From positions 4,216,001-4,280,000 of the forward strand of contig NZ_CP036274.1 in assembly GCF_007747655.1 (NCBI RefSeq): a DNA stretch of 64,000 nt. The letters are read 5' to 3'. The notes beneath the pieces are model-generated. The model did not search any database. It was given only the letters and a program-made list of their open reading frames with translations, and had not been told where the DNA came from. Position numbers and translations under genes: made by a program. The DNA is from Anatilimnocola aggregata (GTDB taxonomy: Bacteria; Planctomycetota; Planctomycetia; Pirellulales; Pirellulaceae). Positions 1-64,000 of the stretch are shown piece by piece (positions within the stretch are counted from its first letter, which is position 1; every line of letters starts with the position of its first letter).

Positions 1-246
1 ACTGCTTGCCACGGCGCTGGCCGCGTGATGAGTCGCACGGCTGCCGTTGCCCATGCCGCGGGCCGACGCATCGATCAGGAATTGCTTGCCAAGGGAATCG
101 AAGCCCGGGCCCGCAGTTGGCGCGGCCTGGCCGAAGAGCAGCCCGATGCTTATAAGGACGTCGATCTCGTCGTCGATGTCGTGCATCGCGCCAACCTGGC
201 GCGCAAGGTCGCGCGCATGCGCCCCATCGGCGTGGTGAAGGGATAG
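1..246 (+). CDS. rtcB: RNA-splicing ligase RtcB, C-terminal part (5' end outside window)
   Basis: The reading frame is open from base 1 and gives 81 residues up to the stop. It begins with a CHGAGR-like motif followed by MSRTAA and ends with LARKVARMRPIGVVKG, which are the conserved C-terminal signatures of RtcB. RtcB joins 2',3'-cyclic phosphate or 3'-phosphate RNA ends to 5'-OH ends using Mn2+ and GTP, in tRNA or stress RNA repair in the cytoplasm. The HGAGR segment carries the histidine that is guanylylated in the family. Only about the last fifth of the protein is visible, so the start, promoter and upstream neighbours are unknown. A pair of hairpins follows the stop. Confidence 0.93.
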   Translation, partial: TACHGAGRVMSRTAAVAHAAGRRIDQELLAKGIEARARSWRGLAEEQPDAYKDVDLVVDVVHRANLARKVARMRPIGVVKG

Positions 247-580
247 TGACTGTTAGAGAATGCGAGTCACGGAGTGACTCGCCAACGTAGCTCAGTCACT
301 ACGTGACTGAGAAACAAGCGCTAGCGGCCTACGAAATCAAACTGCTGACTTTCGCTGACGGCGGCCGAAGTTACGCTAACAGCGACATTATGCCGCACCA
401 ACCGTGCAGTAAGACTGCGAAACAAGCTCAAAACGCAGCGCAAGACTGCGAACTTGTTCGCGTGAGCGGGCTTTGCGGACCTCCGCAGCGTTCGAAAGGT
501 CGACCAAAAGGGCGAGTGTTTCTACAATCGAAGGAACACAGTCAGAGTTGGCTCACCTCTCCCACCAGCCTGGATCGATC
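247..580. other. Intergenic region between rtcB and the DUF1559 gene
   Basis: Apart from the twin hairpins at 262-311 I see no gene. The stretch should contain the promoter of the DUF1559 gene at 581, but I find no convincing -35/-10 pair. Reading frames that cross this region upstream of 581 lack any recognisable protein signal. Confidence 0.5.
262..311. repeat. Two adjacent perfect 9-bp hairpins after rtcB
   Basis: GCGAGTCAC (262-270) pairs with GTGACTCGC (274-282) around a GGA loop. CTCAGTCAC (291-299) pairs with GTGACTGAG (303-311) around a TAC loop. Both share an AGTCAC/GTGACT core. No T tract follows either, so they are not standard intrinsic terminators. They may protect or end the rtcB transcript or be a repeated palindromic element. 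Confidence 0.7.
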
Positions 581-1495
581 ATGCGTCTCTCTCCGCGACG
601 CTCGGCATTTACCCTTGTCGAGTTATTGGTTGTCATTGCCATCATTGGTGTTTTGGTTGCGCTGTTGTTGCCTGCTGTCCAAGCAGCTCGCGAAGCCTCG
701 CGCCGCGCCAAGTGCCAGAATCACCTCCGCCAGTTGGGGTTGGGCGTTCACAATTTTTCGGATACCAACGGCTTCCTGATTCCCGCCCGAATCGATTTTG
801 AGTATCTCGGTTGGACGACGATGATTCTGCCATACATCGAGCAGCCGGCCTTGCATGCGAAGTTCGACATGAAGAAAAAAGTGTCGGCGCAGCCTGCGGA
901 CGCGATGAAGACAACTGTGGCCATTTATCAATGCCCTTCGCGGCATCAACCGGGCCAGCTGACGAAGCAGTTCGACAGTGGAGGCTCTGGCCAGCACGGC
1001 TCACTCGGCGACTACGCGACCGTCGATGGTACCGACTCTGCTGATCCACCTTATCGTCGCGATGTTGCCCGCGGCATGCTCGTCAATGCAACTGGCAGCA
1101 TTACCAAATGGGAAAGCACGACGCGGTTTGCCACCATTACCGATGGCCTGAGCAATACGATCATGATCGGCGAGAAGCACGTGCTGCACTCTGCGTTCGC
1201 CACGGAAGAACCTGGTGGCGATGGCCCAACCTTGGGCAGCTATGCCTATTCGACGATGCGCGTTGCTGGTGGTCCCAGCTTTGGCGCAACCCCGACCTTG
1301 CCGATCGCCAAGAGCCCCTACGATAAGGTCGGCGGGCAGGCGAAAGTAGTTTTCGGCAGCTGGCACGCTGGCGGATCGTGCAATTTTGTCTGGGGCGACG
1401 GTAGTACCCGCCCGCTAGCGCCGAACGTCGATTGTGTCACCTTGGCTCACCTTGCCACGCGCGACGACGGCGGCGTTCCTCCCGGGCAGTACTAA
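581..1495 (+). CDS. DUF1559 (SBP_bac_10) prepilin-like protein
   Basis: This 304-residue protein begins with a type IV prepilin/pseudopilin leader: short basic segment, then [20 protein letters not shown] with the +5 Glu, at about residues 10-30. The rest matches the DUF1559 family expanded in planctomycetes: [21 protein letters not shown] after the helix, and near the C-terminus a variant of the H-X9-DG motif (SWHAGGSC...WGDGS, here with ten residues between). Such proteins are presumed to be processed by prepilin peptidase and displayed by a pseudopilus-like system; the role is unknown. The ATG at 581 is chosen because the leader starts directly after it, although the frame stays open further upstream. 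The lipoprotein at 1561 follows on the same strand, a common pairing for this family. Confidence 0.92.
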
Positions 1496-1560
1496 GCGCT
1501 TTGCACTCAACTGCCTCCTTGTTCGGTTCTGCTTCCTCGTTCGACCATCGAAAGCATCGC

Positions 1561-1986
1561 ATGAGCTGTTTTGTTTTTCGCAGCCAACAACTTGGCTGTC
1601 TGCTGGCGATCCTGTTTCTGGCCGGTTGCGGCGACACCGGTCCCAAGACTTACAAGATTCCAGGCAAGCTCGTCTATGAAGACGGCACCCCGGTGCCTGC
1701 AGCGTCGGTCGTATTTCAAACAACGCTCGATGGTCAAGTAATTCCCGCTCGGGGCGTGTCGACTCCCGAGGGACAGTTCGAACTCACGACATTTAATGAT
1801 GGGGACGGCGTCGTGGCCGGCGAGCACGACGTTGCGATCTCGCCCGTGCCGGCACCTGAAGGTGCAAAGCCTGTGCAGCCGCCGGTTCCGAGCAAATACG
1901 GGGACTTCGCCAATTCGGGACTGCGGACGAGCGTCACGCCTGAAACCAAAGAAATCGTGATAACGATCGATCGCCTCGGCAAGTAG
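1561..1986 (+). CDS. Small lipoprotein with carboxypeptidase-regulatory-like fold
   Basis: This 141-residue protein has a signal peptide ending in a lipobox (FLAGC, Cys at about residue 22), so it is predicted to be lipid-anchored. After it comes one beta-sandwich-like unit: KIPGKLVYEDGTPVPAASVVF, then a segment on value ranges and defaults (STPEGQFELTTFNDGDG, AGEHDV), and a C-terminal VTIDRLGK. This is the pattern of the small transthyretin/carboxypeptidase-regulatory-like lipoproteins that often follow DUF1559 genes in planctomycetes. It lies 65 bp after the DUF1559 stop and is probably co-transcribed. ATG 1561 places the signal peptide correctly. The function is unknown; a role beside the pilin-like partner on the cell surface is inference. 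Confidence 0.85.
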   Translation: MSCFVFRSQQLGCLLAILFLAGCGDTGPKTYKIPGKLVYEDGTPVPAASVVFQTTLDGQVIPARGVSTPEGQFELTTFNDGDGVVAGEHDVAISPVPAPEGAKPVQPPVPSKYGDFANSGLRTSVTPETKEIVITIDRLGK

Positions 1987-1995
1987 TCGATCCTA

Positions 1996-2035
1996 CGCTG
2001 GCCGCTGACCGGGCATCGGCCAGCGACTATTTTCC
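1996..2035. terminator. Hairpin terminator between convergent genes
   Basis: CGCTGGCCG (1996-2004) pairs perfectly with CGGCCAGCG (2017-2025) around a 12-nt loop, followed by ACTATTTT. It sits at the ends of the plus-strand lipoprotein gene and the minus-strand gene ending at 2027. The right arm nearly abuts the latter's stop. The T run suits plus-strand termination. Confidence 0.65.
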
Positions 2036-4330
2036 TGGTCGCAGAGTCGTCTGCACTACAATTTCAGTCACCAGATTGCGAATGTTGAAATTGTCCTGCA
2101 CGAACTTCTTCTGCAGGTCGCTGCGCGTGGCGGGGCCATAGGCTCGCCACTGCTGCTTGACGAAGTAGTGAAACAACTGCTCGACGAAGGCGGCATGCGT
2201 TTCGTCGCTGGCAGCGAGGAATGTGGCCAAGTCGCGGGCATTCTTGAATTGTTTCTGCTCCCCGCTGCGAGTCAGATAGCCGCCGCTGGCATCAATGGCC
2301 CGCCCCTTTTCTTCGGCCCGAAAACGACCGATGGCGTCGAAGTTCTCGAACGTGAAGCCCAGCGGGTTAATCATTTTGTGGCAGCCCATGCAGGCGTCAG
2401 CCTTGGTTTGCAATTGAATCCGCTCGCGCGTCGTAAGGCTGGCATGCAGGTCGGGCGCGAGGGGGGAAACCGCTTCCGGTGGTGGCCGGAGCGTGCGCCC
2501 CAGCAGGCTGCGCGAAATGAAGACACCGCGATGAATGGGCGAACTCGTCGCAGTGTAGGCAAAGCCCGCAAGCAGATAAGGATGCGAGATCAGACCGGCC
2601 CGCTGCAGCGGATCGAGGGCGACTTTCTCAAAACCGGCCTCGGGGGGCATCTCGACCCCGTATAGCTTGGCCAGGCGGCCGTTGAGATAGAGCGAATCTT
2701 CGCTGAGCAGGCGGCGGAAATCGGAATCGTCGCTCCAGACGATCTCTTCCAGCGATAACTCCAGCGACGCGCGCAGATCGGTCGCAATCACTTCGTCGAA
2801 TTCGGGAAAGAGTTTCTCGTCCTTCGAGAGATCCGGCGCTTGATCGACTCGTAACCATTGCAGGAAAAACGCCCGCAGCTTGGCATGTGTGCGCGGATCG
2901 GGCATCATCCGCTGCACTTGCGTGCGGACTTGCTCCGGGGTCGACAATTTTCCCGCGGCAGCTTCCTTGACTAGAGTGTCGTCGGGCAAGCTGTCCCACA
3001 GCGCATACGACAGCCGCGCTGCCCGGTCATATTGATCGGGTTCAGCGCTGCCCACTTCGTGATAGAGGAACCGCGGCGACTTGAGCGTTAGCAGAACCAC
3101 CCGCTTCAGCCCCAGCGTCAGGTCGGGCGCTTCGTCCAACTGCTGATCGATGTAGAGTTTGGCCTGTTCGTCGGTGAGTGGGCGATGAAAGGCCCGCTCG
3201 ACGAATTTCTTGCAGAACTCCCGCAGCTTGGGTTTTTGTTCGGGCTTGCTGAGATCGATGCCACCGCTGAAGTCCTTCACGTATTTTGCGACATAAGCGG
3301 CCGCTTCGAGCGCGCCATCGGTGGTCGCCTGGTCCCAGGCTTTGTTGATGGAGGTCCCCCGCTCGTAGCCGATGCTGCGGTCATCCGGTGGGAAGGGAGT
3401 CTGGGGAATGAATTGCGTGGCGAACATCTTGGGCGACAAATTGCGGGCAGGAATTACTTCCTGCTCGCGCTGAGGCGGCTGCCATTCGAGCACGATCATC
3501 GCCTTTGCCGGCGGCCGCTCTTTGGCCTTTTTGGAATCGTCGACTCCTTGGTTCGCCTTGATGAACTCCAATTTAATAGGGTAGATCCGCCCGGAGTACA
3601 GGCGAATCGAAGCACGATATTCGTTGTCCTTTCCCGACTTTACTTTGGCATCGATGAGTGGCTCGCGGACGTCGTTGACCCAGAGTTGCATCGCATGCTC
3701 GGTCTTGACGATTATCTCATACACGCCCGTCTCGGGAGCGAGGAGCGACCCTTCCCAGCGAATCGAAAACTCGTGGGGCCCGATCTTGTCCGGATCGGGA
3801 CTTTTATCCTCGAAGTTGAAGTTGATCACCGGATCGATTCGCTCGATAGCGCGATCGTTGCCGCGGACGCGACGAGTTTTGTAATACTCCCCCTTCAACC
3901 CCTGGGCGGTGGGCCAGGTAGTTGCCAGGCGAAAGCTGCCGATCAGATCGGCGACCGAGTTTTGATACTGCCGCACGGTGATCCGCGAAAGTTCGATGCG
4001 GGCCGATTGATTACGGGCCTGCGCGATGGGCGAATAGAACGAATCGAAGACGAACCGCGCGACGTTCTCCGTCTCAGCGCCGTCGATAGCCTCCGGTTCC
4101 CCTTCCGGCATTGTCTTTTCGATCAGATCTGTCAATTCCATCAGCGAGCGATCGCCGACCAGCGGCTGCGCGAACTGATCCTTCACACCTTGTCCCCGGT
4201 CGCCATGGCACGATGCGCAGTGGGCTTTGTAAATGACTTCGCCCGAGCGTGGGGCGGCAGCAAGCACCGTACTGGCGCAGCCGAAAACCAGGGTAATCGA
4301 CAACAGGCGACCAAGGATAACCACGGACAT
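2027..4330 (-). CDS. Secreted cytochrome c / PA14 / DUF1592-DUF1588-DUF1585 protein
   Basis: About 767 residues from ATG 4330; a GTG at 4351 would add seven. A signal peptide (VVILGRLLSITLVFG...VLAAA) is followed by a haem c site CASCH at about residues 38-42. Next come a DUF1587-like segment (ELSRITVRQYQNSVADLIG), a PA14 domain at about 145-285 (GLKGEYY, IRWEGSLLAPETGVYEI), and then the DUF1595/DUF1592 core (RLSYALWDSLPDD), DUF1588 (RAGLISHPYLLAG...SSPIHRGVFISRSLLG) and DUF1585 (KADACMGCHKMINPLGFTFENFDAIGRFR). A second CxxCH occurs in the DUF1588 part. These planctomycete proteins are periplasmic multihaem cytochromes of unknown function. Unlike the copy at 14549 it has no DUF1552 partner next to it. 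Confidence 0.9.
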   Translation of the reverse strand: MSVVILGRLLSITLVFGCASTVLAAAPRSGEVIYKAHCASCHGDRGQGVKDQFAQPLVGDRSLMELTDLIEKTMPEGEPEAIDGAETENVARFVFDSFYSPIAQARNQSARIELSRITVRQYQNSVADLIGSFRLATTWPTAQGLKGEYYKTRRVRGNDRAIERIDPVINFNFEDKSPDPDKIGPHEFSIRWEGSLLAPETGVYEIIVKTEHAMQLWVNDVREPLIDAKVKSGKDNEYRASIRLYSGRIYPIKLEFIKANQGVDDSKKAKERPPAKAMIVLEWQPPQREQEVIPARNLSPKMFATQFIPQTPFPPDDRSIGYERGTSINKAWDQATTDGALEAAAYVAKYVKDFSGGIDLSKPEQKPKLREFCKKFVERAFHRPLTDEQAKLYIDQQLDEAPDLTLGLKRVVLLTLKSPRFLYHEVGSAEPDQYDRAARLSYALWDSLPDDTLVKEAAAGKLSTPEQVRTQVQRMMPDPRTHAKLRAFFLQWLRVDQAPDLSKDEKLFPEFDEVIATDLRASLELSLEEIVWSDDSDFRRLLSEDSLYLNGRLAKLYGVEMPPEAGFEKVALDPLQRAGLISHPYLLAGFAYTATSSPIHRGVFISRSLLGRTLRPPPEAVSPLAPDLHASLTTRERIQLQTKADACMGCHKMINPLGFTFENFDAIGRFRAEEKGRAIDASGGYLTRSGEQKQFKNARDLATFLAASDETHAAFVEQLFHYFVKQQWRAYGPATRSDLQKKFVQDNFNIRNLVTEIVVQTTLRPGK

Positions 4331-4507
4331 ACGCGTCGTTCCGTCAGGCACTGGCGGTGGGAGTTAAAGACCCGCGATGCCTACTCAAATACAGGTGGGA
4401 AATGAACCGAAGGGCAAGTTTTATCCTAGCCCAAGCGTCCGCGGCAGCCAAGCGAAACGAGTTCGCTCCGCGCGGCGAGAGCGTCGTTCTGACCGCTTCT
4501 GTGCCTG

Positions 4508-7500
4508 CTATTTGAACGGATCGTTGTCGTTCGGGTCAGCGGGTTTATCGGCGGGAAGCGGTGGGAAGCCAGGCGGGAGTTGCCCCTTCTGTTGCAATTG
4601 CTTGAGACGTTCGAGAATTTGCGGCGGCAAATTCGGCGGCAAGCCGCGGACGGGCAGACCATTGGGTCCCATCACAGGCATAATTCCATTGGCTCCTCGC
4701 GCCGGATCGACCCGCCCGAACAGCCCTTCGGTCGGCTTCACCAAATCGCCTTGAGGGAGGCCAGCCATCAGGCTCGAAAGATTGCCCGTTTGCGCCGGAG
4801 CTTGCGGGGCCGCCGGTTCGTCACTGAGCTTGATAAGGGTCACGCGCATGGTGCCGGGCTGAACCCAGGTCGTCACCTGGACCGCTTGCTTCTCGAAGTC
4901 GGCCTGTACTTCGCACATGTTGGCCTGCGCGTTGGCAATGTCCCCTTCATAGGCAATGGAGCCATCGCGCTTGTCGATGCAGAGCAAGTTCGCGGCCCAG
5001 TTGCCGCTGTTGTTGCCACGCCGGTTGCGAATGAAGACCATCAGCGGAGCATCGACAGGTTGATCCCACGGCAAGCCATGCTGGGCGACAAACGCGGGTG
5101 TTTGCCACCGCTGCTTGCCGGTGATCCGATCGATGGCATAAACGCGGCCGTGAGCTTGTTGTCCAGGCATTCCGCCCCCCGAGAGAGGCGTGGTCATTAG
5201 TCCGGGAACCGAGTCGGCAATGGGTTGATTGGCGAGCACCGTGTATTGCTCTTGCGAGCGCAGCACGTTCAGCGACGTGAGCGTGGCTTCGGCGACCAAT
5301 TGCGAAGCAACAAGGACTTGACCCGACTGCAGCGAGATGACCGTAAACTTGCCGGTATTCTCCAGCACGGCGAATTCATCTCCATCGAGCACTTGCCCCT
5401 TGGCGCCGATTTTGGTTTCCAGCTTCCAGAGGTCGTCCCCTTCGCTCCAAGGGTCGGTGAGCCTTAACTGGAGCGATTGTCCCACTTGCTCCCAGGCAAG
5501 AATGCGACGACCATTCGTGGTCAGGCGGGTATTGGACTTGGGAACCGTCCGCTTACCGACCACCGAGCCATCAAGCATGCTGTAGACAGTTGCCTGGTCT
5601 GTATTCGGCGGCACGGCGAACACATATTCGTCGTCGCCGAACAGGTCGCACGCCGGGTCGACTCCACCCCGTTCCCACATCGTTTCGCCGCTGATGGGAT
5701 CGACGCAGATCAGTTGCCGCGAGCGCTGATAGACAACTCCCGAGGGTGTGACCGGTCCCGGTTGGCAATTCGTCTGCCCCGATTGATCGAAAGCGACCGT
5801 GCGATTTCCCGTTACCGGGTTGGTGACTTGCCGCAACTGCGAGTATGAAACCGCAGCCGTCAGCATGTCGAGCGAAACCACTTCGCCGCGCCACAGAATG
5901 GGCTCGGCCGTTGCTCGATTGGGTCTGAGGGCATCAATGGCGAGTACTTCGCCGCCGGTATGCACGACCACGATGTGCCCCGCAGCGCGCCCGACCAGGC
6001 CTGAATAAGGAATGGAGTACGAACGGCGATAAATGCCGTCGCTGCGGCGGATGGGAGCTTGCGCGATGGTCTTACCCAGGCTATCGACCACCTGCAGCGC
6101 CTGCTGCGAAGGATCGTAGAGCGCTCGCATGCCGCGCGGAGCAGCCCCGGTGAACTCCGTCAAATAGACATTGAAGTTGTTCATGTAGGGCCGCGCGCGG
6201 TTGGGGTCGATATTTCCTTCGACCTTTGTGACTCGGCCGGCTGGCCAGTGATCGAGAACCAGCGTCTTCTGATCCGTATTATCGATCACCAATTTCGCAA
6301 CGAATGGACCAGCGGCATGGGTGGCGGCTACCGGGTCACTTGCCAGAAGTTTCTGCAGTTCGGCGTAATACTCTGCGGCGAGCAGCGGGCGCTGAGCTTT
6401 TTGATAAGCGGTAATCAGCGCGGCGAGCCCCGCAGCGCGATAGCCAGGATCAGCCGACTCGCGCAGTTCGCCGGCGCGCAGTTCAGCTTCCAACAGGTTT
6501 CCTTCTGTCAGCAGATTTTCAACCAGCTGCAACCGGGCCCGATCGGCCAGCGGATGAAAACCGTAGACTTCGACAAACCGCCGAGCACTCGTCAGTGTGC
6601 CGGTCTTGATGCACATGGCCAGCCGCGCTTCGAGCCGTTCTTGCAGCCGAGCACGATCTGCTTCGTTGGAACCTCGATACAACTCGCTCAGCCGGGCCTG
6701 CAGCCAGCGACTGGTGCGAACTTGCAACCGATTGTCGATGTACTCCATCTGCGCGGTGTTATCGTCGGGCGTATTAGCCGTCTGCAATTCGTCGGCCAGC
6801 ATCACAAACGCTTCGAGCGATTCCGTGACCAGGCCCGCCTTGTGCAAGCCGACCGCCTGCAAACGGAGCAACTCGCGCCGCTGGGTGGGGTCATCGATCA
6901 ATTGACTCGCATCGGCAACCAACTCGCGATGTTTCATGAAGTCGCTGCGCAGCAACACGAGCATTACGCGGGCCAGCAGGCCGCGCACTTTGGCATCCTC
7001 GGGTTGCAGGGCATTCGCTTCGCGCAGCAGGCGGAGCGATTCGTCAATCTTGTTATCGGTCAGCAATAGTTCGCCCATGCGAGCTAAAGCGCGGACGTTT
7101 TTCGGATTGGCGGCGAGGTCTTTTTCGACCTGTGAACGTAAATGGTCGGCCAGGTAGAACGTGGCGATCTGATCGCTGCCGACGGAAACAACCTGCCCTT
7201 CAAAGCTGGTGAGGTTACCCAGGGCGAACTCGGTTCGTGCCCGTTCGTTCACTTTGCCCGAATCGAGATCCAGCTTCAGCAACTGCTGCCCCGTGGTCGG
7301 CAGGTAGTAATGCGAACCGCTGTAGTAGCCGCGCCCGGTGACCAGTTCGGCTTGCGGATCAACCGGAGTAGACCACGCCTCTTTCCCGTCGCTCAGTTGA
7401 ATCGCCTTGACGCGATTCTTACTCACGAGAATTGCCTTGCCGTTGTGAATGCAACCGACAAACAAGAAGTCCTCTCGCTTGAGAGGAGGCCAACGAGGCT

Positions 7501-9406
7501 TGCCAGTGACCAGGTCGAGGCAATGTAGAAATTGCGATTCGACCGGCGTGACCACGACCGAGCCGTCGGCAATGACTGCTGACGAATCGAGCCAGCGACC
7601 GGGACTTGCAGCGGGTGTGCCTCCCGACGAAGTGATGATGCCGCGCGATGGACGGGTCGCCAGGTCGTTGCGGTCGTAGGTGTAGTTCCACTTGAGTGCC
7701 CGAGTGCCGAGATCGATGGCGACCACCGCACCGGCCGAAGTGGGGCAAATTATCATGCCATCGGCAAATGAAGGCGAAGCACCGGCCAGCCGCCGCGTGG
7801 CATCGTAGCGAATGTTCAAGCTTTCGTCGGGAATGCTGCCGAGTTGCTGCTTCCATTCCAGCGCGCCCGTTTCTGGCGACAAGCAGAGGAGCCGCATCTC
7901 GCCTTGAAACTCGGCGAGGACATACAGCCGATCGGCGATGGCCAGGGGAGCGCCCAGAAAGAACGCGCCGGCCAGACTCGGATCGTCGCCGCCACCTTCA
8001 CCACCAATTTGCCAACATAGGGTTCCCTGGCGGCGAAGGTTGAGCGCGCGAAGTTGATTAGCTCCCTTGGTTCCCATGTTGGGCCGCGCACCGATCCAAA
8101 CGCCACGCATGTTCGGATTGGTCGGACTCATGTATTCCAGGTCGTCGACAAAGTACAACTGCGTGCCGTCGCTGCTCATCTGGCCGTACAGGTTGTCGTC
8201 CCACAAGCGCTGCCGCATTTGCGATTCACGCGCAGACGCCTGCTGCTGCGCACCTTGGCTCAGCTTGGCGGCGTTGGTTTGCGGAGTGTCGTTCCACGGA
8301 TGGACCCAGGCTACTTTGCCGGTCTTGAGCGAAATTCCGCGCACGTGTTCGGGAGTGCGGACCACGATATAGTTCGTCTTCTCTCCGGTCCGCGACGTTG
8401 TGGCAAAGGCCAACGGTTGAATCGCGGGGACGAGAGAATCGCCCCGGTCTTGCAGTCCGCGCGCGATTTGCGCGATCCGCTTGTGCATGTCGGGCTCGTT
8501 GATGGTGGGATAGTGCCACTCGGAGTTCACCAAGGGCAACCCACCGGCAGTTGCCGCATTGCGGGCTTCGTCGCCACGAAACGTGATCCATTGATTGGCC
8601 ACGATGGCAGCTGGTGCGAGACCGCGGCCAGCAACATTGTCTAACCAGGTCAGCGCATCGTCATCTTTTTCAAAGAGGGGTGTTTCGCCATCCATCAGGC
8701 GAACTTTGACGCGCGGCGTACGTGTACGCAGTGCGATCAGCGTCTCGCGGGCTTTATCGGGGCGGCGGGCATGGCTCCATGCGGTAGCAGTGAGTACCGA
8801 AAGTTCGGGGTCGAGCATGTCGCGCGCGGGACCTTGTTCGCACAGCGGTTGCAGCAACATGGCGGCGGCGAGCGTGCGGCCTTGATCCATTTCGACGCGA
8901 CCAAGTAAGAACGCGGCTTCGTAGCCCGCTTTGGTGTGTACATAGCGACGGGCCACTTCGGCCACGCCGGGCAAATCGCGGGCAGTGAGGGCATCGTTCA
9001 GTTTTTGGCGAGCATCGTGCCCCACCTGAGTTTCGTACAGTTGCCGGGCTGGCGCGGGGAGGGTGCCGAGGAGTTGGTTTCCCAAAGACTTCACGCTGAG
9101 CTGCGCATCGGGCTGGCCGGGAGGAGCGAGAAAGTAGTCGTCGAGCGATGAGTCGGTCAGCAGTTCTTCGAGCGCCTGCACGGCAGCTGGATAATCTTGC
9201 TCGTCGAGCGCGCGGCGAGCGCGATTGAGCAGTTGACGCAGCTCGCGCGTGGCCGGGCGAATGATCGTGCCCGTCGATTCGGTGGTAGGGTTGATCTGTG
9301 CTGAAGCAACCACCGGCGCGAGGCAGGCAATTGCCGCCAATAGTAGACCGGCGAGTAGCACCGGCGGAGCCTCCGAGCGGCAAGCGGCGAATCGACCATG
9401 AAGCAT
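4508..9406 (-). CDS. Giant secreted PQQ-type beta-propeller/TPR protein
   Basis: About 1632 residues from ATG 9406; AGGACGA lies a few bases upstream and the start sits just before a signal peptide (PPVLLAGLLLAAIACLAPVVASA). A start at 9469 is possible but would bury the signal. The N-terminal part (about 50-230) is helical and TPR-like. About 300-750 holds PQQ/BamB-type propeller repeats (GISLKTGKVAWVHPW, LCLSPETGALEWKQQ, VAIDLGTRALKWNYT). About 770-1080 is TPR-rich (LARMGELLLTDNKIDESLRLL). About 1130-1560 is a second propeller (ICVDPISGETMWERG, YAIDRITGKQRWQT). The tail is rich in Pro and Gly. Predicted extracytoplasmic scaffold; no enzyme motif is seen. It is transcribed in the same direction as the cytochrome gene at 2027, about 180 bp away. 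Confidence 0.88.
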   Translation of the reverse strand: MLHGRFAACRSEAPPVLLAGLLLAAIACLAPVVASAQINPTTESTGTIIRPATRELRQLLNRARRALDEQDYPAAVQALEELLTDSSLDDYFLAPPGQPDAQLSVKSLGNQLLGTLPAPARQLYETQVGHDARQKLNDALTARDLPGVAEVARRYVHTKAGYEAAFLLGRVEMDQGRTLAAAMLLQPLCEQGPARDMLDPELSVLTATAWSHARRPDKARETLIALRTRTPRVKVRLMDGETPLFEKDDDALTWLDNVAGRGLAPAAIVANQWITFRGDEARNAATAGGLPLVNSEWHYPTINEPDMHKRIAQIARGLQDRGDSLVPAIQPLAFATTSRTGEKTNYIVVRTPEHVRGISLKTGKVAWVHPWNDTPQTNAAKLSQGAQQQASARESQMRQRLWDDNLYGQMSSDGTQLYFVDDLEYMSPTNPNMRGVWIGARPNMGTKGANQLRALNLRRQGTLCWQIGGEGGGDDPSLAGAFFLGAPLAIADRLYVLAEFQGEMRLLCLSPETGALEWKQQLGSIPDESLNIRYDATRRLAGASPSFADGMIICPTSAGAVVAIDLGTRALKWNYTYDRNDLATRPSRGIITSSGGTPAASPGRWLDSSAVIADGSVVVTPVESQFLHCLDLVTGKPRWPPLKREDFLFVGCIHNGKAILVSKNRVKAIQLSDGKEAWSTPVDPQAELVTGRGYYSGSHYYLPTTGQQLLKLDLDSGKVNERARTEFALGNLTSFEGQVVSVGSDQIATFYLADHLRSQVEKDLAANPKNVRALARMGELLLTDNKIDESLRLLREANALQPEDAKVRGLLARVMLVLLRSDFMKHRELVADASQLIDDPTQRRELLRLQAVGLHKAGLVTESLEAFVMLADELQTANTPDDNTAQMEYIDNRLQVRTSRWLQARLSELYRGSNEADRARLQERLEARLAMCIKTGTLTSARRFVEVYGFHPLADRARLQLVENLLTEGNLLEAELRAGELRESADPGYRAAGLAALITAYQKAQRPLLAAEYYAELQKLLASDPVAATHAAGPFVAKLVIDNTDQKTLVLDHWPAGRVTKVEGNIDPNRARPYMNNFNVYLTEFTGAAPRGMRALYDPSQQALQVVDSLGKTIAQAPIRRSDGIYRRSYSIPYSGLVGRAAGHIVVVHTGGEVLAIDALRPNRATAEPILWRGEVVSLDMLTAAVSYSQLRQVTNPVTGNRTVAFDQSGQTNCQPGPVTPSGVVYQRSRQLICVDPISGETMWERGGVDPACDLFGDDEYVFAVPPNTDQATVYSMLDGSVVGKRTVPKSNTRLTTNGRRILAWEQVGQSLQLRLTDPWSEGDDLWKLETKIGAKGQVLDGDEFAVLENTGKFTVISLQSGQVLVASQLVAEATLTSLNVLRSQEQYTVLANQPIADSVPGLMTTPLSGGGMPGQQAHGRVYAIDRITGKQRWQTPAFVAQHGLPWDQPVDAPLMVFIRNRRGNNSGNWAANLLCIDKRDGSIAYEGDIANAQANMCEVQADFEKQAVQVTTWVQPGTMRVTLIKLSDEPAAPQAPAQTGNLSSLMAGLPQGDLVKPTEGLFGRVDPARGANGIMPVMGPNGLPVRGLPPNLPPQILERLKQLQQKGQLPPGFPPLPADKPADPNDNDPFK

Positions 9407-9841
9407 GAGAAGTCGTCCTGTCTGCGTGGTCCGGCGCGGCAGCGAAGGGGAAAGGGCGATTGCTGGCAATCGGGTTTCGCTGAGCGCAACTCGTTTTCTT
9501 AAAATATCTTACCAGGAGCAAGCAAGGAGTTGAAAGGAAACATCGGGCATTCGGGCACCTTGCAGCAGAGGTGAGTCGCCTGGCAAGCCTCGCGAGTTCG
9601 CGCCGGACAACTACCGCAAAATTACGCCACCAGTCCGGAAAAACAGGCGATATTTGGGAGGTTTGGCGGTCATTTCGCGTTATTTTGCGGTTTTTAAGAG
9701 GTTTTGCCGCTCTGCCCAGTTGCATTTTCGTGGGCAAACTATCTAATTTCGCCGCAATTCCGCCTTACGGACGGACAAACTATTTACTCGTTTCATCGAG
9801 GCATTTCGCAACGGAATGTCTCCCAGGGAGGTCGGTAGCAG
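9407..9841. promoter_or_regulatory. Divergent intergenic region upstream of HU
   Basis: The region lies between the outward-facing propeller gene and the HU gene and has T-rich stretches (for example around 9654-9710). A near-exact direct repeat GGGCAAACTATCTA (9732-9745) and GGACAAACTATTTA (9773-9786), 41 bp apart, lies 56-110 bp before the HU start. It may mark tandem promoter or operator sites. The ribosome binding site GGGAGGT occurs about 8-14 bp before ATG 9842. Confidence 0.45.
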
Positions 9842-10168
9842 ATGGCAAAGAAAGCCCCCGCGGCGAAGCCCGCCAGCAAGTCAGAAGTCTACGCCAACAT
9901 CGCTACGGCGACGGGTTTGACCAAGAAGCAGGTCAGCTCGGTGTTCGATGCGTTGACGGCCGAGATTGGCAAGGCTCTGGGCAAGAAGGGTTCGGGCGTG
10001 TTTCAGATCCCAGGCCTGGCCAAGATCAATCGTAAGGATATTCCCGCCAAGCCCGCTCAAAAGAACGTGCTCAACCGGTTCACCGGCGTGGTCGGCGATG
10101 TTCCTGCGAAGCCAGCTCGCAAGTCGGTCAAGGTTCGCCCTCTGAAGGGCCTGAAGTCGATGGTCTAA
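9842..10168 (+). CDS. HU-family DNA-binding protein with Lys/Ala/Pro-rich ends
   Basis: The product of 108 residues is a nucleoid-associated protein of the HU/IHF superfamily: SEVYANIATATGLTKKQVSSVFDALTAEIGKAL is the dimerising helical part and GSGVFQIPGLAKINRKD the start of the beta arm region. The N-terminus (AKKAPAAKPASK) and the C-terminal half (repeated PAKPAxK units and KSVKVRPLKGLKSM) are very basic. This resembles planctomycete HU variants more than the canonical 90-residue HU with its RNPxTG arm, which I cannot find. It would bind and bend DNA non-specifically in the nucleoid. A strong ribosome binding site (GGGAGGT) precedes ATG 9842 and a textbook terminator follows at 10234, so it is probably a strongly expressed single-gene unit. 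Confidence 0.9.
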   Translation: MAKKAPAAKPASKSEVYANIATATGLTKKQVSSVFDALTAEIGKALGKKGSGVFQIPGLAKINRKDIPAKPAQKNVLNRFTGVVGDVPAKPARKSVKVRPLKGLKSMV

Positions 10169-10233
10169 GTGACCGTTGGCCGATCAATCATTGGTCGAGG
10201 CAAGCAAACCGCTTGCTAAATAGAAGCTTACTG

Positions 10234-10275
10234 AACTCCCGTCGCGGCCCGGCCGATCGCGATGGGAGTTTTTTT
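10234..10275 (+). terminator. Intrinsic terminator of the HU gene
   Basis: AACTCCC (10234-10240) pairs with GGGAGTT (10264-10270). The inner TCGCG/CGCGA extends the stem after one mismatch, and TTTTT follows. This is a complete rho-independent terminator on the plus strand. Confidence 0.9.
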
Positions 10276-10354
10276 GTTGGTGGCCCGCAAGTCGTCGAGA
10301 ACCTATAACTCGTGAGACAATGTGTTTCGATGGATTCTGGAAAGAATTCTGCCA

Positions 10355-10579
10355 ATGAACCCGTTTATTCCCGCACCGACAGCTTGGATCGAGTCGATCG
10401 GCCAATTGTGTTTGCCGCCTGCGGCGGACCAGCACCTGCAAAGATTAATGGACCGGAATACCGAGGGACAATTGACCCCAACAGAAGTCGCTGAACTTGC
10501 AGCACTCGCGGAGTTGAGCGAAAGTCTGTCTTTGGTGAGAGCGGAAGCCCTTCAGCTTCTCGGCCGCAAGCCGCAATGA
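10355..10579 (+). CDS. Small hypothetical protein preceding a broken HNH gene
   Basis: This 74-residue protein (MNPFIPAPTAWIESIGQLC...) is mostly helical, with a middle part TPTEVAELAALAELSESLSLVRAEALQLL. I do not know a function. Its start at ATG 10355 is chosen because the preceding 11 codons read MFRWILERILP, which looks like untranslated leader. The stop overlaps the ATG of the HNH open frame by ATGA (10576-10579), showing that the two formed a translationally coupled pair. Such a small partner before an HNH nuclease suggests an accessory or toxin-antitoxin-like role, but that is only inference from arrangement. Confidence 0.7.
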   Translation: MNPFIPAPTAWIESIGQLCLPPAADQHLQRLMDRNTEGQLTPTEVAELAALAELSESLSLVRAEALQLLGRKPQ

Positions 10580-10734
10580 CTTCGCAGTCGGAGTTGGAAA
10601 AATTGGTTCAATGGCGCGCGGCAGATCGCTGCGAGTACTGACGGATGCACCAGCAGTTGCAAGGCGCGACTTTCCATATTGAGCATGTCGTTCCAAAGTC
10701 TCGCGGCGGACTCACGGAATAACAGGATGTGCAT
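10576..10734 (+). pseudogene. HNH endonuclease, inactivated by two in-frame stops
   Basis: From ATG 10576 the frame reads a 21-residue start ending in WRAADRCEY, then TGA at 10639-10641 exactly where the second cysteine of the usual CEYC zinc knuckle is expected. The same frame continues with RMHQQLQGATFHIEHVVPKSRGG, the HNH core (HIEHVVP is the H-N-H start), then GLTE and TAA at 10720-10722. Beyond this the signal is lost, so the C-terminal half appears deleted. The parent family is small HNH nucleases common in cyanobacteria and planctomycetes. A TGC to TGA change would explain the first stop. The upstream partner gene is still intact. Confidence 0.8.
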
Positions 10735-10865
10735 CAAACACTTATTTCGCTTATTCTGGTATGCCAACGAACCTTTCTGCCGCGATTCGCGTCTACAATT
10801 ACGTCTACGTTACAATGGCCGTACTTTACTAAGTGCTGCTGCAGCCTCCACCAGAGCCGTCCGAA

Positions 10866-11984
10866 ATGCGGCTCCTCATCATGCAACGCTCGAAGCTGCG
10901 AAGGCAAATCACCTTCGAAGCGGCTCGCCTCATGTACTCGCGGGAAGAATCGGAATATTTCCGCGCCAAGCAGAAGGCCGCTCACCGTCTTTGCCAAGGC
11001 TGGGTTAAACCCGCCGATTTGCCCAGTAATGCCGAAATTCGCGACGAAGTTCAAGCGCTGGCCCGCTTGCACGAGGGCGATCGCCGCACCGATAACCTGC
11101 GCGAGATGCGGATCGAAGCGCTGCGGATGATGCGGCTGCTCGCGCGGTTTCGCCCGCGCTTGATTGGCAGCGTGCTCACGGGGCATATTCGCGCGGGGTC
11201 CGATATCGACCTGCATTTATTCAGCGATAGCATCGAAGCGGTGTCGCACGTATTGGATGAACAAGGCCTCATCTACGACCTGGAGCGGAAACGCGTCCGC
11301 AAGCACGACGAAGAGCGGATCTTCACGCACATTCATGTGCAGGATCGCTTTCCGTTCGAACTCACGCTTTATCCGGCCGACAAAGCGCACTTCGTTTTCA
11401 AGAGTTCGATCACTGGGCAAGCCATCGAGCGGACCAGCATCGCGGAACTCGAGCAGTTCTTAGAGCGCGAGTATCCGGAGCTCGACGTAAACGAGGCTGT
11501 GCAGTCAGCTGCCGATCGTCCCGATCGGTTTCAGGTCTTTCAAAGCTTGCTGCTGCCGCTGGAGAACGTGAAGCAGAACTTGAAATATCATCCGGAGGGC
11601 GAAGCTCTCTATCACAGCTTGCAGGTGTTCGATCACATGCGCGACGAGCGGCCGTATGACGAAGAATTGCTGCTCGCCGCGCTGCTGCACGATGTGGGGA
11701 AGGCGATCGATCCACATAATCATGTGGTAGCCGGACTCGAAGCGCTCGATGGCTTCATCACGCAGCGGACGCGTTGGCTCATCGAGCATCACATGCTCGC
11801 GCAGCAAGCGCTGGATGGCACACTCGGCGCGCGAGCGCATCGGCGGCTGAAGGAATCGGAAGACTACGACGATCTGCTGACGCTAGCGCAGTGCGATCGT
11901 GCGGGGAGACAGCCAGGTGCTCAAGCACCGGAGTTGGACGAAGCGCTCGATTACATTCGTGAACTTGGCGCAACGTTTGGTTAA
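10866..11984 (+). CDS. Nucleotidyltransferase-HD domain fusion protein
   Basis: About 372 residues from ATG 10866 (GTG 10833 and ATG 10881 are alternatives; no clear ribosome binding site decides). Roughly residues 60-200 hold a polymerase-beta-like nucleotidyltransferase: RPRLIGSVLTGHIRAGSDID gives the GS...G...DxD signature. This part continues with a beta-rich segment HIHVQDRFPFELTLYPA. The C-terminal half is an HD domain: YHSLQVFDHM, LLAALLHDVGKAIDPHNHV with the HD metal pair, then HHMLAQQ. The combination recalls GlnD or CCA-adding enzymes, but GlnD's ACT domains and the tRNA-binding part are missing. Substrate unknown. The gene is not obviously in an operon. Confidence 0.8.
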   Translation: MRLLIMQRSKLRRQITFEAARLMYSREESEYFRAKQKAAHRLCQGWVKPADLPSNAEIRDEVQALARLHEGDRRTDNLREMRIEALRMMRLLARFRPRLIGSVLTGHIRAGSDIDLHLFSDSIEAVSHVLDEQGLIYDLERKRVRKHDEERIFTHIHVQDRFPFELTLYPADKAHFVFKSSITGQAIERTSIAELEQFLEREYPELDVNEAVQSAADRPDRFQVFQSLLLPLENVKQNLKYHPEGEALYHSLQVFDHMRDERPYDEELLLAALLHDVGKAIDPHNHVVAGLEALDGFITQRTRWLIEHHMLAQQALDGTLGARAHRRLKESEDYDDLLTLAQCDRAGRQPGAQAPELDEALDYIRELGATFG

Positions 11985-12006
11985 GCTGCGCCGGAGTATT
12001 CAATAG

Positions 12007-12083
12007 CGTGGGCTTTAGCCCACGTGAACTTGCCTGCGAGAAACGAGCCAGCGAGCGTTATCGAATGTGGGCTAAAGCCCACA
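12007..12083. repeat. Two copies of the GTGGGCTTTAGCCCAC palindrome
   Basis: CGTGGGCT-TT-AGCCCACG (12007-12024) and TGTGGGCT-AA-AGCCCACA (12066-12083) are perfect 8-bp hairpins with 2-nt loops, 41 bp apart, filling the gap between convergent genes. The second abuts the stop codon of the minus-strand gene. No T tract is present. They resemble dispersed REP-type palindromes, and may serve as the shared transcript end. Confidence 0.75.
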
Positions 12084-12974
12084 CTACGGGGTCTTCACGT
12101 CGAGGTGACCGAAGGCGAGCGCTTCGACATGATGTTCAGCCTGGAAGACGTCGGTCCAAGTGATGGCATCGGTCGAGTGGAGCAACCGGCCGCGCCAATT
12201 GGAACCGACGAATTGCTTTTCGCCGAAAACAGCAATCAGCGGGGCATTCGTATTGGGCTGGCGATCCCACTTCAGCCCGTCAGTTGAGTGATACGTGGCC
12301 CCCTGGCCGACCGCGACAAACCTCTCGCCGGTCCAGAGTACGCTGTTAATGTGCTCTCCTTCTTCGCCCGTTAGTCGCTCGGACCAAGTCACGCCGTCTG
12401 CGCTACTCATCCGCAGGCCGTGCAAGCCAACTCCAACGAACAGCCCGTTGCCGAAGGTGACATCAATGAGCGTATCGATGGCCTTCACCTTCTCGGTGTC
12501 GATCCATTCCTTGCCATCTTTCGAAGCTGCCCGCCGCCCGCGATCCCCCACGGCGACAAACCGCTCGTTGCCATAACAAACGCGGCGCAGCATGTTGCGG
12601 CCGGCAATCGGCGTGACGTCGCTCCACGTTTGCCCATCAGCGGAGGTCATCACAAATGGCTTCGAATCTCCCACGGAGCCCGGATCGCCACCCAGCCCAA
12701 GGAATTTGTCTTGGCCAAAACCGAGCCCGCGCAGGTAGCTGACGTATTTGGCATCGCGGGTGCCTGTTTGCCAGGTTGTGCCGTCGGCAGTCGAGGCATA
12801 AATGTTCGCGCCGCCGAAGGTGCCCACTGCAGCGAAGCGACCGTTGCCAAAACTGACCGCGCGATAGACCTCACCCTCTTTGCCGGTTTGGGCGTTGGAC
12901 CAGGTTTTGCCATCGGTGGAAGTCATCCGCAATCCGCGGTGACCGACGGCGACGAAGAGGGGAGAGAGTGGCAT
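12084..12974 (-). CDS. BNR/sialidase-like beta-propeller protein
   Basis: This protein of 296 residues is built of about six repeats of the type MTSTDGKTWSNA...RAVSFGNGRFAAVG: each has an S/T-DG-x-x-W turn like an Asp-box (BNR) followed by a strand with FVAVG. Such repeats form a six- or seven-bladed propeller. There is no signal peptide before MPLSPLFVAVG and the chain begins directly with a blade, so either the protein is cytoplasmic or a longer non-ATG start exists; I find no ribosome binding site. It lies last in a minus-strand series after the DUF1592 and DUF1552 genes, 91 bp from the latter. No catalytic residues of sialidases are evident. A ligand-binding role is likely. Confidence 0.8.
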   Translation of the reverse strand: MPLSPLFVAVGHRGLRMTSTDGKTWSNAQTGKEGEVYRAVSFGNGRFAAVGTFGGANIYASTADGTTWQTGTRDAKYVSYLRGLGFGQDKFLGLGGDPGSVGDSKPFVMTSADGQTWSDVTPIAGRNMLRRVCYGNERFVAVGDRGRRAASKDGKEWIDTEKVKAIDTLIDVTFGNGLFVGVGLHGLRMSSADGVTWSERLTGEEGEHINSVLWTGERFVAVGQGATYHSTDGLKWDRQPNTNAPLIAVFGEKQFVGSNWRGRLLHSTDAITWTDVFQAEHHVEALAFGHLDVKTP

Positions 12975-13000
12975 GAGGCTTTGAGGGAGTGAAGGAATCC

Positions 13001-13060
13001 GCTGAGGCGCAGAGGGGACGGAGCGGAGAATTCTCTGCGCTGTCTGTGCCTCTGTGGTTT
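13001..13060. repeat. CACAGAG/CTCTGCG intergenic repeat element
   Basis: On the minus strand this reads AAACCACAGAGGCACAGACA, then GCGCAGAGAATTCTC, then CCTCTGCGCCTCAGCGGATT. This kind of sequence, in which words close to CACAGAG and CTCTGCG alternate, recurs between genes in many unrelated bacteria. It fills the gap between the DUF1552 stop and the propeller start. I cannot assign a function. Confidence 0.5.
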
Positions 13061-13065
13061 AACTC

Positions 13066-14517
13066 TTACACAAGCCCAGGCAGCCGACCGTTGAGATCGC
13101 CAGCAAACCGCGACGTATGACTATCGCCAAACTCCTCGGTGGGAATGCCGAACAGGTTCAGCATCTCCAAGTAAAGGTTTGACATCGGGGCCTTCTCGTA
13201 CGCCAAATGCCGTCCCCCCTTCATCAAGCCACCTGCTTTGCCGGCTAGGACGACAGGGTAGTCATTGCGACCATGTCCGCCATCGGCCATGTACGATATG
13301 TACAGAAGCAGGCTGTTATCGAGCAGCGAGCTGCCACCTTCATCGATGGCTTGCAGCTTGGCGACGGTTTCCGCGAACAGCTGCGTGTACCAGGCATGAA
13401 TCTGGCGACAGGCTTCGCGGGCGATGGGGTCGGCATCCGTCGGCCGGGAAGCATTGCCTTGATGTTCCAGCGTATGACAGTGCCGCTCGTAACCGACGGT
13501 GACCACGCCGGGGAACATGCAGTCGTCGTTACCGACCGCCACGCTGACGACGCGCGTCGTATCGGTTTGAAACGCGAGAACAAGCATGTCGGCCATCAGG
13601 CGAATATAGTCGGCATGACGGGCCGGGTCCTGATCGGTGGGGCGAGTAATTTCCCAAATCGGCGTGCCCAGTTTGGGCAACGCCTCGGGAAGCGTGAGCT
13701 TGGATGAGCCGGGAGTGGCCAGGTCGAGCAAATCTTGCCGCTGGCGCGCTTCGGTGAAAGCGATTCGTTTTTCAACCGAGCGGACCGATTCCAAATACTG
13801 ATCCAGCTTCTGTTGATCGCCTTTGCCCAGCCCGCGCCGCAGATCATTCGCCTGGCTCAGGACCAAATCGAGCACGCCGCGGTCGAGAGAATCGTTCGTC
13901 GGCGGTTCGCTGTTGGCTGTGGCTCCGGCGGCCGCGCGACGTTGCCAGTTCGGCGCGACCGGCTGGCGGCCCCGAAACATGCGATCGAAGATCAGCCGGG
14001 GGTTGCCTTCGTAAGGAACGACCGAATCGCGCGAGCGGAAGGAGTAATTCTTTTCGCCGCCGTTTAAGCCGATCTCCAACGATGGAAGTAACGTCTCTTT
14101 GCCGATTGCCTGAGCCGCGGCCTGATCGACCGAGATGCCGGCGAAAAACTTGCCCCCTTCCTTCTTCACCGAGGTCGCGCCCGTCAGATGCAGCAGCGCG
14201 CAGTGCTCGTGAGCATTCAGGTTTTCGGAACGTCCCGAGTGAGACAACCCCGAAACAACCGTGATGTTGTCTTTGGCAAACTCGAGCGGCCGCAGAATCG
14301 ACGGCAACTTGGCCAGTGGTCCCGCTTCGGCCGGCTTCCACGATTCCAAAACCGTGCCTCCGGTCACGCTGAAAATGCCGAGTCGCACGGGCGGTTTGGC
14401 AATCTCTTTGCCCGCGGCAACACGCGCTGGAAACAGCGACTCGAAAAAAGGCAGCGACAACAGGGCCCCGGCAGAGCGGAGCATGGTGCGGCGGGATAGC
14501 GGCTGGGGAGATTTCAT
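13066..14517 (-). CDS. DUF1552 secreted protein
   Basis: This protein of 483 residues starts with a Tat-like leader (SRRTMLRSAGALLSLPFFESLFP). It has the DUF1552 layout: RLGIFSVTGGTVLESWKP, ITVVSGLSHSGRSENLNAHEHCALLHLTGA, GISVDQAAAQAIG, then ADMLVLAFQTDTTRVVSVAVGNDD, and near the end LLDNSLLLYISYMADGGHGRNDYPVVLAGKAGG. The alkaline-phosphatase-like fold of the related DUF1501 family is suggested by these last motifs. It is encoded 31 bp behind the DUF1592 gene on the same strand, the arrangement usual in planctomycetes. The pair probably acts together in the periplasm, perhaps in oxidative breakdown of polymers; this is inferred, not demonstrated. Confidence 0.92.
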   Translation of the reverse strand: MKSPQPLSRRTMLRSAGALLSLPFFESLFPARVAAGKEIAKPPVRLGIFSVTGGTVLESWKPAEAGPLAKLPSILRPLEFAKDNITVVSGLSHSGRSENLNAHEHCALLHLTGATSVKKEGGKFFAGISVDQAAAQAIGKETLLPSLEIGLNGGEKNYSFRSRDSVVPYEGNPRLIFDRMFRGRQPVAPNWQRRAAAGATANSEPPTNDSLDRGVLDLVLSQANDLRRGLGKGDQQKLDQYLESVRSVEKRIAFTEARQRQDLLDLATPGSSKLTLPEALPKLGTPIWEITRPTDQDPARHADYIRLMADMLVLAFQTDTTRVVSVAVGNDDCMFPGVVTVGYERHCHTLEHQGNASRPTDADPIAREACRQIHAWYTQLFAETVAKLQAIDEGGSSLLDNSLLLYISYMADGGHGRNDYPVVLAGKAGGLMKGGRHLAYEKAPMSNLYLEMLNLFGIPTEEFGDSHTSRFAGDLNGRLPGLV

Positions 14518-14548
14518 AGGACAAGCTTGGTTGGTACGACGCGTGGCT

Positions 14549-16966
14549 CTATTGGCTTAAGTTCGTGCGGCGGTATTGGAAAGGATAACTCTTCACGATC
14601 TGGGTGACGAGAGAAGAAAAACGATAGTCGTCCACCTTTAATTGCCCGGCAATTTCGCGCACGGGGCAATCGTCGCAGTCTTCCAGTTCGCGACCGAGGG
14701 CATACGTTAACATTTGCTCGCTCAAATTGCGGGCGAATTCGTCCTTGCGCGCGAGGATGATCTGCTTCAAATCGGCCACGCCGTTGAGCTTCTCGCCGGT
14801 GGGCAATTCGCCCGAAACATCGAGCGGCTGATCGCCCAGCGAATCGCGCCAGCGACCGACCGCGTTGAAATTATCGAGCGCGAAGCCGAGGGGATCCATT
14901 TTGCGATGGCACGCTGCGCACGAAGCATCTTGGGCATGTTGTGCGAGCTTTTCGCGGAACGTCTCCGCTTCCTTCTTGTTTTTGCCGGTCTCTTCTTTGA
15001 TCTGACTCACGTTAGCCGGCGGCGGTGGGGGCGGCGTACCGAAGATCACTTCGAGAATCCATTTGCCGCGCATCGTTGGGCTGGTTCGGGAAGTGTGTGA
15101 GGTCAGTGCGAGGATGCTTCCCATACCAAGCAGTCCGCCACGATGATCGCCGGGTTGCAGCGTGACGCGTTGCATTTCTTTGCCTGTGACCGCAGGCAGG
15201 CCGTAGTACTTCGCCAGTTCATCGTTGGCGAACGTGTAATCGGCAGCAAGCAAATCCAGCACGCTGCGGTCCTCGCGGCGGAGCGAATCGAAGAAAAGCG
15301 TCGTCTCTGCGAACATCGCTTGTCGCACGTTGGCATTGAACTCTGGAAAGAACTCGGTGCTCGGACGCGCGACGGGTAACTTGTGAATCTGCAGCCAATG
15401 CACCGCAAAGTTATCGGTGAGGGCCCGCGCGCGACGATCGCTGAGGAGTCGCTGCACTTGCTGTTCGAGCACCGTGCCCGTTCCGCGGCCGCGAACTTCG
15501 AACTCGGCAATGTTGCCGAACGAATTCTTCGGCGGCACATATCGGACATAACGCCGCTCGACGATTTCCGGCACGTCGTGACTCGTCCACCCGCGCGCAG
15601 GAGCCTTATCGACGGTGAGCAGTTCAACCACGTCGTCGCTGAAATCAGCTGTGCTAGAAGCTTGAAACTTGCCCCCTACCAGGCGCTGTTCGTGGGCGAC
15701 GCGCCCGGCAAAACGCAATCGTTGAATAGGTTGTGGTTTGCCCAAGTCGAGGCCAACCCAATAGCTGTTGGCACTGGGGCCATCGAGTTGAGTGAGCAGG
15801 TCGTTGTCAAAGACTTTGTCTCGATTGTTGCCTTGATGCGATTCGGAACCGGGGGCGGAAATCGGTTTGCCGCTGAACTTGATCGGTTCGGTCGAAGGAC
15901 CGGCGGCGGTTAAACGGCCGCGATCTGCTAAATCAAGCAGTTCGTCGTCCGGCATGCTCGACCAAAGGAAATACGACAATCTCGCAGCCAACTGATGATC
16001 GGTCACCGGCACGATTTCGCCGGGCTTGGCGTTTGCAATATCCTGCTCGATTCGAAACAGAAACTTCGGCGAGACGAGAATCGCCTTGAGCATGATGCGG
16101 ATGGAGTCGCCGTAGCTCTTCTGCTGAGCGCTGGCGCGGTCGAACAGAATCAGCAAGCGATCGACATCGGTGGGCGTTGACTGACCGCGATAAGCGCGGC
16201 GAGTCAAACCAGTAATGAGCGCGCGAGCCGCTGTGCGCGGTTCCATGCCAGCCGGCGGCGCGACGACATAATCGGCAGCGCGCCAATCGCCGGGCTTGAG
16301 CGAAAAGAGTTGCTCGCGGCTGTTGCGAGCCTGGTCGCGAATCTGACCGGAAACCGATGAACGGAGTTCGGTTTCGAACAGGCGATCGAGTGCCTGGTCG
16401 GCAGCGGCGAAGTACTTTTCGAGCAAAGTTGGCGGCAGTTCGAGCGCGGTAGCCAGATTGCCGTAGCTGTTCCCCTCACTTGTGTCGTCGGTCATGCCAA
16501 CAGCTGCACCTGCGTCGAACTCGAAGCCCAGCAGGTCGCGGATCGTGCGGTTGTATTCAGACATGGTCAAACGCCGCACGACAGCTGGTCCGGGGTCGCG
16601 ATTCGCCGGGTCGTTGCAATCGACGTTGTCGACGGCCCGCTTGAGCCACGCGAGCAGTCGTTCCTTCTCGCCGGGCTTCAGTTGCGGCGCGTCGGCAGGG
16701 GGCATATCGCCCGCTTCAAGCTGCGCGATCGCCTTGCGCCACAGTTTGCGTTGGCGGGCAGCCGTTTTGTCGTCGGTGATGGTGGCGAAGTTGACGTTGC
16801 CGGACTTTTCACTGGCTCCGTGACATTTTTCGCAGCGGGTTTGCAGTAGCGGGCGAATGTCTTCTTGAAAACTAGATTCCTCGGCATGCGCTAGCGAGCA
16901 AGAAAGCAGGTTGCCTGTCAGGAATAAAGCAGCACTAGTGAGCCAAATTCGAACGCGGAGTGCCAC
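14549..16966 (-). CDS. Secreted cytochrome c / DUF1592-family protein with an inserted discoidin-like domain
   Basis: About 805 residues from a GTG start at 16966, followed directly by a signal peptide (RIWLTSAALFLTGNLLSCSLAHA). Domains in order: a cytochrome-like module with a CEKCH haem site (IRPLLQTRCEKCHGASEKSG), DUF1587 (RRLTMSEYNRTIRDLLGFEF), DUF1595, and DUF1592 (LAARLSYFLWSSMPDDELLDL). Then at about residues 353-498 an insert resembles an F5/8-type C (discoidin) carbohydrate-binding domain: SYWVGLDLGKPQPIQRLRFA, RRYVRYV, FGNIAEFEVRG. After it the DUF1592 core resumes (VQRLLSDRRARALTDNFAVHWL), followed by DUF1588 and DUF1585 (CAACHRKMDPLGFALDNFNAVGRWRD). First gene of a probable operon with DUF1552 and the propeller. 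Confidence 0.9.
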   Translation of the reverse strand: MALRVRIWLTSAALFLTGNLLSCSLAHAEESSFQEDIRPLLQTRCEKCHGASEKSGNVNFATITDDKTAARQRKLWRKAIAQLEAGDMPPADAPQLKPGEKERLLAWLKRAVDNVDCNDPANRDPGPAVVRRLTMSEYNRTIRDLLGFEFDAGAAVGMTDDTSEGNSYGNLATALELPPTLLEKYFAAADQALDRLFETELRSSVSGQIRDQARNSREQLFSLKPGDWRAADYVVAPPAGMEPRTAARALITGLTRRAYRGQSTPTDVDRLLILFDRASAQQKSYGDSIRIMLKAILVSPKFLFRIEQDIANAKPGEIVPVTDHQLAARLSYFLWSSMPDDELLDLADRGRLTAAGPSTEPIKFSGKPISAPGSESHQGNNRDKVFDNDLLTQLDGPSANSYWVGLDLGKPQPIQRLRFAGRVAHEQRLVGGKFQASSTADFSDDVVELLTVDKAPARGWTSHDVPEIVERRYVRYVPPKNSFGNIAEFEVRGRGTGTVLEQQVQRLLSDRRARALTDNFAVHWLQIHKLPVARPSTEFFPEFNANVRQAMFAETTLFFDSLRREDRSVLDLLAADYTFANDELAKYYGLPAVTGKEMQRVTLQPGDHRGGLLGMGSILALTSHTSRTSPTMRGKWILEVIFGTPPPPPPANVSQIKEETGKNKKEAETFREKLAQHAQDASCAACHRKMDPLGFALDNFNAVGRWRDSLGDQPLDVSGELPTGEKLNGVADLKQIILARKDEFARNLSEQMLTYALGRELEDCDDCPVREIAGQLKVDDYRFSSLVTQIVKSYPFQYRRTNLSQ

Positions 16967-17083
16967 GTGGCGGCCTCGGAGACTTTAGAATTCAAAACGG
17001 CAGTTCAAACAGCGGGTGGAAGTTCTAAGTATAACAACCAGCCGAGATTTCTGCAGTCTTTCGCAGCTGAAGGAGCCGATCAC

Positions 17084-17323
17084 GTGACCGAACGGACGAT
17101 GGAAGAGCGTGTGGCCACGCTCGAGCAAGTGGTCGCGACGCAAAGTGACATGCTGATCAAATTGGTGGAAATGATGAACCACTTAGGTCAGGAGACGGCC
17201 GGCTTGAGCGAACGTCTGCAGGCGGTGAGCGATTCGAACGCTCAACGGCTGGAGAAGATCGGCAATATGTTTCAATCGCTCGTGTCGCAAATGGGCGGTA
17301 AACCGGACGCGAGTTCAAATTAG
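17084..17323 (+). CDS. Small coiled-coil protein
   Basis: This protein of 79 residues runs from GTG 17084, which follows GAAGGAG by 8 bp; the open frame extends to 16967 but that part overlaps the leader of the divergent DUF1592 gene. The sequence (TERTMEERVATLEQVVATQ...LVEMMNHLGQETAGLSERLQ...RLEKIGNMF) has heptad spacing of Leu/Val/Met over most of its length, so a coiled coil is predicted. Size and start recall SlyX-like proteins, but the match is too weak to name it. The epimerase gene begins 29 bp downstream on the same strand, so co-transcription is likely. Confidence 0.7.
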   Translation: MTERTMEERVATLEQVVATQSDMLIKLVEMMNHLGQETAGLSERLQAVSDSNAQRLEKIGNMFQSLVSQMGGKPDASSN

Positions 17324-17352
17324 CGATTCAAAATGGGGAAGGATGGACTGTT

Positions 17353-18234
17353 TTGGCGAAGTTGATTGTCGGCTGTGGTTATCTGGGCAAACGAGTCTTG
17401 CAACTGTGGCAAACTGCGGGGGAGAAGGTGTATGCCACGACGCGCTCAACAGAACGAGCCGCAGAATGGTCGCGGAATGGCGTCGTGCCCTTGGTGGCAG
17501 ACATCACGCAGCCGATTGCGGCAGACGTTCCCAGCGATATCGATACGGTGCTGTTTGCCGTCGGCTTCGATGCCAAGGCAGGCCACTCAATTCACGAGGT
17601 GTATGTTGATGGTCTAGCGCGAGTGATCGATTGGCTCCCCGCTTCGATTCGTCGCTTCATTTACATCAGTTCGACCGGTGTCTACGGTTCGTTCGCCGGC
17701 GAATGGATCGACGAAGAGTCCCCCTGCGAACCACTGCGCGAGGGGGGCAAAGCTTGCCTGGCTGCCGAGCAGCGGTTGGCAGCGTCGAAGTTCGCCGCGC
17801 AAAGTGTCGCGCTACGGCTGGCGGGCATTTACGGTCCCGATCGAATTCCGCGAGCGAAGGATCTGCTCGCGGGGCAAATGATTGACGCGGCACCGGGCGG
17901 CTATCTGAATTTGATTCATGTAATGGATGCCGCGCGGATCGTACTCCTGGCGGAACAGCGGCCGACTTCGTCTCGGCTGCTGGTAGCCGATGGCCATCCG
18001 GTGATTCGGGGAGAGTATTACGCCGAACTGGCGCGGTTGCTGCAAGCGCCGCCACCAAATTTTGTTCAGTCGCCGGGCGAGTCAGCCGTGGCAAAACGTG
18101 GCTCCGCTGATAAGCGCGTGAATAACAGTCGACTGATGAAAGAACTTGCGCCGCAGTTTCAATTTCCCGATTACCGCGCCGGGCTGGCGGATGCTGTTGA
18201 GCACTGGAAACAAAGCGACGCCGCGAACCTTTGA
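17353..18234 (+). CDS. NAD-dependent epimerase/dehydratase (extended SDR, YeeZ-like)
   Basis: This protein of 293 residues starts at TTG 17353, 9 bp after GGGGAAGGA. The N-terminus LIVGCGYLGKRVLQLW is a dinucleotide-binding Rossmann motif of the GxGxxG type. VVPLVADITQP, TVLFAVGFD and RFIYISSTGVYGSFAGEWIDEESPC are the later extended-SDR landmarks; the Tyr of STGVYG is the likely catalytic tyrosine, but the usual YxxxK lysine four positions on is not evident. LRLAGIYGPDRIPR and YLNLIHVMDAARIVLLA complete the pattern. The closest known type is the YeeZ group, whose substrate is uncertain. It acts in the cytoplasm. It is probably in a short operon with the coiled-coil gene. Confidence 0.82.
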   Translation: MAKLIVGCGYLGKRVLQLWQTAGEKVYATTRSTERAAEWSRNGVVPLVADITQPIAADVPSDIDTVLFAVGFDAKAGHSIHEVYVDGLARVIDWLPASIRRFIYISSTGVYGSFAGEWIDEESPCEPLREGGKACLAAEQRLAASKFAAQSVALRLAGIYGPDRIPRAKDLLAGQMIDAAPGGYLNLIHVMDAARIVLLAEQRPTSSRLLVADGHPVIRGEYYAELARLLQAPPPNFVQSPGESAVAKRGSADKRVNNSRLMKELAPQFQFPDYRAGLADAVEHWKQSDAANL

Positions 18235-18872
18235 GCCGAAAAGCTGTACTTGGGAGTGTGGCGAAATTGCGTCAACAGCGTCGTTTCTTCAACCGAAGTT
18301 TGACCAGACGTGTCACGCGGCTGTGATTCAATCGGTGGGGTTCGATGGCTGGGTGGTGCCTGATGAATTGCCTACCTGGCAATGATGAGCCCCCTTGTTG
18401 GGGACTGTTCAGCCCGGACTGTGAACAGGGGATTTCGGTCGCGTGCATATTTCGAAATGATGCTGTAAGTTGTTCACAAAAAAGCATTTGCGGTGTGATC
18501 GCGACGCGAACGAGTTGCGGAACGTTCGCTATTCGCGAACTGTTCAAAGTGCGGTGAGAGAGCCGAGTGCGGCGATTGAAATAGCAAGGAATGGCGTGGA
18601 GTGATCCCTGTCGCTGTGCGAATTGGTGGCTGACAGCTGCACAGATTTTACCTGTTCAACACCTGCTCGGCAGAGCTGATGCTATTTCGGTGCGAGCCAG
18701 TTGGTCAGTTTGTCGCTCTCGTCGTACGCATTTGCGCCCTGGCAATCGAAGGTGACTTTAACGATTAAAGAGCGCCAGATTGCCCATATCGCAGATTACA
18801 CCCGATGAGTATTCTAAACATTACAAAGCCTGCAACTTTGTAAGCGTCAGTGCTCCTTGCTGAGACTTTTCT
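18235..18872. promoter_or_regulatory. Long intergenic region before the aminotransferase, with a palindrome
   Basis: No convincing gene is seen in 638 bp; the open frames here are short and have no family signal. TTACAAAG (18821-18828) and CTTTGTAA (18836-18843) form a perfect 8-bp hairpin 29 bp before the aminotransferase ATG, a plausible operator or leader hairpin. The ribosome binding site of that gene is weak. Confidence 0.45.
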
Positions 18873-20138
18873 ATGACTGCTCCATCGACTCCTTTCAAAA
18901 TTCAATTGGCCGATCGCCTCGTTAAGTTGCCGCCGTATGTGCTGGCACGGGTGAACGCCCTCCGCGATGCCAAACGGCAAGCTGGGCAAGATGTGATCGA
19001 CCTGGGAATGGGCAACCCCAGCGAACCGCCGCAAGACATCGTCATCAACAAGCTGAACGAGGCTGCGCGCGACCCGAATAACCACGGCTACAGCAAGGCC
19101 ACGGGTATTCTCAATTTGAAGCGAGAAGTCTCGGCCAAGTATTTTAAGAAGTTCGGCGTGCGGCTGGATCCTGAGAGCGAAGTCTGCGTGACGATCGGCT
19201 CGAAGGAAGGCTTTAGCCACATGCTGCTGGCGACCGTTGGTCCCGGCGACAACGTGATTATTCCCGCACCGTTTTTCCCTGCGCACAAGTATGCCGTCGC
19301 CATGGCCGGCGCTAGCGTGATTTCGCTGGAAGTTTCCAATCACGAGCGGTTCCTCTCCAATATCGCCTTCACGTGCGAGCATTTATCGCCCGTGCCCAAA
19401 CTGGTGGTGTTTAACTATCCTCACAATCCGTCGAGCGTCACGGTCGAGCCCGAATTCTGGGTCGAAGTGGTTAAGCTGGCGAAGCGCTATGGCTTTATGG
19501 TGATCAGCGATTTCGCCTACGCAGATGTCGCCTTCGATGGCTATCAGCCCCCGAGCTTTCTGGCGGCTCCAGGTGCGAAGGAGGTGGGCGTCGAGTTCAC
19601 CACCATGAGCAAGGGATACAACATGGCCGGCTGGCGAGTCGGCTTTTGCTGTGGCAATCCGGAAATGGTGAAGGCCCTGGGAGTTATCAAAGGGTATTAC
19701 GACTACGGCCTGTTCCAGGCGATTCAAATTGCCGCGATCGTGGCGCTGCGGCACACCGATGCAGCCGTTGAGTCGCAATCGCGCTTGTATCAGGCCCGTC
19801 GCGATTTGCTGCTGGATGGCCTGCGCAAGCAAGGCTGGCAAGTTCCCACGCCGCGAGCTGGCATGTTTGTTTGGGGTAAATACCCCGAACCGTGGGCGAG
19901 CCAGATGAACTCGGTCGAATTCGCGATGTACATGCTCGAGCATGCAAACGTCGCGCTCAGCCCGGGTACGGGTTTTGGAGCTGCTGGCGAAGGTCATTGC
20001 CGGATGGCACTCGTCGAAAACGAGAATCGCCTGAAGCAGGCGCTGCGGCAGATGGCCCGTTGCCTGGAACGGGACACCCGCCCGCCATTGGCCGAAAAAC
20101 CAGCGAATGGCGTCCCTAAAGCGGCCATTGCCACTTAG
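18873..20138 (+). CDS. Class I/II aminotransferase, AlaC-like
   Basis: This enzyme of 421 residues is a PLP-dependent fold-type I aminotransferase. The Schiff-base lysine lies in [16 protein letters not shown] (about residue 247); [13 protein letters not shown] is the NPHNP-type motif, [15 protein letters not shown] holds the pyridine-binding Asp and Tyr, and [17 protein letters not shown] carries the substrate-carboxylate Arg. The sequence agrees best with the AlaC group (glutamate-pyruvate transaminase), which is close to LL-diaminopimelate and aspartate aminotransferases, so the substrate is uncertain. The N-terminus [24 protein letters not shown] is typical of AlaC. It would act in the cytoplasm in alanine or lysine synthesis. 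It stands alone between long intergenic regions. Confidence 0.85.
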
Positions 20139-20556
20139 GGGTAGTTGCGACTGGACGTGAACGACGGTTACTCGGTGCTGATGCCTCGCACCACCGAATC
20201 GCGCTGGCTCCTTCTCTGAATGCCAGCAGAGCGGTAAAATTCTTACCGCCGCCCAAGTTTGGCCGAACTGGCTGAAAATCCGTGCGAAGATTTGCCGCTG
20301 AGGCAATCTGTGCGGGTGGTGAAGCTACCCAAAGTCGCACACAGTTCGTTCGGCGCAAAAAAAATGGAAGGGCTTCTGTTCGCCGCAACAGAAACCCTTC
20401 CGGGAGGCTGTTCGGGCACTGCTCGCGCAGCGACCGAAGACCCACAGCCATTGATTCCGTATCGGGACTTCGCTTCACAAGACTTTAAGCCGCTCGGCTG
20501 TCGCGAGACATTCGGGCAGAATCAACGCAGCACATTCAGAGAAGGTTGACTCACGC
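20139..20556. promoter_or_regulatory. Intergenic region with a 15-bp hairpin upstream of carA
   Basis: No gene is seen in these 418 bp. A hairpin at 20366-20401 pairs a 15-base arm starting GGAAGGGCTTC with one ending ACCCTTCC (one mismatch, 6-nt loop). Eight A residues lie just before it, so it reads as an intrinsic terminator on the minus strand but lacks a T tract on the plus strand. It lies 155 bp before carA and could be part of a carA leader. GAAGG precedes ATG 20557 by about 10 bp. Confidence 0.6.
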
Positions 20557-21705
20557 ATGTCGCAACCGGCAAAGCTTGCCTTGGAAGATGGCACGGTTTT
20601 CACTGGCGTCGCGTTTGGCGCGATCGGCGAGATCGACGGCGAGGTTTGCTTCAACACCTCGATGACCGGTTATCAGGAGATTTTGACCGATCCCAGCTAC
20701 CGCGGGCAGATCGTGACGATGACCTACACCGAAATTGGCAACTACGGTGTGAATCGCGAGGATCTGGAAAGTGGGAAACCCCACCTGGCTGGTTTTGTCG
20801 TGAAAGAATTTGCCGAGAAGCCGAGCAATTTTCGCGCAGAAGAATCGCTCGACTCCTATCTGAAGAAACACAACATCGTCGGACTCGCTGGCATCGACAC
20901 GCGGGCGCTCGTCCGCCGCTTGCGCAATCGCGGTGCAATGAAGGGCGTCATCAGCAGTGTCGACTTGAACGACGAGAGCCTGGTACAGAAGGCGAAGACC
21001 AGCCCTGGTCTCGTCGGGCGCGATCTCGTTCGCGAAGTGCTCCCCACACAGCCACGTGATTGGAATGAGAAACTGAGCAGTTGGGCTAAGTTGCCCATTG
21101 AGCCCAATCCAGCTTTCGACGATCAACGGTTTCACGTTATCGCGCTCGACTATGGCATGAAGTGGAACATTGCCCGCCATCTAACCGACGAAGGCTGCAA
21201 GGTCACCATCCTGCCGGGCACGTCGACGGCTGAAGAAGTGCTGGCAAGAAATCCCGATGGCGTCTTCTTGTCGAATGGCCCCGGCGACCCCGAACCATTG
21301 CACTACGCGCAGGATTGCATTCGCGGCGTACTGGGCAAAGTGCCGGTCTTTGGTATTTGCTTAGGGCATCAGCTGCTGGGGCTCGCCTGCGGCGCGAAGA
21401 CATTTAAGCTCAAGTTTGGTCATCGCGGCGCGAATCAACCCGTGCAGAACCTCGATACCAGCAAGATCGAAATTACGTCGCAAAATCACGGCTTTGCGGT
21501 CGAGGAAGAATCGCTGCCGACGTGCCTTGAGATCACGCACCGCAACTTGAACGACAACACCGTCGCCGGCCTGCGACACAAAGAAGTCCCCGCCTTCAGC
21601 GTACAGTACCACCCCGAGTCGTCTGCCGGCCCACACGACAGCCGCTATCTATTCCGCCAATTCCGCGAATTAATGGCTGCGGCCAAGGGCGTGAGTGCGA
21701 GCTAA
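20557..21705 (+). CDS. carA: Carbamoyl-phosphate synthase small subunit (glutaminase)
   Basis: The protein has 382 residues, normal for CarA. It hydrolyses glutamine and channels ammonia to the large subunit CarB, giving carbamoyl phosphate for pyrimidine and arginine synthesis. The N-terminal domain is typical (KLALEDGTVFTGVAFGA, CFNTSMTGYQEILTDPSYRGQIV, GIDTRALVRRLRNRG). The C-terminal class I glutamine amidotransferase has LSNGPGDPEPL, the nucleophile Cys in VFGICLGHQLLGLA (about residue 268), QNHGFAVE, and the His and Glu in VQYHPESSAGPHDS. carB is not adjacent in this window, so the two subunits are encoded apart or the large subunit lies elsewhere. Confidence 0.97.
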   Translation: MSQPAKLALEDGTVFTGVAFGAIGEIDGEVCFNTSMTGYQEILTDPSYRGQIVTMTYTEIGNYGVNREDLESGKPHLAGFVVKEFAEKPSNFRAEESLDSYLKKHNIVGLAGIDTRALVRRLRNRGAMKGVISSVDLNDESLVQKAKTSPGLVGRDLVREVLPTQPRDWNEKLSSWAKLPIEPNPAFDDQRFHVIALDYGMKWNIARHLTDEGCKVTILPGTSTAEEVLARNPDGVFLSNGPGDPEPLHYAQDCIRGVLGKVPVFGICLGHQLLGLACGAKTFKLKFGHRGANQPVQNLDTSKIEITSQNHGFAVEEESLPTCLEITHRNLNDNTVAGLRHKEVPAFSVQYHPESSAGPHDSRYLFRQFRELMAAAKGVSAS

Positions 21706-21708
21706 TTT

Positions 21709-21888
21709 GGGTGCCTCTGGCATTTTGCCAGTGCTTGGCCAGCTCGGATACGTAAGCCGATCGCGGAATGCTGGCCAATCGACCTTCTACCTGAACGCTG
21801 CCCTTTGCAAAAAGGCAAGCACTCTGCTTTCCCTGTTAAGCAACCACGCAACTGCCAATCAGCACTGGCAGAATGCCATTGGCACACC
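21709..21888. repeat. 180-bp element with terminal inverted repeats and nested hairpins
   Basis: The outer arms are 21709-21734 (starting GGGTGCCTCTGGC) and 21862-21888 (ending GCCATTGGCACACC), imperfect inverted repeats of about 26 bp. Each contains a smaller palindrome (CTGGCA-TTT-TGCCAG; TGGCA-GAA-TGCCA). Inside are TTGGCCAGC (21735-21743) with GCTGGCCAA (21770-21778), and a TGCC(C)TTT/AAAGGCA hairpin at about 21799-21817. The whole can fold as a cloverleaf. It lies between the stops of carA and the redoxin gene. A non-autonomous, MITE- or REP-like element is the best guess. Confidence 0.6.
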
Positions 21889-21899
21889 AGAATAGACTC

Positions 21900-22547
21900 T
21901 TACTCTGTCTTCTTCCGGCGGTCGCGTTGATAGCGCACCGTGCAGCCAATCGGCACAGTCTCAGTCACTTCGGGAGCTTTGCCGGCGAGTGCGGCACCGA
22001 CCGCTTCGTGGATGTAGTTACGCTGGGCCTTGGCTTCGTCCGGGTTATCGTCGAGCGCCCCCATGTAGACGATTTTGCGATCCTTGTTCAGGACGAAGAA
22101 CTCGGGCGTGCGTGTGGCCCCAAAGGCCTTGGCGGTTGACTGGGCGTCGTCATCGTGGACGTAGGCAAACTGAAAGCTCTTTTCCTTGATTTTCTCGGCC
22201 ATCTTTTCCAGCGAATCCCCTTCGACCTTGTTGGGATTGATGGCAACAATCGCACACTTGCCGTTGGCGGCGAGTTTCTTGTGCAGGGCATTCATCCGAT
22301 CTTCGACGGCCACCGCGTACTCGCACGTATTGCAGAGAAAGGCCACGATGATGACGTCTTTGTCTTTAAGATCAGCCTGCGAGTGAGTCTTGCCTGAAGG
22401 ATCTTTCAAGTCCGTCCAGCCTGGGGCGGCATCGCCAATGCTTAAAGTCTTGTTGTATTTTCCCGCCTGGGCAATTGAAATGGCCATCGCGAGCGCGAGG
22501 CTGAGGGCCGCGAGTGGGAACACTCGATAGCAAGATTGTTGAAACAT
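21900..22547 (-). CDS. Secreted thioredoxin-fold redoxin (AhpC/TSA-like)
   Basis: This protein of 215 residues has a signal peptide (FPLAALSLALAMAISIAQA), so it should act outside the cytoplasm. The mature part follows the redoxin pattern: LSIGDAAPGWTDLKDPSGKTHSQADLKDKDVIIVAFLCNTCEYAVA with a CNTC pair at Cys72 and Cys75. The cis-Pro strand is GATRTPEFFVLNKDRKIVYMGALDDN. It most resembles planctomycete thioredoxin-family peroxiredoxin-like proteins. A third cysteine lies near the C-terminus (PIGCTVRY) and could be a resolving Cys. AGGGGA precedes the ATG by 5 bp. The peroxide or disulfide substrate is unknown. Confidence 0.87.
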   Translation of the reverse strand: MFQQSCYRVFPLAALSLALAMAISIAQAGKYNKTLSIGDAAPGWTDLKDPSGKTHSQADLKDKDVIIVAFLCNTCEYAVAVEDRMNALHKKLAANGKCAIVAINPNKVEGDSLEKMAEKIKEKSFQFAYVHDDDAQSTAKAFGATRTPEFFVLNKDRKIVYMGALDDNPDEAKAQRNYIHEAVGAALAGKAPEVTETVPIGCTVRYQRDRRKKTE

Positions 22548-22760
22548 TTTTGTCCCCTAAACGCCGTACAGAGTGGTCTGATAAGCGAATTCTAATGACC
22601 GGGCTTCGTCGGCTCAACGCGAGCGCGGCATCAACCGAGGCAGATGCAAGTTTAGCATAGACCACGCGATGTTCGCGGTTCGCTTGCTCATCGACCGGAA
22701 GAGCGGTATACCTGCGGCTACGGATTTCGAGCGAGATTGGGCAAGCAAAGGACCGGAGTC

Positions 22761-25700
22761 ATGGCAGCCACGGCAGGTTCGGCAGCGGGCAAACGCTCGT
22801 GGCAAGGCACTCAGCGGCCGTCGTTCGACGCCAACGCCCGGCACATGTGGCGCTGGCTGTTGTCGCTTTTGGCAATCACACTGGTCGCCGCCGCGATTTG
22901 GTATCTCATAAACGCCTTTGACATTCCTCCCAAGACGCTGCTGATCTCGGTCACCGCCGACCGCGAAGAACTCGGCACCGTCCCACCCGTTCCCATGCTG
23001 GAACGAGACGAACAGGCACTCAAGGACTGGGCGCAGGCGACCGAAGTGCCGGTTCATTTTGCCAAGCTCAAAGGGCTGCGTCCTGTCGACGAGTTCTGCC
23101 GTAAACTCGGGTCGGACGAAGAACAGCCCCGCTTTGAAACGGTTACTGCCGACGGCACCTTGCGCCCCAGCAATAAATCGCTGCGCAAGCAGGATACGCT
23201 GATTATCTATATTCGCGCCCACGGCCTCGCGATGATTGAAGGGAAGGATCCCCAAGCCAAGCCGACGCCCTTTCTGGTCACTTCGTTCCAAGGGCTCGCG
23301 AACATTTCGCAAAGCAATTCGATCTCAGTAAACGAACTGTTCGCCAACCTCGCCAAGCTGGCGGACGTGAAAAAGCTGGTGATTATCGACGCGGTGCATT
23401 TCAATTACGATCCGCGGATTGGCCAACTGGTGAATCAGTTTCCCTCGGCAGTAGCGCAGGCCTTTCCGGTGAATGCGAAAAACCTGTGGGTGATCCTGCC
23501 CGGCGAAACAGGTGAACTTTCCGTCGTCGCGCCGCAGCAGCAGCAAACGCTATTCAGCACCGCCCTCTTCAGCGGCCTAAGGGCGGAAGATACGAAAACG
23601 GCGCGGACTTCGCTGCCGAAACTGGTCGAGCAGATTCGCGATCGTTACGCCCTCGCGCGCAGTGACGAAGCGGACCTCAGTTTCTGGCAGAAGTTGCAAA
23701 TGTTGCCGACGGCGGAAGTCGCCAGCCAGGGTAAGCTGCCCGACCCCACCGGGACCGCGATCATTTTCCCAACCATTCCCGCGCCAAAGAAAGGGAAAGG
23801 CGAACCAGCACCCGAAGCCAAAGAACCGGCGGAAAAGAAAACTGCCGCAGGCTCGAAACTTCGCCTGCCGTTAGGCGTCGGCTTGAATGGACAACTCGCG
23901 CTGGCCCTTCAACAGCCAAGCGATGCGCCAGCGTCACCGGCCGACGATCCAGCGAAGCCTGCCAGCGAAGCGCCGCAAGCAACTGCTGATCCGACCGCTC
24001 CAGCTGCCGCGCCAATGCCCCCTGTCGTAGCGCCACCGGTCGCGCCATCTCCAGCACCACCAGCCGCGGCACCTGCGCCGAGTCCCGCCGATGAGAAACC
24101 GCGACATTCGCCGTTCTTGAGCGAGTTCACGCAGCAGTTGGCGGAAGCCTGGATGTTGCGAGATGAACTCGAAAACTGGGAGTCGACCTTTGGTCGGCAA
24201 GGCTGGTCGCCGGTGCATTTCGCCCCGCATCACTGGCGCAAGTTGAATGCCTTTTTGATTTCCTACGAAGAACGCTGTCGCGCGGGGGCCGTGAACGACA
24301 ATCGCCAGTTGCTGCTCGACCTGCAGCAGTTGATCGACGGCATGCGTTATCTCAAGCGACTGTTGCAGCAGGAAGTGGAGCCGAGCAATCAAGGGACCGG
24401 CGTCGTTCAGGATTTATCGGACGCGTGGTATCGGCTGCGGAGCAATGGCAGCGTCGGGCCTTCGAAAGCCTGGCTCTCGTTCCAGGCTGCGGAGAAGAAT
24501 TCGCTGCACGATGCGAACCGGGCGCTCAAGATTTATGCAGACACGGCGTACCGCTTTCCGGAGTATGTGCGTCTGCAAGGGATAATGCTCAGTGCCGCCG
24601 ACGTCAAATTGGCAATCGGCACCGAGCTAGAAAACTGCGAACTTCAACTCAAGGAAATGCGGGCTTCGTTCGAGCGGCAGAGCGAAGATCATCAGATGCG
24701 GCCGAATATCGCCCGCGATCTACTCGCGCAAGCAGCGGAAGTTCAGCGGGCACGCCAGGCACTCGATAACAAACTCAGCCGTTTTGGCCAGTCACTGACT
24801 TCGAACCGCAGTGTCGCACTCCCTGGTCGCGCGCAGGCGATTGGCCTGCTGCTGGAGTCCCCGTTAATTGCAGCGGCCGACCGAGCCACGTTGTTAGATC
24901 GCGTGTTGCCGCTGCTTGATCCGCCGGCTTCACCGGCCACCTCGTTGCGGCCGGTTGCCAGCAGCGGCAGTGGCGAATTGATTTGGGATCATCTGTTCGA
25001 TCAGGTTGGCAGCGAAGTGCGAGTCATTAAGCTCCTCACAGCTCAGGACCGTCCTGCCAGTCGGCCGGATGAATCGCTCATCGGCTCGGCCAAGTACTGT
25101 CTCGGACGTTTGAACGAACTCACGGGGACTGGTGCTCAGCCGCATTCGACGGCCAGTGCGCTGGGCTACGAGTTCCGCGAGTTCTATAGCCAGTTGCCGC
25201 CACGAATCATGGATCGCAACCGGTCGCTGACCAATTCATCGCAGGGCATTACTCGCCGTCAACTGCTTGACTTGTATCACTGGCTGTTGCTCGTAGACGG
25301 GCGCGATGCTTATCGTTTGCGCGGCCTCCCCGTCTTTTTGACGCAGCCTTTCTTACCGGAGCCAATGCCCGACAGCGTGAAGATCACCGTCACGCCGAAT
25401 CCCGTGCAATTGACCGACAAGGAACAGCCCGTGCAGGTGACGATCGATGTGTCGACCGATCAGGTCGACATCGAGAACCTCAACGTTCAGCTGTTTCTGG
25501 AACCGGGGAGCGGCATCGATGTGATCGATCGCGAACGGCCGGATGCTTCGACCGCGATGAGCAACGTGCATGTCGGCAGCAGCAAGCGTTGGACGCATAT
25601 CTTCCATTTGAAGAGCCAGCGTCCCGGTCAAGGGGAAGCAGTCAACCTTGCTGCCCGCGTCAAGTTCCATGAAGTGAGCGCGTCGCAAGATGTCTCTTGC

Positions 25701-27638
25701 TTGTTGCCGCGGCCGAACCTGGTCGATCTCAAGGTTATCGCCGCGCATCGCTACGACGAAAGCAAGCCCAGCTACGGCGCTGAAGAGTCCCTCTCGCAAG
25801 GCTCTGTAATGCGGCTGTATCCCAATCGAGATAGCTCGTTCAAGTTGATGCTGCAGAATTATGCCAGTGACGATAAGAAGGTCCGTGTGCAGCTGATTCG
25901 TGTGCCGCGGCAAACATTCGTGCCCGATGTGAACCGTCCGCAACCGTGGAGCCCCTATTTGTTCGGCGAAGGTCGGGCGCTAATTTCTGAATTGCAAGAT
26001 CTCGATGCTCAGTTGGCGAAGATGCAGACATTGCCTGCCTTTCTTGCTGAGCAGGTTGTCGCTGCTTCACCCGAGAAGACGCCAATCGTTCTGCCGTCGG
26101 CCAATTCGCCCCTGGTGCCGGTCACGCTGGAGTTAAAGAATGGCGCACCTGTGAATCCGGCCAATCCCGCTGCAACTCCGCCACCCGTCGATGTCACCAC
26201 GGGCCTGCTGTGTGTGATTACGAACGTCGAAAAACCGAGCGAGCGGTTCATTAAGTGGCTCGACCTGGTGCCGTATGCTCCGCACGAACTATTCGAGCTG
26301 CGCGAGAAAGACATCAGCTTCGTCGATGGCATGCTCAGCTTTAAGGTGACGTTGTTTGCGGCGGATGCCGCGGCTGGAATGCGGCTCGATCAGCCCCTGA
26401 AGGTGATTTGGGATCGAACCGGCACTGGCCTCGGCAAGCCGGATTACATGGAATCGATCATTAACCCGCAAACCTTGTCGGCGACCTTCAAGGCCGAGAT
26501 TCCCGAGGCCATTCGGCAGGATGTGGTGCTGCGGCTGAATATCGACGACTATCCGCGGGCGTTCGTCTACGGCTTGCAACTCGATAACAAGATTCAGGTC
26601 ATCAGTCCGCGGAATCTCAAACGCGATCAACTGAGCGGGTTGCATCTCAGCCGGCTGACGCACGACAAGACAATGTTCCTGATTCAATCGCAAGATGCGG
26701 TCTACACGCCTGCCGTGGTGCCCGAGACGGTGCCGCCCGATTTGGTGTTGAAGTACTTGCGGCGCGAAGAGCGCAGCATCGCCGGCATTCGCCTCGATAC
26801 GCCCGGCAATCGACAGAAGATGACCGCCGACCTGCAAGCGGACGTTCACTCTTCGTTTTTCACCGACGGAGGTTGGATCGAACTGGGTTATGAGGGAGCT
26901 GAGCCCAAGTATCGCTTTTTGCAAGATCGCGATATCAAGGTCACACTCGAAGGTTTGCTAACCGATGGCGGGCTGACCTTCCACACCACGGTCGATGACT
27001 TCCGCGGGCTCGATGTTGCGACCGATGCTTCGCCGCCGGATGACACGCGCACGCGTCTGAAGGCCAGTCTCAAAGGTGGCAAGCTGGACCTCTCTAGCGA
27101 TGCTGCCAATCACGTGCAGACGGTAGTCTTCGATCGCAAGGCACCGCTCTTTGAGGTGGAGGCGCTGCTGGTTAAGAACCGCATCCAGATCGACTACACG
27201 CGCCGCACCGACCTGATCGAAGTGCTTGGGCGCGTGACGGACGGCCAAGGCGTGGGGATTCAAACGGTGAAAGTGACCATGAGTCGTGAGCCTGACGGCA
27301 AGGTTGTCCCAGAAGGTATAAAGCCGGTGGTCTTAGAAACGATGCTCGCCCCTGACGGCACCTTTCGCGCGACTCGCGTAGTTCCCACGGGTCTGCCGCC
27401 AGGTACGACGCGCTTCAATATCGATGTGCAACCAATTGATCTCGTCAGTCGCGAAGGAACGCCGCAGACTTTGCAGCTGGAAATCGTCACCCCGGCACCA
27501 CGAGTCAACATTACTGACCGGCCGTCATTCACGCCGGAAGTAAAGAAAAAGGCCGACGAAGAAGCGACCAAAAAGAAGGTCGACGATTTCAAAAAGAACT
27601 TCCCCGGCGCGACGCCGCCACCACCCGGTGCCCCGTAA
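22761..27638 (+). CDS. Giant single-pass membrane protein with a caspase-like pseudo-enzyme domain
   Basis: About 1625 residues from ATG 22761, 7 bp after AAAGGA (a frame start at 22737 is less likely). A basic cytoplasmic tail is followed by one membrane segment at about residues 30-53 (WRWLLSLLAITLVAAAIWYLI). Next, at about 60-330, is a domain with the layout of caspase-like peptidases: TLIIYIRAHG at about 146-155 supplies the His-Gly, and KLVIIDAVHF at about 205-214 sits where DxC would be, with Val replacing the catalytic Cys. A Pro/Ala-rich linker (about 335-450) leads to a helical region and then beta-sandwich modules (VKITVTPNPVQLTDKEQPVQVTI). A carboxypeptidase-regulatory-like unit (VLGRVTDGQGVGIQTVKVTM) precedes a Lys/Pro-rich tail. 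Function unknown. Confidence 0.82.
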   Translation: MAATAGSAAGKRSWQGTQRPSFDANARHMWRWLLSLLAITLVAAAIWYLINAFDIPPKTLLISVTADREELGTVPPVPMLERDEQALKDWAQATEVPVHFAKLKGLRPVDEFCRKLGSDEEQPRFETVTADGTLRPSNKSLRKQDTLIIYIRAHGLAMIEGKDPQAKPTPFLVTSFQGLANISQSNSISVNELFANLAKLADVKKLVIIDAVHFNYDPRIGQLVNQFPSAVAQAFPVNAKNLWVILPGETGELSVVAPQQQQTLFSTALFSGLRAEDTKTARTSLPKLVEQIRDRYALARSDEADLSFWQKLQMLPTAEVASQGKLPDPTGTAIIFPTIPAPKKGKGEPAPEAKEPAEKKTAAGSKLRLPLGVGLNGQLALALQQPSDAPASPADDPAKPASEAPQATADPTAPAAAPMPPVVAPPVAPSPAPPAAAPAPSPADEKPRHSPFLSEFTQQLAEAWMLRDELENWESTFGRQGWSPVHFAPHHWRKLNAFLISYEERCRAGAVNDNRQLLLDLQQLIDGMRYLKRLLQQEVEPSNQGTGVVQDLSDAWYRLRSNGSVGPSKAWLSFQAAEKNSLHDANRALKIYADTAYRFPEYVRLQGIMLSAADVKLAIGTELENCELQLKEMRASFERQSEDHQMRPNIARDLLAQAAEVQRARQALDNKLSRFGQSLTSNRSVALPGRAQAIGLLLESPLIAAADRATLLDRVLPLLDPPASPATSLRPVASSGSGELIWDHLFDQVGSEVRVIKLLTAQDRPASRPDESLIGSAKYCLGRLNELTGTGAQPHSTASALGYEFREFYSQLPPRIMDRNRSLTNSSQGITRRQLLDLYHWLLLVDGRDAYRLRGLPVFLTQPFLPEPMPDSVKITVTPNPVQLTDKEQPVQVTIDVSTDQVDIENLNVQLFLEPGSGIDVIDRERPDASTAMSNVHVGSSKRWTHIFHLKSQRPGQGEAVNLAARVKFHEVSASQDVSCLLPRPNLVDLKVIAAHRYDESKPSYGAEESLSQGSVMRLYPNRDSSFKLMLQNYASDDKKVRVQLIRVPRQTFVPDVNRPQPWSPYLFGEGRALISELQDLDAQLAKMQTLPAFLAEQVVAASPEKTPIVLPSANSPLVPVTLELKNGAPVNPANPAATPPPVDVTTGLLCVITNVEKPSERFIKWLDLVPYAPHELFELREKDISFVDGMLSFKVTLFAADAAAGMRLDQPLKVIWDRTGTGLGKPDYMESIINPQTLSATFKAEIPEAIRQDVVLRLNIDDYPRAFVYGLQLDNKIQVISPRNLKRDQLSGLHLSRLTHDKTMFLIQSQDAVYTPAVVPETVPPDLVLKYLRREERSIAGIRLDTPGNRQKMTADLQADVHSSFFTDGGWIELGYEGAEPKYRFLQDRDIKVTLEGLLTDGGLTFHTTVDDFRGLDVATDASPPDDTRTRLKASLKGGKLDLSSDAANHVQTVVFDRKAPLFEVEALLVKNRIQIDYTRRTDLIEVLGRVTDGQGVGIQTVKVTMSREPDGKVVPEGIKPVVLETMLAPDGTFRATRVVPTGLPPGTTRFNIDVQPIDLVSREGTPQTLQLEIVTPAPRVNITDRPSFTPEVKKKADEEATKKKVDDFKKNFPGATPPPPGAP

Positions 27639-27810
27639 TCGCTGCCCGGCCACTGTGAGAAACTTTGTCGCTTAGGCCGCCCGAATGGGCGGCAGATTTG
27701 CCGCCAGCTGGCATATTCGGCAACTGCTCAAAAAAATCGAAGAAGTGAGTCAAGTCCGGACGAACCGAATTGCAGCGTATCGCTGCGCGGATGGAGCACA
27801 GAGAGAGCAG

Positions 27811-27834
27811 CACTGCAGCACTGCAGCACTGCAG
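27811..27834. repeat. Three tandem copies of CACTGCAG
   Basis: The unit CACTGCAG is repeated three times, extended on both sides by partial copies, in the leader 54-77 bp before the OB-fold-like gene at 27888. Each unit contains the palindrome CTGCAG. It is too short and regular for a CRISPR; slipped-strand expansion could vary its length. Confidence 0.7.
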
Positions 27835-27887
27835 CTGGCGGCAGGAATCCGCCGCTCGGCAAATCCAACGATTTGGAGTTCGGTTCG

Positions 27888-28469
27888 ATGAATTCATTGC
27901 TAATGGCTCTCTGCCTTTGTTCCGCGGAATTGGGCGGCGGCAACTGCCCCAACTGCGTTCCCGGTCACGGCGACGTAATGGGCTCGCCAGAAGAAATCGG
28001 CTATCGCGTCGTCAGCAAGGGCGATCCTTGTTACCGCGGCACTATTTTCCCCGCCCTCAAACTCACGCGAGCCTATCGCGACAATCAGGCATTTGCCTAC
28101 CATCACTTTGAAGGGAAACGGCTGCAAATATCTGGCCGCCTCGTCAACGTGAAGCGCGACCTGGTTCCCGTAGCCGTCCGTGATGCGGACGGTCGAATTG
28201 TGCTTGACCAGTTCGGCAATCAGCAGCTGGAACAGAAAGAAGCCTTCGTGGCGCTCGTCACGCCCGATGGCAAACTGCCGCTGCAGTTCGGCCTCGAGTT
28301 CCGCTTTCTGGTCGACGACATCAAGACCAAGCCAGAAATTCGCTGTGCCCTGGCCGCCCTCTGGGCGGGCCAATTCGTGACGCTGAAGGGAGACTGCAAA
28401 GGTGCCCTCACATCGCCCGATGGTCTGTACACCGCCATCATCTTCGAGAAGAGCGAAATCGTCCCCTAG
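27888..28469 (+). CDS. Secreted tRNA_anti-like (OB-fold) protein
   Basis: This protein of 193 residues runs from ATG 27888 with GGAG 10 bp upstream. It has a short hydrophobic N-terminus (MNSLLMALCLCSAELGGG) that could be a weak signal sequence, then a Cys pair (NCPNC). The segment LTRAYRDNQAFAYHHFEGKRLQISGRLVNV is the hallmark of the tRNA_anti-like family: acidic/aliphatic helix, then GKxLxVSGxV. It closes with CALAALWAGQFVTLKGDCKGAL and a final strand TAIIFEKSEIV, the usual GxxVTVxGxCxG. Such OB folds bind nucleic acid or oligosaccharide in other contexts, but the function here is unknown. It is followed by the convergent response regulator. Confidence 0.75.
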   Translation: MNSLLMALCLCSAELGGGNCPNCVPGHGDVMGSPEEIGYRVVSKGDPCYRGTIFPALKLTRAYRDNQAFAYHHFEGKRLQISGRLVNVKRDLVPVAVRDADGRIVLDQFGNQQLEQKEAFVALVTPDGKLPLQFGLEFRFLVDDIKTKPEIRCALAALWAGQFVTLKGDCKGALTSPDGLYTAIIFEKSEIVP

Positions 28470-28496
28470 TGGCGACGATGGCTTCCTCGCAGCGGC

Positions 28497-28904
28497 CTAA
28501 CCAATTTGCCGCTGCACAGCGTCAATCAGCTTGTCCATGGCGAAGGGCTTACGCAGATAGTCATCGACCTGCAATTGGTCGACGGCATAGTCGCGGTGAC
28601 GAGTCCCTTCGTTAGCGGTCACCATGATGACCTTCACGGTGCTCTTCAAACCCAACCGCAATTTCTCAAGCACGAGAAAGCCGCTCCGCTTGGGCATCAT
28701 CATGTCCAGAATGATCAGGTCGGGATGTTCGACCTCGGCCATCGCCAGCCCTTGGTTGCCGTCGCGGGCCACCAGAATCTGATACCCCTTCGATTCTAGC
28801 GCGTAACGCATGGCGTCGATGATTTCGGCATCGTCGTCCACCAGCAAGATCCGCTTTTGCGCAGGGCTGGTGGTGTCGGCGACTGGCTGTTGCTCCTGGG
28901 GCAT
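28497..28904 (-). CDS. Single-domain response regulator (CheY-like)
   Basis: This protein of 135 residues is a receiver domain with no output domain. The acidic pocket is RILLVDDDAEI (Asp23-25), the phosphorylation site is Asp67 in PDLIILDMMMPKRSG, the switch Thr is in VIMVTANEG (about 96) and the conserved Lys is in DYLRKPF (about 119). It would be phosphorylated by a histidine kinase, possibly relaying to a partner or a hybrid kinase; none is encoded in this window. A 15-residue Gln/Pro/Thr-rich leader precedes the domain. It is divergent from the PhyH gene, with 192 bp between starts. Confidence 0.93.
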   Translation of the reverse strand: MPQEQQPVADTTSPAQKRILLVDDDAEIIDAMRYALESKGYQILVARDGNQGLAMAEVEHPDLIILDMMMPKRSGFLVLEKLRLGLKSTVKVIMVTANEGTRHRDYAVDQLQVDDYLRKPFAMDKLIDAVQRQIG

Positions 28905-29096
28905 TTCGACGCTCGTTTCCTACGCGTTACTGCGGGCCTGAAAGTCATTTTCTCGCACGGGCTTTCTCAGGAAAGCACCCCTGCCGACCACGCGTGTGGC
29001 CAAAGCAGTTTTACCAACTGGTCTGTCTAGCTTATAAAAGCAGTTTAGCAGAAGCAATCTGCCAGTACGAAGTACCAGCTCCGAGCGCTGCCCAAT

Positions 29097-29867
29097 ATGA
29101 ACACTCTGCAGACCACCGTTTTCACCGACCGCCAGCTTGCTACCTACCGGGAAGATGGGTTTTTCATCGCCCGCGGGCTGTTTGACGACGTCGAGATCAA
29201 CCGTTTGCTCGAATATGCCCGCACCGACCCGAATTTTGCCGCGTCCCTTTATGGGCGCAAAGATTCGACCGGCATGGAGACCAAATTGGCCCTCTGGAAC
29301 ACGGCTGGCGAAGACCTGTACGGCATGTTTGCCCGCTCGCCGCAAATTGTCGACCGCCTGGAGCAGTGCCTCGGAGGCGAGGTCTATCTCTATCACATGA
29401 AGATGATGCTCAAAGAGCCGCACGTGGGCGGCGCTTGGGAATGGCATCAGGATTACGGCTATTGGTACAACAACGGCTGCCTCTATCCGCTGCTTGCCAG
29501 CTGCCTGATTGCCGTCAATGCCCACACCCGCGCCAATGGCTGCCTGCAAGTGCTGCGCGGTTCGCATTTGCTCGGGCGGATCGACCACGGCAAGACCGGC
29601 GATCAAACCGGGGCCGACCTGGAACGAGTGAATGCCGCCCTCGAACGGTTGGACCTCGTCTACTGCGAATGTGCGCCTGGCGACGCCATCTTCTTCGATA
29701 GCAACCTGCTCCACCGCAGCGACGCTAACACCTCCGACGACCCCCGCTGGTCCCTCATCTGCTGCTACAACGCCCGGCGGAACGATCCTTACAAGGACTC
29801 GCGCCATCCTCGCTACACGCCCCTCAGCAAAGTCAGCACGTCGGCCATTCGTGACTGGGGAGCGTAG
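29097..29867 (+). CDS. Phytanoyl-CoA dioxygenase (PhyH) family protein
   Basis: This protein of 256 residues is an Fe(II)/2-oxoglutarate-dependent oxygenase. The iron ligands are H117 and D119 in GAWEWHQDYGYWYNNG and a distal His in NLLHRSDANTSDDPRW (about 206). FTDRQLATYREDGFFIARGLF at the start is the common PhyH opening, and GCLQVLRGSHLLGRIDHG is the conserved sheet with the substrate loop. Arg of the RWSLICCYNARRNDP segment probably binds 2-oxoglutarate. Substrate cannot be told; the planctomycete members are numerous. It would act in the cytoplasm. No obvious operon partner; the accessory island begins about 150 bp downstream. Confidence 0.9.
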   Translation: MNTLQTTVFTDRQLATYREDGFFIARGLFDDVEINRLLEYARTDPNFAASLYGRKDSTGMETKLALWNTAGEDLYGMFARSPQIVDRLEQCLGGEVYLYHMKMMLKEPHVGGAWEWHQDYGYWYNNGCLYPLLASCLIAVNAHTRANGCLQVLRGSHLLGRIDHGKTGDQTGADLERVNAALERLDLVYCECAPGDAIFFDSNLLHRSDANTSDDPRWSLICCYNARRNDPYKDSRHPRYTPLSKVSTSAIRDWGA

Positions 29868-29907
29868 ATCAGCACCGTGCAAACGCGCCTAAACGTTCAA
29901 CCAGCAC

Positions 29908-29973
29908 TCCCTTAATTGAACAGTCATTGCTCGGAAACCCGAGAGTTGCGCTATCTGCTGTCCAATTAAGGAA
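29908..29973. repeat. 66-bp nested inverted repeat at the left edge of the island
   Basis: TCCCTTAATTGAACAG (29908-29923) and CTGTCCAATTAAGGAA (29958-29973) form a 16-bp imperfect inverted repeat. Inside it, CTCGG and CCGAG (29930-29943) form a small hairpin with an AAAC loop. The element lies between the PhyH stop and the IS4 element. There is no T tract directly after it. Confidence 0.55.
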
Positions 29974-30005
29974 CTCTTATTTGAACACCCTCCCGTTTTT
30001 TGGGG

Positions 30006-30014
30006 GGTGGCACG
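30006..30014. repeat. Left 9-bp target duplication of the IS4-family element
   Basis: GGTGGCACG directly precedes the left terminal inverted repeat and is repeated exactly at 31563-31571 directly after the right one. It is part of the terminal arm of a MITE-like repeat, which is the insertion target. Confidence 0.9.
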
Positions 30015-31562
30015 CAACGCCGTGAACCCTTTTTGGCGAGAGTGAAAAAGTCTTGATGCGATTGAGGTTAGTGGCGATGCTTTCGTTTCTCACCGCGAAA
30101 GGATCGTTCACCGCTCACCCGAAAGGATTCGGGAATGTCGCATCAAGACCCTAGTCGAAGTCAGCAAGGTCGAAGTCAGGTTGTCGTTGCCGAGTTCCAA
30201 GCGGATCAGCTCAAGCAGTCACTGGAGCGATTGCTCGGCGAGGGGGACTGGGGTGCGATTCGGTTTCGTGACGACTGCACGTGGGGCCCACGGCAATTGG
30301 CGGCCACGGCGTTGCTCTGGGCTTGGTCGGATGAACTCACGCTGGGGGACCGCTTCTTTGCTGCCCGCAGATTAGCTCAATTTCTGTTTGCGCCGCAACA
30401 GGAGTTTGCCAGTTCGGTGCAAGCCTTCATGAAGTTGCTGCTGCGTTGGACGGTGCTGCTGGTCGGCGTATTGCAGGTGACGTTTCGACGGCAGATGCAG
30501 CGTGCATTTCCCACCCTTTGGCGAGTTCATGGCCTGGTCCTCTTCGGCATTGATGGCAGCCGAGTCGACGTGCCGCGAAGCAAGTCACACGAGGCGGCAC
30601 ATGCTCCGGTTCGCGATGGTAAGGGACGAAAACTCAAACGCAATCGTCGCCAGAAACCGCGCACCGCGATTCACTCGCGCAAGGCAAGCGTCCCGCAAAT
30701 GTGGTTGACCCTGCTGTTTCACGTCGGCACAGGACTGCCTTGGTCGTGGCGAATCGGTCCGACCGGCAGTAGCGAGCGCGAGCATTGGTTGGCGATGCTC
30801 GACGAACTTCCGAGCAATGCCCTGATCACCGCCGATGCTGGCTTCGTGGGTTACGATTGTCTGCGCGCCGTTGTTAACAGTGGTCGCCATTTCCTGGTGC
30901 GAGTCGGTTCGAATGTGCGTCTGCTGTACAAGCTGGGCTTCTCCCGCGAAGTCGTTGGCACGGTGTATCTCTGGCCCGATCGTGCTGCCCGTCGCAGCCA
31001 GCCGCCGCTCGTGTTACGCCTCGTCGTGGCCACTGGTGGAAAGTATCCGGTCTACTTGCTCACCAGCGTCGGAGAAGAAGAATTATCGCGCGGACAAGTC
31101 CTCGACGTTTACCGTCGTCGCTGGGGCGTGGAACTCTTCTTTCGCCACTTGAAGCAAACGTATCAGCGCCGCAAACTTCGCAGCACCAATGCCGCGCATG
31201 CGCGTTTGGAGTTGGAGTGGTCGCTGCTGGGACTATGGAGCATGGCGCTCGATGCTCAGGTCCAAGCGACGCGCGTACAACTAGATCCTACTCAACTCAG
31301 CCTAGCGGGCGTCTGGCGCACGTATCGGCGGCTGATGCGCGACTATCGACATCCGCTGGCTCGGCAACAATCGCTCCCCCACCAACTCCCTCAAGCAGTG
31401 CGCGACACCTACGAGCGAGCCAACAAATCCAGCCGCAACTATCCTCGCAAAAAACGTCCCGACCCGCCCGCTGGCTCTCCCGAGTTCCTACTCGCTACCA
31501 AGTCCCAAATCCATCGCGCCCGCTACCTCACGACCGCTGCCTAAAAAGGGTTCACGGCGTTG
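30015..31562. mobile_element. Complete IS4-family insertion sequence (1548 bp)
   Basis: Perfect 20-bp terminal inverted repeats CAACGCCGTGAACCCTTTTT (30015-30034, and reversed at 31543-31562) enclose one transposase gene. The element is bounded by 9-bp direct repeats GGTGGCACG (30006-30014 and 31563-31571), which are target duplications. Size, repeat length and transposase agree with the IS4 group. Because repeats, duplication and gene are all intact, the insertion is probably recent and the element may still be active. The transposase stop codon lies inside the right repeat. Confidence 0.95.
30135..31544 (+). CDS. IS4-family transposase (DDE)
   Basis: This protein of 469 residues is an RNase H-fold DDE transposase. 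The first catalytic Asp is in LFGIDGSRVDVPRS (about 140) and the second is in ALITADAGFVGYD (about 234). The Glu is in VYRRRWGVELFFRHLKQTY (about 332), which fits the IS4 signature Y-(2)-R-(3)-E-(6)-K exactly. It would cut both strands at the element ends and reinsert it, acting on chromosomal DNA. The frame is intact and long enough to be functional. The leader inside the element carries a short direct repeat (GAAAGGAT at about 30097 and 30121), and the ATG has GAAAGGA about 9 bp upstream. Confidence 0.95.
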   Translation: MSHQDPSRSQQGRSQVVVAEFQADQLKQSLERLLGEGDWGAIRFRDDCTWGPRQLAATALLWAWSDELTLGDRFFAARRLAQFLFAPQQEFASSVQAFMKLLLRWTVLLVGVLQVTFRRQMQRAFPTLWRVHGLVLFGIDGSRVDVPRSKSHEAAHAPVRDGKGRKLKRNRRQKPRTAIHSRKASVPQMWLTLLFHVGTGLPWSWRIGPTGSSEREHWLAMLDELPSNALITADAGFVGYDCLRAVVNSGRHFLVRVGSNVRLLYKLGFSREVVGTVYLWPDRAARRSQPPLVLRLVVATGGKYPVYLLTSVGEEELSRGQVLDVYRRRWGVELFFRHLKQTYQRRKLRSTNAAHARLELEWSLLGLWSMALDAQVQATRVQLDPTQLSLAGVWRTYRRLMRDYRHPLARQQSLPHQLPQAVRDTYERANKSSRNYPRKKRPDPPAGSPEFLLATKSQIHRARYLTTAA

Positions 31563-31790
31563 GGTGGCACGTGGTGGTACTCCACCCGTGTGCTCCGATG
31601 TCTTCTGCGGTAAGGTTGCTTGCCAAGGGTGACGGAAATCAGCTCGAATTCGCCTGCAGTTGCAGCGCAGTGTTACCTCAGAATGGCATGTACTCCACCA
31701 CTCGCTGCGTCATTCCCGCGCACGAAAATGGCCAGCAAACACGGGTGAGTACTCCCGTGCCACCCAATAATCAGCAGCGTTCAGACGTGC
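31562..31790. repeat. MITE-like repeat, copy 1 (interrupted by the IS)
   Basis: The core 31562-31765 matches 32583-32783 with only a few differences, except in its left arm, and the match continues to 31790. The right arm (31738-31765) is AACACGGGTGAGTACTCCCG followed by TGCCACCC, the reverse complement of the copy-2 left arm. The IS4 element split this copy inside its left arm (GGGTGGCACG), so the first bases are also present at 30005-30014. There is no coding capacity. Confidence 0.8.
31563..31571. repeat. Right 9-bp target duplication of the IS4-family element
   Basis: GGTGGCACG directly after the right terminal repeat, matching 30006-30014 exactly. Confidence 0.9.
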
Positions 31791-31826
31791 GACGCCGCCG
31801 GGGACGTCGATGCTGCACAGAAAACA

Positions 31827-31916
31827 TGCGAACAAACAAATCCAGCCGACGTGCGGAAAGACTCGGCTCAAGATGGTTCATCAACCGCCGCACGCAGCTG
31901 ATTTGTAGTGTTAGGC
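31827..31916 (+). repeat. Integron attC-like recombination site
   Basis: The 90-bp site ends in the R' box GTTAGGC (31910-31916) and begins near GCGAAC with the conserved AAC (31831-31833). The left arm AACAAACAAATCCAGC (31831-31846) pairs with GCTGATTTGTAGTGTT (31897-31912) with a few bulges, and GTGCGG (31851-31856) pairs with CCGCAC (31888-31893). This is the imperfect-hairpin layout of attC (59-base) sites, of usual length. The R'' box is degenerate. It immediately precedes the 191-residue gene. Confidence 0.6.
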
Positions 31917-31936
31917 ATCCAAAGGGCACAGCTGCT

Positions 31937-32512
31937 ATGGACCACGACGACGGGTACGCGTTCCCGGCTGCAAACATCGGAGATACGGACTTGGTCGCTC
32001 TTGCCCAGACCAACCCCACGGCGGCCAAGGAGATCGCGCGACTCGAAGTCCTGTTGAGTCGCGGCGAGGAAACCAAGGAGGAGTTCCTGCAGCTTTGCCA
32101 GTTGCTATTCGATGTGGGTTCGATTTCAGCATCTGAAATCCTGCTGCGCCGCAACCTTGACTACTATGAGGGCCACGCGCTTTACGTTCGTCTGCACGGC
32201 TCAGCCAAGCAAGAAGAGTTCGCTACGGCGATTGCGGCTTTCAAGTCGCAATTCGAAGTGGACTTGGTGCTGATGGCGGAGAACTACTTTCTTGTTTCAA
32301 TGTTTCGCTCGAATGGAGGCCCGCGGCGCTTCGACGATCTCGTCCTCCTTTCGAGCCCTTGTGAGATCAAGTTCGGTTACATTGAGCAAGACAAGGTCGA
32401 AGCGGACGTGACATTGCTTGATCCAGGGCGAGAGGTCTTCGCCGCCGATGAATGCTTGTTGTTGTTCTTCGTGAATGGTGTTTGGGAACTCGCGGATCCG
32501 CTGGATACATAA
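31937..32512 (+). CDS. Hypothetical protein, probable integron-type cassette gene
   Basis: This protein of 191 residues is not recognised. The N-terminal part (NPTAAKEIARLEVLLSRGEETKEEFLQLCQLLFDVGSISASEILLRRNLDYYEGHALYVRLHG) reads as TPR-like helices. The rest is beta-rich (EIKFGYIEQDKVEADVTLLDPG, ECLLLFFVNGVWELADPLDT). No signal peptide or catalytic motif is seen. ATG 31937 is chosen since it lies 20 bp after an attC-like R' box, the expected layout of a cassette. The open frame extends upstream into the IS, but that part is IS and repeat DNA. The stop (32510-32512) overlaps the next attC-like left arm, also as in cassettes. Confidence 0.7.
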   Translation: MDHDDGYAFPAANIGDTDLVALAQTNPTAAKEIARLEVLLSRGEETKEEFLQLCQLLFDVGSISASEILLRRNLDYYEGHALYVRLHGSAKQEEFATAIAAFKSQFEVDLVLMAENYFLVSMFRSNGGPRRFDDLVLLSSPCEIKFGYIEQDKVEADVTLLDPGREVFAADECLLLFFVNGVWELADPLDT

Positions 32513-32900
32513 CAAGTCGCTGCACCAGACGGGGGCCGCATTACGGTTTTTCGGAATTCACAGGTTCCTCGGCGGCCCCGGCGGGTGGCACGGGAGTACT
32601 CACCCGTGTTCTTCCCTGTCTTCTGCGGTAAGGTTGCTTGCCAAGAGTGACGGAAATCAGCTCGAATTCACCTGCAGTTGCAGCGCAGCGTTACCTCAGA
32701 ATGGCATGTACTCCACCACTCGCTGCGTCATTCCCGCGCACGAAAATGGCCAGCAAACACGGGTGAGTACTCCCGTGCCACCCGATAATCAGCAGCGTTC
32801 AGACGTGCCACCCCGCTGCAAATCAAATTGTGGCCCCTTTTATTTTTCTTGCTTACTGCACTCTGCTCTGATTCAAATATCCTTCGCGGCGACGTTAGAT
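32507..32900 (+). repeat. Second attC-like site, apparently split by MITE copy 2
   Basis: The left half ATAACAAGTCGCTGCACC (32509-32526) overlaps the stop codon and looks like an attC start. The right half GCGGCGAC-GTTAGAT (32886-32900) ends in a box fitting GTTRRRY. GTCGCTGC (32516-32523) pairs with GCGGCGAC at 7 of 8 positions. The 390 bp between is too long for an attC, but it contains MITE copy 2 (32583-32808), so the site may have been interrupted by insertion. Confidence 0.4.
32583..32808. repeat. MITE-like repeat, copy 2 (intact)
   Basis: The terminal inverted repeats are perfect over 28 bp: 32583-32610 (GGGTGGCACGGGAGTACTCA then CCCGTGTT) and 32756-32783 (its reverse complement). Each arm is itself nearly palindromic around GAGTACTC. 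The interior of 145 bp has no gene. It is a direct repeat of the copy at 31562. A further GTGCCACCC at 32806-32814 hints at a slightly larger element. Confidence 0.8.
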
Positions 32901-32929
32901 CTAGGAAGTGAGCAGGTGGTGGCTAATTG

Positions 32930-33469
32930 ATGACAGGAACTATCCGCACTCGTTTGGTCGCGATGGTTATGTACGGAGCTATGGTACTTGTAGGTTGCGG
33001 TGTAAGGACTAGTTCTTCCATAGACAACAAGATTACGACGAAACACCAGACTGTTTATGTCGTTCATGAATTCATGTGGCGTTGGCGTTCAAACCGCTCG
33101 CCGTTGGTTTTGGACGAAGGGCGACCTGGCAAGCCGGTAAAGTCATTCTTAGACCGTGAGCGAGCAGAGGAACATTGCCGAGCACTCAATTTGCACAAGC
33201 GTGCGAAATCAAACCCTTTTCGCTACCTGCCAGAAGAGGGAGAGTACACCTCGATGGATAGGGTGGCATTTCTGGCCGCCGTTCGCGCTGAAGGACTTAT
33301 CCCACCCGCAGATTCGCCGGAAGCGGGCAACGATGAACTTGCTTGGATATGGTTTGAATGGTGGGAAAACCATCGACGCGAGTGGGATAACGATCGCGTG
33401 GAGCGATTATGGAAAGCAATGGACCGAGTCTATTTCTACGAGGTATTGCCAGTGGAACTCGTGCCTTAA
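32930..33469 (+). CDS. Putative lipoprotein, possible second cassette gene
   Basis: This protein of 179 residues has a signal peptide with lipobox (VAMVMYGAMVLVGC; Cys about residue 20), so it should be lipid-anchored. The mature part is charged and unusually rich in Trp and Arg: EFMWRWRSNRSPLVLDEG, SFLDRERAEEHCRALN, then LAWIWFEWWENHRREWDNDRVERLWKAMDRVYFYEVLP. I do not recognise a family. ATG 32930 is preceded by AGCAGGTGG. A GTTAGAT box lies 30 bp upstream, so it may be the second gene of an integron-like cassette pair; no attC-like site is seen after its stop. Base composition appears less GC-rich than the surrounding genes, suggesting transfer. Confidence 0.65.
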   Translation: MTGTIRTRLVAMVMYGAMVLVGCGVRTSSSIDNKITTKHQTVYVVHEFMWRWRSNRSPLVLDEGRPGKPVKSFLDRERAEEHCRALNLHKRAKSNPFRYLPEEGEYTSMDRVAFLAAVRAEGLIPPADSPEAGNDELAWIWFEWWENHRREWDNDRVERLWKAMDRVYFYEVLPVELVP

Positions 33470-33509
33470 TCGCAAGGTTGTTCGGGTAAACTCACGAAGG
33501 CGCAGAATC

Positions 33510-35000
<1,491 letters not shown>

Positions 35001-35048
35001 CGCAAGCTTTCGGGTAGTGGGCAATGTTCGCAAACTGCAAAAGGGGGG

Positions 35049-35141
35049 TGTCCAACAATCGGGTCGATTGTTGGACAGTACCTAGCGCCATTCACGGGTT
35101 TGCGAGCGATTCGTGTTCAACAATCGGTGGTATTGTTGGAC
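35049..35141. promoter_or_regulatory. Two CCAACAAT...ATTGTTGG palindromes in the phr-GTPase divergent region
   Basis: TGTCCAACAATCG (35049-35061) and CGATTGTTGGACA (35065-35077) form a perfect 13-bp palindrome with a 3-bp centre. GTTCAACAAT (35115-35124) and ATTGTTGGAC (35132-35141) form a second of the same core with one G-T mismatch and a 7-bp centre. Four CAACAAT half-sites in 93 bp, between divergent starts at 35000 and 35269, look like operators for a dimeric repressor or activator. They could also fold as RNA hairpins. No T tract is present. Confidence 0.6.
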
Positions 35142-35268
35142 GTTTGGGATGGAAATGGGCAGGTGATTTCGCGGCGAAGTGCGGACCCTGTTGCCCTCGA
35201 CGGCAGCAATTTCAAACGACAACGCGTGATACTATACAGGGCCGACCACCTCCCAGGCTTGCAAACGC

Positions 35269-36414
35269 ATGTCAGCAGCTGAACCTCTCATTCCGACACT
35301 TGTCGCCCTGCTCACTCCGCCTGGCCGCGGCGCGCTGGCGACGATTGCCCTGCGCGGTCCCGAGGCATATCGATTTGCCCAGGGTTGCCTCGCCACAGCG
35401 GTTCCTGCTGCCGAACGCACAGAGCGTCCCTGGTTGCGGCAATTCCAAGCGGGAGCAGGTGCCGGCGAAGAGTTGGTGGTTGCCTTTCCGAATGGAGACG
35501 AAGCCCGCTTGCATTGCCACGGCGGTGCTGCCGCCTGCGAGGCCGTGCTGAACGCCCTCGAGCGGCAGGGAGCGGTGCGCGTCGGCTGGCAGCAGTGGAA
35601 CGAAGCGGTTGCTGATAACGCGATCGCTAGTTCAGCCAGAATTGCGCTAGCCGGCGCCCTCACCGAGCGCACGGCCTGCATTCTGCTCGATCAATTACAC
35701 GGGGCTTTGGCAAATGAATTGCAAGCAATCTGCGATCTGCTGATGCAGTCACAAAACGTCATCGCTGCAACAGACCGGCTCGATGAGCTTCTCGCGCGTG
35801 CTTCGCTTGGCCTGCATCTTACGCAACCTTGGCGCGTGGTCATTGCGGGACGACCGAATGCTGGGAAGAGCAGTTTGCTCAATGCCCTGCTGGGATTTCA
35901 GCGGGCCATTATTAGCGAGATTGCGGGTACCACGCGGGACGTCGTTACCGCCCGCACAGCTTTTGCTGGCTGGCCCGTGGAACTGCTCGATACGGCCGGA
36001 CTGCGCGAAAGCACCGATCCGGTGGAATTGGCCGGCGTCGCGCTCGCGCGGCAAGAGATAGCCGGTGCAGACTTGCTGCTGCACGTTGTTCCCGCGAATG
36101 AGCCGCTGCCTGGCAAGCTCTCGGCGAATGCCGGCTTGCTGGTGCGCACGAAGTGCGACTTGCTGCCGACAGCTGACGCGCGCGAACCGATTGACGGACT
36201 GCTCGTGTCGGTCGTTACTGGCGCAGGCTTGAAAGAACTTGGCACGGCCATCGCCGCGCACTTAGTGCCGCGTGCTGCGGAGCCTCAAACCGCGGTTCCA
36301 TTTACGGCCGGGCAAGTCGCCGATTTGAAACAATGCCGCGCCGCGATCGCTAGCGATCCGGCGCGGGGCAGGCAGATTCTGCAATCAATGCTCATCGAGC
36401 GGGGGACGAACTAG
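35269..36414 (+). CDS. MnmE/TrmE-like GTPase lacking the C-terminal catalytic motif
   Basis: This protein of 381 residues, shorter than MnmE (about 450), has the TrmE N-terminal domain in reduced form (LVALLTPPGRGALATIALRGPEAY), a helical part and an inserted G domain. Its GTPase motifs are G1 IAGRPNAGKSSLLNALLG (about 191-208), G2 GTTRD, G3 LLDTAGLRE and G4 RTKCDLL (TKCD in place of NKxD). The usual MnmE ending with CxGK, which carries the catalytic Cys for 5-carboxymethylaminomethyl-U34 modification of tRNA, is missing: the end reads ARGRQILQSMLIERGTN. So it is a paralogue or degraded form whose tRNA-modifying activity is doubtful. The stop overlaps by 4 bp the stop of the convergent gene. 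Confidence 0.85.
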   Translation: MSAAEPLIPTLVALLTPPGRGALATIALRGPEAYRFAQGCLATAVPAAERTERPWLRQFQAGAGAGEELVVAFPNGDEARLHCHGGAAACEAVLNALERQGAVRVGWQQWNEAVADNAIASSARIALAGALTERTACILLDQLHGALANELQAICDLLMQSQNVIAATDRLDELLARASLGLHLTQPWRVVIAGRPNAGKSSLLNALLGFQRAIISEIAGTTRDVVTARTAFAGWPVELLDTAGLRESTDPVELAGVALARQEIAGADLLLHVVPANEPLPGKLSANAGLLVRTKCDLLPTADAREPIDGLLVSVVTGAGLKELGTAIAAHLVPRAAEPQTAVPFTAGQVADLKQCRAAIASDPARGRQILQSMLIERGTN

Positions 36415-36722
36415 TCGTCGATGATTGGCAGCAGGTAGGGGTCGTTGTACAGGAACTTAATCTTTGCGGCATTGGCTTTGAACTTGTAGTCGGCCATGGC
36501 GGCGTCGGTCGAACCAGCAGCGCGAAAGTCAGCCCACAGCACATCGAGTTCGGCGACGTAGGCATTCCAATTGGCTCGGCGAGCACGATCGACGGCCTTG
36601 CGTTCGAACAGTTGAATCGTCGGCTGAGCACTCTTGCCTACGGAGGCATGATTCTCAACCGGGTGACCAGGGGGGACCATCGTGGTCGACATTGCTACGG
36701 ATACGAGCCAGGCAGACAACAT
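36411..36722 (-). CDS. Small secreted hypothetical protein
   Basis: About 103 residues from ATG 36722, about 7 bp after GGGAG. A hydrophobic start (MLSAWLVSVAMSTTMVPP) could be a signal peptide. The mature part QLFERKAVDRARRANWNAYVAELDVLWADFRAAG and AMADYKFKANAAKIKFLYNDPYLLPIIDD is helical and charged. I do not recognise the family. The open frame extends upstream to 36953, but that part lacks a ribosome binding site. It is convergent with the MnmE-like gene, sharing the palindrome CTAG (36411-36414) as both stop codons. Confidence 0.7.
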   Translation of the reverse strand: MLSAWLVSVAMSTTMVPPGHPVENHASVGKSAQPTIQLFERKAVDRARRANWNAYVAELDVLWADFRAAGSTDAAMADYKFKANAAKIKFLYNDPYLLPIIDD

Positions 36723-37230
36723 AAGTCGCTCCCAAAAATGAACCAGCGGCGAACTCTGTGGACAGCAGTCTGCGCGGGGAACCAGGCCCTCGGCAGCCGC
36801 AAACTTTGCGTGTTCGGATAAATTTAGCTCACGTTCGGGGCGATGCCAGTAAAACGCCCCGTTCGCTGGGTTCTGCCGGGAAATCGCAACTTGCTGACCC
36901 GCCAGAATCGGGATAGGATGGCGAGCTCGGTTGAGCAGGCAAGATACGGGCAACTCAGCCGAAATGCGTCTGGCAAGCCTGGAGTTCTGCGTAAGACATC
37001 GCCCCCCGAACGGCAGTTTTCCGCTTTATTCCGAGCTGGCGAGCCGTACCTTTTGAAGCCAACCTTCCTTCGTTGCCGAAGGTGAGAATAACCCGGCTTG
37101 CGCTTGGCATTACGGCTTTACTAGCTGTGCTGTCACTTGGCAGGCCACCAGTTCCTCTCGAGCGGAACGCCGGCGATGAATTTCATCGCCGCCGGCCAGC
37201 GCCACCTCACCCCAGCCAGCCCACGCAGCG
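36723..37230. promoter_or_regulatory. Divergent intergenic region with a hairpin before the RND gene
   Basis: I see no gene in these 508 bp. CGGCGATGA (37171-37179) and TCATCGCCG (37183-37191) form a perfect 9-bp hairpin with an ATT loop, 40 bp before the start at 37231. No ribosome binding site is evident for that start. CCTTCG/CGAAGG at about 37067-37082 is a smaller hairpin. Confidence 0.45.
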
Positions 37231-40200
37231 ATGACAGAAAAGACCACCTTTTTCGGCCGGCGTGCGATCATCGTGCTGATGATTGTGTTCTTCCTCGTTC
37301 CCTTTGCGCTGCGCGGTGCGCGCATGTCTGTGCTGGGGATGAAGAACGATGTTCGCGATTGGCTACCCAAGGGCTTCAGTGAGACCGCGGAGCTTGCCTG
37401 GTTTCGCCAACACTTTCTGAGCGAGCAGTTTGTCGTTGTCAGTTGGGATGGCTGCACAGGCAACGAAGCCGATCAACGCTACAAACTGTTCCTTGCCAAA
37501 CTCAAACCCGAAGAAGCTCCCTCGAAGTTAGCTGCCGAGCAGGCCGCGGTGGCCAAGCGCGAGCAGGCCGCCCTTGCCAAACTGAATAGCGAAGGCCAAG
37601 AAGCCGCCAACGATGGCGCAGGTAGTAGCGAAACAATCAGCGACGCCACCGAACAGGTCGCAGACGAAGCGTCGCCAACCCGGTATATCCACCAGGCCGA
37701 TTTCATTGGCGATCGCCTGGGGCTCTACTTACCCAAGTATGTGGACGGCTCCTTTGACGTTGCAGAAAACTGGGGCATGCGCGGCGAGAAGTGGCTGCGC
37801 GGGCGGGCCAATCCAGATAGCGACAGCGTGGAAGAAGCCTGGTACTACATTACACCCGACGGCGACTTGTATCGCTGGGATGGCGTCGACGCGCCGTTAG
37901 CATCTGCCTATCGCGAGCTGCAAAGAAAAATCGCCCCGCAACCGGTTCGCGGTCAGCTGGTCCATTCATTTGGCAAGGTCGATGGCCCCTGGTATTTTGC
38001 CGAGCCGCGGCGTCTGCGTGCCCAACTCTTCAAAACGGTGACGACCGGTCCTGACGTTCTCGCCAGCCTCGTTCGCCCCGGTGGTGAACTCGCCAGCAAT
38101 CCAGAAGAAGCCAAAGAGCGTTTGACCGGCATGCTCTTTGGTCCGAACGGCGAGCAGACCTGCATGGTCCTCACGCTCAGCGACGCCGCCAAACACAACT
38201 TGCACTTGGTGCTCGGGCGCGGTGGTCTCGGCAAGCCGCGCGGTCGCCTCTACGAGATCGCACAAGAATCGAACATCTCCGAGCAGCAACTGCGCCTGGG
38301 TGGGCCGCCAGTCGATAACGTCGCGATCGATGAAGAAGGTTCCATCACGCTGGTTCGCCTAATTGGCATGACGGCCATCTTAGGGCTGGGCCTTTCGTTG
38401 GCCTGCTTCCGTACCATTTCGGCCACCATCATGGTCTTTCTGGTTGGTGGCATTAGTGCAGTCGTCACGCTTGCCATGATGTGGTGGTTTGGCGACACCG
38501 TCGATGCCATCGCCATGTCGATGCCAGCGCTCGTATACGTGCTCGGTCTGTCAGGAGCCGCGCACACGATCAATTACTATTACGATGCCGTTGAAGAAAA
38601 GGGGCTGATCGGCGCTCCCGAGCGCGCGATCATGAAAAGCTGGAAGCCGGCACTACTCTGTAATATTACCACTGCCATCGGCCTCTTTTCGCTGATTACC
38701 AGCGAACTCGCACCGATCCGCAAGTTCGGCTTTTATGCAGGCCTCGGTGTGCTGGCCACGCTCATCATCACGCATACCTACCTGCCAGCCGCTTTGCAGA
38801 TCTGGCCGCAGATTCGCAAAAAGAAGGCCGCTGGCGCAGACGACAGGCCTTGGCTCGATACCTTCCTGGGCGACTTCTGGCAAAAGCTCGGCGGCTTCAT
38901 TGTGCGCAATCATGCGGTCGTAGCGATCGTCTGCATCATCGTCATTGCCGCCACGGGCTATGGCGTGATGTACACCAATACTTCGGTGAATATGCTGCGG
39001 ATGTTCCATTCCAAAGCCAAGATCATTCAGGACTATGAATGGCTCGAGGCCAACCTCGGCGAACTCGTGCCGATGGAAATTGTGGTCCGCGTACCGAAAG
39101 CATCGCTCTTGCCACCGGCTGCTGAGTTAACGGCTGAGAATCTGCGCGTCGACGAGCTGACCCAGCAGTTTGAGTCGGCGACCGATCCAGCGGAAAAGCA
39201 GAAGTTCGCGACCGAACTCGGCAAGCTCGAAGTGGTCCAACTGCAGCGGCAAAAACAGATGCCATTTCTCGAACGGATGGAACTTGCCGCCCGCGTTCAG
39301 CGTGTGGTGCAACAAGAGTTTGGTGCCACTGGCAATGGCAAGATTGGCCGAGCAATGAGTGCGGCCACCTTCGTCCGCAACCTGCCGGAGCCCAAAGGGG
39401 ACAGCCGCAGCATGCTCACTCGCGGAGCCACGAGCAAACGATTGGAGGCTCACCGCGAAGAGTTTCTGCATAGCGACTACCTCCGGTTAGATGAGCAAGA
39501 TCAATCGGAACTTTGGCGCGTGAGTATCCGCGTTGGTGCCACCAAAGGCGTGGATTACGGCACTCTCATTCACGAATTAAAGGATGCCGTCGAGCCGATT
39601 CTTTCGGCCCAGCAGCGTCGCGATCACATCATGCAGGAACTGATTGCCAAGCGCGGCAATAAGTCTCCGGCCAATAGCAAGGTTTTGTTGCTCGGCGTAC
39701 CCGCACCTGCTCCGCAGGAAGTGGCGGCAGCTCCAGCGGCCAATCAGAACGGCACGACAAAGCGTCAGGTGAACCAAACGGCGATCTTCAGTGAAGCACT
39801 CACCGACATGCTCACCATTAAGCGCTTGAAGGTAATAACCTTCATTCCTGGTGTGGATGAGGCACCCGCCAATTGGAAAGAATACCTGGGCAACTTCGAT
39901 TGTGTCGTACTCATCAGTGATCAGGCTGCTTATAGCGGTTTCGATCTGAGTCGCGCGACCAAACTCCTGGTCGATGCCCGCGATCATAAGTTCGACGGCA
40001 ACGAGTTGAACTCGGCTGCCCGTCGCTCGAAGTCAGATGTCGGCCTGACGCATGCCACGTATACCGGCGTTGTTCCGATCGTCTACAAGGCGCAGCGCAC
40101 TCTGCTCAATAGCCTGATCGAAAGCACCTTCTGGTCGTTCATCACCATTACCCCGCTGATGATGTTCATCAGTCGCAGCTTCTGGGGCGGGCTGGTGGCC

Positions 40201-40770
40201 ATGCTACCGAACGTGCTGCCAGTCCTGATGGTCTTCGGCGGCATGGGGTGGCTTGGCATTGATGTGGACGTCGGTTCGATGATGACGGCCAGTATCGCGC
40301 TCGGGGTCGCGGTCGACGATACGATTCACTATTTGAATTGGTATCGCGAGGAACTTGACCGGCTGAAGGATCGCAAGCTGGCCATCCTCGCGGCCTATAA
40401 ACATTGTGCGACGCCCACCTTCCAAGCGGCCATCATCAGCGGCCTGGGACTCTCGGTGTTTGCCCTCAGCACCTTCACGCCGACCCAACGCTTCGGTTAC
40501 TTGATGCTGGTCATCTTGTGGATGGGCGTGGTGGCCGAATTGATTTTCTTCCCCGCACTATTGGCTGGTCCGCTTGGTGTGGTCTTTAAGCCCCGCAAGC
40601 GGAAAGACGAAGATCTGGCGATCACGCCTGAGTTGCAATTGCCGTTGGCCGCTGTTCCAGTACCAGCAGCCAGTGAAGCGGAATCGGTTTCGTCCGTTCC
40701 GCAGCCCGCTGGCAAAGCAGCCCTTCTCAATCACTTGCGGCAAGACAACTCCCACAGCCGCCGGCACTAG
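37231..40770 (+). CDS. RND superfamily (MMPL-like) transporter
   Basis: This protein of 1179 residues has the two-half architecture of RND transporters: a first membrane helix (about 11-28), a large extracytoplasmic loop, five helices at about 375-530 (IGMTAILGLGLSLACF, ATIMVFLVGGISAVVTLAM, ALVYVLGLSGAAHTINYYYD). The second half repeats the plan: helix at about 556-580, loop, then helices at about 962-1120 (FWSFITITPLMMFI, SMMTASIALGVAVDDTIHYLNWY). The DDT motif in the second half is the usual position of proton-coupling residues. Members export lipids, hopanoids or drugs; the substrate cannot be told here. The first loop has a long charged Ala/Glu/Lys insertion near residues 85-135. It ends in a Pro/Ala-rich cytoplasmic tail. 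Location is the inner membrane. Confidence 0.9.
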   Translation: MTEKTTFFGRRAIIVLMIVFFLVPFALRGARMSVLGMKNDVRDWLPKGFSETAELAWFRQHFLSEQFVVVSWDGCTGNEADQRYKLFLAKLKPEEAPSKLAAEQAAVAKREQAALAKLNSEGQEAANDGAGSSETISDATEQVADEASPTRYIHQADFIGDRLGLYLPKYVDGSFDVAENWGMRGEKWLRGRANPDSDSVEEAWYYITPDGDLYRWDGVDAPLASAYRELQRKIAPQPVRGQLVHSFGKVDGPWYFAEPRRLRAQLFKTVTTGPDVLASLVRPGGELASNPEEAKERLTGMLFGPNGEQTCMVLTLSDAAKHNLHLVLGRGGLGKPRGRLYEIAQESNISEQQLRLGGPPVDNVAIDEEGSITLVRLIGMTAILGLGLSLACFRTISATIMVFLVGGISAVVTLAMMWWFGDTVDAIAMSMPALVYVLGLSGAAHTINYYYDAVEEKGLIGAPERAIMKSWKPALLCNITTAIGLFSLITSELAPIRKFGFYAGLGVLATLIITHTYLPAALQIWPQIRKKKAAGADDRPWLDTFLGDFWQKLGGFIVRNHAVVAIVCIIVIAATGYGVMYTNTSVNMLRMFHSKAKIIQDYEWLEANLGELVPMEIVVRVPKASLLPPAAELTAENLRVDELTQQFESATDPAEKQKFATELGKLEVVQLQRQKQMPFLERMELAARVQRVVQQEFGATGNGKIGRAMSAATFVRNLPEPKGDSRSMLTRGATSKRLEAHREEFLHSDYLRLDEQDQSELWRVSIRVGATKGVDYGTLIHELKDAVEPILSAQQRRDHIMQELIAKRGNKSPANSKVLLLGVPAPAPQEVAAAPAANQNGTTKRQVNQTAIFSEALTDMLTIKRLKVITFIPGVDEAPANWKEYLGNFDCVVLISDQAAYSGFDLSRATKLLVDARDHKFDGNELNSAARRSKSDVGLTHATYTGVVPIVYKAQRTLLNSLIESTFWSFITITPLMMFISRSFWGGLVAMLPNVLPVLMVFGGMGWLGIDVDVGSMMTASIALGVAVDDTIHYLNWYREELDRLKDRKLAILAAYKHCATPTFQAAIISGLGLSVFALSTFTPTQRFGYLMLVILWMGVVAELIFFPALLAGPLGVVFKPRKRKDEDLAITPELQLPLAAVPVPAASEAESVSSVPQPAGKAALLNHLRQDNSHSRRH

Positions 40771-40802
40771 TCGCTCGGTAACCAGGGTTCGGGCTGAATT
40801 AG

Positions 40803-42377
40803 CTACCAGTTCAGTCCGAACTTTTCGCCACCAGCTTTGCGCTTGGTGCCACCCTTAAGTTCGCCTTCGCGCTTGGGCACGATCGGTGCCCGCACGGGCT
40901 CTTCGACCACGGGAGCCGCTTCTTCCTTCTTGGTGTTTTCTTTTTGCGGTGGCTGAATCGTCGCCTTCATCGAGAGTGCGATCCGCTGCGCATCGGCATC
41001 CACAGCGAGAATCTTGGCTTCGACCTCTTGCCCTTCCTTCACGACGTTTTGGACAGCGTAGACGCGGTTATGAGCCAACTCGCTGATATGCACCATGCCT
41101 TCGACGCCCGGAGCAATCTTCACGAAGCAGCCGAAGCTGGCGAGTCGTGTGACCGGCCCGCGAATGATCGTGCCCACCGGGAACCGCTGTTCGATGCCGG
41201 TCCAAGGATGTTCTTCTGGGTTCTTCAGCGAGAGGCCAATCTTGCCGCTCTCCAGGTCGATCTTATCGACGCGAACGCGAATCTTCTGGCCTTCCTTCAG
41301 GATCTCGCTCGGGTGCTTAATCCGTTCCCAACTCATTTGGCTAATGTGAATCAAGCCATCGACGCCGCCCAGATCGACGAACGCCCCGAAGTCTTGAATC
41401 TTGCGCACGATCCCCTCGCGCAGCTGGCCCGCTTCGAGTTCGCCGAGCAGCTTCTTCTTCGATTCTTCCTTCTCGCGTTCCAGAATCCCGCGGCGGCTCA
41501 GAACGAGGTTGCCCCGACGTTCGTTGGCTTCAGTCACGACGCAAACCAACTTCTGGTCGACGTAGTCTGCCAGGTTCTCCGTGCGGAATAGCGATACCTG
41601 GCTGGCGGGAATGAAGGCCCGCGCGCCACCGACCGTGCATTCCAAACCGCCCGTGTTCGCGGCTGTCACTTTGGCTTCGACGATCGAACCTTCAATCAGG
41701 TTCGTCCAGTCGCCGCCGACAACTTTGCCCCCCGCCACGTTCACTTCGTGCAGGTCGTCTTCGGCATTGAAGCCAGTCACGGTCACTTCAAGAATGTCGC
41801 CAACGGCAGGCGGGGTTTCGAAATTGCGAACCGAGACCACTCCCTGATTCTTGCCGCCGAGCGAGACGAAAATATTATCGCCGTGAACTTCAATCACCGC
41901 CGCTCGCACTTGGGTTTCGTTCTCGACGCGGCCAGCTGAAGGCGCGGGCGATGTCTTGCCACTAACGACGTCTTCAATCGAGAGATCGCCGAGGGCTTCC
42001 TTCAACTCGGCTTCCAGTTCGGCCGACAAGGGGCCACGGCGGTTGGGCACCGGCACTGGCCCGCGGCGACCGGCCTGGCGTTGCTGCTCGGCAGCGGCGT
42101 CCAAGGCGGCTTCTTCCGAGTCTTCGCGCTCGTTGGCCGACTGCGGTTCCCCTTCGCGGCGCGGACGTTGCGGCTTGGGTGGCCGAGGCCCACGGTCGCG
42201 ACGCTGGCCGCCCCCCTGTTGTCCGCCGCCTGGCTGGCCACTGGGTGCCCCACTCGTGCGGCCCACTTTGATTGGGCCACGCTTGGCTTCGTCCCCACCC
42301 CCAGCCGGTGTGGCGGGAGTCGCGGTTTCAGCAGCGGGAGGAGCAGAATTTTCGGGAGAGGTTGGTGCGGTGGACAT
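40803..42377 (-). CDS. S1-domain RNA-binding protein (ribosomal protein S1-like)
   Basis: This protein of 524 residues carries four S1 (OB-fold) repeats at about 155-216, 228-297, 319-386 and 400-472. The third (GIVRKIQDFGAFVDLGGVDGLIHISQMSW) and fourth (IIRGPVTRLASFGCFVKIAPGVEGMVHISELA) are canonical; the first two are more degenerate. An N-terminal 120-residue low-complexity region is rich in Pro, Gly and Arg (GGQQGGGQRRDRGPRPPKPQ), and the C-terminal tail ends in GGTKRKAGGEKFGLNW. It would bind mRNA or the 30S subunit in translation. Four repeats instead of the six of E. coli S1, and the disordered N-terminus, are features of S1 in this phylum. I leave the symbol blank because a second S1 may exist elsewhere. 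Confidence 0.9.
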   Translation of the reverse strand: MSTAPTSPENSAPPAAETATPATPAGGGDEAKRGPIKVGRTSGAPSGQPGGGQQGGGQRRDRGPRPPKPQRPRREGEPQSANEREDSEEAALDAAAEQQRQAGRRGPVPVPNRRGPLSAELEAELKEALGDLSIEDVVSGKTSPAPSAGRVENETQVRAAVIEVHGDNIFVSLGGKNQGVVSVRNFETPPAVGDILEVTVTGFNAEDDLHEVNVAGGKVVGGDWTNLIEGSIVEAKVTAANTGGLECTVGGARAFIPASQVSLFRTENLADYVDQKLVCVVTEANERRGNLVLSRRGILEREKEESKKKLLGELEAGQLREGIVRKIQDFGAFVDLGGVDGLIHISQMSWERIKHPSEILKEGQKIRVRVDKIDLESGKIGLSLKNPEEHPWTGIEQRFPVGTIIRGPVTRLASFGCFVKIAPGVEGMVHISELAHNRVYAVQNVVKEGQEVEAKILAVDADAQRIALSMKATIQPPQKENTKKEEAAPVVEEPVRAPIVPKREGELKGGTKRKAGGEKFGLNW

Positions 42378-43624
42378 AAGAGAATCGCGAAACAGTAAAC
42401 GGGTTTATTAGCGGTGACACCTCGCCGCAACGGAAACCCCTCCATCGCAGCGAAGCTAAGCAGTCTAACATTCGGCTGCCAGCGAAGATAGCCAAGGTTG
42501 GTGCTAGCCTCCCCCTAACGATCATCTCTCAGCCGTCAGTGTTCGATCCAGGTTCTTGCACTCTCATTCCTCAGTTCGACCTCGGTTCGCTTAAGGCGAA
42601 AACAACCGCCTGAAGCAATCTCCGTTCAACGGGTCCCAGCGACCGCGCCAGTTACTGGTTGGTTCCCTTCGCGGCTTGCGGAAATTTCCGTTATTCTCAA
42701 ATTTTCGACTGCCTAAGTTCTCCTTCAAGCTCAATTGGTGCAATCACTTACGGTTTAGTTAGTCAGGAAATTTCCACTAAACGATTTCCAGATAAGCGGC
42801 ACTTATTTCCAAAATATGATCGCAGTAAAGTTACCTGGTTTGCCAGTTGTCGCCTCGATCGACCGATCCTGCACTTGTCCAGTCCGCGACTTTAGGGCAG
42901 CGTCCTTTCCCTAAAAACTGCCGCCGCCATGCGCTGTGAGGGGGCCAAGTAACCCACTCATTCATTGGCGCCGGCCAATAGCATCCCCGCCCCCCGCATT
43001 TGTCTAGAAATGGGGAACCAAATGCGAGTAACGTTGTTCCATATTGCGCAAGACATCTTGCCAACCTATTAGACAATGCCGTCGTGACACGTCTGGTCAC
43101 GGGATGCGAAAAAAAGTAGGCGTTCGCGCTGGCACGTAGGGTGTGGCCGAGGTCGCGTCGGTGGTCTTGGTCATGGCAACTGAGTTTCCCGCGACGAGGC
43201 CCACCAGCGGGCGAGAGGGATAACGTTCTCGCGTTCCGCGAAAGCGCCAACCAGATTGAAGGCGAGAATGTGCTTCCAACCGGTTGCCAATAGCGCTTTC
43301 GCGGCCAGAGAGATTGGATCCGCTCCCTTCCCTCGTGGTGGGTCTCATCGCGGCTGAGTCCAGCGAGATGGGCAGGCCGATAGCGCGATTTGACCCACCC
43401 TACCCGCGAATGGCTGTCGCCGATGTCAGCGTGAACGCTTACGAAAAATCAAGCGGATCATTTCTGCCGATCCTCTCTTCCAACTTGCCCGGCAAGTAAA
43501 GTGGCCATTTCGTCTGCAGCAGCAGCGTCACTTCGTGTTTAGAATCTCAGGATTACAATACGGTTCTACAGTATCTCTTTCCTCTCCCGCCTTGCCCAGG
43601 AATCAGCGACACGTGGCCACCTCG
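42378..43624. other. 1.25-kb intergenic region without a convincing gene
   Basis: The part 42640-42860 is AT-rich and may hold the promoter of the S1 gene or other control sites. The rest has open frames of up to about 140 codons on both strands, but none has a family signal, a ribosome binding site or a compositional pattern of coding. It may include decayed mobile DNA; the words GTAGGGTGTGG (43137-43147) and GACCCACCCTAC (43391-43402) are roughly inverted and recall the ends of a remnant. Confidence 0.4.
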
Positions 43625-44788
43625 ATGACCGGCATTTTTGAGACCATCACCAAGCGCCTCGCCGAAGTCTGGCGGCCGACCGAACCGCTGGGGCGAGGGC
43701 GCACGTATCGCTGCCAGTGCGACCGACCCATCTTCTTTCGCAACAGCCTTTGCCTGGGCTGCAAGTCGGTGTTGGGCTACGAGCCGGAGACAGGGCAGTT
43801 GCGGGCGATCGAGCCGGGCCCCCAGCCGGACACGTGGAAACTGCCTGGTCAGACCACCGACACACCTCTCTGGAAGCGCTGCGAAAACTTCGATTCGCCC
43901 GCCGGCTGCAATTGGCTGGTAACTGCCGATGACCCCGAGCCTCTCTGTCTTTCTTGTCGCTTAAATCGCACCATCCCCGACTTGGACGACGCCCAGAACA
44001 GTCGCTGGTGGCGGCTGATCGAAAACGCCAAGCGTCGCCTCGTCGCGCAGCTAATCAGTTTGGGTTTGCCGGTCAAATCGAAGGTGAGCGAAGATACTGA
44101 GCACGGCGTGATGTTCGACTTCCTTCGTTCACCCGCCGAGGGACCGCGCGTTCTCACCGGCCATGCCAATGGTTTGATCACCATTAACGTCGAAGAAGCC
44201 GATGACTCGATTCGGGAAAAGACCCGCCACGATATGCGCGAGCCCTATCGCACGTTGCTCGGTCATTTCCGTCACGAGATCGGCCACTACTACTGGGATC
44301 GCCTGATTGCCGAGACCCCCTGGCACGAAAAATTCCGCGAGTTGTTCGGCGACGAGCGCCAGGACTATGCCGAATCCCTGCAGCGCAATTACACGCAGGG
44401 CCCGCCCGCCGACTGGGCCGATCGACACATCAGCACTTATGCTTCGGTGCATCCGTGGGAAGATTGGGCTGAATGCTGGGCTCACTACCTGCACGTGGTC
44501 GACAGCCTTGATACGGCCCTCGGCTTTGGGCTGCGGGGCGAAGATGTCGAAGCGGCTATCGAGCCCTTTTCGATTGACGACCTCTACGATCCCAAAGCCC
44601 CGGACGCCAAGCGCGTCGTGCTCCTTGTGAACTCCTGGATTCAGCTAACTACCGTGCTCAACGAACTGGCCCGCAGCATGGGGCAACCAGACTTCTATCC
44701 GTTTGTCATGTCTCGTCCCGTCCTGCGCAAGATCCACTTCATCCAAATCGTGGTGAAAGAGGCTCGCGTAAAAGTTGCCGAAGAGTAA
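43625..44788 (+). CDS. Zinc-binding metallopeptidase family protein (DUF2248-like)
   Basis: This protein of 387 residues runs from ATG 43625. The N-terminus has a Cys-rich zinc-ribbon-like part (YRCQCDRPIFFRNSLCLGCKSVLGYEPETGQL), then CENFDSPAGCNWLV...PLCLSCRLNRTIPDLDD with more Cys pairs. The second half has a gluzincin-type HExxH in LLGHFRHEIGHYYWDRLI (about residue 220), followed by HPWEDWAECWAHYLHV with the third ligand Glu or His. The family is known as putative zinc-binding metallo-peptidase and is found in Gram-negative bacteria. It would act in the cytoplasm or on cell-surface targets; no signal peptide is visible. Substrate unknown. It ends about 350 bp before the FHA gene. Confidence 0.88.
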   Translation: MTGIFETITKRLAEVWRPTEPLGRGRTYRCQCDRPIFFRNSLCLGCKSVLGYEPETGQLRAIEPGPQPDTWKLPGQTTDTPLWKRCENFDSPAGCNWLVTADDPEPLCLSCRLNRTIPDLDDAQNSRWWRLIENAKRRLVAQLISLGLPVKSKVSEDTEHGVMFDFLRSPAEGPRVLTGHANGLITINVEEADDSIREKTRHDMREPYRTLLGHFRHEIGHYYWDRLIAETPWHEKFRELFGDERQDYAESLQRNYTQGPPADWADRHISTYASVHPWEDWAECWAHYLHVVDSLDTALGFGLRGEDVEAAIEPFSIDDLYDPKAPDAKRVVLLVNSWIQLTTVLNELARSMGQPDFYPFVMSRPVLRKIHFIQIVVKEARVKVAEE

Positions 44789-45139
44789 CCTCACCCATGC
44801 TGCCCGCAGAGAATCGAGGTTCACCAAACGGCTTCCCTGACTTTCAAGGTCCGATGGAAGCGGTTGAAGAATTCACCTGCAACAGATGCACTTACCCTCA
44901 CGAACTCCAACGAGTTAGTGCCTGCAAATCACGCATTGCCATGCCGCATTTCTTGTCACACGCAAGCCTCTCAAAAGCCCGTTGCAGTTGTATCTCGTTT
45001 TCTGGTCAAACGTTGCAGCACCGATTGAGGGTTGCTATCGTTAGTGGCGCAAAAAGTGCTGGAGCGTGCTGGTTACGGTGAACATGGCCTTAAAACTCAC
45101 GTTTCTCTCCATGCCATGCGAGCTTTTGGCGGGCTGCTC
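44789..45139. other. Intergenic region before the FHA gene
   Basis: No gene is recognised. The FHA protein could begin earlier than 45140 (in-frame ATG at 45116, and an open frame back to 45032), but the residues there are not FHA-like. I see no clear promoter or terminator. Confidence 0.4.
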
Positions 45140-45646
45140 ATGACTACAGACAGCGTACATCCGGATCCCAACCTATCCGTGCTGATCGAACTTCTGGATC
45201 CGACGTTCGAGAAGCCTGTGAAGTCGTGGTCCTTCGTCGGACGCACGTCCATCACCATCGGCCGAGCCAACGATCAGGACGTTGAAGTTAGTGACGTCTA
45301 CGTCTCCCGCTCACATGCCAAGCTGTCGTTTTGCGACAACCGTTGGATCTTAGTGTCGCTCGGGCGAAATGGTGTGTTGGTCGAAAACAAGCAAGTCACC
45401 GACTATCCGCTCGAGTGCGGCTGCAAATTTCGCTTAGGGAGCGGTGGCCCATTTCTGCGGATGCAGACTTCGGGTGAGCAATCTGAGGGAACTCACACGA
45501 TTTGTTTCGATACGTTTCCCGTCTCGATGTTCGCTCTGGACGAGGCCAATCTCCAGCAGGAAGTGACCCAAATCGCCGGCGGCAATTACTTTCAAACCTT
45601 GCAAGAGAAGGCGCGCGAACTTCGACTCCGCCGCAACTCGACCTGA
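45140..45646 (+). CDS. FHA-domain protein (phosphothreonine reader)
   Basis: This protein of 168 residues is mostly one FHA domain. The residues that read phosphothreonine are all present: Arg42 in SITIGRANDQDVEV, Ser56 and His59 in YVSRSHAKL, and Asn77 in LGRNGVLV. A short N-terminal tail with threonines (MTTDSV) precedes it, and a C-terminal helical tail follows (LQQEVTQIAGGNYFQTLQEKARELRLRRNST). The size and one-domain plan resemble actinobacterial GarA/OdhI, which bind enzymes of 2-oxoglutarate and glutamate metabolism. The gene is 48 bp ahead of a ParA-like gene and glutaminase, in an apparent operon, and a Ser/Thr kinase gene lies convergent downstream. The GarA-like role is inference. 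Confidence 0.88.
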   Translation: MTTDSVHPDPNLSVLIELLDPTFEKPVKSWSFVGRTSITIGRANDQDVEVSDVYVSRSHAKLSFCDNRWILVSLGRNGVLVENKQVTDYPLECGCKFRLGSGGPFLRMQTSGEQSEGTHTICFDTFPVSMFALDEANLQQEVTQIAGGNYFQTLQEKARELRLRRNST

Positions 45647-45694
45647 CTATTTCCTGCCAACCGTCTCGTCTCTCGCCGATAAGGAATTCCTCGC

Positions 45695-46465
45695 TTGCCG
45701 AAAATCATCTCGACCCATTCCTTCCGCGGCGGAACGGGCAAATCCAATACCACTGCTAATCTAGCGGCGCTCACGGCCAAGGCTGGCTACCGGGTCGGCA
45801 TTATCGACACGGACATTCAGTCTCCGGGTATTCACGTGCTGTTTCAGATGGCCGACGGCGAAATCAAGTTCTCGCTGAACGACTATCTCTGGGGTAAGTG
45901 CGCAATTGAGGACGCCGCCTACGACGTGACCGAACGGGGGCTTGGCGGCGGCAAAGGTGGCGAGCGGACGAAGCTGTTCTTGATTCCGTCCAGCCTGAAA
46001 ACAGGCGAGATCGCGCGGATTCTGCGCGAAGGCTACGACGTCGCCCTGCTGAACGACGGCTTGCAGGATCTGCTCAAGCGACTGCAATTAGATTTTCTCT
46101 TTATCGATACCCACCCTGGCGTTAACGAAGAGACGTTGCTTTCGATTGCAGTTTCGGACCTGTTGCTTCTGATCGTACGACCTGATCAGCAGGACTTTCA
46201 GGGAACTGCGGTGGCTGTCGAATTGGCGCGCAAGTTGGAAGTTCCACGGATGGTGATGATTGTGAACAAAGTGGCCCCCGGAACCGATTTCGTACAACTT
46301 CGTCGCGATGTCGAGGAATTGTTCGGAACCGAGGTCGGTGCCGTGTTGCCATTGAGCACGGAAATGGTCCGCAACGCCAGCAGCGGGTTGTTTTGCTATC
46401 GTTATCCCGCGCATCCGTTGACGCAGGAATTGGTGGCGGTCGTCGAAAAAATTATCGTTTCGTAG
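45695..46465 (+). CDS. ParA/MinD-like ATPase
   Basis: This protein of 256 residues starts at TTG 45695, with AAGGAA about 9 bp upstream. The deviant Walker A is STHSFRGGTGKSNTTANLA (about 7-25), in which the signature Lys of KGGxGKT is replaced by Arg11. Walker A' is RVGIIDTDIQSPG and the Walker B-like strand is FLFIDTHPGVNEETLLS. Further family marks are LLIVRPDQQDFQGTAVAVELA and MVMIVNKV. These ATPases form dimers that bind membranes, DNA or partner proteins to position them. No ParB or MinE is nearby, so it is probably not plasmid or chromosome partition. It sits between the FHA and glutaminase genes in the same direction, so joint regulation is likely. Confidence 0.9.
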   Translation: MPKIISTHSFRGGTGKSNTTANLAALTAKAGYRVGIIDTDIQSPGIHVLFQMADGEIKFSLNDYLWGKCAIEDAAYDVTERGLGGGKGGERTKLFLIPSSLKTGEIARILREGYDVALLNDGLQDLLKRLQLDFLFIDTHPGVNEETLLSIAVSDLLLLIVRPDQQDFQGTAVAVELARKLEVPRMVMIVNKVAPGTDFVQLRRDVEELFGTEVGAVLPLSTEMVRNASSGLFCYRYPAHPLTQELVAVVEKIIVS

Positions 46466-46485
46466 CACCTCCCGGAGCCTGTGTT

Positions 46486-47517
46486 GTGGCCGCACCTTCT
46501 GACGAGCGGGAATTGGACATGCTGCTGGGCCGCATGAAAGCGGCCGCTGCCCCAATTCGGGAAGTCCTCCGCGAAATTCACGCCAAGCACGCGTCGAACA
46601 ACGCCGGCAAGGTTGCCGACTACATTCCCGAATTGGCCAAGGCCGACCCGCGCTGGTTCGGCATTTCGATCGCCACAACCGATGGCCAGGTGTTTGAGGT
46701 CGGCGATTGCAAACAAACCTTCACGATCCAGTCGATCTCCAAAGCGTTCGTCTATGGACTCGCGCTGGAAGATCACGGCCTGGAACATGTAATGTCGAAG
46801 GTCGGCGTCGAACCGACCGGCGAAGCGTTCAACGCCATCGTGCTGGATGAAGAATCCAACCGGCCATTCAACCCCATGGTCAACGCGGGCGCGATTGCAA
46901 CTGCCGACTTGATTAAGGGGAAGGACTATCCCGAGAGAGTCAACCGCCTGCTCGCAATGTTCAGCAAGTTTTGCGGCCGGGAGGTTTATGTCGACAACAC
47001 GGTCTTCATGTCAGAACGTGTCACGGGACATCGCAACCGGGCGATCGCGCACTTGATGCGCAATTTCGGCATGGTCGGCGAGAAGATGGAAGAATCGCTG
47101 GAACTCTATTTTCAGCAGTGCTCGATTCTCGTCACGGGACACGACCTGGCGATCATGGGGGCCACTCTGGCCAACGGCGGCGTGAATCCACTCACCGGTG
47201 AGCGGGCCATTCAACAGAAATACGTGAAATATCTGCTGGGCGTGATGCTGTCGTGCGGCATGTACGACTACGCGGGCGAATGGGCCTTCCGTGTCGGCAT
47301 TCCGTCGAAGAGCGGCGTGGGTGGCGGGATTGTCGGCGTGGTGCCGGGCCAGTTCGGCATCGGCGTGTTTTCTCCTCCGCTCGATGCCAAGGGAAACAGC
47401 GTGCGCGGCGTCGCCACCTGTCGCGACCTGGCCGATCGATTCGGGCTGCATTGCCTCGAAACCGGCTTTGAGGGGACGAAGCTGAAGCAGATGATGGCGG
47501 CAACTCGCGCGGGGTGA
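46486..47517 (+). CDS. glsA: Glutaminase (serine-dependent)
   Basis: This enzyme of about 343 residues runs from GTG 46486, 9 bp after GGAG; ATG 46519 is an alternative. It hydrolyses L-glutamine to glutamate and ammonia. The fold is the beta-lactamase-like glutaminase family: the nucleophile is Ser of the SxxK motif in TFTIQSISKAFVYGLAL, with PFNPMVNAGAIA, YVDNTVFMSERVTGHRNRAIAHLM, FQQCSILVTGHDLAIMGATLANGG, and the end GVATCRDLADRFGLHCLE. Length is near the family norm of about 310 plus an N-terminal extension (MAAPSDERELDMLLGRMK). It is the last gene of the FHA-ParA-glutaminase series, 20 bp behind the ParA-like stop. Confidence 0.95.
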   Translation: MAAPSDERELDMLLGRMKAAAAPIREVLREIHAKHASNNAGKVADYIPELAKADPRWFGISIATTDGQVFEVGDCKQTFTIQSISKAFVYGLALEDHGLEHVMSKVGVEPTGEAFNAIVLDEESNRPFNPMVNAGAIATADLIKGKDYPERVNRLLAMFSKFCGREVYVDNTVFMSERVTGHRNRAIAHLMRNFGMVGEKMEESLELYFQQCSILVTGHDLAIMGATLANGGVNPLTGERAIQQKYVKYLLGVMLSCGMYDYAGEWAFRVGIPSKSGVGGGIVGVVPGQFGIGVFSPPLDAKGNSVRGVATCRDLADRFGLHCLETGFEGTKLKQMMAATRAG

Positions 47518-47549
47518 GGGCCAGATCCCTTTCGCGACGCGCCATCTTG

Positions 47550-49139
47550 CTAACGCCTTCTGAGCCGCTTCAGTGCGATCACGGCGATGGTGCTCATGGC
47601 TGTTTGCAAGACGAAGACCATAGCCATCATGGGATAGACGATCCGAAAGCCAGGAATGTCGTCCCAACTGGTCATGCCAGCTGGCACGAAGCCAACAATA
47701 AACAGCAGCGACAAGAAAACCATTGCCGCACCTGCAATCAGCGAAACCCAAGCCGCCCACAAGCGCTGCCGCATCAGCATCCAGCCAATAAAGATCATGG
47801 GCACATGACCCGTGAACATAAACAGACAGGCTTGCGGTGCCCATGAGTACAAGCTGAAACTGTCTGGACGCTGAACAACGTTGCCAGCCTGAACCATGTA
47901 CAGCGTCATCACCATGCTGGCGATGACAGCCGCATGTGTGCCAATCACGGTGAGTCCCGCCTCCCGGATTCGCTGCGGCTGCTGACAAACGCGCAGGGCT
48001 CGTTGCCAGATTGAAATGGGCTGAGCGCGCACTTCGCTGCCCGCAATAAATCTGCGCAGATCTTCGGCCAGCTCCTCGGCCGATGCGTACCTCTCTTCCG
48101 GACGCTTTTCGAGGCAATGCAGACAAATCGTCTCTAAATCGCGCGGCACATCACTTCGTTCCGTGCGCAGGGAAGGGGGCTCGGCATTTCTCACCCGATC
48201 CAACACTTCGAGCGGCGCGATTCCTTGAAACGGAGGGTGCCCGCTGAGCAACTCGTACAATATCGTCCCCAACGAATAAACGTCCGCCGCAGGACCGACA
48301 TTTTCCGGATCGCCCAGTGCCTGTTCAGGTGCCATATAGAGCGGCGTTCCCACCACGCCGCTGGTTCCTGTCGCTTCCAGGTCTTCTTCTGCCAGTCTTG
48401 CGAGTCCAAAGTCGACAATTCGCGGTACGAAGCCAAGGGCCGTCGCATCTCCAACAGGCGCTTTCGCAGGAAACAGCAGCACATTGTTCGGTTTGAGATC
48501 TCGGTGCAGCACGCCGCGAACGTGGCTGTAATGCATCGCTTCAGCCAGTTGTTGAACAATGCGAGCTGCCGTCTCAAGTGGAACTCGCGTCGACCTGGTC
48601 TTGAGCCATTCGCCCAGGCTTGGCCCTTCGCAATAGGCAAAGGCGATGTAGCACACCGAATCTCCCTCACCCAATTCGTGAATTGGAACGATGTTGGGAT
48701 GGTCCAAATTAGCCGTCGCGCGCCCCTCGCGACGAAAACGCTCGCGCAGGCTCTCGTTAGCCAGCACATGCAAGCGAGGCACCTTTAGTGCGACCTTGCG
48801 TCTTAGCAGCGGGTCGCGGGCCAGGTAGACGATTCCAAAGCCCCCGTGACCGAGTTGCCGCTCGATCTCAAAGCGGCCGATGGCAGATGGCAGACTTTCC
48901 TTGGACGACGATGGCTTGCTGCGGGGCCACACCTGCTCCAGCCTGCGCAAGCAGTCGGTCAGTTCCTCGGGCAGGAGCGCGTCGCTCCCGTCAGTACTCC
49001 CTGTGGCGACAATCTCGATACCCTGCCGCAGCTGTTCGTCATACGCAACCAGCGCATCCACTTCGGCAGTGTTTGGTTCGCCAAGTGCGCTGGATTTCGG
49101 TGATTCAGTAGTTGATTTCAACGGGTCTGCGTTTCTCAA
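47550..49139 (-). CDS. Ser/Thr protein kinase with C-terminal membrane region
   Basis: About 529 residues from a TTG start at 49139; no ATG lies near. A 90-residue N-terminal leader precedes a complete kinase domain: glycine loop LGHGGFGIVY (96-105), Lys119 in VALKV, catalytic loop VLHRDLKPNNV (about 210-220), DFG at 243-245, and the APE motif at 270-272. PFQGIAPLEVLDRV and RYASAEELAEDLRRFI finish the C lobe. From about 405 to 525 there are four or five hydrophobic helices (AAVIASMVMTLYMV, ACLFMFTGHVPMIFIGWMLM, LIAGAAMVFLSLLFIVG, MMAMVFVLQTAMSTIAVIAL), so it is anchored in the membrane. It faces the FHA-ParA-glutaminase series, ending 32 bp from glutaminase, and could phosphorylate the FHA protein's ligands. 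Confidence 0.92.
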   Translation of the reverse strand: MRNADPLKSTTESPKSSALGEPNTAEVDALVAYDEQLRQGIEIVATGSTDGSDALLPEELTDCLRRLEQVWPRSKPSSSKESLPSAIGRFEIERQLGHGGFGIVYLARDPLLRRKVALKVPRLHVLANESLRERFRREGRATANLDHPNIVPIHELGEGDSVCYIAFAYCEGPSLGEWLKTRSTRVPLETAARIVQQLAEAMHYSHVRGVLHRDLKPNNVLLFPAKAPVGDATALGFVPRIVDFGLARLAEEDLEATGTSGVVGTPLYMAPEQALGDPENVGPAADVYSLGTILYELLSGHPPFQGIAPLEVLDRVRNAEPPSLRTERSDVPRDLETICLHCLEKRPEERYASAEELAEDLRRFIAGSEVRAQPISIWQRALRVCQQPQRIREAGLTVIGTHAAVIASMVMTLYMVQAGNVVQRPDSFSLYSWAPQACLFMFTGHVPMIFIGWMLMRQRLWAAWVSLIAGAAMVFLSLLFIVGFVPAGMTSWDDIPGFRIVYPMMAMVFVLQTAMSTIAVIALKRLRRR

Positions 49140-49363
49140 TATTCTCTGCCAAAGAGTACATCAAACGGGCACAATAACTACGGTCTCATTTAACTCGCAG
49201 TCGCCAATAAAGTGAACCCGCCTATTTGTTGAGGGGGGCGGAATTGTTGCGGCCTCCCGCTGAGAAATAAAATATCTGGCACGCGTGTCACAAATGTGAC
49301 CAACCGGCCGTCCTAACTCTCGAACGCATTACCAAAGGCACAGATTTGCAAAGGAGAGTGCTC

Positions 49364-49780
49364 ATGATTCGGTCACTTCTTACGTTCGCGACTGGGTTGG
49401 GGGTGGGAATCGGCGGAGTACTTGCGGTCCATCACGATGGCGAGCACGTCAGAACAATCTCGGAACGCAATATCACTGAAAAACTTGACGGCAAAGATGC
49501 CAAGGTGACGGTCGTCGAGGTGACCCTGGAACCAGGCCAGGCTGGGGTTCCCCACCGACACCCAGGTCCAGGATTCGGCTATGTCCTCGAAGGTGAATAC
49601 GAATTGGGCATCAACGATCAACCGTCGCAGGTGCTCAAGCAGGGTGAGACATTCTACGAGCCGACAGGCTGTTTACACCGAGTGTCGAAGAATCCATCGG
49701 TTAAGGGAAAAACTCGCGTGATCGCGGTCGTCCTCCAGCCGCGGGACGCCAAGGAGATTGCCATTCCCGAGGCCAAGTAA
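49364..49780 (+). CDS. Small secreted cupin protein
   Basis: About 138 residues from ATG 49364; AAAGGAG precedes it by about 8 bp. The N-terminus (LLTFATGLGVGIGGVLAV) is an uncleaved or cleaved signal. The cupin barrel holds VVEVTLEPGQAGVPHRHPGPGFGYVLEGEYEL with the motif-1 metal ligands His-His-Glu (HRH and E) and GETFYEPTGCLHRV with the motif-2 His. One conserved cupin domain of this kind is found in enzymes and in sugar-binding proteins; the substrate is unknown. The gene starts 224 bp after the divergent kinase start, and a hairpin region follows its stop. Confidence 0.85.
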   Translation: MIRSLLTFATGLGVGIGGVLAVHHDGEHVRTISERNITEKLDGKDAKVTVVEVTLEPGQAGVPHRHPGPGFGYVLEGEYELGINDQPSQVLKQGETFYEPTGCLHRVSKNPSVKGKTRVIAVVLQPRDAKEIAIPEAK

Positions 49781-49830
49781 GCGAGACATGCGCTGTGCCT
49801 CGTAGTCCAACTAACGCTCCATGTCATCTG

Positions 49831-49900
49831 GTTCACCCACTCGCTTGCGCGGGTGAACTGCAAAACCAACGAACCGCCAGTTCAGCGGCCGCAAGCGGCC
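49831..49900. repeat. Two hairpins after the cupin gene
   Basis: GTTCACCC (49831-49838) and GGGTGAAC (49851-49858) form a perfect 8-bp stem with a 12-nt loop. GGCCGC-AA-GCGGCC (49887-49900) forms a second, compact 6-bp hairpin. Neither has a T tract. They separate the cupin and NmrA-like genes and may be transcript ends. Confidence 0.6.
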
Positions 49901-49988
49901 CGGTTAACCAGGTTTAGCAACCTGACATCGATCGATAGTTCAGTTACTAGGCAGGAAGATTCAAATTCAAAGAAAGAAGGAGTTGGCC

Positions 49989-50741
49989 ATGAAGATCGTC
50001 GTCATCGGTGGTACGGGGCTGATTGGGAAAAAGCTGGTGAGCAACTTGCGCGGGCAAGGCCATGAAGTGGTTGCAGCGTCTCCATCGACGGGTGTCAACG
50101 CCGTTACAGGAGAGGGATTACCAGAGGCCTTGCAAAATGCTCAAGTGGTCATCGACGTCGCGAATTCGCCTTCGTTCGACGACAAGCCAGCCATGGAGTT
50201 CTTCGAAAAGTCGGGGCGCAACTTGCTTGCGGCAGAAGCTAGCGCCGGCGTGAAACATCACATTGCCCTCTCGGTCGTCGGCACAGACCGCCTGCTGGCA
50301 AGCGGGTATTTCCGGGCAAAAATGGCCCAAGAGAACCTGATCAAAGCTGCGGCGATTCCCTACACCATCGTGCGCGCGACTCAGTTCTTTGAATTCGTTA
50401 ACGCTATCGCCCAATCGGCCACTGAAGGACAAACGGTTCGCTTGTCATCTGCTCAGTTGCAGCCCATTGTTTCGGACGACGTCGCTGCCGCACTCGCTGA
50501 GTTTGCGGTCGAAACCCCATTGAATGACACCATCGAAATTGCGGGTCCCGAAAAGATTCCCCTTACCGATCTAGTCCAGAGCTACCTGAACGCAACCTCC
50601 GATTCGCGCCAGGTGATTACCGATGCCAAGGCACGTTACTATGGCTTGGAATTGAACGATCAAAGTCTCACTCCTGGCGAAAACCCGCGCCTGGGCTCGA
50701 CACGGTTCGCTGATTGGCTGAAGAACTCAACCGCTCGATAA
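49989..50741 (+). CDS. NmrA/SDR-like NAD(P)-binding protein
   Basis: This protein of 250 residues runs from ATG 49989, 6 bp after GAAGGAG. MKIVVIGGTGLIGKKLVSNLRGQGHEVV is the atypical-SDR dinucleotide-binding motif (GGTGLIG). The middle has VVIDVANSPSFDDKPAMEFFE, GVKHHIALSVVGTDRLLASGYFRAKMAQENLIKAA and TIVRATQFFEFVNAI, which is the NmrA-like pattern of NAD(P)H-binding oxidoreductases or redox-sensing regulators. The Tyr/Lys catalytic pair is partly present (GYFRAK). Cytoplasmic. No operon partner is clear; the cupin gene lies about 200 bp upstream. The substrate is unknown. Confidence 0.87.
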   Translation: MKIVVIGGTGLIGKKLVSNLRGQGHEVVAASPSTGVNAVTGEGLPEALQNAQVVIDVANSPSFDDKPAMEFFEKSGRNLLAAEASAGVKHHIALSVVGTDRLLASGYFRAKMAQENLIKAAAIPYTIVRATQFFEFVNAIAQSATEGQTVRLSSAQLQPIVSDDVAAALAEFAVETPLNDTIEIAGPEKIPLTDLVQSYLNATSDSRQVITDAKARYYGLELNDQSLTPGENPRLGSTRFADWLKNSTAR

Positions 50742-50954
50742 GCGAAGCAGCGACGGATTCTTGCCGAACCAACGAATCGCTTGGCGATCGATTCCATGGA
50801 GGCCGGCTTACGCGCCTCTGACGGCGCATCGGCCGTTTCGAGGTAACGCTTGCTTCGCTAGTTCTCCTCTGCCTATCGGCCGTTCTTACTACTTCATCCA
50901 GTTTGGGCCCGGCAGTGAGTTGGATCGGCCGCAGTAGTTGGCTACAATTAGCCT

Positions 50955-53057
50955 ATGAAACACAACCTCTCTCTCAGCTTTGTTTTTGTCTGGCTCGCTT
51001 CACTAACGGCTCTGCAGGCGGCCGAATATGACCTCGTAATTTACGGAGGAACCTCCCCGGGGGTCATAGCGGCGGTGCAGGCCAAAAAGATGGGCAAGTC
51101 CATCATTATTGTCGGCCCCGACAAGCATTTGGGCGGCTTATCAAGTGGCGGCCTGGGTTTCACCGATACCGGCAACAAGGGAGTCATTGGCGGGCTGTCG
51201 CGCGACTTCTACCATCGCATTTGGAAGGAATACCAAAAGCCAGAATCTTGGAAGTGGCAGAAAGCCACCGAATATGGCAACAAGGGACAAGGTACTCCCG
51301 CGATCGATGGCGAGAACCGCACGATGTGGATCTTCGAGCCCAGCATCGCCGAACGCGTCTTCGAGAGTTACGTCAACGAGTTTGAAATTCCGGTCGATCG
51401 AGACCAATGGTTAGACCGCGAAAAGGGCGTTAAGAAATCCGGCTCGCGGATCACGAGCATCACCATGCTGTCCGGCAAGACTTACACCGGCAAGATGTTC
51501 ATCGATGCCACCTACGAAGGTGATCTGTTAGCTGCCGCTGGGGTCGATTACCACGTCGGGCGCGAGGCCAATTCTGTCTACGGCGAGAAATGGAACGGCG
51601 TGCAGGTGGGCGTGCTGCACCACCGCCATCACTTCGGCGCGGTCAAAGAAAAGATCAGCCCTTACGTGGTTCCTGGCGATCCGAAGTCGGGCGTCCTTCC
51701 TCGCATCAGCACGGCACCGGTGGGCGAGTACGGCACGGGTGACAAACGCGTGCAGGCCTACTGCTATCGTTGGTGCGGGACCGATCACCCGGAAAATCGC
51801 GTGCCGTTTCCTAAGCCGGCAGGTTACGACCCTCAGCAATACGAACTGCTCGTCCGCATTTATGAAGCAGGTTGGCGCGAGACCTTCGACAAGTTCGATC
51901 CTGTTCCCAATCACAAAACCGATACCAACAATCATGGTCCGTTCAGCACCGACAACATCGGCATGAACTATGACTATCCGGAGGCAAGTTACGAGCGCCG
52001 CAAGGAAATTCTGGACGAGCATCGTACCTATCAGCAGGGCTGGCTCTACTTCATTGCCAACGACCCGCGCGTGCCGAAAGAGGTTCAAGAGAAGATGCGC
52101 AAGTGGGGTCTGCCCAAGGATGAGTTCAAGGACAATGGCAATTGGCCGCACCAAATCTATGTGCGCGAGGCCAGGCGGATGATCGGCCAGTTTGTCATGA
52201 CCGAAAACGAACTGACCAAAAAGAAGCCGACTCCCGATTCCGTGGGAATGGGGAGCTACACAATCGATTCGCACAACGTGCAGCGGTACATCACGCCCGA
52301 AGGTTATGTGCAGAACGAAGGGGACATTGGCGTCGGCATCAAGCCGTATGAAATCGCTTATGGTTCGCTGGTGCCCAAGAAGGCGCAGTGCGAAAACCTG
52401 CTGGTCACGATTTGCGTCAGCAGTTCGCATATCGCTTTCGGCAGCATTCGTATGGAACCGGTCTTCATGATCCTCGGTCAAAGTGCTGCTGCGGCCGCTG
52501 CTATGGCGATCGACGGCAATTTAGCCGTTCAAGACGTTCCTTATGCCAAATTGCGCGAGCAACTGCTGAAAGATGGTCAAGTGCTGGAATACGCGGCGCC
52601 AGCATCAGCGCCCAAAGCAGGCCAGGAGTTTGTCGATCCGAAGAAACTGGGCGGCTATGTGGTCGATGACGATGATGCCAAACTGGCCGGCGACTGGACC
52701 AATAGTTCCGCTGCGACAACATTCGTAGGGAATGGTTATCGTCACGACGACAAAGTGAATGACGGCAAATCCATCGCTCGGTTCGAATTGACGCTGCCGC
52801 AGGCAGGCAAATACGAAGTGCGGCTGGCCTATCCGCCCAATGCCAATCGTTCTTCCAAAGTGCAAGTCGAAGTGCAGGGCGGCGGTTCGCCCAAGGTTCT
52901 GGAAATCAATCAGCGTAAAGATCCGCCGATCGACGGACGGTTTGTATCGCTGGGTGAGTTTCAATTCGACAAGGATGAGCTATCGGTCGTGATCGTATCG
53001 AATGCGGGTTCGGACGGCTACGTCGTGATCGATGCAGTGCAGTGGCTGCCCAAGTAA
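50955..53057 (+). CDS. Secreted FAD-dependent oxidoreductase with golvesin-type C-terminal domain
   Basis: This protein of 700 residues has a signal peptide (LSLSFVFVWLASLTALQAA) and should act extracytoplasmically. The FAD-binding part starts with YDLVIYGGTSPGVIAAVQAKKMGKSIIIVGP (a GxGxxG-like motif) and has GGLSSGGLGFTDTGNKGVIGG, MFIDATYEGDLLAAAGVDYHVGREA and, near residue 510, FGSIRMEPVFMILGQSAAAAA, all features of the FAD_oxidored family. From about 560 to 700 (GYVVDDDDAKLAGDWTNSS, GKYEVRLAYPPNANRSSKVQVEV, GYVVIDAVQWLP) there is a golvesin/xanthan-lyase-type binding domain, probably for carbohydrate. Substrate unknown. The next gene (adenine deaminase) is convergent, with stops 23 bp apart. 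Confidence 0.9.
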   Translation: MKHNLSLSFVFVWLASLTALQAAEYDLVIYGGTSPGVIAAVQAKKMGKSIIIVGPDKHLGGLSSGGLGFTDTGNKGVIGGLSRDFYHRIWKEYQKPESWKWQKATEYGNKGQGTPAIDGENRTMWIFEPSIAERVFESYVNEFEIPVDRDQWLDREKGVKKSGSRITSITMLSGKTYTGKMFIDATYEGDLLAAAGVDYHVGREANSVYGEKWNGVQVGVLHHRHHFGAVKEKISPYVVPGDPKSGVLPRISTAPVGEYGTGDKRVQAYCYRWCGTDHPENRVPFPKPAGYDPQQYELLVRIYEAGWRETFDKFDPVPNHKTDTNNHGPFSTDNIGMNYDYPEASYERRKEILDEHRTYQQGWLYFIANDPRVPKEVQEKMRKWGLPKDEFKDNGNWPHQIYVREARRMIGQFVMTENELTKKKPTPDSVGMGSYTIDSHNVQRYITPEGYVQNEGDIGVGIKPYEIAYGSLVPKKAQCENLLVTICVSSSHIAFGSIRMEPVFMILGQSAAAAAAMAIDGNLAVQDVPYAKLREQLLKDGQVLEYAAPASAPKAGQEFVDPKKLGGYVVDDDDAKLAGDWTNSSAATTFVGNGYRHDDKVNDGKSIARFELTLPQAGKYEVRLAYPPNANRSSKVQVEVQGGGSPKVLEINQRKDPPIDGRFVSLGEFQFDKDELSVVIVSNAGSDGYVVIDAVQWLPK

Positions 53058-53080
53058 AGACTTCGGCTTGGTGCGTAATC

Positions 53081-54715
53081 TTAAACGAACAGTGACGTGA
53101 ATTCGCCTCGTTGGCAATCGAACAGGCCGAGGTCGCTTAGCTTTAGTTCGGGTATGACGAGCAGCGCCATGAATGACAGAGTCATGAAGGGCGCTCGCAA
53201 CAACGAGCCCAAGTGCTTCGCCTTGCGATCGAGGCGCGAGTAGTCGTCGGCGACTTTTTCATAGGGGTCCGTCGACATCAGGCCAGCCACCGGGAGGGGC
53301 AGCAGATCGCACTCCTCCCCATCAATGACGGCGAGACCACCACCAGCGGACATGATGGAGTTAATCGCCGCGGAGAGTGATTCATCGTCGACTCCCACAG
53401 CAACAATATTGTGCGAGTCGTGAGCCACAGACGACGCGATCGCTCCCCGCTGCAAGCCAAAGCCGCGGATGAAGGCAACAGCCGGTGGGGATGAGCGATA
53501 GCGATTGACGACGACCAGTTTAAGCAAGTCACGCGTTGGATCGGAAACGGCGCACCCCGCTTCAATGAGCGGCGCTTCGATCAAACTACGTGTGATGAGT
53601 TCGCCATCGATTGCTTCGATAACTCGCAGTTGACTAGTGAGTGCTGGTACGGCGTAAGCGCCGGGTTGTCGGATGGTGGGTGCAAAATGATTGATGATCG
53701 CCGACTCAACGCTCGGTAAGCAGGGCTGGCCCGCTTCGGCGACCAGGCGACCATTGATAAAGGTTCGCAGCACACGAAAGTTGATGAGGTTATCGAGTTC
53801 GATGAAGTCCGCCGGATCACCAACACGTAGCAGACCAACGGGTAACCGATAGTGCTCGACGGGATTCAAACAGGCGCACCGCAGAACCTTGAGCGGGTCA
53901 TATCCTTTCGCCACCGCGCGGCGAACGAGCTTATCGATGTGCCCGGCGACGAGCGAATCGGGATGCAAGTCATCGGAGCAAAACATGCAACGGTCGCTGT
54001 GTGCCGCAAGCAAATCGCACAGAGCTTCAAAATTGCGCGCTGCTGAGCCCTCACGAATCAGAATCTTCACGCCGAGGGCTAATTTCTCGAGCGCTTCCTC
54101 GAGCGATACACATTCGTGATCGGTCGAAATGCCTGCCGCAAAGTAAGCCTTGGCATCTGCGCCACGCACTCGCGGCGCGTGGCCATCCACTGGTTTACCC
54201 ACCTGACGCGCTACGGCAATCTTACTCAGGACATCGGCATCTCCCCGCAGCACGCCGGGATAGTTCATCATTTCGCACAAATAGCCGATGCGGTCGTCGG
54301 CAAGCAAACTCGCAATCTCTTCGACGCCGATGCTGGCCCCGGACGTTTCGAACCTGGTTGCCGGCACGCAAGGCGAGGCTCCGAAGCTGATTTTGAGAGG
54401 TGTTTGAGCTGCGCTGGCCAGCATATAGCGCACACCTTCCACGCCCAAGACATTGGCAATCTCGTGCGGATCGGAAACCGTCGCCACCGTGCCGTGAATC
54501 ACTGCCGCGCGGGCGAATTCCGCGGGGACCAGCAACGAACTTTCAACGTGTACGTGGGCATCGACAAAGCCCGGCGTGAGATAAGTGACAGGCTCGTCGT
54601 TCGTGGGGTGAATGGCGGCAATGCGACCGTCCGCGACAGTCACTTCGGCCGGAGTAATTCGCTCCTGGAAGACATCGACGACATTGGCAACGAGGCGGAA
54701 CGGGGCATGGCTCAT
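53081..54715 (-). CDS. ade: Adenine deaminase
   Basis: This enzyme of 544 residues converts adenine to hypoxanthine and ammonia with Mn/Fe bound in an amidohydrolase barrel. YLTPGFVDAHVHVESSLLVPAEFARAAVIHGTVATVSDPHEIANVLG contains the HxH metal motif and ESS signature of the Ade family. MMNYPGVLRGD, DGHAPRVRGADAKAYFAAGISTDHE and FCSDDLHPDSLVAGHIDKLVRRA follow in the right order, and the C-terminal domain has GLQRGAIASSVAHDSHNIVAVG and AAINSIMSAGGGLAV. Length fits the family (about 560). Divergent from the guanine deaminase-like gene with 140 bp between starts; both would feed xanthine dehydrogenase encoded just beyond. Cytoplasmic purine salvage or degradation. Confidence 0.95.
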   Translation of the reverse strand: MSHAPFRLVANVVDVFQERITPAEVTVADGRIAAIHPTNDEPVTYLTPGFVDAHVHVESSLLVPAEFARAAVIHGTVATVSDPHEIANVLGVEGVRYMLASAAQTPLKISFGASPCVPATRFETSGASIGVEEIASLLADDRIGYLCEMMNYPGVLRGDADVLSKIAVARQVGKPVDGHAPRVRGADAKAYFAAGISTDHECVSLEEALEKLALGVKILIREGSAARNFEALCDLLAAHSDRCMFCSDDLHPDSLVAGHIDKLVRRAVAKGYDPLKVLRCACLNPVEHYRLPVGLLRVGDPADFIELDNLINFRVLRTFINGRLVAEAGQPCLPSVESAIINHFAPTIRQPGAYAVPALTSQLRVIEAIDGELITRSLIEAPLIEAGCAVSDPTRDLLKLVVVNRYRSSPPAVAFIRGFGLQRGAIASSVAHDSHNIVAVGVDDESLSAAINSIMSAGGGLAVIDGEECDLLPLPVAGLMSTDPYEKVADDYSRLDRKAKHLGSLLRAPFMTLSFMALLVIPELKLSDLGLFDCQRGEFTSLFV

Positions 54716-54855
54716 AAGCTACTCGCGCCGCGGATGAAGCGGGCGCAATTGGCGTTGGTTATCGTTGGGAGTGAAGGTAATAATAGGACTCGCAGCGCCC
54801 GCTGCCAAACCCCTCCCAGTTTTGAGTTTGCATTTGCTTCAGCAGGCAGCCGGTT

Positions 54856-55461
54856 ATGGACCAGGTTCAAGTAAGTATCGAGCTTCCCGCCTGGTTAGCG
54901 TCGCTCACTGCAGGGCCGGCTCCTCTTCCCGGCTCGTCCGACGCTGAACGCATGCAGTGGGCGATCGAACTCGCCGCGCGAAACGTAGCCGAAGGGACTG
55001 GCGGTCCCTTCGCAGCGATTGTGGTCGATGAAACGACGGGACTATATACTGCAGCTGGAGTGAATCTGGTCGTTGCCTCGGGGCTCTCAATCGCGCATGC
55101 AGAAGCGATCGCCATCATGCTAGCTCAGCAGCGGGCCGGTAATTTCGACTTAGCTGGCGACCCTCAAAAGCGATACTCGCTCTACGCGACTGGCCAGCCC
55201 TGCATTATGTGCTTTGGCATTCTGTGGTGGAGCGGCATCACCAAGCTGGTGTGTGCCGCTCGTGGTGAAGATGTCGAACGGATAACCGGCTTTCGCGAAG
55301 GTCCGCTGCAGGAGCATTGGCCGCAACTTCTCTCGGAACGTAGGGACCTACCCATCGAAGTAGTCCGCGATGTGAATCGCGCAGCGGCCTGCGATGTGCT
55401 GAGCGCCTACAAAGCTGCTGGACATCTGGTCTATAACCCAGGCTCGACCGTCAGCGAGTGA
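54856..55461 (+). CDS. Nucleoside/guanine deaminase (CDA fold)
   Basis: This enzyme of 201 residues belongs to the cytidine deaminase-like zinc hydrolases. The zinc ligands and catalytic Glu are in LSIAHAEAIAIMLAQ (HAE) and GQPCIMCFGILWWSGI (PCxxC). The rest (FAAIVVDETTGLYTAAGVNLV, ITKLVCAARGEDVERI) fits the guanine deaminase (GuaD) type of this fold. Guanine to xanthine is the likely reaction, given the purine locus; tRNA adenosine or other nucleosides cannot be excluded. Cytoplasmic. It is convergent with xanthine dehydrogenase large subunit (stops 5 bp apart) and divergent from ade. Confidence 0.85.
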   Translation: MDQVQVSIELPAWLASLTAGPAPLPGSSDAERMQWAIELAARNVAEGTGGPFAAIVVDETTGLYTAAGVNLVVASGLSIAHAEAIAIMLAQQRAGNFDLAGDPQKRYSLYATGQPCIMCFGILWWSGITKLVCAARGEDVERITGFREGPLQEHWPQLLSERRDLPIEVVRDVNRAAACDVLSAYKAAGHLVYNPGSTVSE

Positions 55462-55465
55462 TTCA

Positions 55466-57859
55466 CTAGTTGCTGTGCGGCGAGTTAATCATCACAGCTG
55501 CTCTTGGTGCTACGGAGTTGGTAGCAGTTTCAACAGCATCGATCTCGGACTTCGCAACGTTTGCTCGCCGATACAGTTGCCGCAAGATCTCTTCACCGGT
55601 CGCGGGCAAACGGAGGTCTTCCGTTTCAACGGCTTGCGACAACGCCTGTTTGACCGCAGTCCAAACGGAGATGGCCAGCATTAGCGGTGGTTCGCCCACA
55701 GCCTTGCTGCGGGCCACATTTTCGTCGTTGTCGTTGTTTTCAAACAGATCGCAACGGAGTACCGGCGGCAGATCGGTGATCGCGGGAATTTTGTAGGTGG
55801 TGGGCGAATGCGAAAGCAATTCGCCGCGCTCGTTGTACACGAGGCATTCAGCAGTTGCCCAACCCATCCCTTGAATGAAGCCGCCGATGATCTGCCCCCG
55901 ATCGACGGCCGGATTGATCGACCGGCCGATGTCCATTAACAGGTCAACGCGCGGCACTCGCAGCGAACCGGTGAAGCGATCAATTTCCACTTCGGCAACG
56001 GCGGCCCCCATGGTGTAATACAAGAATGGATTGCCGCGACCGGTTTCGCGGTTGTAGTCGACACCCGGAGTCGCATAAAAGCCGCGCGCACCCAGATCGA
56101 TTCGCTCCAGCCTCGCTTGCAGGCAGAGTTGTCCAAAGGTCAGCTTTGCCGCAGGATTGCGGCGATCAAACACCAAGCCCGCTTCGAAGATGACGCACTC
56201 CGGCGATTCAGTAAGACCAAGTTCGACCGAAGCTAACTTCTTCGCCGCCAACTCGGCGAGTCGCCCGCGCAACGTTTCACAGGCTCGCACTGCTGCTGTG
56301 CCATTCAAGTCTGTCGACGCAGATGCCGCGGTGGGGGAGGTGTTCGGGTTCTTCTCGGTCGACGTCGGCATCAGCAACACGCGGTCGTAACCAATCCCGA
56401 ACTCATCAGCCACGAGTTGGCGAATCTTCGTGTTCACCCCCTGCCCCATCTCCGTGGCCCCCGTCGACACTTGAATCGTGCCATCGGTATAGATATTCAC
56501 GAGGGCGTTTCCCTGGTTGAGAAACTTCGTCGTGAATGAGATGCCGAATTTCATTGGCATGATCGCAATGCCACGCAGTAGGAGAACGTCGCTCTTATTC
56601 TGAGCTTCAATCGCCTGGCGTCGCTCACGATACTGCGAAGTGGCCGCCAGCTGCGACATGATCTCCGGCAGATGATTCTTCCGCACGAGTTGGCCGTACG
56701 GAGTCGTGTTGCGATCTTCGGTTCCGTACAGATTGTTTAGCTGGACCTCGTAGGGATCCACGTTCAGATCGCGGGCAATCTCGTGAATGATGTTCTCGAT
56801 CGCGATCATTCCCTGCGGACCACCAAAGCCCCGAAAGGCCGTGTTCGATGGGAAATTGGTGAAACACACCTTCCCCACCATCTCGACATGCGGCAGATAA
56901 TAGGAGTTGTCGAAATGAAGTAGCGATCGCTCGAGAACTGCGAGCGAAAGGTCAGCCGAAGCGCCGCCGTTGGAAAAGAAGTTGGCTCGGACCCCCTCAA
57001 TCTTTCCCTGCAAGTCGAAGCCGACTTCCCACTCTACGCGATACTCGTGGCGTTTGCCGGTCGAACACATGTCTTCGTCTTTGGTCAAGACAAGGCGTGC
57101 GGTTCGTCCTGTTTTCTGGGCGACGAGTGCCGCCAGAACGGCTGGAAGTACTGCTTGTGTCTCCTTGCCGCCAAAGCCGCCCCCCATCCGTTTGCACAGA
57201 CAAACGACCTGATGCTGGGCGACGCCTAAAGCTTCGGCAACCACGTGCTGTACTTCAGTGGGGTTCTGCGTCGAGGAATGAACGATCACTTGCCCCTGTT
57301 CGCCGGGATAGGCAATCGCTGCTTGCGACTCCAGATAGAACTGCTCTTGCCCGCCGCAGTGAAACACGCCAGCTAGCTTGCGCGGCGCCGCGGCAATTGC
57401 AGTCCTTGTGTCTCCGCGGGCAATGCGCCGGCCCGGACCAATAAATCGCTCTAACTTGATCGCGCGTTCGATACTGAGGATAGGTTCTTGCGCTTCGATG
57501 TTCAAAATGATCTGCGCGCGAGCCAGCGTAATCGCGTGCGCGGATTCCGCGGCAATCACTGCGACGGGCTGGCCAACGTAAAGCACCTGCTGATCGGCGA
57601 GCACAGGCTCATCGCGAAAGTGAGGGCCAAAATAATTGTGCCCGGGAATATCTGCAGCAGTGTAAATCGCCGCTACTCCCGGCACCTGCTTCGCTGCAGA
57701 AAGATCGAGCGAGGTGATCTTCCCGCACGCCACGGGGCTATAGACCAGACCAAGGGTCAGGGCATCGCTTGGCAGCGGTAAGTCTTCGAGAAAAGGAGCA
57801 GTGCCCGTGACATGCCCTTGTGCTGCGTCATGCTCGATCGATTGGCCGACGTTTTTCAT
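55466..57859 (-). CDS. Xanthine dehydrogenase, molybdopterin subunit
   Basis: This protein of 797 residues carries the molybdenum cofactor and oxidises hypoxanthine to xanthine and xanthine to urate. Its first half has VTGTAPFLEDL, YFGPHFRDEPVLADQQVLYVGQPVAVIAAES; the cofactor-binding half has RMGGGFGGKETQ, NTAFRGFGGPQGM, STGATEMGQGVNTKIRQLV, and the catalytic Glu in SKAVGEPPLMLAISVW. It overlaps the small subunit gene by ATGA (57856-57859), indicating translational coupling, and is followed by the convergent deaminase gene. The subunit split (Mo subunit apart from FAD/FeS subunit) resembles the XdhA/XdhB type of bacteria. No XdhC-like cofactor insertion protein is seen in the window. The gene symbol is left open because naming of the two subunits varies. 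Confidence 0.95.
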   Translation of the reverse strand: MKNVGQSIEHDAAQGHVTGTAPFLEDLPLPSDALTLGLVYSPVACGKITSLDLSAAKQVPGVAAIYTAADIPGHNYFGPHFRDEPVLADQQVLYVGQPVAVIAAESAHAITLARAQIILNIEAQEPILSIERAIKLERFIGPGRRIARGDTRTAIAAAPRKLAGVFHCGGQEQFYLESQAAIAYPGEQGQVIVHSSTQNPTEVQHVVAEALGVAQHQVVCLCKRMGGGFGGKETQAVLPAVLAALVAQKTGRTARLVLTKDEDMCSTGKRHEYRVEWEVGFDLQGKIEGVRANFFSNGGASADLSLAVLERSLLHFDNSYYLPHVEMVGKVCFTNFPSNTAFRGFGGPQGMIAIENIIHEIARDLNVDPYEVQLNNLYGTEDRNTTPYGQLVRKNHLPEIMSQLAATSQYRERRQAIEAQNKSDVLLLRGIAIMPMKFGISFTTKFLNQGNALVNIYTDGTIQVSTGATEMGQGVNTKIRQLVADEFGIGYDRVLLMPTSTEKNPNTSPTAASASTDLNGTAAVRACETLRGRLAELAAKKLASVELGLTESPECVIFEAGLVFDRRNPAAKLTFGQLCLQARLERIDLGARGFYATPGVDYNRETGRGNPFLYYTMGAAVAEVEIDRFTGSLRVPRVDLLMDIGRSINPAVDRGQIIGGFIQGMGWATAECLVYNERGELLSHSPTTYKIPAITDLPPVLRCDLFENNDNDENVARSKAVGEPPLMLAISVWTAVKQALSQAVETEDLRLPATGEEILRQLYRRANVAKSEIDAVETATNSVAPRAAVMINSPHSN

Positions 57860-59313
57860 GCTGACTTAGCCGCGGTTCGCGCTCGCTGGTGAAAGAACTT
57901 CAGGAAGACGTTGCGAGTCAACTGCCAGCGAAAATCGGCGCTGCCTCGTACATCGCTAATCGGCGAAATCTCTTTGACTGCAATCTCGCCCGCTGCCTGC
58001 ATTACCGATTCGGTGAACGGTTTATTGCGCAAGTAGCTTTCGGTCTGACGCGCTCGCAGCACGGTTGGTCCCACGGCGCCCAAGGCGATTCGCGCTTCCA
58101 AAACTTGGCCATTTACCACTTCCAACAAGATCGCCGCGGTAAACGAGGAAATATCCAGATCTCGCCGTCGAGAAACTTTGTAAAGAGACAGCGACTGTGC
58201 GCGCGTCGGTAGCGGAATTTGCACTCCAGTTAACAACTCTCCCGCTTTCAAGTCCGTCTGGCGATAACCGTGATAGAAGTCGTTGATATCGACCGTCCGC
58301 ACTCCCCGGGGACCGGCGATTTCAACTTGTGCTTCCATGGCGAACAAAAATGGGAGCGAATCGGCAATTGGCGAGCCGTTGACGATATTTCCACCGATGG
58401 TGCCAACGTGCCGAATCTGCGGCGAACCGAACACGGATACAATTTCGGCGAACTCTGGTGCATGCTCGTGACAGACCGGCTCTAGATCGACCCACCGCGC
58501 GCGAACTCCGCAGCGCAGAACGCTGCGCGACGAGCCGGTGGCGTCTTTGCTGCTGAGCGAGATCTCTTGCAGTCCCTGGAGGCGATTCAGGTCCAGGAAA
58601 ATGGTAGGTGCAATCACTCGCTTATTGATTTGAACGCCAACATCGGTTCCACCCGCGACAATCTTGGCGGTCGGACTTGTTTCCAGGAATTCAATCGCCG
58701 CCTTCAGCTCAGTTGGACTGAACACGCTTCGCGAACCATCTCGAATCGCAACGGGCTCCTGTATAAGGAGTTGCAATTCGGCCGCGAGCGCTTCATTCGG
58801 ATAACGTTCGGTCAAAGACTTGTGAGCTTGACTCGCGGCATGAGTTCCGGCGGCAAGGATCGAGGTGTAGCCCGTGCAGCGGCAGAGATTACCGGTGAGT
58901 CCGCAGCGCCAATCGTCTTCGCTCGGAGCAGGCTGGTTTTCCAGCAGCCCGGTCATTGCGACAACAAAACCGGGCGTGCAGTAGCCACATTGCGAGCCGT
59001 GGTGGGTCACCATTGCTTGCTGCACAGCCGACAGCTCGTGGCCGTTGCTCAACCCTTCGACGGTAACGATATGCGCGCCATCCAATTGAAAGAGAAATTG
59101 AATGCACGAGTCAATCGCTCGATAAACCAGCTTGCCACTCTCCGGTCGGCCAGCCAGCACGCTGCAAGAACCACAGTCACCCTCAGCGCAGACTACCTTC
59201 GTTCCCATTAGGCGAAGGCGGTTTCGCAGATAGTCGCTAAGCGAAGAGAACGCGTCGGCCCCCGCGACTTCGTGTCGCTGGCCGTTCACATAGAGCACCA
59301 GGTGCTGACGCAT
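57856..59313 (-). CDS. Xanthine dehydrogenase, FAD and 2Fe-2S subunit
   Basis: About 485 residues from ATG 59313, which follows GTGAGGC by 6 bp; upstream in-frame sequence is not protein-like. The first domain is plant-type 2Fe-2S: GTKVVCAEGDCGSCSVL with the Cys cluster. The second, four-helix 2Fe-2S domain has HGSQCGYCTPGFVVAM and NLCRCTGYTSI. The FAD-binding domain follows: KIVAGGTDVGVQINKRV, RHVGTIGGNIVNGSPIADS. It takes electrons from the molybdenum subunit and passes them to NAD+ by way of the flavin. It leads the xdh operon; its promoter shares 132 bp with the divergent ureide operon. Confidence 0.95.
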   Translation of the reverse strand: MRQHLVLYVNGQRHEVAGADAFSSLSDYLRNRLRLMGTKVVCAEGDCGSCSVLAGRPESGKLVYRAIDSCIQFLFQLDGAHIVTVEGLSNGHELSAVQQAMVTHHGSQCGYCTPGFVVAMTGLLENQPAPSEDDWRCGLTGNLCRCTGYTSILAAGTHAASQAHKSLTERYPNEALAAELQLLIQEPVAIRDGSRSVFSPTELKAAIEFLETSPTAKIVAGGTDVGVQINKRVIAPTIFLDLNRLQGLQEISLSSKDATGSSRSVLRCGVRARWVDLEPVCHEHAPEFAEIVSVFGSPQIRHVGTIGGNIVNGSPIADSLPFLFAMEAQVEIAGPRGVRTVDINDFYHGYRQTDLKAGELLTGVQIPLPTRAQSLSLYKVSRRRDLDISSFTAAILLEVVNGQVLEARIALGAVGPTVLRARQTESYLRNKPFTESVMQAAGEIAVKEISPISDVRGSADFRWQLTRNVFLKFFHQRARTAAKSA

Positions 59314-59362
59314 GGCGTGCCTCACGGTAGCCCGCCGCCAGGGAGCCACCGAATGGATTTCG

Positions 59363-59391
59363 TGGACAATCAGGATCGGCCTTACTATACT
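59363..59391 (+). promoter_or_regulatory. Sigma-70-like promoter of the ureide operon
   Basis: TGGACA (59363-59368) and TATACT (59386-59391) are separated by exactly 17 bp. This is close to TTGACA-17-TATAAT, with one and one to two mismatches. Transcription would start about 59398, 48 bp before ATG 59446. The xdhA start at 59313 faces the other way, so the same 132 bp may hold the switch for both operons. Confidence 0.7.
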
Positions 59392-59445
59392 CCAGCCGTG
59401 CCCAATCACCTACCCGCGTCAGGTCGCGAGGCGTTCTGATTAGCG

Positions 59446-60723
59446 ATGGACAACGCTCATCATGGAACTGACCACGAGTTGCTCGCCCAGCTGGCCCACC
59501 AGGCCTTTGCCCGCTGCCAGGAAGCAGCAGCAAATACGGAAATTCCAGGGCAGATCACGCGGACGTTTTGTTCTCCGGCTATTGCTCAACTGCACCAGCA
59601 ATTGATTGGCTGGATGCAATCGCTGGGCATGACTTGCCGTGTGGATGGTGCGGGCAACCTTTGGGGAAAGCTCGCCTCGCACCCGCGGCCCGACGCCCCG
59701 TCTCTCATTATTGGCTCGCATCTCGACACGGTTCCCAATGGCGGTCGCTACGATGGCCTGCTCGGAGTGATCCTAGGTCTCGCACTCGCCGAAGTGGTCG
59801 TTCGCCGGCGTGCGACGCTACCGTTTGCGCTCGAAGTTGTCGGCTTTAGTGAAGAGGAAGGAGTACGTTTCGGAACTCCCTTCATTGGCTCACTGGCTGT
59901 TGTTGGCCAGTGCGACGACGCCTTGCTGCAGCGTACCGATGCCAACGGTCTTACCGTTCGCTCTGCCCTTCAATTGTTTGGCTGCCATCCCGATGAAATG
60001 AACTCCGCAGCCCTGCAGCCGGCTCGAGTCATCGCATATTTGGAACCGCACATCGAGCAAGGGCCCGTGTTGCAGAGCGCGCAACTGCCGCTGGGTGTGG
60101 TCACATCGATCGCTGGGCAGACACGTGCTATTGCTGAGTTCTGCGGCGTAGCTGGTCATGCCGGGACTGTTCCGATGCAACTTCGCCGCGACGCACTCGC
60201 CGCAGCTGCCGAATGGATCTTAGCAGTGGAACGAATCGGTCAATCAACCGCTGGATTGGTAGCAACCGTGGGGGCCATCGAAGTCAGTCCTGGTGCTGGG
60301 AATGTCATTCCCGGCGCGGCCCGAGCCAAACTCGATGTTCGCCATGCGGAAGACTCCATTCGTTCGACAGCTGTTACCCAATTGCGAGAGTTGGGTAATG
60401 AAATAGCCGCTCGACGAAATACCAGCTTCGAACTATCGATCGTACACGAGCATCGGGCCGCACCGATGAACGACGCAATTGCAGCCCTGATCGAGCAAAG
60501 CCTCGCCGATACTGGCATCGCCCCACTGCGCCTTGTCAGCGGCGCTGGTCACGACGCTGCCGTGATGGCCCGCCGCTTTCCAACCGGTATGCTATTCATA
60601 CGTTGCCAAGATGGAATCAGTCACCATCCGGACGAAACAGTGACCACAGACGACATCACCGCGGCCCTCTCCACGCTGTGGTTCTTCGTCCAAAGACTGA
60701 CTAGCCGGCAAGTAAACCCGTGA
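59446..60723 (+). CDS. allC: Allantoate amidohydrolase (M20 family)
   Basis: This enzyme of 425 residues should release ammonia and CO2 from allantoate, giving (S)-ureidoglycine. The binuclear metal site is in LIIGSHLDTVPNGGRYDGLLGVILGLALAE and GFSEEEGVRFGTPFIGSLAVVG; the dimerisation/lid domain has HIEQGPVLQSAQLPLGVVTSI, and the C-terminal His is in GAGHDAAVMARRFP and SHHPDE. It resembles AllC/AAH more than hydantoinase-type carbamoylases, which share the fold; EEEGVRFG favours allantoate. It is the first gene of the operon. It lies 16 bp before the ureidoglycine aminohydrolase gene. Confidence 0.88.
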   Translation: MDNAHHGTDHELLAQLAHQAFARCQEAAANTEIPGQITRTFCSPAIAQLHQQLIGWMQSLGMTCRVDGAGNLWGKLASHPRPDAPSLIIGSHLDTVPNGGRYDGLLGVILGLALAEVVVRRRATLPFALEVVGFSEEEGVRFGTPFIGSLAVVGQCDDALLQRTDANGLTVRSALQLFGCHPDEMNSAALQPARVIAYLEPHIEQGPVLQSAQLPLGVVTSIAGQTRAIAEFCGVAGHAGTVPMQLRRDALAAAAEWILAVERIGQSTAGLVATVGAIEVSPGAGNVIPGAARAKLDVRHAEDSIRSTAVTQLRELGNEIAARRNTSFELSIVHEHRAAPMNDAIAALIEQSLADTGIAPLRLVSGAGHDAAVMARRFPTGMLFIRCQDGISHHPDETVTTDDITAALSTLWFFVQRLTSRQVNP

Positions 60724-60739
60724 TGAGAAGGACTCCTCG

Positions 60740-61495
60740 ATGGAAGTTTTCGGCGCGACCCGTTCGCGCATCAGACGCAACTACGCTCTGATCACTCCCG
60801 ATACACACGTCCCATCGCCACTGCTGGGCTGGGAAAGTGCGACTGCGTTTTTCCATATCACGCCCGAACTCGGAGCCCGGTTTACGCAATACACGGCCGT
60901 ACTTGCACCAGGTGCCAAGAGCGCTCAGCCGCACGAGTCCGTTCAGCGTTTGATCTATGTGCTCGAAGGGGGCGTAGACGTTCATTGCTCGAGTGCGAGC
61001 AATGCGACCGCGCTGACTTCTGGCGGCTATGCCTATTTTCCTGCAGGAACTTCGCATTCGATCTCGGCAAGCGCGGCGGCGAAACTGATTGTTTTTGAGA
61101 AAGTTTATCGACCACTGAAGGGAACTGCGGCGCCACAAGTCGTCATCGGTCATGCGGCCGATGTCGAAGCGAAAGCGTTTCTCGGCGACCCCGATGCCCG
61201 ATTGAAGACGCTGCTGCCGATCGAACCAGCCTTTGATCTGGCCGTGAACATTTTCACCTATCAGCCGGGCGCAACGCTTCCGTTTGTCGAAATCCATGTG
61301 ATGGAACATGGGCTGCAGATGTTGGCCGGTGCGGGTGTCTATCGCTTGGGCGAAGACCACTATCCGGTGACTGCCGGGGACATTATTTGGATGGGATCTC
61401 ACTGCCCGCAGTGGTTTGTGGCGATGGGCAAGCAGCCTGCCAGCTATATTTATTACAAAGACATTCATCGCGACGGACTTGAGGAGAAGGGATGA
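60740..61495 (+). CDS. allE: (S)-ureidoglycine aminohydrolase
   Basis: This protein of 251 residues is a bicupin that turns (S)-ureidoglycine into (S)-ureidoglycolate and ammonia in the cytoplasm. The first cupin has HESVQRLIYVLEGGVDVH; the second has FVEIHVMEHGLQMLAGAGVYRL, with the E-x-H-x3-H metal ligands known for this enzyme, and GDIIWMGSHCPQWFVAMG. The start RRNYALITPDTHVPSPLLGW is also typical. Its position between two amidohydrolases of the M20 family and its overlap of 4 bp (ATGA, 61492-61495) with the next gene support this role. Confidence 0.93.
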   Translation: MEVFGATRSRIRRNYALITPDTHVPSPLLGWESATAFFHITPELGARFTQYTAVLAPGAKSAQPHESVQRLIYVLEGGVDVHCSSASNATALTSGGYAYFPAGTSHSISASAAAKLIVFEKVYRPLKGTAAPQVVIGHAADVEAKAFLGDPDARLKTLLPIEPAFDLAVNIFTYQPGATLPFVEIHVMEHGLQMLAGAGVYRLGEDHYPVTAGDIIWMGSHCPQWFVAMGKQPASYIYYKDIHRDGLEEKG

Positions 61496-62742
61496 CGGAG
61501 CTTCGGTTAGCGATCAACAGCGAGCGCATCGGCCGCAATCTCGATCGGCTCGCCGAGTTTTCTGACGCACCGTCCCCCGCGGTCACGCGCGTGCTGTTCA
61601 CACCGACCGACATGCTCGGCCGCCAATTTATCTGCGACTTGATGCAGCAAGTTGGCTTGCAAGTTCGCCTTGATGCTGCGGGCAACATCTTTGGCCGCTG
61701 GCTGGGAACTAAGCCTGAATTGCCTCCCGTAGCAACAGGTTCGCACTGCGACGCAATTCCACATTCCGGTCGCTACGACGGTACGGTCGGCGTGATCGGA
61801 GCCATCGAAGCGATTGCTGCCTTGCGCGAAAGCGGCTTCCAGCCCCAGCGTTCGCTGGAAGTGATTATGTTCAACGCCGAAGAGCCGACCCGCTATGGCA
61901 TCGGCTGTTTGGGAAGCCGACTAATGAGTGGTCGCTTAACCCCGCCAGCCGCCGCTGACCTGCGTGACGAGCAGGACGAGACGTTCGAAATCACACGCAC
62001 TGCTGCTGGTTGCGTGGGATCGCTCGACACGGTTCCGTTGCCGGCCGGTTGCTATCGTGCGTTTGTCGAATTGCACATCGAACAAGGTCCATTGCTCGAG
62101 CAGCAAAACTTACCCATTGGCATTGTGACAGCCATTGCAGCGCCAGCGGCGCTACGAGTCACCTTTGTCGGCGAAGGTGGTCACGCAGGTGCGGTTTTGA
62201 TGCCTCAGCGCAAAGACGCCCTCTTGCCTGCCGCTGAACTTGCACTAGCTGCGGAGCGAGCAGCCCGCGAACTTGGTGGTGCCGATACGGTTGCGACCGT
62301 CGGCATTCTGGAAGTTCACCCTGGGGCAATTAATAGCATTCCCAGCCGCTGCGAAATGACGGTTGATGTTCGCGATATCGATCTGGTGCGCCGCGATCAG
62401 GTGTTAACTAGCATTCAGCAGCAGGCAGCCAGTGTGGGTAACAGGCGAAATGTTGCGACCACGGTCACGCTCATCAATGCGGATCCGCCGGCCCGCTGCG
62501 ATGAAACGGTCGTCGCCGCGATTGAAAACGCGACGCGTGCTGCCAATTTGCCGTCGTTAAAAATGATTAGCCGGGCCTATCACGATTCCCTCTTCATGGC
62601 CCTCATCGCGCCGACATCGATGATCTTTATCCCCTGCCGCGGCGGCGTCAGTCATCGTCCCGATGAATACGCGTCGCCCGCGGCCATTCAGGCCGGCGTG
62701 GAAGTACTCGCGCGGACCCTCGCCCAGTTGTCACAAGAGTGA
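61492..62742 (+). CDS. M20-family amidohydrolase, probable ureidoglycolate amidohydrolase
   Basis: This enzyme of 416 residues is a paralogue of the allC product. Metal-site motifs are PVATGSHCDAIPHSGRYDGTVGVIGAIEAI, then NAEEPTRYGIGCLGSRL, HIEQGPLLEQQNLPIGIVTAI, and the final His in AYHDSLFMALIAPTSMIFIPCRGGVSHRPDEYAS. The EEPTRxGIxCLGSR stretch agrees with ureidoglycolate amidohydrolase (UAH) of plants and bacteria, and the order AllE then UAH fits the pathway: ureidoglycolate is cut to glyoxylate, two ammonia and CO2. Other M20 carbamoylases cannot be ruled out. It overlaps allE by 4 bp and is 7 bp ahead of the uricase gene. Confidence 0.82.
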   Translation: MTELRLAINSERIGRNLDRLAEFSDAPSPAVTRVLFTPTDMLGRQFICDLMQQVGLQVRLDAAGNIFGRWLGTKPELPPVATGSHCDAIPHSGRYDGTVGVIGAIEAIAALRESGFQPQRSLEVIMFNAEEPTRYGIGCLGSRLMSGRLTPPAAADLRDEQDETFEITRTAAGCVGSLDTVPLPAGCYRAFVELHIEQGPLLEQQNLPIGIVTAIAAPAALRVTFVGEGGHAGAVLMPQRKDALLPAAELALAAERAARELGGADTVATVGILEVHPGAINSIPSRCEMTVDVRDIDLVRRDQVLTSIQQQAASVGNRRNVATTVTLINADPPARCDETVVAAIENATRAANLPSLKMISRAYHDSLFMALIAPTSMIFIPCRGGVSHRPDEYASPAAIQAGVEVLARTLAQLSQE

Positions 62743-62749
62743 AGATCCG

Positions 62750-63610
62750 ATGACCGCTCATCTATACAGTCAACGCTATGGTAAGTCGCGAGTCCGCTTG
62801 TCGCGAATCACGCGCAATGGTCCGCGACACGAGTTCATCGAACTGACGGCGGCGATTTCGCTCGATGGTGACTTTGCCGCAGCTTTCACAGCCGCAGACA
62901 ATCATCTGATTGTCGCAACCGACACCATGAAGAACACGGTGTATGCCTTGGCGAACGAGCATGGCGTTCCATCGATCGAAGCATTCGGTCTGCGGCTGGC
63001 CGCTCATTTTCTCGAAACCTACGCGCATGTCAGCCAGGTCACTGTTTCGTTGGAAGAGCGGCCCTGGACGCGAATCAATCTGGATGGCGAAGAAGAGGCA
63101 CATAGTTTTGTGGCGTCTGCCGGTGAGGAATACTGCTGCGAGATTGCTGCGAATCGCCAGGCAACGACGATGCGCTCGGGCCTGCGGGGCTTGCGCGTGT
63201 TAAAGACAACGGGATCGGGATTCTCTGGTTTTCTGCGCGATCGGTTGACGACGCTGCCGGAAACGGATGACCGCATCTTCGCCACAGCGATCGAAGCGAG
63301 TTGGCCCTGCGCGAACTTGTGTACCGATTGGTTGGCTATTCGACAGTCCATTCGCGCCGAGTTTCTCCGCGTGTTCGCTCGCGAATTCAGTCCATCGGTA
63401 CAGGCCACGCTGTTTCAGATGGCCGAAGCTGTTTTCGCACGCTGCGTGGAGATCGACGAAATTTCGATCACGATGCCCAATCAACATCACCTGCCGGCGA
63501 ACTTAACGCCGCTGGGTTTGAAGAATGCCAACGTCACCTTCATCCCAACCGATGAACCGCATGGCCTGATCAGCGCCGTGGTGCGGCGTGGCAGTCAGGA
63601 AGCGTCGTGA
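62750..63610 (+). CDS. Urate oxidase (uricase)
   Basis: About 286 residues from ATG 62750. It oxidises urate to 5-hydroxyisourate with O2 and no cofactor. The fold is T-fold: YGKSRVRLSRITRNGPRHEFIELTAAISLDGDF holds the catalytic Lys of the Lys-Thr pair, HLIVATDTMKNTVYALA the Thr, and SLEERPWTRINLDGEEEAHSFV, GLRGLRVLKTTGSGFSGFLRDRLTTLPETDDRIFATAIEASW and MPNQHHLPANL are family motifs. Length matches the family (about 300). The stop overlaps by 4 bp the GTG start of allantoinase (GTGA 63607-63610). No fused OHCU decarboxylase domain is present. Confidence 0.94.
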   Translation: MTAHLYSQRYGKSRVRLSRITRNGPRHEFIELTAAISLDGDFAAAFTAADNHLIVATDTMKNTVYALANEHGVPSIEAFGLRLAAHFLETYAHVSQVTVSLEERPWTRINLDGEEEAHSFVASAGEEYCCEIAANRQATTMRSGLRGLRVLKTTGSGFSGFLRDRLTTLPETDDRIFATAIEASWPCANLCTDWLAIRQSIRAEFLRVFAREFSPSVQATLFQMAEAVFARCVEIDEISITMPNQHHLPANLTPLGLKNANVTFIPTDEPHGLISAVVRRGSQEAS

Positions 63611-64000
63611 ACCCAGGGCCACGCAGCTTTGCGCTCCGCAGTACCCGGGTGGTGACGCCAAACGGTGTGGGCCCCGCCATCGTCGTCATTGAGTCGGGAA
63701 AAATTCAACGAGTGGAATCGATCGACGTCGAATTGGCCACCTTTGTTGTCGATGACCTTGGTGATTTGGTCATTTCGCCTGGCGTGATTGATGCGCATGT
63801 TCACATCAACGAACCCGGGACCAATTGGGAGGGCTTCGAGACTGCCACACGTGCCGCAGCAGCTGGTGGCGTGACAACCATCGTCGATATGCCGCTCAAC
63901 AGCATTCCGGTTACTACGGACGCGATAGCACTGGCCGAGAAGCGAAGCGCAGCTGCTGGCAAGTGCTGGGTGGATGTTGGCTTTTACGGTGGGCTAGTCC
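63607..64000 (+). CDS. allB: Allantoinase, N-terminal part (3' end outside window)
   Basis: The frame opens at GTG 63607, overlapping the uricase stop, and runs open to the window edge (about 131 residues seen). DLVISPGVIDAHVHINEPGTNWEGFETATRAAAAGGVTTIVDMPLNSIP contains the HxH metal motif of cyclic amidohydrolases in the exact allantoinase form (HVHINEPG, DMPLNSIP). It would open the allantoin ring to allantoate with two metals bound, feeding the allC product. Being last in the visible operon, it shows that the ureide genes continue beyond the window. Hydroxyisourate hydrolase or OHCU decarboxylase could follow there. Confidence 0.95.
   Translation, partial: MNPGPRSFALRSTRVVTPNGVGPAIVVIESGKIQRVESIDVELATFVVDDLGDLVISPGVIDAHVHINEPGTNWEGFETATRAAAAGGVTTIVDMPLNSIPVTTDAIALAEKRSAAAGKCWVDVGFYGGLV

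Follow-up and report, generated by a model that had tools for sequence, protein, structure and literature searches.

The small gene at position 31937 of the DNA analysed here (the window, a stretch of 64 kb at 4,216,001-4,280,000 of a planctomycete genome of 9.0 Mb in a single contig) follows an attC-like hairpin, ends in part of another such hairpin and is bracketed by two miniature transposable elements (MITEs). The locus thus raises the question of whether the gene came to its place as an integron cassette, was carried there by the MITEs, or simply lies among palindromes that resemble attC. The segment at 31797-32582, made up of attC1, the gene and attC2 (Table 1), is very probably the relic of an integron cassette array, an array now of the CALIN type, that was put in place by an integron integrase (IntI) in the past. 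The anatomy of the sites and their orientation, the absent integrase, the truncation of attC2, the MITE and the insertion sequence (IS) are all read directly from the sequence.

Table 1. Features in and around the cassette segment, and MITE-like pairs at the other attC loci (window coordinates unless a locus is named)
Feature	Position	Strand	Description
IS	30015-31562	+	DDE_Tnp_1 transposase gene 30135-31544; 14 near-identical full copies in genome
MITE copy 1	31562-31796	+	same direction as copy 2 and 94% identical to it; left end interrupted by IS
attC1, complete	31827-31916	+	R1 covariance model 32.6 bits, E 2.8e-6 in 64 kb; bottom-strand hairpin z -4.4
attC1 boxes			R'' TGCGAAC; L'' AATCCAGC (one unpaired C); unpaired A further in; inner stem GTGCGG/CCGCAC; L' GCTGATT; R' GTTAGGC
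Cassette gene, 191 aa	31937-32512	+	no Pfam/NCBIfam match; stop codon inside R'' of attC2
attC2, truncated	32507-32582	+	R'' ACATAAC, L'' and inner stem present; L'-R' end missing; R1 19.6 bits
MITE copy 2	32583-32814	+	core 32583-32783 with 28-nt perfect inverted ends GGGTGGCAC.../...GTGCCACCC; extension to about 32814
MITE pair, window	31562-31796 and 32583-32814		
MITE-like pair, 345 kb	L141 8641-8830 and 11891-12080		second family, similar ends; one attC enclosed, other just outside
MITE-like pair, 3.71 Mb	L143 8161-8280 and 9116-9304		encloses one gene with its attC

An attC model for planctomycetes

No Rfam family gave a match in the 64-kb window, and an attC model was therefore made from relatives. 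The integrase family TIGR02249 was searched over 348 genomes of the class and the regions around 20 of the integrases were taken; comparison of these regions with themselves revealed textbook arrays, with repeats of about 100 nt every few hundred bases. The covariance model R1 was trained on 52 sites from 11 integron arrays of other planctomycetes, the window sequence being excluded, and its structure (R and L stems, an unpaired spacer and two extrahelical bases) was set by hand. Pairs in the alignment are 93.9% intact, and the covariation score is 0.546, against 0.147 for shuffles and at most 0.112 for slid controls. R1 also detects attC sites in viral contigs outside its training set (35.7, 29.9 and 23.5 bits). 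It replaced two simple Python attC scanners, since these missed known array sites. With fast filters R1 itself misses attC1, and the window scan was run with filters off.

That cassette arrays have been little studied in planctomycetes, as the initial annotation remarked, is only partly true: attC models for Planctomycetes were published in 2021 (PMC8352920), and planctomycete intI genes were known by 2008 at the latest (PMC2426708). R1 is a taxon-specific attC model able to detect degraded sites. Nested perfect palindromes, GTCCAACAATC...GATTGTTGGAC, lie beside an mnmE-like gene at 35050-35141 of the window and are not attC by R1.

The two sites and the gene between them

The best match to this independent model in the window is attC1, which spans the full length of R1 (model positions 1-92) and has its boxes where the initial annotation had put them. 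In the fit to R1 the AAC...GTT boxes and the paired L''/L' arms are present and spacers separate the R and L boxes, and two bases stay unpaired, a C in L'' and an A eight columns beyond it, at the columns where the training sites have theirs. Training site L087 also contains the R'' word TGCGAAC. The strand opposite attC1 scores only 9.7 bits. Folding of the single strands likewise bore out the site, the bottom strand forming a hairpin of -21.8 kcal/mol that none of 200 shuffles equalled (z -4.4, versus z -3.4 for the top strand). According to the published rule, the bottom strand is the substrate of recombination and extrahelical bases are carried on the R''-L'' arm (PMC2727003); the strand preference and extrahelical bases of attC1 agree with it. 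The site keeps the hairpin features needed by a foreign IntI and, to judge from its sequence, could still serve one. Over 21 nt, the end of the transposase gene (31415-31435) equals the left arm of attC1 (31828-31848) at 19 positions, a likeness that is probably due to chance.

The left half of a second attC, also noticed earlier, proved real and longer than first described, reaching to 32582 and including the inner stem GGGGGCCGC/GGCGGCCCC. The second strand of this stem, GGCGGCCCC, lies at about 32579, and the MITE begins at 32583. The R1 match (32512-32597, + strand, 19.6 bits, E 0.0065 over 64 kb) runs on into the MITE. Taken alone at genome scale, attC2 has an E of about 0.9 and is weak because its right end is missing. 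The L'-R' half with the cleavage box was found neither at the MITE junction (32583) nor beyond the MITE, and the right end of attC2 is thus concluded to be lost. An exact 17-mer of attC2, TAACAAGTCGCTGCACC, is shared with attC sites of two viral contigs; among 294 genomes of the phylum it occurs in its own genome only, and a comparison of attC2 DNA with plasmids gave no match.

The gene at 31937 has attC1 upstream and attC2 at its 3' end, all on one strand, and is in this sense a gene cassette; its stop codon, TAA, falls in the R'' box ACATAAC of attC2. As in Pfam and NCBIfam, no match to the 191-aa product was found among plasmids or viral contigs. Homologues were found in four planctomycetes (69, 63, 55 and 34% identity), with no attC in their surroundings, and the family is therefore a sparse, planctomycete one whose cassette form is seen only in the copy at 31937. 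An AlphaFold model of the protein (mean pLDDT 71) had no PDB match at E <= 0.001, and since the model is too weak and such a match is lacking, no function can be assigned.

Integrase absence and CALIN status

The 9.0-Mb genome contains no integron integrase over the TIGR02249 cut-off, the best score being 81.8 bits versus a cut-off of 265. The best IntI-like matches, near 6.80 and 8.94 Mb, are partial and of XerC/D size, and were rejected as XerC/D-like. A CALIN is defined as a cluster of two or more attC sites with no integron-integrase gene nearby (IntegronFinder 2.0, PMC9024848). In the window, attC1 and the truncated attC2 lie 0.6 kb from each other on the same strand, and as no integrase gene was found in the genome the array is a CALIN. 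The initial annotation had proposed just such an integrase-less, CALIN-like integron cassette with a MITE in its second attC, a proposal that both the R1 hits and the TIGR02249 search uphold. CALINs tend to be small (PMC9024848), and the array resembles them in size, in its pair of same-strand sites and in the absence of an integrase. It departs from the usual CALIN in that attC2 is truncated by a MITE and that the other attC sites of the genome are unlinked.

These other sites, as revealed by a genome-wide search, comprise three further clear attC at two loci, scoring 72.2 bits (347.1 kb), 41.7 bits (344.6 kb) and 42.8 bits (3708.3 kb); those at 344.6 and 347.1 kb constitute a second CALIN. 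Weak attC-like matches also lie on one strand within 2.7 kb near 5.20 Mb (L144 9990-10090, 11665-11751 and 12584-12682, with 16.7, 20.2 and 14.5 bits, respectively), and may represent a decayed cassette array.

That the window segment is a relic of an integron is thus argued for by two same-strand R1 hits (32.6 and 19.6 bits) 0.6 kb apart, obtained with a model made from other genomes only. Against it count the weakness of attC2 by itself at genome scale, the homologues of the 31937 gene, which elsewhere do not reside in cassettes, and the lack of an identified attI, and the action of IntI is itself deduced from the sites. Past events would have run as follows. The cassette, consisting of the 31937 gene and attC2, would owe its place beside attC1 to an integron integrase of an ancestor or a donor genome, or to one working in trans; a MITE would later have taken the place of the attC2 right end; and a further MITE, whose left end holds an IS, would have come to adjoin attC1. 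As attC2 is without its cleavage box, the gene is probably no longer excisable as a cassette, and is probably immobile at present by the integron route.

MITEs, the IS and possible movement of cassette DNA

The elements called MITEs here are short and non-coding, with inverted ends of 28-29 nt, a core of about 200 nt and genomic copies that are 71-94% identical. The bounds of the core were set by other copies in the genome, and copies 1 and 2 have in common a 31-nt extension. No target-site duplication is visible at the copies compared. The finding of this core, with relatives in the genome, directly after the left half of attC2 bears out the MITE that had been placed there. The IS in the window is flanked by a 9-bp duplication, GGTGGCACG, at 30006-30014 and 31563-31571. 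Targeting of attC by the IS was considered and rejected, in that the 9-bp duplications in the window (GGTGGCACG) and at 345 kb (GGTGCCACT) are ends of MITE-like elements; at both places the IS inserts into GGTGSCAC at such ends. Sandwiches of the form MITE-IS-MITE are present at three further places in the genome. A diverged copy (72%) of the second MITE-like family lies at 21710-21819 of the window, with no attC near it.

Unexpectedly, all three of the clear attC loci, which are unlinked, have attC-bearing DNA bracketed by same-direction MITE-like pairs. The pairs belong to two families, both GGGTGSCAC-ended, and 220 kb of sequence from 11 other places in the genome contained no copy of either. 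This is a lead, hinting that MITE pairs may have scattered cassettes. The cassette segment might accordingly have moved together with its bracketing MITEs, whether by transposition or by MITE-MITE recombination, independently of an integrase, for which the three unlinked pairs, the absence of both families from the places sampled and precedents for MITE-bounded mobilisation all speak. We nevertheless regard such movement as unlikely: no target duplication is visible at the edges of the units, other members of the MITE family found in the window lie on either side of IS copies that have no attC, and the second family was counted within the sampled stretches rather than genome-wide. Moreover, since insertions target an end motif common to the MITE-like elements and the IS, clustering is possible without any movement of cargo. 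In its general form, that in this integrase-less genome MITE transposition or recombination replaced IntI and spread cassettes as bracketed units at all three loci, the proposal is likewise improbable. With two direct MITE copies around attC DNA the cassette segment is similar to known MITE-bounded units (the integron mobilization unit; TIME-COMP, PMC13367494), but, unlike them, has no visible target duplication, known matching transposase or sign of recent movement, so that the similarity is one of resemblance only. If general, MITE bracketing would be a testable route for the escape of cassettes from integrons.

The initial annotation had also proposed that a single attC was split by the MITE with both halves kept, the right half lying at 32886-32900 and the lipoprotein gene at 32927 forming a second cassette. 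The GTTAGAT word of this proposed half stands about 30 nt upstream of the lipoprotein gene, which is a usual cassette spacing, and GCGGCGAC is able to pair with GTCGCTGC; GTTRRRY alone, however, arises by chance about once per kb per strand. An R1 search with filters off gives no match to 32886-32900, the L' box (T-G/T-A, present in 52 of 52 training sites) is missing, the surrounding segment does not fold into a hairpin, and 70 nt of unrelated sequence separate it from the MITE end. Nor was an attC found downstream of the lipoprotein gene. It is thus very unlikely that attC2 survives in two halves, and in place of the two cassettes suggested there is a single complete gene, followed by the truncated attC2 that belongs to it. 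With no attC after the lipoprotein gene and no support for the right half, the status of that gene as a cassette appears unsupported. Its relatives are weak (24-38% identity, best E 3e-9) and almost all belong to a single other family within the class.

In background scans R1 scored at most 12.5 bits (100 kb of sampled host DNA) and 14.6 bits (92 kb near MITE copies), and the third-ranked match in the window (64 kb, filters off), below attC1 and attC2, has 12.4 bits. That the two attC-like signals are chance inverted repeats is very improbable, for although palindromes are frequent near MITEs and the window has many low-scoring ones, it is disfavoured by these scans (two same-strand hits of 32.6 and 19.6 bits versus maxima of 12.5-14.6 bits), by the strand asymmetry at attC1 and by the strong attC sites elsewhere in the genome.

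Integrons in Planctomycetia

A relic of an integron array, the preferred reading of the segment, has ample company in related bacteria. IntI exceeds the TIGR02249 cut-off in 106 of the 348 class genomes searched, same-family genomes included, and attC sites are present in 79 of the 90 genomes of the family, some of which show no IntI match at E 1e-40. The array in the window is like planctomycete chromosomal arrays (such as those beside the IntI of G584, G569, G596 and G377) in its R and L boxes, two unpaired bases and variable loop, but unlike them does not extend past one cassette and lacks IntI. In sequence, attC1 and attC2 are unlike one another and unlike the same-family type GGATAACCATGCCGTGCACCGGAGC. 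Integrons are a common feature of Planctomycetia and attC persists in relatives without detectable intI; the window case is an ordinary integron relic, one more CALIN in an integron-rich group.

In the same-genus genome G605 there is no IntI and no attC at E 0.001, and its MITE clusters are without attC. The PhyH and photolyase-like genes, between which the segment lies in the window, are not side by side in G605, and the cassette segment was therefore not found at a matching place. Large integrase-less attC arrays are present in G516, a complete-looking, single-contig genome of the same family with 40 attC matches and no IntI match at E 1e-40; its long arrays, both on the + strand, are at L199 7292-16658 (15 strong sites) and L200 6488-11745 (10) and hold 25 of the 40 matches. 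In two further genomes of this family the IntI genes (G569:C1:226492-227439 and G584:C1:3614026-3614973) each contain one in-frame TAA stop yet lie beside large arrays, and integrase decay may be common in the family.
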